Assembly: GCA_009836025.1 (NCBI GenBank)
Contig: VXWH01000052.1
Span: forward strand, 1-40,068
From: Synechococcus sp. SB0668_bin_13
Lineage (GTDB): Bacteria > Cyanobacteriota > Cyanobacteriia > PCC-6307 > Cyanobiaceae
Direction of reading: 5' to 3'
Length of the DNA: 40,068 bases
The position numbers and the translations under genes are program-made. This document shows positions 1-40,068 of the stretch, piece by piece (position 1 is the stretch's first letter; every line of letters starts with the position of its first letter). The notes under the pieces are model-generated. The model was not told where the DNA came from and made no database searches. It worked only from the letters and a program-made list of their open reading frames with translations.

Positions 1-915
1 CTGGGGACCTTGGGTCAGCAGATGGGGATGGCTTCCTGACGGGGGGAACTGTTATTGAATCGCTCATGCTCCTTGTCGAGTTAAACCCATGCCGACGGAA
101 CGCCTCAGGAAAACAAGCAGTGACCGCGCTTATTCTTGGCGCAGATGCCCTCTGTCCTGCCCCATAGCCTGGACTGCTTACTTGTGTGAGGCTCTGATAT
201 GCCAATTCTTTGAGCAACCTCCCTGGTGGAAATTTCAAGGGCCTTGCCACATCTACTACAAAAGTCATGAGTCATGAGACCCTCCTGTGGTCAGTTTAGC
301 CTCCAAAGAGTCACAATACATCAGGAATCTTTCCAGGAGTGCTGACGACAACGGTTCCGCTGGCGGTGCTGTGCCAGACGTGCCCGTGAGAGGCGCCACC
401 GTCTGGCCCGCTCGCATGCATCCGGCAGGAGGGACAGACCGTCGGTATCCGCCAGGTTGATGGATGGAATGGCCATGGTGGGGGCAGCGGCGTCCACTTT
501 GGGTTCATAGCTGAGGGCCAGCAGGACCGATCCGCCATGGCCGCCAGGATGACCGCATGGAGCCGCTTTTTCGTGGTGCCCCAATGTGATTGGCCAGATG
601 GCAATGACCAGTTGACTGCATCCATCAGCCACTCCACAATCGATTAAACGAAGCAAAACCACCAGAGGACCCGCCCCCTGCCGGACCGGAACACCCCAGT
701 AACGATGATCCCCTGCTCACCCATGGAGTTGTTGCCACCACATGCCGGCCAACTGCCAGCTTGACCAGAGGAAGATCAGGAGGTAGAGCCAGTTGAGCCA
801 AGCGGGGCGTTTCACGGTCGGTGGGGGTATTCCGATCCATAGCCTGCCATGGCGCTGAGGGCCGCGACAGGTTCGTTTGCCTTGATACGCTCCATGAACT
901 ACCTCTGCACAACGC
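1..915. other. Region without a supportable gene
   Basis: No reading frame here shows a recognisable family, a good ribosome binding site or a coherent protein. Short overlapping frames on the minus strand (about 311-662 and 717-923) change frame and carry no motif I can name. The segment may hold decayed coding sequence plus the upstream region of the gene that starts at 916. No RNA gene was seen. Confidence 0.5.
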
Positions 916-2079
916 GTGGACATTCAGTTGAGCCGGACTCGCCATGTGCGACGGGCCTATGGCATTGATGAGATTGCCCTTGCTCCAGGCGGCGCCACAG
1001 TGGATCCCTCCCTGGTGCAGAGCCACTGGACTCTGGGGGGCATTGAGCGCTCAATGCCCATCATTGCCAGCGCCATGGACAGCGTGGTGAACGTGTCCAT
1101 GGCGGTGCAGTTATCCCAACTGGGCGCTCTGGGGGTCCTGAATCTGGAGGGTCTGCAAGCCCGCTACGATGATCCGGCCGGCGCCCTTGAGCGGATCGCC
1201 GCGGTGGAGGGCGATGGGTTTGTGGGCTTGATGCAGGAGTTGTACAGCGCTCCGATCCGGGAGGATCTCATTCTGGAGCGGGTGCGGGACATCAAGACGG
1301 CAGGGGGCATCGCCGCGGTGAGCGCCACCCCGGCGGGGGCCATGGCCTTTGGCCATGCCGTGGCCAAGGCGGGAGCGGACGTGTTCTTTGTGCAAGCAAC
1401 GGTGGTCTCCACCCGTCACCAGAGCCCCCCCGGCCAGAAAACGCTGGACCTCAAGGCATTTTGTCAAGAGATGCCCGTGCCGGTGGTGCTGGGCAACTGC
1501 GTCACCTACGGGGTGTGCATGGAGCTCATTCAGGCCGGCGCCGCGGGGGTGATGGTGGGCATCGGTCCTGGCGCGGCCTGCACCTCCCGGGGTGTGCTGG
1601 GGGTGGGCGTTCCCCAGGCCACAGCCATCGCCGACTGCGCCGCCGCACGGGATGATGTGGAACGCAGTGGCGGCCCCCATGTGCCCGTCATTGCCGATGG
1701 GGGCATCGTCACCGGTGGGGACATCTGCAAGTGCATCGCCTGTGGGGCAGACGGGGTGATGATTGGCTCCCCCATTGCCCGTGCGGCGGAAGCGCCGGGG
1801 GGCGGTTTCCATTGGGGCATGGCCACCCCGTCACCGGTGTTGCCCCGGGGCACCCGGATCCGGGTGGGCACCACGGGCAGCCTTGGGCAGATTCTCCGTG
1901 GTCCTGCCCAGTTGGACGACGGCACCCACAACCTGATGGGCGCCCTGCACACCTCCATGGGCACCCTGGGGGCGCGCACCATCAAGGAGATGCACCAAGT
2001 GGAGATCGTGGTGGCCCCATCCCTGCTGAGCGAGGGGAAGGTGTACCAGAAAGCCCAGCAGCTTGGCATGGGCCGATGA
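916..2079 (+). CDS. guaB3: GuaB3-type IMP dehydrogenase family protein
   Basis: This is a 387-residue (beta/alpha)8-barrel enzyme of the IMP dehydrogenase/GMP reductase family, expected to oxidise IMP to XMP in the cytosol for guanine nucleotide synthesis. The family loop GIGPGAACTSR is present with the presumed catalytic Cys222, and the phosphate-binding stretch VIADGG lies at 258-263. The CBS domain pair of classical GuaB is absent, and the length fits the CBS-less cyanobacterial/actinobacterial GuaB3 group. The start is GTG; no upstream ATG fits. It leads a same-strand run with trxA, a LOG-family gene, hisH and rsmD, an order I recall from marine picocyanobacteria. The family is certain. 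The assignment as a true IMP dehydrogenase rather than a reductase rests on knowledge of the GuaB3 clade. Confidence 0.93.
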   Translation: MDIQLSRTRHVRRAYGIDEIALAPGGATVDPSLVQSHWTLGGIERSMPIIASAMDSVVNVSMAVQLSQLGALGVLNLEGLQARYDDPAGALERIAAVEGDGFVGLMQELYSAPIREDLILERVRDIKTAGGIAAVSATPAGAMAFGHAVAKAGADVFFVQATVVSTRHQSPPGQKTLDLKAFCQEMPVPVVLGNCVTYGVCMELIQAGAAGVMVGIGPGAACTSRGVLGVGVPQATAIADCAAARDDVERSGGPHVPVIADGGIVTGGDICKCIACGADGVMIGSPIARAAEAPGGGFHWGMATPSPVLPRGTRIRVGTTGSLGQILRGPAQLDDGTHNLMGALHTSMGTLGARTIKEMHQVEIVVAPSLLSEGKVYQKAQQLGMGR

Positions 2080-2126
2080 AGGGGCCGGTGTTCTGCTACA
2101 CTTGATGCTCCAGGATACTCAGTGAC

Positions 2127-2453
2127 ATGTCGAACGCCGCCCCAGTGACCGATGCCTCCTTTGAGGCAGACGTGCTCAAAAGCGACGTTCCCGTGCTGGT
2201 GGACTTCTGGGCGCCCTGGTGTGGACCATGCCGCATGGTGGCGCCCATCATTGACGAGATTGCCGCTGAACTGGACGGGAAGATCAAGGTGGTGAAGCTC
2301 AATACGGACGAGAATCCCAACGTGGCCAGTCAGTTCGGGATTCGCAGCATCCCCACCCTGATGGTGTTCAAGGATGGTCAGCGGGTGGATACGGTGGTGG
2401 GGGCTGTCCCCAAGACCACGCTATCCAACACCATTGACAAGCACCTCAACTGA
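2127..2453 (+). CDS. trxA: Thioredoxin
   Basis: This 108-residue protein is a complete m-type thioredoxin, a cytosolic disulfide reductant. The active site WCGPC lies at 31-35, preceded by VDFWAP, and the cis-proline loop RSIPTL is in the C-terminal half. It starts 47 nt after the guaB3 stop and is followed closely by a LOG-family gene. Length and motifs match typical bacterial thioredoxins, and nothing is missing. In cyanobacteria such proteins are reduced by ferredoxin- or NADPH-thioredoxin reductase and regulate Calvin-cycle enzymes; this specific role is inferred. Confidence 0.97.
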
Positions 2454-2487
2454 TTCCTGCGCCCCCCTGACAGCCGGTCCGTCCCCA

Positions 2488-3513
2488 TTGCGTCAGCGCA
2501 TCCTGGAGTTGGCGGACCAGTTGGCGGTCCATGGCCATGGGGAGTTGGTGGAAGGGATGGTGGGCCACCTGGTGGCCATCAGCCACGTCACCCAGGAGCA
2601 GAGCGACTGGGCGCTTCTCCATGGTGCCCTGGCTGATGTGAGGGATGGGTTAAGAGTCTTCTCTCCCCACCGCTACCGCCGCAAGGTGGGGGTGGTGGGT
2701 TCTGCCCGGGTGCCGGAAGACAGTGCCGTGTATCAGCAGGCTGTAGACCTGTCCCGGCAGTTGGCGGCATCAGGCTTCGAGGTGATTACCGGGGCAGGGG
2801 AAGGGGTGATGGAAGCAGCCAACCGTGGTGCTGGACGAGACAACAGCTACGGCCTCAACATTCAATTGCCCTTTGAATTCACTCCCAACCGCTACATCGA
2901 CCCCAGGAACAAGCTTGTGTTCTTTCGTTACTTCTTCACCCGGAAGCACTTCCTGGTGCGGGAGAGCGACGCCCTGGTGGCCATGCCGGGAGGCGTGGGC
3001 ACGTTGGATGAACTGTTCGAGGTCCTCACCCTGATTCAGACCGCCAAGACCGCGCCCATCCCCGTGGTATTGCTGGCTCCTGACGGCGACGACTACTGGC
3101 AACGCTGGAAGCGCTACATGGTCAAGTCCGTGGAGGAGCGGGGCATGGTATCCCCCGCTGATGCGCAGATCTACGACCAAGCAAGTTCCGTGGAGGACGC
3201 CGTGGGCGTCATTCGCCGCTTCTACCGGATCTTCCATCGCTGCCGCTTCCTGGATGGGGAGCGCTTGCAGTTGCTTCTCCATGGAGCGCCCACTGCCGAG
3301 CAGTTGAAGGCCATGAACCACATGTTCCCCGACCTGCTCCACGGGGGAACCATTGAACCCTTCACCCACAGGAGCGAGCAAGGCGTGGTCCCAGGACTGC
3401 AGTTTCACTTTGATCACCGCTGCATGGGGCGCCTCTATGGACTGATTCGCCACCTCAATGACCTGCCCCTGACAGGGGACCCGCGCCTGGAGCATCCCGA
3501 ACAGCGCCAATGA
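2488..3513 (+). CDS. LOG-family (lysine-decarboxylase-like) protein
   Basis: The protein belongs to the LOG/TIGR00730 Rossmann-fold family, many members of which hydrolyse nucleoside 5'-monophosphates, including cytokinin ribotides. The diagnostic PGGVGTLDE motif is at about residue 167, and the earlier glycine-rich stretch VITGAGEGVMEAANRGAG fits the nucleotide-binding fold. The frame is open further upstream, overlapping trxA, but that extension has no family character. I place the start at a TTG at 2488, 34 nt after the trxA stop; the exact start is uncertain. The C-terminal part after the core (about 230 onward) is longer than in minimal LOG proteins and resembles other cyanobacterial members. 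The stop overlaps the hisH start by 4 nt (ATGA), suggesting translational coupling. The substrate is unknown. Confidence 0.85.
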   Translation: MRQRILELADQLAVHGHGELVEGMVGHLVAISHVTQEQSDWALLHGALADVRDGLRVFSPHRYRRKVGVVGSARVPEDSAVYQQAVDLSRQLAASGFEVITGAGEGVMEAANRGAGRDNSYGLNIQLPFEFTPNRYIDPRNKLVFFRYFFTRKHFLVRESDALVAMPGGVGTLDELFEVLTLIQTAKTAPIPVVLLAPDGDDYWQRWKRYMVKSVEERGMVSPADAQIYDQASSVEDAVGVIRRFYRIFHRCRFLDGERLQLLLHGAPTAEQLKAMNHMFPDLLHGGTIEPFTHRSEQGVVPGLQFHFDHRCMGRLYGLIRHLNDLPLTGDPRLEHPEQRQ

Positions 3514-4154
3514 CCACCACCACTCCCCGGCTGGGAATCATCGACTACGGCATGGGGAACCTCCACTCCGTCACCAAATCCCTGCAACGGCTGGGGGGCC
3601 ACTGCCAGCGCCTCTGCAGCGGGGCTGATCTGCGCCGTTGGGAGGATGCCGGTGGCAGGGCGCTGGTGTTGCCCGGTGTGGGCGCCTTTGATCCCGCCAT
3701 GACCCAACTGGCGGAGCGTGACCTGATTGAACCCATTGGCCACTGGGTCCACCAGGACCGCCCCCTGCTGGGCATCTGCCTGGGGTTGCAGTTGCTGTTC
3801 AGCGGCAGCGCCGAGGGCCGGTTGGCGGGGCTGAACCTGGTGCCGGGCATGGTGGAGCCCCTCAAGCCCACGGCTGATGAACCCGTTCCCCACATGGGCT
3901 GGCAGCCACTCATCTCTGCCGACACCTCCCCCTTGTTCCCTTCACAGGAGGAGCAATGGGTGTATTTCGTGCATTCCTACGGTGCCGTGCCTGAGGATGC
4001 CAACCTGGTGGCGGCCCACGTGATGGTGGCCCGGCAACCGGTCACCGCGGCCATTGCCCATGGCGCGCTGGTGGCCACCCAGTTCCACCCGGAGAAGTCT
4101 GGCCCCTGTGGTCAGCGGATCCTGGCCCGCTGGCTGAAGCACCTGCCTGGTTGA
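3510..4154 (+). CDS. hisH: Imidazole glycerol phosphate synthase, glutaminase subunit HisH
   Basis: HisH hydrolyses glutamine and channels ammonia to HisF in step five of histidine biosynthesis. This 214-residue protein is full length. The class I amidotransferase nucleophile elbow GICLGLQ places the catalytic Cys at 90, and the His-Glu pair lies in QFHPEKS (193 and 195). The N-terminal IIDYGMGNLHSV is diagnostic of HisH. It overlaps the preceding gene by ATGA. The partner hisF is in this window at 15081-15857, so the two subunits are unlinked, as is common in cyanobacteria. Confidence 0.97.
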   Translation: MTTTTPRLGIIDYGMGNLHSVTKSLQRLGGHCQRLCSGADLRRWEDAGGRALVLPGVGAFDPAMTQLAERDLIEPIGHWVHQDRPLLGICLGLQLLFSGSAEGRLAGLNLVPGMVEPLKPTADEPVPHMGWQPLISADTSPLFPSQEEQWVYFVHSYGAVPEDANLVAAHVMVARQPVTAAIAHGALVATQFHPEKSGPCGQRILARWLKHLPG

Positions 4155-4162
4155 GGGTCGTC

Positions 4163-4747
4163 ATGCCGCGGGGTGGCCATGGAGATCTTCGTCTCAGTGA
4201 CGGGCGACGTCTACGGAGTCCACCGGGCGCCGTGACCCGCCCCACACCGGCGCGGGTGCGGCAGTCGGTGTTTAATCTCCTGCAGGAACAGGTGGCAGGG
4301 ACCCGCTGGCTGGACCTGTTCAGCGGCAGTGGCGTCATGGCCTGTGAGGCCCTCCTCCATGGCGCTGCCCATGTCACGGCCGTGGAGCGTCATGGCCGCG
4401 CCGCCGCTGTGACCCGCCACAACCTGGAACTGGTCTGCCATCCGCCCCAGACCTTCACCCTTCACCGGCGGGAGGTGTTGGCCTGGCTCCGCGCCTGGAA
4501 ACACTCGGCCGAGCCACGACAGCCCTTTGCCTTGATCTATGCCGACCCCCCCTATAACGGGGGACTCCATGGGCCCATGGCCACGGCCATACCCGCTGCG
4601 GGTGTGTTGGCGCCAACAGGCCTGCTGCTGCTGGAATGCACGAGTCGTCAGCCTCCCGCAACCCTGCCCGGCTGGCGACTGGGCAGCCGCCACCGCTATG
4701 GAGGCACCACAGTGCTGGTGCTCCAACAGGCTGTAGACAACGCTTAG
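4163..4747 (+). CDS. rsmD: 16S rRNA (guanine966-N2)-methyltransferase RsmD
   Basis: This class I SAM-dependent methyltransferase is predicted to methylate G966 of 16S rRNA. The N-terminal [16 protein letters not shown] is typical of RsmD, motif I is [16 protein letters not shown], and the catalytic DPPY is at 128-131. I use the ATG at 4163, giving 194 residues. A TTG at 4151 overlapping the hisH stop is also possible. The stop codon overlaps the petG stop on the opposite strand (4744-4747), so the two genes converge with no spacer. Confidence 0.93.
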
Positions 4748-4860
4748 CCCCCGAACATTCCCCCTTGGCGGCGGTACTGGTTGTAGGCGCTCACGAAGAG
4801 GCCGAGGATGGTGATGGGCACCAAGCCCAGAACAATGCCACAGAGCAGGGGTTCAACCAT
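4744..4860 (-). CDS. petG: Cytochrome b6f complex subunit 5 (PetG)
   Basis: This 38-residue single-span thylakoid membrane protein is needed for assembly and stability of the cytochrome b6f complex. The sequence begins [15 protein letters not shown] and ends with the polar stretch YNQYRRQGG, matching PetG throughout; its length is normal. It starts at an ATG and stops with TAA overlapping the rsmD stop. It is one of the clearest cyanobacterial markers in the window. Confidence 0.96.
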
Positions 4861-4881
4861 GGGAGGCGGTAGGATGGGGAG

Positions 4882-4887
4882 AGTATA
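4882..4887 (-). promoter_or_regulatory. Possible -10 element of petG
   Basis: TATACT on the minus strand lies about 22 nt upstream of the petG start. No convincing -35 hexamer is visible at 17 nt. The call rests only on the near-consensus -10 sequence and its position. Confidence 0.3.
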
Positions 4888-4976
4888 GGCAAACGGCATG
4901 GTAAGCTTTGGCGCGATTACGATATGCTGCTAACTGCCTCCTTATGCCTTTTCACCATGCTGCTCCACTTACACCT

Positions 4977-6545
4977 ATGCAACAATTCGTTGCAATCCCC
5001 TCCTGGCCTGAGCATCGACAGCTAAGGCGTTGGCTTGGCAGTGCTCTTCTTGCTTTACCCCTCGTGCTGCTGGCTGCCTGTGGTGGTGGAGGCGGTAGTG
5101 GCGGAGGAGGTGGAGGTGGTGATTCCGCTGCACCGGCCCCAGAACCTCCACAGCCGCACTCACAAGATCAACCCTCACAAGATCAACACTCGCAAGATCA
5201 ACCCTCAGAAGATCAACCCTCAGAAGGTCAGCACTCACAAGGTCAACCCTCACAGACTTCTATTCCCCCAGCGATTACAGACTCAGGGGGGATTCCACAT
5301 GGCGTTCCCGCCCATATCGAGACCATGCGGGCCGCCATTGAGAAGGGCTCCACGCTTGGGGAGGGTTACCCAACGGGGATTACGATATCGAGAACACAGC
5401 CCGTCACCCCGCCGGCGGGAACGGGAATCAACATCCAGTCGCAAGATAGCGCCGCTCGTTGGATGAATACGGGGGAGTCGGTCGCAGTTCCAAGCTGGAG
5501 CGCGTACTATCACGGGATCAAGCTGAGAGATTACAACAGTAAAATTGTTTCCCAAACGATCAATGTCTGGACGGATATTGGCGGACCAACTCCCAAGCCC
5601 TTCACCGAGGTCTACCCGCTGGATACAGACATCAGCGAAGACGGAACGAACGATGCCCTGCTGATCGATGAAAATAACATGGGTCTCATGACCCACTTTG
5701 CTCGCCACCCCGATGACAACCGCGACGGGGACGACTCTCCCGACGCCAGGGACCGGGGCGTTCTCGGCCAGAACAGGGAGTTCAACACAGGCCATGAGAT
5801 CGGCTCACGGTTCGACGGCGCCTATGGTGTGCTGACCTGCGTCTCTCAAACCTGCACGATCAATATGGACGACCATGCCTTGACGGAAATGACTGGCTGG
5901 GCCTTCGTGCCGAAGATCGTGACGGATGGGCAGGGCGGTTCGCGCTCGCCGCAGGTTCTGGTGGAGGATACCGACTATCGGTATTTCGGTTACTGGCTGC
6001 GGGGCCCGGACCACGCCAACGGCGGCGGGTACGATATCTACACCTTCGCCGGCGGCTCGGAACCCTATACCGGGGATACCGGGTCCCTCACCGGCCGGGC
6101 AACCTACAGGGGCCCCGCCGGCGGTCTGTACGTGAAGGACGCGGATGGCGGCAGTTCGTCGACTGGCCAGTTCACGGCAACGGTGACGCTGCATGCCGAT
6201 TTCGGAAGCAAGCAGACCATCAGCGGCAGCATGGGCGATTTCCGTGACGGCAGCAGAAATCTCGGCTGGAGTCTTGGGATGGGGAGCACATCGATCAATG
6301 CGTCGAATTTTTCCGGCACGACCCACGGCGTGACCTATGCCGGACAGAACCCTGTAGGCCAGGGGGACGTCTATACCGGCAGCGCCGGCAATATCGGCAG
6401 CTACGATGGGGCCTTCTACGGCAGCACGGAGGACAACAACTACCCGTACGGGGTCACCGGCACATTCACCGGCACATTCGACGATGGCGCGGTCATCGGC
6501 GGCTTCGGTGCAAGCCAGGCAGCCATCCACCCCAATCACCCGTAA
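4977..6545 (+). CDS. Surface lipoprotein with TbpB-like barrel, predicted Slam cargo
   Basis: The 522-residue protein is a predicted outer-surface lipoprotein. From the ATG at 4977 it has a signal peptide with positive residues RQLRRW, a hydrophobic core and a lipobox LLAAC with Cys35 as the lipidation site. A Gly/Ser-rich linker and about six tandem SQDQP-type pentapeptides follow, forming a flexible tether. The C-terminal third has the pattern of the small beta-barrel of TbpB-like and other Slam-dependent lipoproteins: glycine-rich strands, then GSYDGAFYGS, GVTGTFTGTFDDG and a near-terminal IGGFGASQA. The middle region (about 100-300) has no family I recognise. Earlier in-frame starts exist (ATG 4944). 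The predicted translocon gene begins 22 nt downstream, so the pair is probably one operon. The ligand is unknown; iron, heme or host molecules are known cargo ligands elsewhere in the family. It lies between picocyanobacterial core genes and was probably acquired by transfer. Confidence 0.8.
   Translation: MQQFVAIPSWPEHRQLRRWLGSALLALPLVLLAACGGGGGSGGGGGGGDSAAPAPEPPQPHSQDQPSQDQHSQDQPSEDQPSEGQHSQGQPSQTSIPPAITDSGGIPHGVPAHIETMRAAIEKGSTLGEGYPTGITISRTQPVTPPAGTGINIQSQDSAARWMNTGESVAVPSWSAYYHGIKLRDYNSKIVSQTINVWTDIGGPTPKPFTEVYPLDTDISEDGTNDALLIDENNMGLMTHFARHPDDNRDGDDSPDARDRGVLGQNREFNTGHEIGSRFDGAYGVLTCVSQTCTINMDDHALTEMTGWAFVPKIVTDGQGGSRSPQVLVEDTDYRYFGYWLRGPDHANGGGYDIYTFAGGSEPYTGDTGSLTGRATYRGPAGGLYVKDADGGSSSTGQFTATVTLHADFGSKQTISGSMGDFRDGSRNLGWSLGMGSTSINASNFSGTTHGVTYAGQNPVGQGDVYTGSAGNIGSYDGAFYGSTEDNNYPYGVTGTFTGTFDDGAVIGGFGASQAAIHPNHP
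5157..5252 (+). repeat. 15-nt in-frame tandem repeat in the lipoprotein tether
   Basis: About 6.4 copies of a 15-nt unit of the form (C/A)(A/C)C TC(A/G) (C/G)AA G(A/G)T CA(A/G) encode repeated S-Q/E-D/G-Q-P/H pentapeptides just after the lipobox and Gly/Ser linker. The unit is a multiple of three, so gain or loss of copies would change tether length without breaking the frame. Confidence 0.85.
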
Positions 6546-6567
6546 GAACCGCCAACGCGGCAAGAGA

Positions 6568-8130
6568 ATGAAACTCCAGAAGCGCTGGATCGGTAGGCTC
6601 TCAGCTGTCCAGGATCAGGCGCACCGCGTCCTTGCTGACGACTCCTTGGAACAGGGTAAAACCAGCACCCTCTTCACCTGCCGCACGTTGGCGCCCCGTT
6701 GCAACACGCTAGGATCACTGTCCTCCTGTACGCTCCGCCCGGCACCATCTTGGTTACGAGTCCTGAGCCTGGCGACCTTCAAGGCCATCTGTACGCTTGC
6801 CTGTCTTGCCGCCCTGTTCCTTGCTGCGCCACTGGAGGCCCAGGAGGCTGGGTCGCATCTGTCCTCCGATCCCCGTATCAACCATGCGGGAACGCTGATC
6901 CAGGCGGATCGTTTCACCGAGGCGCTGTCCATCCTGCGTCCACTTGCTTCTTCAGATCATCCGGATCAAGTGGATGTTCTGTTTTTGGTTGGTCTGGCGG
7001 CACTGGGCGCAGCCCAAAGCCCTGAGACGCCAGAGTCCGAACGCAAGGGATATCTGGACGAGGCAATTGCCGCGTTCCACAAGATCCTGGTGGGTCGGCC
7101 CGAACTGGCGCGGGTGCGGCTTGAACTTGCACGGGCCTTCTACGTCAAGGGGGATGACGGGTTGTCGCAGAAGCATTTCGAGCAGGTGCTGGCGGGGAAT
7201 CCGCATCCGGCGGTGGCTGGCAACATCAGGAGATTTCTTGCAGTCATCCGGCGGCGGCGCCGTTGGAAAGGCTATTTTGGCGCGACCTTGGCTCCTGATG
7301 GAAATATCAATGCGGCCTCCGATGCAAAGACTGTTGATCTCTGGGGTTTTCCATTCACACCGGACCAAGGCCCCCGCTCCGGGGTGGGAGTTGTTCTGTG
7401 GGGGGGGGGTGAGTATGAGCATCCGCTGAGCGGCACTGTCCGCCTTCGTGCAGGTGGTCACCTCTCACGAACGGAATACGAGGGTCGGGATTTCGATCAG
7501 ACTTTCCTTGCTGCCCACCTGGGGCCCCGCTGGTTTCTCGGCAATGGAACCGAGATCAGTCTGCTGAGCAGCGCCCGCCGCCACTGGGTGGGCGGCGATG
7601 GGGAATGGCGTGGGATCGGGTCCCGTCTTGAGACGAGCCATCGCTTGAGCAGGCGCTTCCTGGTGTACACTCAGGCATCCTACCACCAGCGGAGTTATGA
7701 CGAGGATATTGACCTGGACGGCCCATACAGCAGCCTCCGCCTGAGTGCCCGCTGGCAAGCAACGCCCACAGCGTCCCTGGAAGCCAGGGTGGGGGCGACC
7801 CAGAGTCGGACGGAACAGGAGCGCTACCGGAATGCTGGCCAATCGGTGGGTCTGGGTGCGTCTGTGGATCTGCCCCATGGCTTCACCATGGGCGTCGATG
7901 CAGAATCCCTCTGGACAGCCTATGAGGGGAACGGATATCCATTGGTGTCTTCAGGACAGTCCCGCAGAGACCGGACCCGGATTCTCAGTATCTCCCTGCT
8001 CAATCGTGGCTTTACCGTGCAAGGCTTCAGCCCCAAGCTGGTGCTGACCAGGACGATTCGCACATCCAACGCCCAGTTACAGGATTACCGTAGAACACGT
8101 ACGGAGTTGCGGTTCGTCAGGCAGTTATGA
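6568..8130 (+). CDS. Slam-like (DUF560) outer-membrane translocon, type XI secretion
   Basis: The protein (520 residues) is a predicted surface lipoprotein assembly modifier. Slam proteins are outer-membrane barrels that move lipoproteins or soluble partners across the outer membrane. Residues about 95-235 are helical and TPR-like (GTLIQADRFTEALSILRPL; VRLELARAFYVKGD). From about 240 the DUF560 barrel begins with RRRRRWKGYFGATLAPDGN, the typical domain entry, followed by alternating aromatic strands and a final strand ending TELRFVRQL. The start is an ATG at 6568, 22 nt after the lipoprotein stop. The hydrophobic signal segment lies unusually far in (about 63-87, then LEAQ), so the start may be wrong or the N terminus extended. 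A 10-G run at 7400-7409 falls in codons 278-281. The stop overlaps the next gene (ATGA). Slam/T11SS is best known in Proteobacteria; a cyanobacterial copy suggests transfer. Confidence 0.85.
   Translation: MKLQKRWIGRLSAVQDQAHRVLADDSLEQGKTSTLFTCRTLAPRCNTLGSLSSCTLRPAPSWLRVLSLATFKAICTLACLAALFLAAPLEAQEAGSHLSSDPRINHAGTLIQADRFTEALSILRPLASSDHPDQVDVLFLVGLAALGAAQSPETPESERKGYLDEAIAAFHKILVGRPELARVRLELARAFYVKGDDGLSQKHFEQVLAGNPHPAVAGNIRRFLAVIRRRRRWKGYFGATLAPDGNINAASDAKTVDLWGFPFTPDQGPRSGVGVVLWGGGEYEHPLSGTVRLRAGGHLSRTEYEGRDFDQTFLAAHLGPRWFLGNGTEISLLSSARRHWVGGDGEWRGIGSRLETSHRLSRRFLVYTQASYHQRSYDEDIDLDGPYSSLRLSARWQATPTASLEARVGATQSRTEQERYRNAGQSVGLGASVDLPHGFTMGVDAESLWTAYEGNGYPLVSSGQSRRDRTRILSISLLNRGFTVQGFSPKLVLTRTIRTSNAQLQDYRRTRTELRFVRQL
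7400..7409 (+). repeat. Poly-G tract (10 G) inside the Slam-like gene
   Basis: Ten consecutive G residues occur within codons 278-281 (Trp-Gly-Gly-Gly). Homopolymers of this length are classic slipped-strand sites in surface genes of host-associated bacteria. A change of one G would frameshift the barrel domain. Confidence 0.8.
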
Positions 8131-8738
8131 AGCTGTACACAGGATCAGACATGGCGTCAACACATGACGCGATTGGCAAGTTCCTGGGTGGCGTCGTTCT
8201 TCTCGCCTCTGCCCTGGCTGTCATGGCCCCAGAGCCGGTCCTTGCAGGTCTGGAGTTTTGCAACCGCACCCATGGCGCATCTACCCTCGCTCTGGCTCTC
8301 GCACATTACAACTTTGGTACATCACACGTAAGATCCAGCAAGGATGATTCATCTGACTTGACCATTATCGTGCAGCCCAGATGGACCATCAGGGGTTGGT
8401 GGGAGATCCCACAGCATGAATGCGTTACAGCGATTGATCGTGACCCGGACCAGACGCATTATTACTACTACGCTTATTCTCAAGATGATTCATATAATTA
8501 TTCAGGGGATTATCAAGTGTGCGGACGCAGATATGGTCGTTTCCATGTCGAATACAAAATAGACAACAACGAACTTGTGCAGATTCTTGCTCTCAAACCC
8601 TGGGGTATCGACACTGCATCTGTAGATTCTGAAACAGGTTTGGAGGAAGCTTGTGCTGATTTGGGATATGAACTCCTTCCTTTTAACCAGGTTGATGTTG
8701 GAGATACTGGGAATTACACCTTGAATTTCACGGATTGA
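8127..8738 (+). CDS. Secreted DUF1036 protein
   Basis: This 203-residue protein has an N-terminal signal peptide (hydrophobic FLGGVVLLASALAVMA, cleavage likely after VLA near residue 40). The mature part carries DUF1036 features: GLEFCNRT at its start, RGWWEIPQHEC, the tyrosine run YYYYAY, and DTGNYTLNF at the C terminus. DUF1036 has no established biochemical function. The start ATG overlaps the stop of the Slam-like gene, so the three genes 4977-8738 probably form an operon. An alternative start is the ATG at 8151. The coding sequence is AT-richer than its neighbours, especially after 8460, consistent with acquired DNA. It may be a soluble substrate or accessory of the translocon; this is inference from coupling only. 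Confidence 0.75.
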   Translation: MKLYTGSDMASTHDAIGKFLGGVVLLASALAVMAPEPVLAGLEFCNRTHGASTLALALAHYNFGTSHVRSSKDDSSDLTIIVQPRWTIRGWWEIPQHECVTAIDRDPDQTHYYYYAYSQDDSYNYSGDYQVCGRRYGRFHVEYKIDNNELVQILALKPWGIDTASVDSETGLEEACADLGYELLPFNQVDVGDTGNYTLNFTD

Positions 8739-8767
8739 TTGCCATGGTGGAATGACGAAAAGAGATA

Positions 8768-9847
8768 CTATGCGCCGCTGAGCACAGCCTCAGGGGGGAT
8801 CCACATGGCGTCCCCAAAGGAATAGAAGCGATAACCATGGGCCAGGGCCTCCTGGTACAACGTCAGCAGCCGTTGGCGGCCAATGAGGGCACTCACCAGC
8901 AGCAGCAGACTGGAGCGGGGCAGGTGGAAGTTGGTCAACAAGCCATCCATCACCTGGAAGCGGAAGCCGGGGCGGATGCACAGATCCACGGCGCCGCTGT
9001 GGGGCTGGAGCTGCCCCCCGTGGCGTGCGGCCACCCCCTCCAGAGCGCGGCAACTGGTGGTGCCCACCGCCAGCACCCTCCCTCCCTGGGCCTTGGTCCG
9101 CCCCACGGCGCTCACCGTGGCGGGGCTGATTTCCACCCGTTCGCTGTGGAGTTGCACCTGGCTGAGGTCTTCCGTCTGGAGGGGCTGGAAAGTGCCCAGG
9201 CCCACATGGAGGGTGATGGCTGCACTGGCCACACCGGCTGCCTCCAACCGCCGCCGCAACTCCCTGCTCAGATGCAGACCCGCCGTGGGGGCCGCCACGG
9301 CGCCGGGGCGACGAGCATAGGTGGTCTGGTAGCGCTGCTCATCCTGGCAGCCAGACCGGATGTAGGGCGGCAAGGGAAGTTCTCCATAGGTGTTCAGGAA
9401 TTGCTCCATGGCCTCCAGTTCCGGGTTGGCAAATCGCAGGAGACGGGTCCCGCCGTCACCGTGCCGACCCAGCACCTGCACCGCCACGGGTGGCTGTCCC
9501 GGGGGAGGCTGGATCCGCAGCCACTCCCCGGGGCGAACCCGCTGACCGGGTTTCACCAGACCCAGCCAGGTGTTGTTCCGGTGGGGCTCCAACACCAGGA
9601 GTTCCACCAGGCCGCCACTGGCCCGTCGGGCCTTCAGTCGGGCCTTGAGCACGCGGGTATCGTTCAGGATCAGCAGGTCGCCCGGTCGCAGCAGGGCAGG
9701 CCACTGGGCCATGGTGGCATCCCGCCAGCCTGTGCCGGGTTCCACGCAGAGCAGTCGCGCACTGTGGCGCGGCTCCGCCGGCGCCTGGGCGATGGCCTCC
9801 TCCGGAAGGGTGTAGTCGTAGCTGGAGAGGTGGTTGTCCTGGTTCAT
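8768..9847 (-). CDS. queA: tRNA ribosyltransferase-isomerase QueA
   Basis: QueA transfers and isomerises the ribosyl group of S-adenosylmethionine to make epoxyqueuosine in tRNA. The 359-residue product is full length: SSYDYTLPEEAIAQAP at the N terminus, RPGDLLILNDTRVLKARL, the PGAVAAPTAGLH motif, TTSCRALE, and LLTNFHLPRSSLLLLVSAL near the end. The start is the ATG at 9847. An open extension beyond it would overlap the divergent gene at 9917 and has no QueA character. It points away from the alkyltransferase-like gene, with a 69-nt gap for divergent promoters. Confidence 0.96.
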   Translation of the reverse strand: MNQDNHLSSYDYTLPEEAIAQAPAEPRHSARLLCVEPGTGWRDATMAQWPALLRPGDLLILNDTRVLKARLKARRASGGLVELLVLEPHRNNTWLGLVKPGQRVRPGEWLRIQPPPGQPPVAVQVLGRHGDGGTRLLRFANPELEAMEQFLNTYGELPLPPYIRSGCQDEQRYQTTYARRPGAVAAPTAGLHLSRELRRRLEAAGVASAAITLHVGLGTFQPLQTEDLSQVQLHSERVEISPATVSAVGRTKAQGGRVLAVGTTSCRALEGVAARHGGQLQPHSGAVDLCIRPGFRFQVMDGLLTNFHLPRSSLLLLVSALIGRQRLLTLYQEALAHGYRFYSFGDAMWIPPEAVLSGA

Positions 9848-9916
9848 GCTCCCGGGGGGCGCAGGCCTCCCGATCCTGCTTGTGGGAGCCTTAGCCTGAT
9901 GCATTGGCCGCCCACC

Positions 9917-10270
9917 ATGCCACCCACTGCCCAACAGAACATCTTGCGGGTGACGGCCATGATCCCCAGGGGGTGTGTCACCACCTATGGTCGCGTGGCG
10001 GAACTGGCAGGCTACTTTGGCGCCGCTCGACAGGTGGGTTGGGTGTTGCGCCGTCAGGATCCCGCCGACACAACCATCCCCTGGCACCGGGTGGTCAATG
10101 CCACTGGCGCCATCTCCATGGGCGCCGGTCGCAACGGCTCCGACTGGATCCAGCGGGAGTTGCTGCTGGCGGAGGGCATTCCGGTGGACCGGTCCGGCCG
10201 TTTGCCCCTGCGGGCCTACCTGTGGACCCCCGACCCTCTCCAGATCTTCCAGGCCCTGACCGGTGAGTAG
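9917..10270 (+). CDS. Alkyltransferase-like protein (ATL)
   Basis: This 117-residue protein is a single MGMT C-terminal-type DNA-binding domain. It has the helix-turn-helix region GCVTTYGRVAELAG, the arginine-finger region ARQVGWVLRR and the active-site loop IPWHRVVNATGAIS. The acceptor cysteine of O6-alkylguanine-DNA alkyltransferases (PCHR) is replaced by tryptophan (PWHR). That defines ATL proteins, which bind O6-alkylguanine lesions without removing the alkyl group and flag them for nucleotide excision repair. ATG starts at 9899 or 9917 are possible. Its end overlaps the rsmB start by 8 nt, suggesting coupled translation. Confidence 0.9.
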   Translation: MPPTAQQNILRVTAMIPRGCVTTYGRVAELAGYFGAARQVGWVLRRQDPADTTIPWHRVVNATGAISMGAGRNGSDWIQRELLLAEGIPVDRSGRLPLRAYLWTPDPLQIFQALTGE

Positions 10271-11639
10271 GCCCAGGTCCTCCCCGGGTGTGTCCCTTCC
10301 CCGTTGGGTGGCCTGGAAGGTGCTCCAGAGCGTTGCGGCCGGCGCCTTTGCCGACGTGGCCCTGGCGCGGGAGTTCCGGCGGCACGGCAACCGGCTCAGC
10401 GCGGCTGACCGGGCCCTGACCATGGAGCTGACCTACGGCAGCATTCGCCAGCGGCGCCTGCTGGATCGGTGGCTGGACCATTGCGGTGCGGTTCCCGCTC
10501 AACAGCAGCCGCCGCTGCTGCGCTGGCTGCTCCATCTGGGGCTGTATCAACTGCTCTTTGGGCGCCACATCCCCGAGGCGGTGGCCGTCAGCAGCAGTGT
10601 CGAGTTGGCCAGGGCCCACGGCCTGGGACGTCTGGCCGCCGTGGTCAACGGCCTCTTGCGGGCTGTTGTGCGTTGTCGCCAACGGCAGGAGGAGCCGCCA
10701 CTGCCTCAGCCGGCCACCGCCCGCTTCGCAGCCCGGCACTCCCTGCCGGACTGGCTGGCGGCCCTGCTGCTGCAATGGCTGGCGGAGGGGGAGGCCGCGG
10801 CGTTTGCGGCACTGGCCAACCAGCCGCCCCACCTGGATCTGCGGGTTAATCGGCTGCGGACCACTGTGGCGGCGGTGCAGGCTGCCTGGGCGGCGGTGGA
10901 TCAGCCCCTGCTGCCCATTGCCATGGCGCCGCAAGGTCTGCAGCTCTCCCAGGGGGTGGGGGCCATGGCCCGGCAGCCTGGGTACAGCACGGGCCGGTGG
11001 TCCGTGCAGGACCGGGCCGCCCAACTGGTGGCGCCCCTGCTTCAGCCCCAACCCGGCCAGGTGGTGGTGGACATGTGTGCAGCCCCCGGTGGCAAGACAA
11101 CCCATGTGGCCGAGTTGATGGGCGACCAGGGCCGGATCATTGCCGTTGATCGCTCCGCAGCGCGGCTTCGGCGCCTGCAACACAATGCCCGGCGCCTGGG
11201 ATTGCGGTCCATCCAGACCCGGTGCGCCGATGCCCGCACCCTGCCCCACCTCCATGGCTGTGCTGATCGTGTTCTCCTGGACGCGCCCTGCTCAGGTCTG
11301 GGCACCTTGGCCCGCCATGCCTGTGCCCGCTGGCGCCTGAACCCGGCGGCCATTGAGGAGTTGCAGGTGCTGCAGCGGCAACTCCTCAACGAGGCGCTTC
11401 AACTGGTTCGCCCTGGCGGCCGGCTTGTCTATGCCACCTGCACGGTTCATCCCGGGGAGAACCAGGCCCAAATCGACGCCTTGCTCAACCAACATCCCCG
11501 CTGGCGCCAGTGCCCGTTGCCGGAGCCGTTGCAGCGGCTCTGTGGCCATGGCACCCAACTCCGGCTCTGGCCCCAGCGCCATGGCTGTGATGGATTTTTT
11601 GCCGTAGCCCTCGAGCCGGTGACCGCCATGCAGACATGA
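10263..11639 (+). CDS. rsmB: 16S rRNA (cytosine967-C5)-methyltransferase RsmB
   Basis: RsmB/Sun methylates C967 of 16S rRNA. The 458-residue protein has the N-terminal NusB-like helical domain (SAADRALTMELTYGSIRQR) and a C-terminal Nol1/Nop2/Sun methyltransferase domain. Motif I is CAAPGGKT, motif IV is DAPCSGLG with Cys343, and motif VI is YATCTVHPGENQ with Cys393, the expected nucleophile. The start is a GTG inside the end of the preceding ATL gene. It converges on the penicillin-binding-protein gene with a gap of only 3 nt. Confidence 0.95.
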   Translation: MSRPRSSPGVSLPRWVAWKVLQSVAAGAFADVALAREFRRHGNRLSAADRALTMELTYGSIRQRRLLDRWLDHCGAVPAQQQPPLLRWLLHLGLYQLLFGRHIPEAVAVSSSVELARAHGLGRLAAVVNGLLRAVVRCRQRQEEPPLPQPATARFAARHSLPDWLAALLLQWLAEGEAAAFAALANQPPHLDLRVNRLRTTVAAVQAAWAAVDQPLLPIAMAPQGLQLSQGVGAMARQPGYSTGRWSVQDRAAQLVAPLLQPQPGQVVVDMCAAPGGKTTHVAELMGDQGRIIAVDRSAARLRRLQHNARRLGLRSIQTRCADARTLPHLHGCADRVLLDAPCSGLGTLARHACARWRLNPAAIEELQVLQRQLLNEALQLVRPGGRLVYATCTVHPGENQAQIDALLNQHPRWRQCPLPEPLQRLCGHGTQLRLWPQRHGCDGFFAVALEPVTAMQT

Positions 11640-11642
11640 GGC

Positions 11643-13775
11643 TCAGCCTTGAAACGGTGGGATGTCCCCCAGGTCGAATTCGTTGGTCTCCGGATCAAGG
11701 GGTCTCAACAGTGGCGGCTGTTGAGAGGGTGGGGGAGAGGGCAACGCCACAGGGGATTCCTGTTGGGCTTCGGTCGGGGCTTCGGTCTCGCCATTGTCTC
11801 CATGGGGACTCGCCTGGATCGTCTCTGGTTGTGGCTCCCCAGGAGCGGGGGACCGGCCGGCGGCGGGGGCGGTGAAGGGTGTTGATCCCGGGTGGCCCTG
11901 GGGAAGGATTCTCAGGTTCTGCACCTCCTGGCGCTTCATGCGTTGCCCCATGGACTCGGGCAGAGGCGGGAAGTCCTGCTGGGGAAGTGTGGCCACAATG
12001 GGCAGCATGAATTGCTTCCAGGTCCAGGCGGCTTCCCCACTCACCTGCCTGGTATCCCGCTCGTCGTCGTAGCCGTACCAGACGCCCGTGGTCAACTGGG
12101 GAATCGAACCAATGAACCAAAGATCACGGTTCCTTTGGGATGTGCCCGTCTTGCCCGCCACGGGACGTCGGTCCGGAAGCTGGGCCGCAATGCCTGTGCC
12201 GGATTTCACCACCTCCTGAAGCATCCAGGCCATGGTGTCGGCCACCTGGGCATCCAGAACCCGTCGACCGGATCGTCCGTCCCGCTCACGGTTCCATAGC
12301 TCTTCCCCATCCGGCCCCGTAACGGTCAGGAAGGGTGTGGGGGCAGCGTAGACGCCCCGATTGTTCACGGCGGCGTAGGCTGTGGTCATGTCCAGGAGCG
12401 TCTGCTCATAGGCGCCCAACGCCAGGGGCCAGTAGCGGTCCAACTCCCCTTGCAGCCCCAGGGCCTGAGCGGTTTCAATGACCGCATCGGCGCCGATGCG
12501 GGCCATGGCCTGCACGGCGACGGTGTTGACCGAGCGGCTGAGTGCGGTCTTCATGGTGATGGGACCAAAATGCTTGCCGCCAAAATTTCCGGGGCAGTAC
12601 GCGCCAAAGCATGTGGGCTGATCAATGAACACCGTGCTGGGGTTCAGTCCCTCCCGCAGAGCAGCGGTGTACACAAATAACTTGAAGGTGGAGCCAGGGG
12701 AGCGCAGCGCCTGGGTGGCGCGGTTGAACTGACTGTCATAGAAGCTCTGCCCACCCACCATGACCCGCACCTGGCCGGTGGTGGGGTCCATGGCCACCAT
12801 GGCTCCTTGAATCTCCTCACCTGGGCGGTGGTCTTTCATCACCTGCCGGGCATGGCGTTGCCAATCCAGGTTGAGGGTGGTGCGAATGGTGAGACCACCC
12901 CGCTCGATCTGATCCAGGCTGAGGATTCTGGGCAGTTCCCGCTCGACCCACTCGGTGAAGTAGGGCGCTGCACTGGCAAAGTGCTTGGGTTCCGCCGGCG
13001 CCAGGTTGAGGGGCGTGGCATTGGCCTGGCGCTCTTCTTCTTTGGTGATAAAGCCCGCTTCCCGCATGTTCTGTAGGACGGAGCGCCGTTGTCGCTGCGC
13101 CAGATCGGGATTGACGAGAGGGGAGTAGACGGAGGGCGCCGGAGGAAGGCCGGCGATGAGGGCTGCCTCCGGCAGGGTCAGTTGCTCGGGGCGCTTGGAG
13201 AAATACACCCAGGCCGCATCCGCGGCGCCATAGGCATTGGACCCCAGATAGACGTTGTTGATGTATTGCTCAAGAATTTTCTCCTTGCTGAGTTGGCGTT
13301 CCAGCTTGAGGGCCAGGAGCGCTTCCTTCACCTTGCGAACCAGGGTTTGCTCCTGACTCAGGAACACCATCCGGGCCAACTGCTGGGTGATGGTGCTGGC
13401 CCCTTCCCGAATCCCCCGTTGTTGCACGTTGCTGACCAACGCCCGGGCCACCCCCCAACCGTCAACACCGCCATGCTCGTAAAAACGGCGATCCTCCGCG
13501 GCGATAAAAGCCTGCTTGAGGTGTTCAGGCACCTGCCCGTCGGGGATTTTGTTCCGGGTGATGGGGCCTTGCTGCTGAATGATCTGCTCATCCAGATCCA
13601 GCAGCGTGATGGTTTGGGGGCGGTGAAAGCTGCCCAGCCCCTGCACATCCGGCAACTGGGGGTCTAGAATGTCAATCGCTGCCCCCAGACCCACAGCCCC
13701 GACAATTCCCAGGCCCAGGCCGATGGCTGCGGTTCGGCCCAGTTTACGCGGCTGGGAAAGTCTGGGGTGCGCCAC
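11643..13775 (-). CDS. Class A penicillin-binding protein (PBP1A type)
   Basis: This bifunctional enzyme polymerises and cross-links peptidoglycan at the cytoplasmic membrane. Its 710 residues contain a basic cytoplasmic tip, one membrane span (about 15-36) and a GT51 glycosyltransferase domain with IAAEDRRFYEHGGVD (catalytic Glu94) and GASTITQQLARM. The transpeptidase domain has SxxK as STFK (362-365), SxN as SVN (415-417) and KTGT (542-545). A Pro/Gln-rich tail of about 100 residues ends the protein and is probably disordered. All catalytic residues are present. It is convergent with rsmB. Confidence 0.95.
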   Translation of the reverse strand: MAHPRLSQPRKLGRTAAIGLGLGIVGAVGLGAAIDILDPQLPDVQGLGSFHRPQTITLLDLDEQIIQQQGPITRNKIPDGQVPEHLKQAFIAAEDRRFYEHGGVDGWGVARALVSNVQQRGIREGASTITQQLARMVFLSQEQTLVRKVKEALLALKLERQLSKEKILEQYINNVYLGSNAYGAADAAWVYFSKRPEQLTLPEAALIAGLPPAPSVYSPLVNPDLAQRQRRSVLQNMREAGFITKEEERQANATPLNLAPAEPKHFASAAPYFTEWVERELPRILSLDQIERGGLTIRTTLNLDWQRHARQVMKDHRPGEEIQGAMVAMDPTTGQVRVMVGGQSFYDSQFNRATQALRSPGSTFKLFVYTAALREGLNPSTVFIDQPTCFGAYCPGNFGGKHFGPITMKTALSRSVNTVAVQAMARIGADAVIETAQALGLQGELDRYWPLALGAYEQTLLDMTTAYAAVNNRGVYAAPTPFLTVTGPDGEELWNRERDGRSGRRVLDAQVADTMAWMLQEVVKSGTGIAAQLPDRRPVAGKTGTSQRNRDLWFIGSIPQLTTGVWYGYDDERDTRQVSGEAAWTWKQFMLPIVATLPQQDFPPLPESMGQRMKRQEVQNLRILPQGHPGSTPFTAPAAGRSPAPGEPQPETIQASPHGDNGETEAPTEAQQESPVALPSPPPSQQPPLLRPLDPETNEFDLGDIPPFQG

Positions 13776-13825
13776 ACGAAAAGGGGGATGGCAGCGGAGC
13801 GATTGGGGAAGCCAAGGCGGGAATC

Positions 13826-14785
13826 CTAGGCCAGGGCCAGCGCGCTGTGCCCCAGCGCCACGGCGCTGACCAACATGCCCAGCACCAGGAACGGTTGAGC
13901 GCTGGCCTGGTATTGCACGTCAAAGCGCAATGGATCCCGCAGCAGCCAGATGTCTTGAAACACCATCTGGGGAATCACCAGCAACACGAGGACGGCGCCC
14001 GCCAGATGTTGGCCCAGGGCCGTGAGCACCACGGCGATCAGAAGCTGAAACCCGTCCATCAAGGCGGCAGACACCCAACTGGCCGCCTGGGGACCCAGCA
14101 GCACGGGGAGGGACTGAAGTCCCAACTGGCGATCTCCCGCCATGCTCTTGAAATCGTTCACCACGGCAATCCCCAGCCCCGCCAGGCTGTAGACCAGGGT
14201 CAAGCCGATGATGGGCCAACTGAGGTGGCCGAACAGGGCCTGACCAGCCCACCAGGGCAAGGCGATGTAGCTGGCGCCCAGGGCGTAGTTGCCCAGCCAG
14301 CCGTTCTGCTTGAGCTTGACGGGGGGCGCAGAGTACAGGATGCTCACCAGGGAGCCCCCCAGGGCCAGGAGGAAGAGGGTGGGGGTGGCGTGTTCTGCCC
14401 AGCGGTCCAGACCCCAGGCCAGGGACAGCCCGCCAACCAGCAGGACGATGACCTGCACCCTGACCTGAACCAGGGGAATGGCCCCGGAGGGGATGGGACG
14501 GTAGGGCTCGTTGATGGCGTCAATGTCCCGGTCGTAAAAGTCGTTGATGGTCTGGGTGAAGCCCGCCATCAGGGGTCCGCTGAGCGCCATGCACAGCAGG
14601 AGCGCCGCCAGGTGATCCCAGCGCCACTGGAAGTGGCCGGAGGCGGCAGCGCCGCAGAGCACGCCCCAGATCAGGGGAATCCAGGTGATGGGCTTCATCA
14701 ACTGGAGCCGAACAACCCAGATGTTGCTGCCGCGGGACGCTTCCTTCATGCCCAGCAACTGCCGGGCGTCCGTGCTCTCTCCCAT
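13826..14785 (-). CDS. chlG: Chlorophyll synthase ChlG
   Basis: ChlG esterifies chlorophyllide with phytyl or geranylgeranyl diphosphate, the last step of chlorophyll a synthesis, in the thylakoid membrane. The 319-residue UbiA-family protein has the prenyl-diphosphate/Mg-binding motif NDFYDRDIDAINEPYRPIPS starting at residue 81, a second aspartate motif NDFKSMAGD, and about nine hydrophobic spans. The length is normal. The start ATG overlaps the stop of the petP-like gene upstream by 1 nt, so the two are likely cotranscribed and coupled. Confidence 0.97.
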   Translation of the reverse strand: MGESTDARQLLGMKEASRGSNIWVVRLQLMKPITWIPLIWGVLCGAAASGHFQWRWDHLAALLLCMALSGPLMAGFTQTINDFYDRDIDAINEPYRPIPSGAIPLVQVRVQVIVLLVGGLSLAWGLDRWAEHATPTLFLLALGGSLVSILYSAPPVKLKQNGWLGNYALGASYIALPWWAGQALFGHLSWPIIGLTLVYSLAGLGIAVVNDFKSMAGDRQLGLQSLPVLLGPQAASWVSAALMDGFQLLIAVVLTALGQHLAGAVLVLLVIPQMVFQDIWLLRDPLRFDVQYQASAQPFLVLGMLVSAVALGHSALALA

Positions 14786-14997
14786 CAGACCGGGGCAATT
14801 TCGTCGTCAAAGAACCAGCAGGAACTGCCGTCGGGGAAGGTGACCACTGCGCCAACGCCACTGCCGTCCGTCATCTGAAAGCCCGTGACTTCACCGACGT
14901 TGTTGGCTTGCAGCTTGTTCACCAGATCCTGGGGAATGCGTTCCCGCACACGGGTGACCTTGACGGTTGTGCCGAGGTTGATGGCCGCCTGAGACAT
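14785..14997 (-). CDS. petP: PetP-like cytochrome b6f subunit (DUF2862)
   Basis: The 70-residue protein matches the small DUF2862 family, whose Synechocystis member is PetP, a peripheral subunit of the cytochrome b6f complex. Visible features are the SH3-like start GTTVKVTRVRERIP, GEVTGFQMTDGSGVGAVV and the end WFFDDEIAPV. I choose the ATG at 14997; a GTG at 15012 is possible. It sits directly upstream of chlG with a 1-nt overlap, linking electron transport and chlorophyll synthesis in one transcript. The family is clear; the physical role in b6f is inherited from the homologue. Confidence 0.85.
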   Translation of the reverse strand: MSQAAINLGTTVKVTRVRERIPQDLVNKLQANNVGEVTGFQMTDGSGVGAVVTFPDGSSCWFFDDEIAPV

Positions 14998-15020
14998 GGA
15001 GTTGCGGATCACTGGGGTGC

Positions 15021-15060
15021 ATCAGCCACCTTAAATGCCTATTGTCCCCATGTGGCTGAT
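15021..15060. promoter_or_regulatory. Inverted repeat between divergent petP-chlG and hisF
   Basis: A perfect 9-bp inverted repeat, ATCAGCCAC (15021-15029) and GTGGCTGAT (15052-15060), flanks 22 nt in the 83-nt gap between the two divergent operons. It could be an operator or an RNA hairpin in the hisF leader. No family of regulator can be named. Confidence 0.4.
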
Positions 15061-15080
15061 CCTGAGGCGCCGGTTCCACG

Positions 15081-15857
15081 ATGGTTGCCAAACGCATTGT
15101 TCCCTGTCTGGACGTGGCGGCAGGACGGGTTGTCAAGGGGGTCAACTTTGTCGGTCTCCGGGATGCCGGGGATCCGGTGGCGTTGGCCAGCCGCTACGAC
15201 CAGGCCGGAGCCGATGAACTGGTCTTCCTGGACATCACCGCCAGTCATGAGGACCGCCGCACCCTGGTGGACCTGGTGCGCCGCACGGCCGAGACGGTCT
15301 ACGTGCCGTTCACGGTGGGGGGCGGCATCCGTGACCTGAAGGGCATTAGGGAGTTGCTGCGGGCCGGGGCCGACAAGGTGAGCCTCAATTCCGCGGCGGT
15401 GGCCAACCCGGACCTGGTGGCCCGGGGCGCGGAGCGTTTTGGTTGCCAGTGCATTGTGGTGGCCATTGACGCCCGTCAACGGCAGCCCCCCGCGCCGCCG
15501 GGCTGGGATGTCTATATCAAGGGGGGGCGGGAGAACACGGGCCTGGATGCCGTGGCCTGGGCCCGGAAGGTGGTGGCCCTGGGGGCCGGTGAAATTCTGC
15601 TCACCTCCATGGACGGGGACGGCACGCGCCAGGGCTACGACCTGGCCCTGACCCGCGCGGTGGCGGAGGCGGTGTCGGTTCCGGTGATTGCCTCCGGCGG
15701 CGCCGGCGCCGTGGAGCACATCGCGGCGGCCCTGACGGAGGGAAAAGCCGCCGCGGCCCTGCTGGCTTCCCTGCTCCATGACGGTGACCTCAGTGTTCCC
15801 CAGGTCAAGACCCACCTGCTGGAGCACGGCATCGTGGTGCGTCCCCCGGACCACTGA
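15081..15857 (+). CDS. hisF: Imidazole glycerol phosphate synthase, cyclase subunit HisF
   Basis: HisF uses ammonia from HisH to convert PRFAR to imidazole glycerol phosphate and AICAR. The 258-residue (beta/alpha)8 barrel is complete: [19 protein letters not shown] with the catalytic Asp11, TVGGGIRD, and IVVAIDARQ with Asp130. The phosphate-binding loops [11 protein letters not shown] and [10 protein letters not shown] are also present. It is followed after 4 nt by the ubiE/menG gene. Confidence 0.97.
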
Positions 15858-15861
15858 GACC

Positions 15862-16575
15862 ATGCCCCAGCCCCTTGCCCAGGCGGATCCGGCCGCCGTG
15901 TTCCGGTTGTTTGACCGGACGGCAGACACCTATGACCTGCTCAACGACCTGCTCAGCCTGGGTCTCCATCGCCTCTGGAAACGCCAGGCCGTGGCGTTGC
16001 TTCAGCCCCGGCCGGGGGAGCGGATTGTGGATCTCTGTTGCGGCACGGCCGATCTGGCCCTGCTGCTGGCGGAACGGGTGCGGCCCCATGGGCGGGTGAT
16101 CGGGGTGGACGGGTCGGCCGCAGCGCTGGAGCAGGCCCGTCAGCGGGCCGCGGAGCAACCATGGCTCCCCCTGGAGTTCATCCATGGGGACGTGCTGACG
16201 CTACCCCTGACTCCCGGTGCCGCCGATGGGGTGATGATGGCCTACGGGTTGCGGAATCTCGCCAGCGCCGCGGCAGGCCTGCGGCTGATGCGTCACCTGT
16301 TGAAACCCCATGGCCGTGGGGTGGCGCTGGACTTCAACCGCCCCACCCATCCCCTGTGGGCCCAGGCTCAACGCAGCTATCTGCAACGGGTGGTGGTGCC
16401 CGTGGCCAGGCTCCTGGATCTGGAAGCGGAATACACGTACCTGGAGCGCAGCATCGCCACCTTCGCCACCGGCGCCCAGCAGGAAACACTGGCGCGGCAG
16501 GCAGGGTTTGCCGTGGCCCGCCACCATCCCGTTGCCGGTGGACTCATGGGCCTGCTGGAGCTGGGCCTGACGTGA
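15862..16575 (+). CDS. ubiE: UbiE/MenG-type quinone methyltransferase
   Basis: This 237-residue class I methyltransferase of the UbiE/COQ5 family has motif I IVDLCCGTADLALLL, post-I VIGVDGS, and the family stretches VFRLFDRTADTYDLLNDLLS and GVMMAYGLRNLA. In cyanobacteria this position is usually the phylloquinone (2-phytyl-1,4-naphthoquinone) methyltransferase MenG, and plastoquinone is made by another route. Phylloquinone synthesis is therefore the likely role, by inference. The ATG at 15862 is used because the frame upstream lies in hisF. The 3' end overlaps a convergent small gene by 32 nt. Confidence 0.93.
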   Translation: MPQPLAQADPAAVFRLFDRTADTYDLLNDLLSLGLHRLWKRQAVALLQPRPGERIVDLCCGTADLALLLAERVRPHGRVIGVDGSAAALEQARQRAAEQPWLPLEFIHGDVLTLPLTPGAADGVMMAYGLRNLASAAAGLRLMRHLLKPHGRGVALDFNRPTHPLWAQAQRSYLQRVVVPVARLLDLEAEYTYLERSIATFATGAQQETLARQAGFAVARHHPVAGGLMGLLELGLT

Positions 16576-16882
16576 CAGCAGGACGATCTTGACTTGGCTC
16601 CCCCTGAATGGCCTCCAGGAGCAAATCCAGTTGATCCTCCAGCACGGCGGGATCCGGATCAAAGTCCCCTGGGCATTGCCACCGCTCGTTGATCAGGCAG
16701 AGGCGCTCCACCAGGCCGGACGGCCCCAGTTTTGCATTGGTTCGCGCCAGTTCGTTCAGGAGCGTGGGCAGCGGCGCGGCGGGCAGCCCCAGGGCCTGCC
16801 CCAGATCCGCAGGCGTGCGTCCCGCCTGACGAAGCCAGTGCTTCACAAAAGCCCGGAGTTGCTTCCGGTCGGCATCGTCCAA
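16544..16882 (-). CDS. Small conserved-looking protein, function unknown
   Basis: The 112-residue product has a coherent, mostly helical composition. Its middle, RTPADLGQALGLPAAPLPTL, resembles a helix-turn-helix of the Cro/XRE style, followed by an acidic-leucine C terminus (LEDQLDLLLEAI). The start is a TTG at 16882, which is uncertain, and the end overlaps ubiE by 32 nt. I recall similar small proteins in marine Synechococcus but cannot name a family. It may be a small DNA-binding protein. Confidence 0.5.
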   Translation of the reverse strand: MDDADRKQLRAFVKHWLRQAGRTPADLGQALGLPAAPLPTLLNELARTNAKLGPSGLVERLCLINERWQCPGDFDPDPAVLEDQLDLLLEAIQGEPSQDRPAVTSGPAPAGP

Positions 16883-16941
16883 GAGTCTTGCGGGCGCACC
16901 CCCGGGAATCTACGGTGAACCTGCGTCTCCTGTTGTTCCCC

Positions 16942-17412
16942 ATGGGTCAGGTTGTAACCAGCGCAGTGGTGGCCTACGTCCATGATCTCAGCTTCATGGT
17001 CTGTTTTGGCTCCCTCGTGCTGGAGCGCCAACTGATTCGGCCCAACCCTGATCGTCCCCGGGCCACCAGGATGGTCATCACCGACATCATCTACGGCCTG
17101 GCGGCGCTGCTGCTGCTGGGCAGCGGCATTCTGCGGGTGCTCTATTTCGGGCAGGGGGCCGGCTTCTACACCCAGAACCCCCTCTTCTGGACCAAGGTGG
17201 GGGTGTTCCTGGCGGTGGGGGCGTTGTCCCTCTATCCCACCGTCACCTACATCCTGTGGGCCGTTCCCTTGCGCAAAGGGGAGTTGCCCCAGGTGAGTGA
17301 GGCGTTGTCCATGCGCCTGGCCTGGATCATCAACGTGGAGTTGGCGGGCTTTGCCTCCATTCCCCTCCTGGCGGCCCTGATGGCCCGCGGCGTGGGGCTC
17401 CCCTCCGCTTAG
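16942..17412 (+). CDS. DUF2214 family membrane protein
   Basis: This 156-residue integral membrane protein has four predicted spans, at about 5-25, 45-65, 83-103 and 125-150. The first span carries a His (AYVHDLSFMVCFGSLVLER), and RILYFGQGAGFYTQNPLFW-like loops fit the DUF2214 family, common in cyanobacteria and of unknown function. The ATG at 16942 gives the family-like N terminus; a GTG at 16915 is also open. Confidence 0.8.
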   Translation: MGQVVTSAVVAYVHDLSFMVCFGSLVLERQLIRPNPDRPRATRMVITDIIYGLAALLLLGSGILRVLYFGQGAGFYTQNPLFWTKVGVFLAVGALSLYPTVTYILWAVPLRKGELPQVSEALSMRLAWIINVELAGFASIPLLAALMARGVGLPSA

Positions 17413-17589
17413 GAGGGTGAAGAAAAACGGGAACGACGACGTCAGGATTCACCTTGATTCCTCGCCCACCCCCCAACCAACCGTTCACTTCAGGGGTTAG
17501 GGGCTTGACCATGGACAACGCACCAGGGGGACAACCCCCTGCCGAAGGCAGCACACACCTTGCCGGGGATTGGCCTGGCCCGCCGCCAA

Positions 17590-17800
17590 CCTGGTGACGG
17601 CGGACAGGAGCCGCTGCTACTATTACAACCCAAACAGCCCCGCTATTGCGTCGATTTTGACAGCATCATTCTGAACCTGAATGGCATATCGGGAACGCCG
17701 ACTGTCACAATCCGGGAAGATTCATCTGGCCAGCCGGCACGTGCCAACCTCTACATGCTGACCAATCCGTCGACTCTGACGGCGAACAGTCTCAACCGCC
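17590..17800 (+). pseudogene. Fragment of an extracellular repeat protein (choice-of-anchor-R-like)
   Basis: Between DUF2214 and transaldolase lies a 582-nt stretch without an intact gene. One plus-strand frame here encodes FDSIILNLNGISGTPTV, then SSGQPARANLYMLTNPSTLT and ANSLN, a pattern typical of secreted adhesin-like or choice-of-anchor domains. Coherence is lost after about 17800, and no start or signal peptide is present. The rest of 17413-17994 shows nothing else I can support. Confidence 0.45.
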
Positions 17801-17994
17801 GGCTCCATGAGGGACCTACTTGTTCCGGTTTCCTTGTCTCCCATCAAGACGCTCGCCGACGGGAGATCCCTCACAGGAGGTCAGCACCGGTGAAGGCCCT
17901 GCCTTGCCCTTCCCTCAGGTGAGCCGTACAGGACCGCCCTGGTTTGTCAGTCCTGAGACTAGCGTTGAAATGATCCCTCGCTTTTCTCTTCCCC

Positions 17995-19170
17995 ATGGCC
18001 TCTCTGCTGGAGCAGTTGTCTTCCATGACCACCGTGGTGGCGGACACCGGTGACCTGGAGGCAATTCGCCGCCTCACCCCCCAGGAAGCCACCACCAACC
18101 CTTCCCTCATCCTGGCCGCTGCCCAGCTTCCGGACTATCAGGAGTTGATTGACGCCACCCTGCGGCAGTCCCGGCAGGTCAGTGGCACAGCGGCTCCTGC
18201 AGAAGACGTGATCAGCGAAGCCATTGACGAGCTGAGTGTCCGCTTTGGGGAGGAGATCCTCAAGATGGTGCCTGGCCGGGTGTCCACCGAGGTGGATGCC
18301 CGCCTCAGTTACGACACGGAGGCCACCATCGGCAAGGCCCGTCAGATCATTGGGCGTTATGAGGCGGCAGGCCTCGGCCGGGAGCGGGTCCTGATCAAAA
18401 TTGCCTCCACATGGGAGGGCATCAAGGCGGCGGAAGTGCTGGAGAAGGAGGGCATTCACTGCAACCTCACCCTGCTGTTCAGCCTGGTGCAGGCCGTGGC
18501 CTGTGCTGAAGCCGGGGTGACCCTGATCTCCCCCTTTGTGGGCCGCATCCTGGACTGGCATAAAAAGCAGACGGGTCGCCAGAGCTACCCCGGTCCCGAA
18601 GATCCCGGCGTGCTCTCCGTCACCAGGATCTTCGCCTATTTCAAAACCTTTGGCCACCAGACCCAGGTGATGGGCGCCAGCTTCCGCAACGCGGAGGAAA
18701 TCATTGAACTGGCTGGCTGTGACCTGCTCACCATTGCACCCAAGTTCCTGGAGCAACTGGGGCGCACCGAGGGGCTGCTGGTCCGCAAACTGGATCCGGA
18801 CAATCTGACGGATGCCCCCAGCGCCAGGCTCCAGGTGAACGAGCACAGCTTTGCGGACCTGATGGCCCAGGACGCCATGGCGTCCGAGAAGCTGGACGAG
18901 GGGATCCGCGGGTTCAGCAAGGCCATTGAAGCCCTGGAAGCCCAGTTGGGTCACCGCCTGGCCGTGCTGGAGGGGGAAGCGGCCTTTGCCCATGCGGCCC
19001 AGGAGATTTTCCTGCTCAACGACCTGGATGGGGACGGCACCATCACCCGTGAAGAGTGGCTGGGCACCGATGCGGTGTTTGACGCCCTGGATACGGACCA
19101 TGACGGCTGCCTCAAGCCGGAGGAAATCCGTTCCGCCCTCGGCGCCCCCCTGGCCCTCTCAGCCCGTTGA
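17995..19170 (+). CDS. tal: Transaldolase with C-terminal EF-hand pair
   Basis: Transaldolase exchanges a dihydroxyacetone unit between sugar phosphates in the pentose phosphate pathway. Residues 1 to about 325 form the class I barrel: EATTNPSLI, the Schiff-base Lys135 in [11 protein letters not shown], and [11 protein letters not shown]. The C terminus adds two EF-hand loops, [12 protein letters not shown] (343-354) and [12 protein letters not shown] (366-377), both with complete calcium-ligand positions. The transaldolase/EF-hand fusion is known in a subset of bacteria including cyanobacteria. Calcium control of the enzyme is plausible but unproven. It starts at an ATG and converges on frr. 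Confidence 0.95.
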
Positions 19171-19181
19171 GGGGAGGGTGA

Positions 19182-19724
19182 TCAAACCGAGAGAATGTCC
19201 TTCTCCTTGTCCTTCTGCATGGTGTTGAGGCGCTGGATGAAGCGGTCCGTCAGCTTCTGAACATCGTCTTGTGCGTCGTGGGATTGATCCTCGGACAAGT
19301 CGCCGGCTTTTTCCTGCTTCTTGATGCGGTCAATCCCCTCCCGACGCAGGTTGCGGAGGGCCACCTTGCCTTCTTCGATGTAGCCGGCCGCCAGCTTCAC
19401 CAAATCCTTGCGGCGCTCTTCCGTGAGGGGAGGGATCCCGATGCGGATCAGCTTGCCGTCTTCCGTGTTGGGTGTCAGGCCAAGGCTGGAACTGAGAATG
19501 GCCTTTTCAATGGCGCGGATGGCGCTCACGTCAAAGGGCTGAATCTGAATGGTCTGGGCATCGGGGACGGTGATGCCCGCCAGGGACCGCAGGGGCGTTT
19601 CACAGCCGTAGTACTCCACCATCACCTTGTCCAGCAGGTTGGGGTTGGCCCGGCCTGTGCGGATGGTGTTGAGGTTGCGCTGGGCGGCCTCCAGCGACTT
19701 TTCCATGTGGGATTCCAGATCCAT
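19182..19724 (-). CDS. frr: Ribosome recycling factor
   Basis: RRF works with EF-G to split post-termination ribosomes. The 180-residue product starts [19 protein letters not shown] and continues with [21 protein letters not shown]. It also contains [16 protein letters not shown] and the basic-helix end [13 protein letters not shown], all family hallmarks, and its length is normal. It lies 43 nt downstream of pyrH, the conserved bacterial order pyrH-frr. Confidence 0.97.
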
Positions 19725-19767
19725 GACGACGTTGGTGTGATCAGGCACTGGTGAACCATAGATCCGC

Positions 19768-20490
19768 TCAGCGGGGCGCCAATTCAGGATGAACGGTGGT
19801 GCCCACCGGCTCACCGGCAATGGCGCGGGCAATGTTGCCCGCCTCGAACAGGTTGAAGACCACAATGGGGATGCCGTTGTCCTTGCACAGGGCAATGGCG
19901 GTGCTGTCCATCACCGCCAACTCCCCCCGCAACACCTCCTGGAAGCTTAGCGTCTCGTAGCGAACCGCATCGCTGAAGCAGGCGGGATCCTTGTTGTAGA
20001 CCCCATCCACCTTGGTGGCCTTGAACACCACCTGGGCGCCGATCTCCGCCGCCCTTAGCGCTGCCGTGGTGTCCGTGGTGAAGAAGGGGTTGCCGCATCC
20101 CCCGCCAAAGATCACCACCCGGCCGTTCTCCAGGTGACGCATGGCCCGACGGCGGATATAAGGCTCCGCCACCTCCTGCATGGCAATGGCTGTTTGCACC
20201 CGACAGGGCGCCTGCTGACGCTCCAGGGCATCCTGCAGGGTCATGGCGTTCATCACCGTGGCCAACATGCCCACATAATCCGCCGTGGCCCGATCCATGC
20301 CTGCAGCGGCGCCCTTCAACCCCCGGAAGATATTGCCCCCTCCCACCACAACGGCCATCTCCGTGCCCTGGGCCACCACCCCGGCGATCTCCGCCGCAAT
20401 GCGCTGGATCACGGAGGGATCGATGCCGTAACTCTGCTCTCCCATGAGAGCCTCGCCACTGAGTTTCAGCAGGACGCGCCTGTAGGCCAT
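19768..20490 (-). CDS. pyrH: UMP kinase
   Basis: PyrH phosphorylates UMP to UDP. The 240-residue amino-acid-kinase-fold protein has the N-terminal [11 protein letters not shown], the glycine-rich [30 protein letters not shown], and VDGVYNKDP. The ATG at 20490 ([15 protein letters not shown]) matches family starts; an in-frame ATG 9 nt upstream is less likely. It transcribes away from the CRISPR array, so the 126 nt between them must hold its promoter and any CRISPR leader. Confidence 0.97.
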
Positions 20491-20616
20491 GGGTCGCATC
20501 CGCCGGCAAACACTTCCGAGCGTAGCAAGCCATGGGGCCGGGATGCTCGACCCTCCCGGCCCGCAAGCGGGAGACTGGAGAGCGGCCTTTTGGTTTGCAG
20601 GCTGACACTCGTAGTC
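20491..20616 (+). promoter_or_regulatory. Presumed CRISPR leader and divergent pyrH promoter region
   Basis: Repeat orientation by analogy to type I-E (CTGTTCCCC at the 5' end) puts the leader on this side. The segment is only 126 nt, is GC-rich rather than AT-rich, and contains a GC hairpin-like stretch (CCCTCCCGGCCCGCAAGCGG) at about 20550-20570. It must also serve pyrH on the other strand. Confidence 0.4.
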
Positions 20617-22531
20617 CTGTTCCCCGCACACGCGGGGATGGACCGTGCTGGACGTTGGACATGCCAGTGCAGCGGCGCCTGTTCCCCGCACACGCGGGGA
20701 TGGACCGGAGCAGCAACTCGCGGCGACTGCGCAGGAGATTGCCTGTTCCCCGCACACGCGGGGATGGACCGTTAGCAGTGGGAGCATGGAGGTCACGGGG
20801 CCAGGACTGTTCCCCGCACACGCGGGGATGGACCGAGCGAAATACGCATGGGGAGTGTGGAGCCCAGGCTGTTCCCCGCACACGCGGGGATGGACCGGAG
20901 AAGGCACCGCCGCCAGCCGGGTCACACTCTCCTGTTCCCCGCACACGCGGGGATGGACCGACTAATGGCCCCAACGACCCAACGCCAGGCACGTCTGTTC
21001 CCCGCACACGCGGGGATGGACCGGCCACGCTGATGCTTGAGGGCCTCCTGGGCCTTAACTGTTCCCCGCACACGCGGGGATGGACCGGCTCTCATCAACG
21101 AGGTTGGAAGCAAAGCTCTGACCTGTTCCCCGCACACGCGGGGATGGACCGGGGGGGCGGTGTCGATTCCCTCGATCCGGGTGGCCTGTTCCCCGCACAC
21201 GCGGGGATGGACCGTGGGTACATGGGTACACCCCCGCCGGGACTCCCTGTTCCCCGCACACGCGGGGATGGACCGTCCTAGACGGTGCACGTCACCCAGG
21301 ACTGCCGCCCTGTTCCCCGCACACGCGGGGATGGACCGAACATGGGTCCACAGTCACTACCACCCAATTCCGCTGTTCCCCGCACACGCGGGGATGGACC
21401 GAAGGAGGTCTCGTTTTCTCTGGAGTTCCCCATCCCTGTTCCCCGCACACGCGGGGATGGACCGATCGGGCCAGCCAGCGGATGCGTGCGGACCGCCTGT
21501 TCCCCGCACACGCGGGGATGGACCGGTGCATCCTCTGCCAGCCACTCCAGAGCCTCCACCTGTTCCCCGCACACGCGGGGATGGACCCACCCCATGGCGG
21601 TGGAAGATCCGCGCCCCGGACTGTTCCCCGCACACGCGGGGATGGACCGGCGCTGGCCGTCGCCCGGAAGGAGATTCAGGCCGCTGTTCCCCGCACACGC
21701 GGGGATGGACCGTGATCCCGTGGCCACGGAGAGTCGGCCCCCAATTGCTGTTCCCCGCACACGCGGGGATGGACCGACAGAGGGACCTGCAGAGACGGCT
21801 GCTGATCACCTGTTCCCCGCACACGCGGGGATGGACCGGGCATCATCGTCCGCTGCGGTTGCCGTTGGGGCGGGCTGTTCCCCGCACACGCGGGGATGGA
21901 CCGCGCAACGCACGATGGTGTCCGTCATGGCGCACGACTGTTCCCCGCACACGCGGGGATGGACCAGTCATGGTGCCAAGGGTGATTTGGACACTTCTAC
22001 TGTTCCCCGCACACGCGGGGATGGACCGGAGAACGCCAGAAGCATGAGGAGTCAGCGGCTGCCTGTTCCCCGCACACGCGGGGATGGACCGGCCTGGACG
22101 TCCCGGCTTCACTTGCAGAGTCTACCCTGTTCCCCGCACACGCGGGGATGGACCGATTGTGTGATCCGGGCCGGTGAGGAAGGGATTCCTGTTCCCCGCA
22201 CACGCGGGGATGGACCATTGACCGGGGCAGAGCTGACCAGGGCAGAACTGCTGTTCCCCGCACACGCGGGGATGGACCGATCCACCGACTGCCGCTGAAC
22301 GGAGCATTGGCTGCCTGTTCCCCGCACACGCGGGGATGGACCGCCAGCTCTGCCCCGCTCAGGTCTGCACCGCTCAGCTGTTCCCCGCACACGCGGGGAT
22401 GGACCTCATCAGTGCTGGCGCTAGCCTGGATTCCATAAACCTGTTCCCCGCACACGCGGGGATGGACCGGAAACGCAGCACGATAAGCATCACGCAAGGT
22501 AACTGTTCCCCGCACACGCGGGGATGGACCG
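20617..22531 (+). CRISPR. CRISPR array, 31 repeats, type I-E-like
   Basis: There are 31 copies of a repeat whose first 28 bases looked identical in every copy I read. It begins CTGTTCCCCGC, has a loop with ACAC, and ends GCGGGGATGGACC. The internal CCCCGC/GCGGGG palindrome and overall form match the type I-E repeat family (E. coli-like GTTCCCCGC...GCGGGGATAAACC). Base 29 is G after 27 repeats but C after repeat 16, A after repeats 22 and 26, and T after repeat 29. The 30 spacers are 32-36 nt with a 29-nt repeat (mean about 34), and none looks duplicated. Leader orientation to the left is inferred from repeat polarity and from the variants clustering in the right half. No cas gene lies in the window, so activity depends on genes elsewhere. 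Confidence 0.97.
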
Positions 22532-22552
22532 CCCCACCCGTCCTTCGATAGG

Positions 22553-23917
22553 GTGGCGCCGCGTCCGGATGTGCCCTTGGCGACCCGTGTTCTTTTGCTG
22601 CGTCACGGCCTCAGCACCTACAACGTGCAGGGCAGAATCCAGGGCCGTGACGACGACTCCACCCTCACTGCCGCCGGGGAGGCCATGGCCCGTCGCACGG
22701 GGGAGGCGCTGGCCGGGGTCCGGTTGGATGCCGTGTTGTCTTCGCCCCTGCGCCGTGCCGCCCGCACCGCAGCGCTGGTGTGCGGCGCCCGCTCCGGGGC
22801 CGCGCCGGCCGTTGTCCATGACGACGACCTGCTGGAGGTGGACCTGGAGCCATGGTCGGGCTACTCCCTTCAGCAATTGATTGCGCGATGGCCCCGGGAG
22901 GAGCGCATCTGGCGTACGCACCCGGAGCAATTGACCCTTCAGCGGGCCGACGGCTCCAGCCATCAGCCCATCCGTGAACTCCACCGGCAGGCCCGGCGGT
23001 TCTGGCGGCGGCTGTGTCAGCGCCACCGGGACAAGACGGTGCTGGTGGTGGCCCACAACGCCATCCTGCGCTGTGTGGTGTTGGCGGCCCTCGGCCTGGG
23101 GCCGGAACGGTTTGCCCGGCTCCGTCTCAACAACTGCGCCCTCAGCGTCCTCAACGTGCAGGAGGCTGGCGGCAACGACACCGACGCCGCCACGGTGCAG
23201 GTGGAATCCTTCAACAGCACCGTCCACCTGGATCCCGTGGTGCCTGGTCCGCGACGGGGGGGGCGCATCCTGCTGCTGCGCCATGGGGAAACCGACTGGA
23301 ACCGCCAGAGCCGCTTTCAAGGGCAGATTGACGTGCCGCTGAACGCCACCGGTCGCCAGCAGGCTCGACAGGCGGCCGCCTTTCTGCGCCGGAGCCCCAT
23401 CAGGCGGGCCTACAGCAGCCCCATGGCCCGCCCCCGGGAAACGGCGGAGTTGGTGCTGGAGCACCATTCCGGCGCGCCCCTCGCCACTTGCGAAGGCTTG
23501 CTGGAAATTGGCCATGGGCTCTGGGAGGGGAAGCTGGAACAGGAGATCCAGGCCCGGTGGCCCCAGTTGCTGGCCACATGGAAAGCGGCCCCCCACCAGG
23601 TGGCGATGCCCGGCCCTGGCGGGGAAACCATTCAGCAGGTGTCCCAGCGGGCCGTGGCCGCCATGGAGCGCATTGCCCAGGAGCTGGAAGAGGGGGAAAC
23701 CGCCCTGGTGGTGGCCCATGACGCGGTGAACAAGACCATCCTCTGCCACCTGCTGGGCCTCTCCCCCGCCCACATCTGGTCCGTGAAACAAGGCAACGGG
23801 GGCGTCTCGGTGATTGACTACCCTGAAGGCGGCCATGGCCCCGCAGTTGTGTACAGCTTGAACCTCACGGGTCATCTGGGGGGTGTGCTGGATGAAACCG
23901 CTGCCGGCGCCCTCTGA
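22553..23917 (+). CDS. Two-domain histidine phosphatase (phosphoglycerate mutase family)
   Basis: The 454-residue protein has two tandem histidine-phosphatase domains. The first starts RVLLLRHGLSTYN (His18) and the second ILLLRHGETDWNRQSRFQG (His244). The second also has the acid/base region YSSPMARPRETAEL and the late VVAHDAVNKTILCHLLGL, so it looks fully catalytic. The first has LSSPLRRAARTAAL and VVAHNAILRCVVLAALGL and may also be active. Cyanobacterial homologues are annotated as phosphoglycerate mutase or as metal-independent phosphoserine phosphatase; the substrate cannot be decided here. It starts at a GTG only 21 nt after the last CRISPR repeat, so its promoter may lie inside the array. 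The stop overlaps the next start. Confidence 0.92.
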   Translation: MAPRPDVPLATRVLLLRHGLSTYNVQGRIQGRDDDSTLTAAGEAMARRTGEALAGVRLDAVLSSPLRRAARTAALVCGARSGAAPAVVHDDDLLEVDLEPWSGYSLQQLIARWPREERIWRTHPEQLTLQRADGSSHQPIRELHRQARRFWRRLCQRHRDKTVLVVAHNAILRCVVLAALGLGPERFARLRLNNCALSVLNVQEAGGNDTDAATVQVESFNSTVHLDPVVPGPRRGGRILLLRHGETDWNRQSRFQGQIDVPLNATGRQQARQAAAFLRRSPIRRAYSSPMARPRETAELVLEHHSGAPLATCEGLLEIGHGLWEGKLEQEIQARWPQLLATWKAAPHQVAMPGPGGETIQQVSQRAVAAMERIAQELEEGETALVVAHDAVNKTILCHLLGLSPAHIWSVKQGNGGVSVIDYPEGGHGPAVVYSLNLTGHLGGVLDETAAGAL

Positions 23918-25230
23918 TGGCGACGACAGGCATGGAGCCGTTGCCTGCGGCGGAACAGGTGCTGTTGCGGGATGTGTGGGTGGTGGCTGCGCCCCATCAA
24001 CCACCCCGGCGTCGGGACGTGCTGCTGGACGGCGCCCGGATTCGTGACTGGTCCGCCCCTGGCGGCCTTGTCGTCGGGGATGCGACCCCTGTGGTGGCCG
24101 CGGCGGATCTGTGGTTGGGGCCATGCCTGGTGGATCCCTACAGCCACCTGGAGGAGGCCCACGGCCTGGTGGACGACCTGCCCCGTTTGACGGCGTCGGC
24201 CTTGGGGGGCGGTTATGGCGCGGTAGCCTTGTCCCCCCAGGCCCGCCCATGGCGCGACCAACCCCAGGAGTTGATCACGGGGACCCACCAGGGCCTGGAG
24301 TTGCTAAGCTGGGGAAGCTTCAGCGCTGGCGGCGCTGGACAGGACTTCAGCAATCACGGTGCATTGCTGGCTGCCGGCGCCGTAGGACTGGCGGAGGAGT
24401 CCTGCCACGGCCATCCCCAACTCCTGTTCCGTGGTCTGCAATGGCAGGCGGATGCCCACCGCCGTGGGGAGGGGTCTCCCCTGGCCATTGCGCCCCGGGA
24501 TCCCCACCTGCAGGCCGGCGGCATGGCCCGGGAAGGGGCCGATGCCCTACGCCTTGGCCTGCCCACGGATCCCGTGGCCAGCGAACTGTTGCCCCTGCAG
24601 CAGCTTCTACAGGCCGCCGACCTTGTGGAGGGCGCCACGGGGCTGCGCCTGCTCAATGTTTCCACTGCCGCCGCCGTGGCCTGCCTCCAGCGCCACCCCC
24701 ACCCCATGGCCGCCGCTGTCCACTGGTGGCATCTGGTGGAAGATACCTCCGGCCTCAGCGGGCTGTCCGACAGTTGGCGGGTTCAGCCCTCCCTGGGAAG
24801 CCGTCGGGACCGTCAAGCCCTGCTGACGGCGGTGCAGCAAGGGTTGATCACCTGCATCACGGTCAACCACCGCGCCATTGACCACCACCAGCAGTTGTGG
24901 CCCGTGGAGGAGCGCCCCGCCGGTCTTGCGGGATATGCCCATGTGCTGCCCCTGCTCTGGAGAGAACTGGTGGACGGTCTGAGCCTCCCTGTGGAAAGGC
25001 TCTGGTGGCTGCTCTGCTGGGGCGCTCGGCAATTTCTGGGGCAGCCTCCGGACACCCTCACGCCGGGCTCCAGCCGCTGGCTTCTCTTTTCCCCCAACGA
25101 CGCCTGGATCATGCCTTGTCACGGTTCGGAACGGGGCGGGGGCAATCGTCCCTGGCCGGGGCGCGCCGTTCAAGGCCGGGTGGTGGCCAGCGGCTTGTCG
25201 TCAGGGCGTTGGCTGGCCAAGCTCCGATAG
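23917..25230 (+). CDS. Degenerate dihydroorotase-like protein
   Basis: This 437-residue amidohydrolase-fold protein resembles dihydroorotase but has lost its metal site. The strand-1 motif DPxVHxR is DPYSHLEEAHG, the region that normally supplies the carboxylated lysine is not recognisable, and HLST is replaced by NVST (LLNVSTAAAV). The catalytic DHAPH region reads TVNHRAIDHH. It is therefore probably a pseudo-enzyme. Such pseudo-dihydroorotases can be structural partners of aspartate transcarbamoylase in some bacteria, which is a possible role here by analogy. The start overlaps the preceding stop by 1 nt (TGATG), and its last 30 nt overlap lepB. A catalytic-type paralogue lies at 26202-27578. 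Confidence 0.85.
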   Translation: MATTGMEPLPAAEQVLLRDVWVVAAPHQPPRRRDVLLDGARIRDWSAPGGLVVGDATPVVAAADLWLGPCLVDPYSHLEEAHGLVDDLPRLTASALGGGYGAVALSPQARPWRDQPQELITGTHQGLELLSWGSFSAGGAGQDFSNHGALLAAGAVGLAEESCHGHPQLLFRGLQWQADAHRRGEGSPLAIAPRDPHLQAGGMAREGADALRLGLPTDPVASELLPLQQLLQAADLVEGATGLRLLNVSTAAAVACLQRHPHPMAAAVHWWHLVEDTSGLSGLSDSWRVQPSLGSRRDRQALLTAVQQGLITCITVNHRAIDHHQQLWPVEERPAGLAGYAHVLPLLWRELVDGLSLPVERLWWLLCWGARQFLGQPPDTLTPGSSRWLLFSPNDAWIMPCHGSERGGGNRPWPGRAVQGRVVASGLSSGRWLAKLR

Positions 25231-26058
25231 ACCTGCCCCGTAGGCCGGTGGCAAGGGGCCGGAGGTTTCCAGTGGCCAGAAGCGTAGCCAGGCGCGGCCG
25301 ATCACCTGGTCCCTGGGCAGGAATCCCCAGAAGCGCCCATCCTGGCTGTTGGGTCGGTTGTCCCCCAGCACCAGCACGTGGTCGGGAGGAACCTGGGCAG
25401 ACAGAGGTTGTTGGCAAAGGGGTTCCAGGTCGTCACAGGTGAGATCCACGTAGGGCTCACGGAGACGCTCCTCGTTGATCCACACCTGCCCGCGGGGGTC
25501 CACCTCCACCCGCTCACCCGGAAGCGCCACCACCCGCTTGATGTAGGCGTCGCATTTGGGATGCTGGAAGACCCGGGCCAATCCCGGCAAGGCCGTCAGG
25601 GCACACTGACCCCGGAAAGGATCAGAGACGCCATGGCCGATGGGGGAGAAGCGATAGGGGGAGTGGAACACCACGATCTCTCCCCGCTCCGGCGTGCGGA
25701 AGAGGTAGCTGAGCTTGTCCACCAGGAGACGGTCGTCCACTTGCAAGGCGGGCAGCATGGATTCAGTGGGGATAAAGCGGGCCTCCACCACCAGTGTGCG
25801 CAGGGTGATGAAACTGGCCAGAACCAGTACGGAGGGGCTGGCGAGAACACTCAGCAAGCCTGCCCCCAGGCGGGACCAGCGGGAGGAACCGGCGGCGCTG
25901 GTGTTGTGAAGGTCCTGCAACACGGCAGCCCGGTTGTCCACGTCCTCCTGCTCCTGACCATGGCTTTCTTCGTCCGCCGGGGCGGCGTCCGGGTCGTGGG
26001 TCGGCTGTGGGTTCTGCCCCGCCAAGGTCGGTCGGTCGGAGGGCTGTTCTGCGTTCAC
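25201..26058 (-). CDS. lepB: Signal peptidase I
   Basis: LepB removes signal peptides of secreted proteins at the membrane. The catalytic dyad is visible as Ser100 in RFIPTESMLPAL and Lys174 in AYIKRVVALPGERVEV. The C-terminal box VLGDNRPNSQDGRFWGF is also present. From the GTG at 26058 the protein is 285 residues, with one membrane span at about 66-90 preceded by a 65-residue acidic, Gln/Asp/Pro-rich cytoplasmic tail that is longer than usual. A later start is possible. The gene overlaps the pseudo-dihydroorotase gene tail to tail by 30 nt. Confidence 0.94.
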   Translation of the reverse strand: MNAEQPSDRPTLAGQNPQPTHDPDAAPADEESHGQEQEDVDNRAAVLQDLHNTSAAGSSRWSRLGAGLLSVLASPSVLVLASFITLRTLVVEARFIPTESMLPALQVDDRLLVDKLSYLFRTPERGEIVVFHSPYRFSPIGHGVSDPFRGQCALTALPGLARVFQHPKCDAYIKRVVALPGERVEVDPRGQVWINEERLREPYVDLTCDDLEPLCQQPLSAQVPPDHVLVLGDNRPNSQDGRFWGFLPRDQVIGRAWLRFWPLETSGPLPPAYGAGLSELGQPTP

Positions 26059-26201
26059 TGTTTCCGCCCGTCTGGGATTACGGAAACAGTGTAGTGAGGC
26101 AAGGCAACCGACTTCAGAGGCCAGGGTTGAGTTCCTGGTGACTGCTGCGCCATGGGGAGCGGAGCGGACCGCTGGCAAGGCAGATTGGCTGTAGATATTT
26201 G

Positions 26202-27578
26202 ATGCCCATGGCTGCGCTGGTTGAGAACGACGCCTGGCGGGGGCAGGATCTGGTTGTCCACAACGGCTTGATCCTGCAGCCGGACGGCCGGTTGTTGAGG
26301 GGTGGCCTGGTTATTCGTGACGGCCGCATCCGGGCCATCGGAGCAGACATCACGGCGGATCCCGATCTGCCTTGCCTGGACGCCGGAGGGCGCCACGTGC
26401 TGCCGGGCGTGGTGGATCCCCAGGTTCACTTCCGTGATCCGGGCCTCGTCCACAAGGAGGATCTGATCACCGCCAGCCGCGCCTGCCTCCGGGGCGGGGT
26501 GACCAGTTTCCTGGAGATGCCCAATACCCGCCCCCCCACCATCGACGGCCCCAGCCTGAACGCCAAGCTGGAGCGGGCCGCGGAGGTGAGCCGCGTACAC
26601 TACGGCTTTTTCCTGGGGGCCTGTGGCGACGGCGCCAACCTGCCGGTGCTGGAGCAGGACGACCAAGGTCCACTGGCCCGGGCCTGTGGCATCAAGATGT
26701 TCATGGGGACCGGCCATGGGGTGCTGGAGTGCAGCGACCCGGCGGTGCAGGAGGCGGTCTTTGCCCGGGGCGGCAAGCTCATTGCCGTCCATGCGGAGGA
26801 TCAGCGGCGGATCCGGCAACGGCGTGAGCAACTGCTGACCACCAAGCCACGGCCTGCAGACCTTCATTCCATCATCCAGGACCCGGAGGCGGCCCTGCTG
26901 GCCACCAGTCATGCCCTCCGGTTGAGTCGGCGTTTCCAGCGGCGGCTCCACGTGTTGCACCTGTCCACGGGTGTGGAGGCCGAGTTGTTGCGCAGGGAGA
27001 AAACAGCGCTGGTGTCCACGGAGGTGACGCCCCAGCACCTTCTGCTGAACCGCTCAGCTTATCAACGCCTTGGCGCCCTGGCGCAGATGAATCCCCCCCT
27101 GCGGGACGAGGAGGACAACCGGGTGCTGTGGAAGGCTCTGGTGGACGGGGTGATTGATTGCATCGCCACGGACCACGCCCCCCACACCTTGGAAGAAAAA
27201 GCCCGGCCCTATCCCGACTGCCCCTCCGGGATGCCCGGTGTGGAGACGTCCCTCCCCCTGATGCTGACCCAGGCCCAGGCCGGCCGTTGCAGCGTGGCGG
27301 ACGTGAGCCGTTGGATGAGCCAGCGCCCGGCGGAACTCTACGGCCTGGAGGGCAAGGGGCGCCTGGCGGTGGGTGGCCACGGGGACCTCACCGTGGTGGA
27401 TCTACAGACCACCCGCCCGGTGCGTAACGGGGAAATGGTGAGCAAGTGCGGCTGGTCCCCCTTTGACGGGTGGGAACTGGTGGGCTGGCCGGTGGCCACC
27501 GTGGTGGCTGGCGTGGTGGGGTATGCCCATGGGGTGTTCCACGAAGGTTGCCGGGGCTCGGCCCTGAGGTTTGCTTGA
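26202..27578 (+). CDS. pyrC: Dihydroorotase
   Basis: Dihydroorotase cyclises carbamoyl aspartate to dihydroorotate in pyrimidine synthesis. The 458-residue protein has VDPQVHFRDPGLVHKEDL, SFLEMPNTRPP, the lysine candidate in GIKMFMG, metal-ligand histidines in LIAVHAEDQ and LHVLHLSTG, and the catalytic Asp in CIATDHAPHTLEEKA. The first His of the usual HxH is Gln (QVH), which is normal for this bacterial/cyanobacterial subclass. The ATG at 26202 is used; a TTG at 26199 and an ATG at 26208 are alternatives. Confidence 0.94.
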   Translation: MPMAALVENDAWRGQDLVVHNGLILQPDGRLLRGGLVIRDGRIRAIGADITADPDLPCLDAGGRHVLPGVVDPQVHFRDPGLVHKEDLITASRACLRGGVTSFLEMPNTRPPTIDGPSLNAKLERAAEVSRVHYGFFLGACGDGANLPVLEQDDQGPLARACGIKMFMGTGHGVLECSDPAVQEAVFARGGKLIAVHAEDQRRIRQRREQLLTTKPRPADLHSIIQDPEAALLATSHALRLSRRFQRRLHVLHLSTGVEAELLRREKTALVSTEVTPQHLLLNRSAYQRLGALAQMNPPLRDEEDNRVLWKALVDGVIDCIATDHAPHTLEEKARPYPDCPSGMPGVETSLPLMLTQAQAGRCSVADVSRWMSQRPAELYGLEGKGRLAVGGHGDLTVVDLQTTRPVRNGEMVSKCGWSPFDGWELVGWPVATVVAGVVGYAHGVFHEGCRGSALRFA

Positions 27579-27595
27579 GGGGCGGATGATTATTG

Positions 27596-28132
27596 ATGAC
27601 GTTGATGGACGACACGGTCAGGTACGCAATCGACAGGGCGGTTCTCTGCTGGCTGGCAACTGTCAGTGAGCATGGGATCCCGAATGTCAGCCCCAAAGAG
27701 CTATGGCGCGTGCATGATCACGCAACGGTTGTGATCGCGGACATTGCCTCAGGGGGATCGGTGCGCAATCTGCGAACAAACCCGGCTTGCTGTGTGAGCT
27801 TTGTCGACGTCTTCCGCCAGAAGGGCTTCAAGCTGGTTGGCACTGCGCTCATTGTCGGGCGCAAAGATGATGATTTTGAACACGTATCCGCCCCGTTGCG
27901 AGCCATCGCCGGGAACAGGTTTTTTGTGCGTAACGTGATCGCCGTGACTGTCAGACATGTTGCGCCAATCCTGGCTCCCAGCTATGCGCTGCACAAGGCA
28001 TCGGAAGCAGAGATGATGGCTGATGCGTTCAAGACATATTCTGTCAAGCCAATCGCAGTTGGCGCTGGATTCCCGCTTCATGGGAATGATGGGGAAAGGC
28101 GTGGGAACGACGACTCTCAAGGGTCTGTCTGA
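27596..28132 (+). CDS. Pyridoxamine 5'-phosphate oxidase-like FMN-binding protein
   Basis: This 178-residue protein has the split-barrel fold of the PPOX family, seen in DRAVLCWLATVSEHGIPNVS near the N terminus, then VVIADIASGGSVRNLRTNPA and CVSFVDVFRQKGFKLVGTA. Members bind FMN or F420 and reduce diverse substrates; the substrate is unknown. The codon choice is less GC-extreme than its neighbours, so it may be a newer arrival. About 40 C-terminal residues past VKPIAVGAGFPL look unstructured. The start is the ATG at 27596 (or 27605), shortly after pyrC. Confidence 0.8.
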   Translation: MTLMDDTVRYAIDRAVLCWLATVSEHGIPNVSPKELWRVHDHATVVIADIASGGSVRNLRTNPACCVSFVDVFRQKGFKLVGTALIVGRKDDDFEHVSAPLRAIAGNRFFVRNVIAVTVRHVAPILAPSYALHKASEAEMMADAFKTYSVKPIAVGAGFPLHGNDGERRGNDDSQGSV

Positions 28133-28189
28133 GCCACAACCACGCCTTCTGGCAGGCCACACTGGGGATGTTTGCATGGTGGGCCGCCC

Positions 28190-28666
28190 TTGTCCCCTTC
28201 TGCCAGCACTGACGACCACCAGACTCGACCAGATCCGCTGGATGGTCCAGCAAGCCCGGTGGATCTGGCCAACCCGGCTGAACCCCAGTTGCGCCCCCGC
28301 ACCTTCATCGCAGCCTTGGCCACCCTGGCCGCCACAGCCTGTGCCGTGCTGGCCTTTGCCCTCTATCAAGCCGCCGCTGTGGATCCTTACACCCAGGTGG
28401 TGCTGGCATTGGATGGTGATCCAGGGCAGGGGGGGCGGTTGTTCCGGATCAACTGTGCCGGTTGCCACGGGCTGGCGGCCCAGGGACTGGTGGGACCCGA
28501 CCTCCATGGGGTGACGGATCGTAAAAGTGATGCCCAGTTGGTGCAGCAGGTGGTCAGCGGCAAAACACCGCCCATGCCCAGGTTCGAGTTGGAACCCCAG
28601 GACATGGCCGATTTGATCAGACACCTCCACCAGCTTCACGTGCGACCCGCGCCGGCGGTGTCATGA
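28190..28666 (+). CDS. cytM: Cytochrome cM
   Basis: This membrane-anchored c-type cytochrome is of the CytM type. A hydrophobic anchor (TFIAALATLAATACAVLAFA) precedes the heme site CAGCH (Cys89, Cys92, His93), and the likely axial Met is Met129 in TPPMPRF. The C-terminal helix has DLIRHLHQL. The spacing and the phrase NCAGCHGLAAQG fit cytochrome cM, which in cyanobacteria affects respiratory and photosynthetic electron flow under stress. The start is unclear: TTG codons at 28172 and 28190 and a GTG further in are open, and the N terminus before the anchor is low complexity. It overlaps the next gene by ATGA. Confidence 0.88.
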   Translation: MSPSASTDDHQTRPDPLDGPASPVDLANPAEPQLRPRTFIAALATLAATACAVLAFALYQAAAVDPYTQVVLALDGDPGQGGRLFRINCAGCHGLAAQGLVGPDLHGVTDRKSDAQLVQQVVSGKTPPMPRFELEPQDMADLIRHLHQLHVRPAPAVS

Positions 28667-29421
28667 GCGCTGCGCCGCCGCTGGTGGTGATCCTGGTGGC
28701 AACGGCAGGACCCCTCAATCTGGGGGCGGTGGCACGCCTCTGCGCCAACTTCGCGGTGCAGCAGTTGCGGCTGGTGGCGCCACGGTGTGATCCCCATGAC
28801 CCCCAGGCGCTGCGCATGGCTGTCCATGCCCAGGACGTCTTACGCAACGCCCCCGTTTTCCCCCGCCTGGACGCCGCATTGCAGGACTGTGGCCGTGTTG
28901 CGGCCTGTTCCGCCCGCGTTGCCCCGGAACCTTTGCCCACGGCCTCGCCGGAGCAGGTGATGCCCTGGCTCCTTCAGCCCCACCCCCTGCCCGCGGCCCT
29001 GGTGTGCGGTCGCGAAGACCATGGCCTGCACAATGCCGAGCTGCGGCGGGCAGGACGTCTGATTCGCATTCCCACAGCTCCTGCTTACAGCTCCATGAAT
29101 CTCTCCCATGCCATGGCTGTGGTCCTGGCGGCTCATCGGACGGCAAGCCGGGCGGCAGCGGACGCAGCGCCAGCAGCAGCGCCCCATGCACCCTGTGGCG
29201 CGGCCCAACTGACGGACCTGTTGGAGGATGCCGGGGCACTGCTGCTGGAGACGGGCTTCCTCTGGCCCCATACAGCCGTGGCCCGTATGGCTAAGCTGGA
29301 AGGGATCTTACGCCGCGCTGAACCCAGTCCAGCGGAACTGGCTCTTCTGCGCGGCATGGTGCGCCAACTGCGCTGGGCAGCGCGCCATGGGCCCAAGACC
29401 ACCCCACAGCCGCAGCCCTGA
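28663..29421 (+). CDS. TrmJ-like RNA methyltransferase (SPOUT family)
   Basis: The 252-residue protein is a SpoU/TrmH-type 2'-O-methyltransferase. The N terminus ILVATAGPLNLGAVARLCAN matches TrmJ/LasT proteins (usual form PxNxGxxAR). The knot motifs are ALVCGREDHGLHNAEL and the SAM-loop PAYSSMNLSHAMAVVL. The C-terminal helical domain (MAKLEGILRRAEPSPAELALLRGM) is typical of TrmJ, which methylates position 32 of tRNAs. The tRNA target is inferred. It starts within the cytM stop. Confidence 0.9.
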   Translation: MSAAPPLVVILVATAGPLNLGAVARLCANFAVQQLRLVAPRCDPHDPQALRMAVHAQDVLRNAPVFPRLDAALQDCGRVAACSARVAPEPLPTASPEQVMPWLLQPHPLPAALVCGREDHGLHNAELRRAGRLIRIPTAPAYSSMNLSHAMAVVLAAHRTASRAAADAAPAAAPHAPCGAAQLTDLLEDAGALLLETGFLWPHTAVARMAKLEGILRRAEPSPAELALLRGMVRQLRWAARHGPKTTPQPQP

Positions 29422-29427
29422 CCCGCA

Positions 29428-30600
29428 GTGCCGACACCCAGATCTTCCCCACCGCGGCACGACGCAAGGAGACAACAGCAGAGGCGCCCAGCGTCCTGGC
29501 CAGGCGCCGTGCGCCTGCTCCTGCGGCTCGTGGTGACGGGCGTCGGTGTGGCCATCCTCACGGGGACCGTTCTGCACCGTTATCGCCCGCCCATGGCAGA
29601 GAAGGCCACCGGGATGGTGGATGGATCGGCGTCAGCAGCGTCCAGCGCCGGCAATCACAGCCCCGAAGTCCGGTTGGTGGGCTGGATCACCACCACCCTG
29701 GGGGCCGGCGCCAGGCTCCGTGGCCTGGAAGCGCGTTTCCAGGAGCTGGCCGCGTCCCAGCCGGACCTGTTGGCGGGGGCCTACGTGGCGGTTCTGGAGG
29801 ACGGCCGGCACGCCGGCTTGAACCCTGATCGCCCCATGGCCGCCGCCAGCGCCATTAAAACCCCCATCCTTCTGCTCACCCTGCTGGCCAGAAGCCAGGG
29901 GGATCTCCGCTGGGATGAAACCCTGCAACTGCAACCCCACCTGGTGGGGGGCGGTTCCGGCTGGATGGGCTTCGACCCGCCCGGCAGCAGCTTCCCCCTC
30001 TATATGGTCGCACGGGAGATGATCACCGTGAGCGACAACACCGCCACCAACCTGCTGATCGAACGGCTCGGCGGCATGGAGGCGGTGAACCGGCGGTTTC
30101 TTGCCCTGCGGCTCCATGGCACACGGGTCAACAACTGGTTGCCGGATTTGGACGGCACCAACACCACCACCACCAGGGACCTGGCGCTGACATTGGCCAT
30201 GGCGGAAAACAGTCAACTGCTCAGCCGGCAGGATCGGGACCGTTTCCGGGCCATCCACGGCAGCTCGCGCCCCAACAGCTTGTTGCCACTGGGCTTTCTT
30301 CAAGGGCTTGCGGGTCAGGGGGCGGCCGCCAACGTGGATCAGGCATTGATTGACCGCGGGGTGCGCATCCTCAACAAAACCGGCGATATCGGCACGGCCT
30401 ATGCGGATGCCGGCATGATTGAACTGCCCGATGGTCGCCGTGCCGTGGCCGCGTTTCTGGTGGAGGGGACAGAGACAACCCCCTATAACAGCCCCCGGAT
30501 GAGGAGGCTGATTCAGAACATGGCGGCAGCCACCGCCAAGGCGCTGAGACAGGCCCCCTCGTCAGAGACGCTGGCCGCCCAATCCACCAATCCCCCCTGA
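29428..30600 (+). CDS. Class A beta-lactamase-like serine hydrolase
   Basis: The 390-residue protein has a membrane anchor or signal segment at about 28-48 and a penicillin-recognising fold. The active-site motifs are SxxK as SAIK (Ser141, Lys144), SDN (202-204) and KTGD (from Lys317). The omega-loop glutamate of true class A lactamases is not obvious, so a DD-peptidase or esterase role is as likely as beta-lactam resistance. Such chromosomal genes are common in cyanobacteria. It starts at a GTG 6 nt after trmJ and is followed after 3 nt by the DUF3370 gene, so the run from cytM to DUF3370 is probably one operon. Confidence 0.85.
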   Translation: MPTPRSSPPRHDARRQQQRRPASWPGAVRLLLRLVVTGVGVAILTGTVLHRYRPPMAEKATGMVDGSASAASSAGNHSPEVRLVGWITTTLGAGARLRGLEARFQELAASQPDLLAGAYVAVLEDGRHAGLNPDRPMAAASAIKTPILLLTLLARSQGDLRWDETLQLQPHLVGGGSGWMGFDPPGSSFPLYMVAREMITVSDNTATNLLIERLGGMEAVNRRFLALRLHGTRVNNWLPDLDGTNTTTTRDLALTLAMAENSQLLSRQDRDRFRAIHGSSRPNSLLPLGFLQGLAGQGAAANVDQALIDRGVRILNKTGDIGTAYADAGMIELPDGRRAVAAFLVEGTETTPYNSPRMRRLIQNMAAATAKALRQAPSSETLAAQSTNPP

Positions 30601-30603
30601 CCC

Positions 30604-32157
30604 ATGGGCTGGCGTCCTTTGCAGGCCATGGCGGCCCATGGCCTCTGCAGTGCAATGGCGGTGCTGGCCATGGCAGCCGCCCCCACCGCCATGGGGCAGG
30701 AGCAGGCACAGAGCACCCAGCGGTTCCAGACCCTGCGCCCTCTCCCCGGCCAGTTGGATCAAACTCCGGTCTTCAACGACAACAACCCGGAATCCATCAA
30801 GGCCAGCGGCATCCTGCTCTCCACCTTTGCTCCCGTCGGTCGAGCCCATCCGGAGGCCCATCTGGATCAGCGGTTCGTGGGCAACTTCACGGTGTTCAGC
30901 CACCACGTCTATGCCCGCCCCGCCCACGGCGCCACCACGGCCTGGCTGGCGCTGCTGGCGGGCAATGCCGCAGACCAGCCCGTCACCATCACGGTGCAGC
31001 AGGCCGCCACGGCCCTGAGCCAACCCGATGCCCCGTTTTTGCCGCTGCCCAGCTTCCTGGAAGAAAACCTGGCCGCCGCGGACGAGGACCATGGGGACAC
31101 TGTGGCCAACTCCTTCCGTGCGCCCCTGTCCACGGCGGCGGCGGCACGGCTGGACCAGGCGCCTTTGCGCCGTGGCCTGGGGGCGCGCGGGGCCATCTAC
31201 GCTGGCCCTGGCTCCCGGGTGGCTGGCGCCCTGGTGCGGGGGGATAGCACCCCCGGCTTGCCCGCAAGCTGGCGCCTGCCGCCCCACAGCACCCAGACAC
31301 TGCTGCTGTTGCCCATTCCCACCAGTTACCTGGATCCCCCTGTGAACGGTCGCACCACCCAACTGCGGCTCCACAGTTCCGGCCCTGTCTCCCTGGCCAT
31401 GGTGGCGGCGCTCCAGGATGGACCACCCCGTCTCTCCACTCTGCTGGGGCTGCTGGATGGTCCCCTCAGTCCCAAGGGGCACCAGCCCACACCCCCCGGC
31501 CATGCCGGTGGCATTGTCTATTCCCGGGTCAGCGGGGTGCAGCGGGGCGCCCGTTGGCTGGCCCGCTTGACGGATCCAGGCAGCGATGCGCTCTCGGTGG
31601 GCTCGGTTCCCGTGGGCTGGCCCGTCAGCGCCCTGGTGGGGGGCACCATGGCCACAGGACAGGTGCAGACTGCCCCCCTGGTGGCGTTTTACCCCGGCAC
31701 CGCCTGGGCGGCCCACGGCAACTACGGGGTTGAGTACCACCTCACCCTGCCCCTGTTGAACGACACCCCGGAACCGGTAACCCTGCAACTGGCCCTGGAG
31801 AGCCCCCAGGAGCGGGAGCCCCCAGGCGGTGTGGTGTCCCTGGCGGCGGCCTCCCCCAATGCGCCGGTGCGGTTCCGCGGTCCGGTGGCGGTGCAGGGGC
31901 TGGACGGCTCTCCAGGAGAACGGGTGTTCCATCTGGTGCAGCGCCGTGGTCAACCGGGGCCGTTGCTGGGCGCCATCACCCTGGCTCCAGGGGAGGATCG
32001 CACCGTGGTGGTGCGGCTCGTCTATCCCGCCGACGCCACCCCACCCCAAGTGCTCAGCCTTCTGAGCGCCCATACCCTGGCTCCGGATCCCCACGCCGGC
32101 GACCCGCGCCGTATAGATGTGGACGCCTTGATTGCGCCTCTGCTGGAGGGGTCTTGA
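30604..32157 (+). CDS. DUF3370 family exported protein
   Basis: The 517-residue protein has a signal peptide (AMAVLAMAAAPTAMGQ, cleavage near residue 32) and a long beta-rich mature domain matching DUF3370, a cyanobacterial family of unknown function. Recognisable stretches are LRPLPGQLDQTPVFNDNNPE, GNFTVFSHHVYA, and the end RRIDVDALIAPLLEGS. It is probably periplasmic or outer-membrane associated. Parts of its 3' half recur in shortened form at 35171-35333, beyond the restriction-modification gene. Confidence 0.88.
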   Translation: MGWRPLQAMAAHGLCSAMAVLAMAAAPTAMGQEQAQSTQRFQTLRPLPGQLDQTPVFNDNNPESIKASGILLSTFAPVGRAHPEAHLDQRFVGNFTVFSHHVYARPAHGATTAWLALLAGNAADQPVTITVQQAATALSQPDAPFLPLPSFLEENLAAADEDHGDTVANSFRAPLSTAAAARLDQAPLRRGLGARGAIYAGPGSRVAGALVRGDSTPGLPASWRLPPHSTQTLLLLPIPTSYLDPPVNGRTTQLRLHSSGPVSLAMVAALQDGPPRLSTLLGLLDGPLSPKGHQPTPPGHAGGIVYSRVSGVQRGARWLARLTDPGSDALSVGSVPVGWPVSALVGGTMATGQVQTAPLVAFYPGTAWAAHGNYGVEYHLTLPLLNDTPEPVTLQLALESPQEREPPGGVVSLAAASPNAPVRFRGPVAVQGLDGSPGERVFHLVQRRGQPGPLLGAITLAPGEDRTVVVRLVYPADATPPQVLSLLSAHTLAPDPHAGDPRRIDVDALIAPLLEGS

Positions 32158-32175
32158 GGGCCTTTGGTCCTCAAG
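32153..32175. terminator. Hairpin between convergent DUF3370 and methyltransferase genes
   Basis: CTTGAGGGCC and GGTCCTCAAG can pair over 10 bp (one G-U) around a TTT loop. It spans the DUF3370 stop codon and the stop of the convergent gene. No U-run follows on either strand, so it may be a bidirectional stem that protects mRNA ends rather than a canonical intrinsic terminator. Confidence 0.5.
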
Positions 32176-35092
32176 GTGGAGCGGTTCCCTTGCCGCCATG
32201 GACGGACGGCTCTGCGCACCACTGAAGGCGTAGCAGGTCCAGCGACTCCATGGTGTCCTCAGGCAGCCCCAGCAGGTGGATCAATACGGCCCGGTCGAGT
32301 GCCTGGCGAACGTCGTCTCTCCAGGCCTCGTTCGCCGGCAGCAGTTCCTGACCCCTGAAGGCGTCGAATATGGTCCTGGCCCGTTCCAGTTGCCCGCCTG
32401 AGAGACGCCGTGTATCGAGAACCGGCAGGGCCGGAAGCCTTGAAATCGTGAGTGCTGCCCGCCCTTGGTGCTGACGGGATCCAATCCACCAGAAGGCCAT
32501 AAGCCCCAGCGTCGTGTTGGCCCACAGGACGAGGGGGATTTCCCAGGGTTCTTCCTGGCAAAGGAAGTTCGGCCATGCCCGACCGCCTATCGACGGCTCC
32601 GGCGTCATGCAGGCGGCAAGCGGCTGGGAGTTGATGCGGAAGTCGAGGGTGAAATGTAGCCGTGACGACGTATTCCGCCAGGCTGCAACTGCCTGTTGCC
32701 TGTTCCCGGGCCTGACTTCGGCCACACTGTCCGGACCAACGATCAATCGGGTTTCCCGCCGGGCCTCGTGCCTCCACAGGGCAGGGTAGGTTGGGATCGT
32801 ACCGGGGCGAAGCGCCACAATATCGAACGGTCCGCGGGCAACCCCCGCTGTCGTGCCGTTGATATCCCGGTCCAGAAGCCCGCGCCGGCCAAGATCGTCA
32901 AGCCGGCAGATTGGGAGAGACAGTGATTCTGAACGACGGGGAAGCTGCAATTCTCCTCGCGCCAGCCCCGCCGCCACTTCCACTGTTTCAGGCGAACGCA
33001 AGCCAGCACTTCCCATCTCGGCAAACGTGGCCCGGATGTAGCAGCCCAGCCGCTCTCCCGTTCCCACGGAGACGGGACCGAAACGTTCCCCGGCAGAAGG
33101 CAATCGACCCACGGTCCAGGCAATAGCAACGGCCTCAAGAATTGATCGGGGGCGGTGGAAAAGATTAACAAACAGAACATTCCTGTTCGCGTTTTCGTTG
33201 TTACTCTTGTTGTTGTCTTTGCGGTTGGCAACAATCAAGACTTCCGCCATTCCAGTATCGGCGGAAAAGGCGCAATCCGTTGTACCCGTTGCCGCAATGC
33301 TGATGATGGCAACGTCCCTGTAGTGCTCCTCAAGCATTCGCCGTGCGCTGGCCCAGGAAGCTCCTTGCAGAAAGGAGGCCGGGAGCACCAGCGCCAGCAC
33401 GCCGCCGTCACTCTTCAGCTTGACATGGGCGATATCCATGAAATTGGATGCAAGACCGGCATTGCCGTGACCCGCCATTCCCGGCCTGCGGATCCGGTTT
33501 AGCTTGCGCGACATTGCCTTCTGCTCGTCCTCCTTTGTAGCGAAGCCGGCAAAAGAAGGGACGGGAACATTGGCCACCTCGTGATTTGTCGGCCTGGTAA
33601 AGGGGGGATTCATGATGACAAGATCAAATCCGCCGTGGGGAATATCGATGCGTTGGTCATTGCCGCTGCCGCTGCCCCTCAGTCTTTTCTGCCCTGTGCC
33701 AAAGAGAGGTATGGTGGTTTCCTCTCCGATCAGATCAAGAGCCCCCAAGGCCGTAGGGTGGCCGGTATCGGTGGGCTGTTTTCCATAGGGCAGCGTAATA
33801 ATCGAGGTATTGGCAAACGGCACTGTGGGATGGGCGCTGGACAGCACCGAGGCCGTAAGGTGAGTGGCCGCGGGCATGATGTCGGAGCCCACAAGCACCG
33901 CCTCCATCATGGCGGCATGGATCTCTCTATCGTCCCCGGAATGACGTCTGTAACGGGAGAGAACAGCCTGATAGGTTGCATTTAGTAGTGCCCCCGTGCC
34001 ACAGGCAAAGTCGGCAATTCGTAGCGCCTTCACTGCCTCTTTATCCGACCAGTTGGTGTCGAGGCGGGCGACGGCCAGTTCCGCAAGCAACGCAGCAGAG
34101 CTGGGCAGTGTGTAGAATGTGGCCAGGAACTTTCGATCAGAGATAAGACGTTGGAACATACGTCCGCTCAGATCGTGTTGGCTTGTCGTGCCAAGGGCTA
34201 CCAATTCCGAAGACACTGTCGACAGCCGGCTAAGAATATGATACGCTATGCGATCAGGAATAGGTGTAAGCAGAATGATTGCGATTTTGAAAATCGGCCA
34301 GTAATTGACCTTGTTAAGGATACTGTACCAGTGATTCAAAAGGTTAGCTTTGGGGAGTCCTCCGGTTTCGCCGCGCAGGTCGTCGGGTATCTTTATAATG
34401 AAGGATTGATCTCCATTGCCAGTGCCGGCAATTGCCGCCTGGAAAATCATCGCGTTCGCGATGATGGCCATGGCCATTCTTGTCGTTTGAATTCCATCCT
34501 GCTGATGCAATTCATTTGCAATTCTCTCGAGTTGCGCAGGTATGTCAGCGCAGTGGTCACGCAATAGATTGGCAGTCTGAGAGATTACGATCTCCAGGAT
34601 CCCAAGACCCTCGGCAATCCGGTCTTCCGACAACGCCGTCAACTCAATGCAGGCGGCCAGATCATCGATTCCGCCCTGAATCCAACCGCGTTCCGGCCAG
34701 CGGGTCGGATTTTGGTGTTCCCCGGAAAATACACAGAACTCAAGCAGAGAGGCAATGATCGATTGTTCCAGGTCCTGCTGGTTCACTGCCGCCAGACTGT
34801 CGGGTATGCGGAGGGCAATGGACTGCTCAATGCGCCGTCCACTACCTTGCAGCGTCTTGCCCAACCGCGCCCGGGCATCCTCTTCCACTGTGTGCGCCGG
34901 ACTGTATTCGGTTTCTACAGCCACCGGAAGGCCGCCAGGGTGGCGGATCATGATGTCCGGTTTGAGCCCGGCGCCTTCCCGCAATACGCCTGTCTGCTCG
35001 ATCCCGATGCGGTCGTGCCAGCGCGGATGCTTCCTCCTTATGATGCCACCCAACGCGACGTTGAAGGCCGGTTCGGAAACTCTCGGCTTCAT
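32171..35092 (-). CDS. N6-adenine DNA methyltransferase with putative N-terminal nuclease (type IIG-like)
   Basis: The 973-residue protein combines a putative nuclease and a gamma-class adenine methyltransferase. Near the N terminus, PD (45-46) followed by VAVETEY (58-64) resembles a PD-(D/E)xK-type site with ExE. A helical region follows to about 300. The methyltransferase core has TFYTLPSSAALLAELA, motif I DFACGTGALLNATYQ (from 361) and motif IV NPPF (495-498). The last 300 residues probably hold the target-recognition region. The start ATG has a strong Shine-Dalgarno (TAGGAGG, 6 nt before). It may be a single-chain restriction-modification enzyme or a solitary methylase of a defence system; no partner gene is nearby. 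AT-rich patches (about 34150-34560) and its position between DUF3370 and a broken copy of DUF3370 indicate insertion of foreign DNA. Confidence 0.85.
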   Translation of the reverse strand: MKPRVSEPAFNVALGGIIRRKHPRWHDRIGIEQTGVLREGAGLKPDIMIRHPGGLPVAVETEYSPAHTVEEDARARLGKTLQGSGRRIEQSIALRIPDSLAAVNQQDLEQSIIASLLEFCVFSGEHQNPTRWPERGWIQGGIDDLAACIELTALSEDRIAEGLGILEIVISQTANLLRDHCADIPAQLERIANELHQQDGIQTTRMAMAIIANAMIFQAAIAGTGNGDQSFIIKIPDDLRGETGGLPKANLLNHWYSILNKVNYWPIFKIAIILLTPIPDRIAYHILSRLSTVSSELVALGTTSQHDLSGRMFQRLISDRKFLATFYTLPSSAALLAELAVARLDTNWSDKEAVKALRIADFACGTGALLNATYQAVLSRYRRHSGDDREIHAAMMEAVLVGSDIMPAATHLTASVLSSAHPTVPFANTSIITLPYGKQPTDTGHPTALGALDLIGEETTIPLFGTGQKRLRGSGSGNDQRIDIPHGGFDLVIMNPPFTRPTNHEVANVPVPSFAGFATKEDEQKAMSRKLNRIRRPGMAGHGNAGLASNFMDIAHVKLKSDGGVLALVLPASFLQGASWASARRMLEEHYRDVAIISIAATGTTDCAFSADTGMAEVLIVANRKDNNKSNNENANRNVLFVNLFHRPRSILEAVAIAWTVGRLPSAGERFGPVSVGTGERLGCYIRATFAEMGSAGLRSPETVEVAAGLARGELQLPRRSESLSLPICRLDDLGRRGLLDRDINGTTAGVARGPFDIVALRPGTIPTYPALWRHEARRETRLIVGPDSVAEVRPGNRQQAVAAWRNTSSRLHFTLDFRINSQPLAACMTPEPSIGGRAWPNFLCQEEPWEIPLVLWANTTLGLMAFWWIGSRQHQGRAALTISRLPALPVLDTRRLSGGQLERARTIFDAFRGQELLPANEAWRDDVRQALDRAVLIHLLGLPEDTMESLDLLRLQWCAEPSVHGGKGTAPP

Positions 35093-35170
35093 GCGCGTCC
35101 TCCTATGGACATGGCTTCAAGCGAGTCGGTTGACCAGTGTACACAATCCTTATTCATGAAGGAGGCGGAC

Positions 35171-35333
35171 GGCTCCCTCTTGCTGTTGCCCATTCCCACC
35201 AGCCACCTGTATCCCTCTGCGGGTGTTCCATCTGGTGCAGCACCGTGGTCAACCGGGGCCATTGCTGAGCGCCCGCGCCCTGGCTCCGGATCCCCGCGCC
35301 GTATAGACGTGGACGCCTTGATTGCGCCTCTCC
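35171..35333 (+). pseudogene. Scrambled, shortened copy of the DUF3370 gene 3' end
   Basis: Short blocks match the DUF3370 gene in order and on the same strand. TTGCTGTTGCCCATTCCCAC matches about 31305-31325, GTTCCATCTGGTGCAGC matches about 31925-31942, CCTGGCTCCGGATCCC matches about 32077-32092, and GACGCCTTGATTGCGCCTCT matches about 32122-32141. The sequence between blocks has been lost. It ends at the stop codon of dprA, as if the original DUF3370 tail once faced dprA directly. Confidence 0.85.
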
Positions 35334-36428
35334 TTAGCGGATCCGCACCCAGCGCAAGCCCGGCAAGGAGCGTACGGCCCCGTCCAGTTGCAGTTGAAAC
35401 AACTGGGTCAGCAGCAGACCTTGATCCTCCGCCCCCACCTGCTCCTGAAGCTCTTCCAGGGTGCGGGGTTGCCCCAGTTGTTCCAGCAGAAGCCGGGCCA
35501 TGCCGGAGGTGGACGCAGCCTGCCGGTCGGTGACGGTCCCCTTCTGCCGGGACAACAAGGGGCCAGGGCCGAGATCGGAGGAAAGATCATCGCCATGGAG
35601 CAGCACGGCGGCGCCCTGTTGAAGCAGTTGGTTGCTGCCTTCAGCGCTGCTGCGCCCGGCATCCGCCGGCACTGCCCAGAGGGGCACCCCCGCCTCCTGC
35701 GCCCGGCGGGCGGCGATCAGCGCTCCACTGCGGCGGGGACACTCCACCACCACCAGAGCCTGCACAAGACTCACCAACAGCCGGTTACGGGCGGCAAAGT
35801 GCCCCCGCCGCACCGGCTCGCCAGGGGGTTGCTCACTGAACAGCAGGCCGGCCACCCCCACCTGTTGCTGCAAGCTCCGGTTGTCCTGGGGGTAGGCCCG
35901 CTGCAGATGGGTGCCCAATACCCCCACCGGCCGGCCACGGCCGGCCAGGCAGCCGCGGTGGGCGGCGGCATCCACCCCGGCCGCCAGGCCGGAGACCACC
36001 GGCCAGCCCGCCTCCGCCAAGTGACGTCCCAGCCGCTCTGCCCAGGCCAGAGCGTGGTCACTGGCGGTGCGGCTACCGACTACGGCCACGGCCTGCCGAC
36101 GGTTCAAATAGGCCCAGGTGCTCCCCTTCCCCTGCCAGAACAATTGCAGAGGGGGACGGTCCAGTTGCCGCAGCGGCGCAGGAAAGGCGGGATCACTGGG
36201 CGCCAGCCAACGGCGTGGCGGCTGGGGTGGGGGGGTGTCCAGCGCTGCCGTCAGGGCTTGCACCTGGGTTTTGTTGAGGCTGCCCCGCTGTTGCAACACC
36301 GGCAGAGGCACCTGCCCGGCCGCTTCCAGGCTGCCAAAGACCGCCTCCAGGCGCCGCAGGGTGGCCACGCCGAAGCCGTCCATGCTGGCCCACCGGTACC
36401 AGGCCAGACGGCGAGAGCGTAGATTCAT
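35334..36428 (-). CDS. dprA: DNA-processing protein DprA
   Basis: DprA loads RecA onto incoming single-stranded DNA in natural transformation. The 364-residue protein has a short N-terminal helical domain and the Rossmann domain: AVAVVGSRTAS, VVSGLAAGVDAAAHRGCL, SEQPPGEP and GHFAARNRLL. It ends with a winged-helix-like region (LLEQLGQPRTLEELQEQVG). All family motifs are intact, suggesting a functional uptake pathway. It converges with the broken DUF3370 copy. Confidence 0.96.
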   Translation of the reverse strand: MNLRSRRLAWYRWASMDGFGVATLRRLEAVFGSLEAAGQVPLPVLQQRGSLNKTQVQALTAALDTPPPQPPRRWLAPSDPAFPAPLRQLDRPPLQLFWQGKGSTWAYLNRRQAVAVVGSRTASDHALAWAERLGRHLAEAGWPVVSGLAAGVDAAAHRGCLAGRGRPVGVLGTHLQRAYPQDNRSLQQQVGVAGLLFSEQPPGEPVRRGHFAARNRLLVSLVQALVVVECPRRSGALIAARRAQEAGVPLWAVPADAGRSSAEGSNQLLQQGAAVLLHGDDLSSDLGPGPLLSRQKGTVTDRQAASTSGMARLLLEQLGQPRTLEELQEQVGAEDQGLLLTQLFQLQLDGAVRSLPGLRWVRIR

Positions 36429-36567
36429 GCAGTCCCCACAAGGCTGGGCTCAGTCATCCCCCGGTTCACGCTGTTGAAGCGGGAAATACCATTGCAACCA
36501 GGATGCAAACGGGATGAGCCGGCCACCGGCTGCTGGATAATCATGGTCTTGCTTTCGGTCTTGTCCA

Positions 36568-37383
36568 ATGTTTCGGAACATTCTTGTAGCGGACTCCGGC
36601 AAAGGTCACGTGGAGACCATGGTCGGCATGATGCAGAGGGTGCCCAGCTTCGCGGGGGCGCGCTTTACCCTGCTCCACGTGCTGGATGTGCAGGGCAAAA
36701 ATTCCCTGACGGACGGGATGGAAGCGGGCGCCCGACTTCTGGCCCAGGCTGTTGGCGCCATGAAACTGGATCCTGCTACGGTCACCACCGTCCTTCGTCA
36801 AGGGGACATCAAGCAGACGGTGCTGGCGGTGGCGGATGAAATCAACGCAGACCTGATGGTGATGGGCTCACGGGGGGTGGGGCGGTTACAGTCCATCCTG
36901 GTGAACAGCGCCAGCCAGTACGTGTTTCAGTTGTCCAATCGGCCCATGCTGCTGGTGCGGGATGATCTCTATGTGCGCCATCCCAACCGCCTCCTGGTGG
37001 CGGTGGACGGCACAACCATGAGTGACAGCGCCCTGAACCTGGCCTGTGATCTGGCCCGCGGGGTGGACAGCATGACTGTGCGGGTGGTCCATGTGAGCAG
37101 CCAGCGGGGCGGCAGTCAGGTGGCGGAACGCATCCTTGACAAGGCCCGTCTGAGTGCGCGGCGGCTGGGGGTGGATGTGGAGATCGAGGAGCGCAACGGC
37201 AATCCGGCCCAGGAGATCTGTGCTGCCGTTGAGGACAGCAACAGCGACCTGCTGGTTCTGGCCTCGCCGGATCGGCGCCCCACCGTGGCCCGCAACCTGG
37301 TGGACCTGGACAAGCTGCTGGGCTCATCCGTCAGCGATTACGTCCGCGTCAAGGCGCCATGTCCCGTTCTGCTGGTGCGGTAG
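36568..37383 (+). CDS. Tandem universal stress protein
   Basis: This 271-residue cytosolic protein contains two Usp domains, at about 1-132 and 136-271. The first has FRNILVADSGKGH and the ATP-binding-like GSRGVGRLQSILVNSASQYV. The second has NRLLVAVDGTTMSDSALNLA and SPDRRPTVARNLVDLDKLLG followed by a serine pair. The second domain lacks a full G-2x-G-9x-G loop and may not bind ATP. Tandem Usps are common in cyanobacteria; the signal sensed is unknown. Confidence 0.92.
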   Translation: MFRNILVADSGKGHVETMVGMMQRVPSFAGARFTLLHVLDVQGKNSLTDGMEAGARLLAQAVGAMKLDPATVTTVLRQGDIKQTVLAVADEINADLMVMGSRGVGRLQSILVNSASQYVFQLSNRPMLLVRDDLYVRHPNRLLVAVDGTTMSDSALNLACDLARGVDSMTVRVVHVSSQRGGSQVAERILDKARLSARRLGVDVEIEERNGNPAQEICAAVEDSNSDLLVLASPDRRPTVARNLVDLDKLLGSSVSDYVRVKAPCPVLLVR

Positions 37384-37399
37384 GGACCATGTGTTGAGG

Positions 37400-37890
37400 G
37401 CCACCATGGACCACCATTGTTGCTGATGGCACGCCTGCGGTCAGCCGCACCTCTGCCCTCTCCTGCTCGGCAACGACCAACTCCGAATTGCTGCCGCTGG
37501 CATGGAAGGCGAGGGCGGCCGGGCTCATGCTCACATCCCCGTTGTCCGAGGCGATGGCGACGGTCACCGTACCCGTCGGCGCGCTGGCCAGATGGACGGT
37601 GTAGCTCCCCTTCTCCCCCTCGGCCACGGTCAGCGCGGGGGGCGACAACACCAGGCCGGCCGCATGATGATCTCGTCGTTCCGGCGGCACTGTTGTCGGT
37701 GTAGCGCAGGGTGATGTTCGGGGGCAGTGCGGGCGACAGGTTGACCGTCACGTTCGGCGTACCGGCGCTTCCCGCCGCAGTGGACGCGGCGCCGGCAAAC
37801 GTTGCCACCAGCTCATGGGCTGGGCTGAACTCCACTCCCTGACCAGGGTTCAGGACGATGCCAAGCTGCTTCGCGCTGATTGGCCTCCCA
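37400..37890 (-). pseudogene. Decayed Calx-beta/Ig-like repeat protein
   Basis: Two minus-strand frames carry adjacent parts of one protein type. About 37700-37880 encodes FSPAHELVATFAGAAST and GTPNVTVNLSPALPPNITLR. After a frameshift near 37690, about 37420-37640 encodes LTVAEGEKGSYTVHLASAPT, GTVTVAIASDNGDVSMSP and AALAFHASGSN. These are typical of large secreted Calx-beta/Ig-like repeat proteins. No start, signal peptide or intact frame remains, so it is a remnant. Confidence 0.65.
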
Positions 37891-37978
37891 TCATATCCTG
37901 GCCCGGTTCCCGGTTCAGGTGGCTGTACACTGCCCAGATGCAATGCCATAGCCTTGAAGTTGATGTTAATGGTAGGAC

Positions 37979-38185
37979 GTGCTTAAACGACTGGAACAGA
38001 TTTCCGCCATCGTTGTGGCTGTGGGTCTGGCCATGGTGAGTTACTGGTTGTTTTTCAGCTGGGCCGGAGGCGGAGGCGCTCAAAACCGCCACCGCCCCAA
38101 CGCTCAGGCAGCCCGCCACGCACCATTGAGGGGCCCGGCAGTTGATCCGGCCCTGGACGGACAGCGCCCCGATGCCCGGACCTGA
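37979..38185 (+). CDS. Possible small single-span membrane protein
   Basis: This 68-residue frame starts MLKRLEQISAIVVAVGL at a GTG. It has one hydrophobic span (about 8-30) and a low-complexity polar tail. The N-terminal pattern is plausible for a small cyanobacterial membrane protein, but the ribosome binding site (GGTAGGA) is too close to the start and the tail may be non-native. Family unknown. Confidence 0.35.
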   Translation: MLKRLEQISAIVVAVGLAMVSYWLFFSWAGGGGAQNRHRPNAQAARHAPLRGPAVDPALDGQRPDART

Positions 38186-38203
38186 TTGCCCGAGCCTTGA
38201 GCA

Positions 38204-38446
38204 TTAAAGGCCCCCACGGGCTTTGTCCAGCCAGCGGCGGCTACCGGGATCCTCCAATTCGACCACAAAGCGGCGCACGTCGTCTGCCGAGACAGAGAGT
38301 CCCCGCTCAGCAGCCAGGGCCACCAGGCGTTTTACTGTGCCGCCGGGGTCGTTCAGCGCCTGACGGTAGAGGGAGGCCGTGAGCTGCCGATCCTGGCTGA
38401 TGGCGTCATACAACTGGCGGCTGGGGTCCATGGGGTTGACGGCCAA
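38204..38446 (-). CDS. Small Nif11-like protein, function unknown
   Basis: The 80-residue product is helical: SRQLYDAISQDRQLTASLYR, then LVALAAERGLSVSADDVRRF and the end RRWLDKARGGL. The spacing of a first helix, an (A/L)LAxxxGhxVSxxDV segment and a short tail recalls the Nif11 domain found in leader peptides and small proteins of cyanobacteria. There is no double-glycine cleavage site followed by a core peptide, so it is not an obvious RiPP precursor. It lies head to head with the ABC transporter gene. Confidence 0.5.
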   Translation of the reverse strand: MAVNPMDPSRQLYDAISQDRQLTASLYRQALNDPGGTVKRLVALAAERGLSVSADDVRRFVVELEDPGSRRWLDKARGGL

Positions 38447-38490
38447 ATGATGGAGAGCCTAGGTTACATCCTACTTCGACACGTGCCGCA

Positions 38491-39609
38491 ATGGATCAAC
38501 CCAACCCCTCCTTGTCCGGGGTTAAAAGGGTGGTTCAGCCAAGCCGGCAGCGGTTGCAGGTGGAAGGGCTGTGGCACCGGTTTGGAGGCAACGGGGCGCC
38601 ATGGGTTCTGGAAGAGATTGACTTGCAACTCCAGGAGCGGGAACTGGTGGGTCTCCTTGGCCCATCCGGCTGCGGTAAAACCAGCCTGCTACGACTCATT
38701 ATTGGATTTGACCGTCCCTGTCGGGGACGGGTTCTGCTGGATGGACAGGAGGTGTCCAGCCCCACATGGCTGCGACCACCGGAGCGGCGCAACATTGGCA
38801 TGGTGTTTCAAGACGATGCCCTGTTTCCCCATCTCTCCGTTTGGGACAACGCCTGCTTTGGCATGGGACCGGGCCGGGATCGCAGCCGGGCAAGCTGGCT
38901 GTTGGAGTTGGTGGGCCTGGCGGGGCTTGAGGAGCGCTATCCCCATGAACTGTCCGGCGGCCAGCGGCAGCGCCTGGCCCTGGCCCGCGCCCTGGCGCCC
39001 GCCCCCTCCCTGGTGCTACTGGATGAACCCTTCAGCAATCTGGACGTGGAGGTGCGGCTGCATCTGCGCAGTGAACTCCCCGGTGTGCTGGCCTGCTGTG
39101 GCGCCACCGGTTTGATGGTGACCCATGATCCTGAGGAAGCGCTGGCCATCTGTGATCGTGTCGCCGTGCTCAACGGGGGGCACCTGGAGCAGTGTGCCCA
39201 GCCGCGGCAACTGGTGGAGGCCCCCACCACGGGGTTTGTGGCCAGCTTTGTGCTGCAAGCCAACCTGTTGCCGGCCCAACGGGTGGATGAGCAGACCGTG
39301 AGCACGCCTCTGGGAATGCTGCGCTGTCGATCAAGCGGCACGGCCATTGACCCGATTGCGCCATTGCAGGTGTTGGTGCGACCAGAGCAGTTGCAACTCC
39401 AGGCTGATGCCCAAGGTCCGGCCAGCGTCAGTTGTCGGGAATTCCTCGGTCGGACGTGGCTGTACCGCATCCAGTTGGACCACCTTACCCTCAAGCTTCG
39501 TCAGCCTCTGAGCAATGCCTTGACCCTGCATCAGCGCTGTGTGGTCGGCATTGATCCAGCCGCCGAATTACTCCTTTACCCCCAGAGGCTCCCCCTGGTC
39601 CTGGTCTGA
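38491..39609 (+). CDS. futC: ABC transporter ATPase, iron(III) FutC-like
   Basis: The 372-residue protein is an ABC-type ATPase of the CysA/PotA/FbpC class with a C-terminal TOBE-like regulatory domain. Walker A is GPSGCGKTS (57-65), the Q-loop is GMVFQDDALFPHLSV, the signature is LSGGQ (154-158), Walker B is LVLLDEPFSNLD and the switch His is in MVTHDPEEA. In marine picocyanobacteria the closest such gene is usually futC, energising ferric iron uptake. No permease or binding protein is adjacent, so the substrate is inferred. Confidence 0.85.
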   Translation: MDQPNPSLSGVKRVVQPSRQRLQVEGLWHRFGGNGAPWVLEEIDLQLQERELVGLLGPSGCGKTSLLRLIIGFDRPCRGRVLLDGQEVSSPTWLRPPERRNIGMVFQDDALFPHLSVWDNACFGMGPGRDRSRASWLLELVGLAGLEERYPHELSGGQRQRLALARALAPAPSLVLLDEPFSNLDVEVRLHLRSELPGVLACCGATGLMVTHDPEEALAICDRVAVLNGGHLEQCAQPRQLVEAPTTGFVASFVLQANLLPAQRVDEQTVSTPLGMLRCRSSGTAIDPIAPLQVLVRPEQLQLQADAQGPASVSCREFLGRTWLYRIQLDHLTLKLRQPLSNALTLHQRCVVGIDPAAELLLYPQRLPLVLV

Positions 39610-39740
39610 AGACTCCACAGGAAATTGATTGGGGGAATTTCATAGCCCTGTTGAATAACCAGGTCATAAAGACTGTTCCGGGTCAGCTTCGTTATTACTC
39701 GCAAACATTTGAGCGTCTGCAAAGAAAAAGAAGCGGACAT
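39576..39740 (-). CDS. Possible small AlpA-like protein
   Basis: This 54-residue frame starts with an ATG preceded by AAGGTG at a good distance. It contains VITKLTRNSLYDLVIQQGYE followed by IPPINF, resembling the helix-turn-helix of AlpA/excisionase-type regulators (hS.xTxYxLhxxGxhPxP). The last 34 nt overlap futC on the other strand. The similarity is by eye only, and the region may be decayed foreign DNA. Confidence 0.3.
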   Translation of the reverse strand: MSASFSLQTLKCLRVITKLTRNSLYDLVIQQGYEIPPINFLWSLQTRTRGSLWG

Positions 39741-39758
39741 GAGTTTCACCTTATCTAT

Positions 39759-39941
39759 TTATCTGTAAAATCGGATCACCGCTAAAGGAGATGCCTCTAT
39801 ACTGCTGGACCAACTCTGTGGGATACCATGGTAATCACAAATGCCATCGCCATTATCATCAACTACACCATGGGCATCGAGAAGAGCATTGGCGCCAGCA
39901 ATATCCTGTATCAAGCAAATGACATTTGCTGTTGAGGCATA
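39759..39941 (-). pseudogene. Open frame with a calcium-site-like motif, no start codon
   Basis: A 60-codon frame closed upstream by TAG encodes IQDIAGANALLDAHG and VVDDNGDGICDYHG. The DDNGDGICD segment looks like a calcium-binding or thrombospondin-3-like repeat. No ATG is present and the frame breaks upstream, so it is probably a fragment. The remainder of 39610-40068 is AT-richer, with nothing else I can support. Confidence 0.3.
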
Positions 39942-40068
39942 CTAAGGCATCCTGAATTCGGCAGCCAGCGCCGTGGGCTGCCCAGTACTTCCAACTCCAG
40001 TTATGGATAAGGGGGAAAAGTCGCGGCAGCGGGAACCCATCCATCAGCCGGACGTCCAGCAGGCCCCA

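Follow-up and report, generated by a model that had tools for sequence, protein, structure and literature searches.

The window, i.e., the whole analysed stretch of 40,068 nucleotides from Synechococcus sp. SB0668_bin_13 (contig VXWH01000052.1), carries three linked genes on the plus strand, encoding a predicted surface lipoprotein of 522 aa (the putative cargo; positions 4977–6545), a Slam outer-membrane translocon of type XI secretion (6568–8130, start uncertain) and a DUF1036 protein whose signal peptide is not of the lipoprotein type (8127–8738). The original prediction of such a cassette between petG and queA was confirmed. Both flanking genes lie on the minus strand, namely the cyanobacterial core gene petG on the left (4744–4860, read by translation) and queA on the right (8768–9850, 5' end approximate; PF02547, E = 1.9e-102). 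Since these core genes enclose the cassette, the contig is cyanobacterial and the cassette is not a stray contig. The GC contents of the three cassette genes (0.60, 0.61 and 0.48) are lower than those of the flanks (0.65–0.66). Elsewhere in the window, a CRISPR array of approximately 31 repeats (CTGTTCCCCGCACACGCGGGGATGGACCG) with spacers of 33–34 nt (20616–22531) and a gene on the minus strand for a 973-aa protein with a weak match to an Eco57I restriction-modification methylase (32174–35092; 2.6e-5) were observed.

In a Pfam profile search, the second gene was assigned to the SlipAM (DUF560) family PF04575 with an E-value of 7.2e-21 (75.4 bits, cut-off 22), the match covering positions 1–286 of the 288 profile positions, in agreement with its earlier designation as a Slam gene. 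The profile matches place the SlipAM outer-membrane barrel domain at 7264–8121 and a periplasmic TPR-like region at 7054–7218, the latter being based on weak matches below the respective cut-offs (TPR_19, 2.5e-5, 24.9 bits, cut-off 25; TPR_Slam, 1.8e-3, 19.1 bits, cut-off 35.2). Solved structures searched by sequence with the Slam profile yielded no match. The location of the Slam gene downstream of the lipoprotein gene stands as predicted, whereas the proposed spacing of 22 nt depends on an ATG at 6568 that is probably not the true start. In the alignment, Slam homologues start far later, and five intact ones can begin at a signal peptide, which renders ATG 6568 doubtful; the gap to the lipoprotein gene may thus exceed 22 nt. 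Judging from the alignment, translation may begin at a later codon, e.g., TTG 6688.

The lipoprotein features a signal peptide that ends in a lipobox (..LVLLAAC; 4977–5081) and, behind it, a Gly-rich tether, an architecture read directly and alike in its relatives. A hydrophilic linker of SQDQP-type repeats (5160–5255), recognized from sequence and alignment, is missing from the closest orthologue, encoded in genome G133. Alignments, fold searches and co-occurrence delimit a C-terminal domain (5784–6542) that is likely to be recognized by Slam. For the window lipoprotein alone, no Pfam family was obtained above cut-off, and PF01298 did not match up to an E-value of 1. Among 12 members of the cargo family, three matched TbpB_B_D (PF01298; best E-value 3.5e-5) and one matched FHBP_C at 0.03. 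The only solved structure retrieved at E < 10 with the cargo-family profile was HpuA, a weak match at 0.074, and no TbpB-like match was obtained among solved structures with an initial cargo profile that spanned the full length.

A model of the full-length lipoprotein was discarded (pLDDT 31) and the C-terminal domain alone, predicted from 12 sequences, was used instead; its confidence is modest (mean pLDDT 52.9). The first eight Foldseek matches of this domain model represent NHBA, PmSLP, fHbp and TbpB with probabilities of 0.97–1.00 at a model pLDDT of 53, and the probability falls to 0.13 for the ninth match. Compared with fHbp by VIA-align, the same model (pLDDT 53) reached a Z-score of 11.7, the C-terminal barrels superposing at 2.5 Å over 117 residues. 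Both the profile matches of the relatives and the predicted fold therefore support the previously postulated TbpB-like barrel, and the domain is taken to be of the TbpB/fHbp type.

Members of the cargo family have the lipobox and the barrel in common, and their N-terminal halves diverge. Four to five cargo copies each, mostly distant from Slam, were found in genomes G008 and G149. In G008, two tandem, near-identical cargo lipoprotein genes are located at approximately 53.8–56.3 kb of contig C64 (L125/L128). Furthermore, the window's own genome encodes lipoproteins (L049 1–2106 on contig C159 and L121 on contig C152) to which an autotransporter-like C-terminal barrel is apparently fused; their passenger and the cargo barrel are weakly related, giving two export logics within one protein family.

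In order to interpret the distribution of the cassette, it has to be considered that the 400 genomes screened are a sample of a larger family and that related genomes are not independent. PF04575 was present in seven of them, all belonging to the window's genus (7/10, as compared with 0/~390 other family genomes). Among the genomes sampled, the locus is thus not an ordinary core gene set of all free-living marine Synechococcus, in line with the initial interpretation. A phylum-wide search of 386 genomes returned the window's genome and one borderline match (G719, ~22 bits), which was rejected as a cyanobacterial Slam, its sequence appearing porin-like and devoid of a TPR region. A first profile of the cargo barrel matched all seven Slam-positive and none of the three Slam-negative genomes of the genus, an agreement of lists expected by chance in 1 of 120 cases, and a larger cargo profile applied to the 400 family genomes recovered exactly the same seven. 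Both parts are missing from G091, G114 and G188, i.e., 3/10 genomes, so the cassette is not essential to the genus.

Moreover, a Slam alignment scan across 84,980 named species yielded cyanobacterial matches in Ca. Synechococcus spongiarum LMB bulk15M, SH4 and SP3, in Synechococcus SB0662_bin_14, in Prochlorococcaceae jk18x22bins.40 and in Cyanobacteria CAR3_bin_5, as well as matches in two non-cyanobacterial bins, Defluviicoccus bin129 (MPNO) and RHO3_bin_65. By the names of these records, the genus corresponds to Ca. Synechococcus spongiarum, which comprises sponge symbionts. Since the sampled free-living relatives do not possess the cassette, it represents a concrete candidate for contact between symbiont and sponge. 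Defluviicoccus bin129 is a symbiont of the sponge Aplysina aerophoba (PMC5649159), and the bin code of RHO3_bin_65 fits membership in the Rhopaloeides set of PMC8163846.

The DUF1036 assignment of the third gene, as well as its ATGA overlap with Slam, was likewise upheld: PF06282 matched with an E-value of 8.1e-14 (52.7 bits, cut-off 23), covering only positions 26–83 of the 113 profile positions, and the overlap was read directly at 8127–8130. DUF1036 genes are expanded in the genus (9/10 genomes, several copies in most) and occur outside it in 4 of ~390 family genomes. A DUF1036 gene adjoins Slam in all seven Slam-positive cyanobacterial genomes, and this, together with the overlap in the window, is what would be expected if Slam had been repurposed to secrete the DUF1036 protein, the upstream lipoprotein not being its substrate. 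This reading is nevertheless regarded as improbable. An orthologue persists in Slam-minus G091, showing that DUF1036 is not tied to Slam, whereas the lipoprotein tracks Slam perfectly across the 400 genomes. Likewise, the DUF1036 profile did not match any solved structure searched by sequence, which argues, at that level, against a TbpB-like barrel in the protein. In G091, DUF1036 genes cluster with genes for a subtilisin-like lipoprotein and a large ankyrin-repeat protein (L045 6195–14011).

The related proteobacterial Slams also adjoin the lipoprotein family and not DUF1036. In 7/11 related proteobacterial regions (L174–L179 and L183), a cargo-family gene directly precedes Slam in the same orientation; an eighth region (L184) contains cargo genes nearby, none of them directly upstream. 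A DUF1036 gene beside Slam was found in 0/11 of these regions. Since this adjacency was seen only with the cyanobacterial Slams, the ancestral unit is deduced to have consisted of cargo and Slam, to which DUF1036 was added later. Among the cyanobacterial genomes, G008, G149, G164 and G176 have no cargo gene directly adjoining Slam.

Based on a tree of 29 Slam sequences, the six intact cyanobacterial Slams form one clade (support 100/99), nested among Slams of alpha- and deltaproteobacteria (wider clade, 98/96; next, 94/88). As the tree was rooted at its midpoint, the direction of transfer is read from the distribution of the family, which is broad in Proteobacteria but confined to one cyanobacterial genus. 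On these grounds, the cassette appears to have been acquired horizontally from Proteobacteria. Truncated Slams were also encountered in sponge alpha- and deltaproteobacterial bins. In one sponge alphaproteobacterium, a Slam TPR fragment is located beside serine recombinases (L110 5722–7449), which suggests mobility of the cassette.

Within the Slam gene, a mononucleotide tract of ten G (G10; 7400–7409) encodes Trp-Gly-Gly-Gly in frame, and orthologue comparison revealed G9 and a frameshift at this site in G133. In the remaining five species, these residues are likewise encoded, but the runs of G are interrupted. The frameshifted gene of G133, the three genus genomes devoid of Slam and the truncated genes in the sponge bins could indicate that the transferred island is a decaying, neutral remnant whose function has been lost, which is considered very unlikely. 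Six species retain an open Slam with dN/dS values mostly of about 0.2–0.5 over the barrel half, and the cargo genes have multiplied, most copies being intact. Furthermore, the post-frameshift half of the G133 gene is as conserved against other species as that of intact genes, and the shift is therefore recent, reversible or an assembly error. Decay of G133 Slam had been considered from a post-tract dN/dS of 0.78 between the window and G133, but the values of G133 against other species are normal, so that the high value does not demonstrate decay.

The frameshift in the sister species provides a lead towards phase variation of Slam. As a genome-wide signature of contingency loci, poly-G was rejected: by a rough estimate from base composition, ~30 tracts of at least G10 are expected, and the observed number is close to this. 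Many long G runs of the genome are also located at contig ends, so the G10 tract alone is not evidence of contingency. In the same genome, a C11 run is located just 5' of a lipoprotein signal (L050 8143–8153) and a G15 run directly after a lipobox (L052 89–103); these possibly represent further contingency sites, or else assembly artefacts. A more far-reaching scenario, in which unrelated bacteria of sponge microbiomes share lipoprotein display by horizontal gene transfer and the symbiont exhibits variable cargo through one poly-G-switched Slam as a phase-variable display for host contact, is speculative and rather unlikely.

Taken together, the locus is interpreted with high confidence as a type XI secretion (Slam) cassette that a sponge symbiont obtained by horizontal transfer and that exports barrel lipoproteins. 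As judged from sequence comparison and the domain model, it very probably places a family of lipid-anchored barrel proteins on the cell surface. The cassette would have passed from Proteobacteria to the ancestor of Ca. Synechococcus spongiarum, or entered early in the history of the genus. Given the observed lipobox, the lipoprotein would leave the cytoplasm through Sec and receive its lipid at Cys35. In Neisseria, Slam recognizes the C-terminal part of a lipoprotein that Skp holds unfolded, and carries this protein across the outer membrane (PMC9090332). By analogy, the cyanobacterial lipoprotein may be kept unfolded in the periplasm and then pass through the Slam barrel, which would recognize the C-terminal TbpB/fHbp-like barrel. 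It would fold outside the cell, with the lipid and the Gly-rich tether anchoring it in the outer leaflet. Considering the common barrel and the unlinked copies observed, several cargo lipoproteins encoded away from Slam probably depend on a single Slam for export. The DUF1036 protein is probably an addition specific to this lineage and might act as a secreted partner or as a non-lipidated cargo.

Regarding the exposed N-terminal domain, the distribution of the cassette and the known Slam cargo suggest that its ligand in the sponge is probably a host molecule or a nutrient; a direct role in host contact is conjectural. That the Slam-cargo system instead captures nutrients such as metal, haem or an organic ligand, and was retained as sponge tissue is rich in such ligands, is a realistic possibility, rated somewhat below even chances. 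Binding of haem, haemoglobin or transferrin is common among the known Slam cargo proteins, and the folds nearest to the C-domain model include HphA/hemophilin and TbpB, HpuA being the sole match among PDB sequences. However, the complement-factor binder fHbp is also among these nearest folds, the cargo N-termini vary, and neither a TonB-dependent receptor nor a haem gene was recognized among the cassette neighbours scanned.

Among characterized systems, Slam1 with TbpB and fHbp as well as Slam2 with HpuA of Neisseria share with the cassette the SlipAM outer-membrane barrel, in front of which they have a TPR region that the cassette, judging from its below-cut-off matches, probably has as well. 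Their cargo likewise features a lipobox, a Gly-rich tether, a C-terminal 8-stranded barrel (predicted in the cassette) and a gene adjoining Slam. The cassette differs in its cyanobacterial host, in one Slam accompanied by as many as five cargo genes in a genome, most of them unlinked, in cargo N-terminal domains distinct from known ones and in the additional DUF1036 gene. NilB/NilC of Xenorhabdus nematophila also belongs to an invertebrate symbiont and combines a T11SS membrane protein with a two-domain lipoprotein cargo possessing a C-terminal barrel, a likeness drawn from its published description. The role of NilC in colonisation is experimental (PMC9100927), whereas that of the cassette would follow from its distribution. 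The Slam-dependent lipoprotein PmSLP of Pasteurella multocida (PDB 9b3e) was the second-best fold match (E = 1.3e-3), but it is a protein of a mammalian pathogen with 12% sequence identity. Cargo-Slam pairs from an order of deltaproteobacteria (G729, i.e., RHO3_bin_65, and relatives) and from the alphaproteobacteria G838, G1042 and G1049 belong to the same Slam clade (98/96), most of them with the same cargo family directly upstream; the cyanobacterial cassette is distinguished from them by the DUF1036 gene beside Slam and by its cargo N-terminal regions.

The main T11SS papers searched and a survey of Slams from 2017 describe the system in Proteobacteria; cyanobacteria are mentioned in none of them, and sponges are absent from the former. 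Within the open-access literature searched, nothing was found that links DUF560 or type 11 secretion with sponges, nor was an earlier report of T11SS in Cyanobacteria found; type XI secretion and cyanobacteria occur together in one general review. Type XI secretion in Cyanobacteria would thus constitute a new phylum for a known system, with a telling host distribution. Among the sampled genomes, it is confined to a genus of sponge symbionts and is phylogenetically linked to proteobacteria including sponge bins. Other Slam-cargo pairs have been reconstituted in E. coli, and expression in this host makes proteins of an uncultured symbiont accessible to testing. The cassette genes thereby become named candidates for the means by which a photosymbiont may present itself to sponges, which are among the oldest animal lineages.
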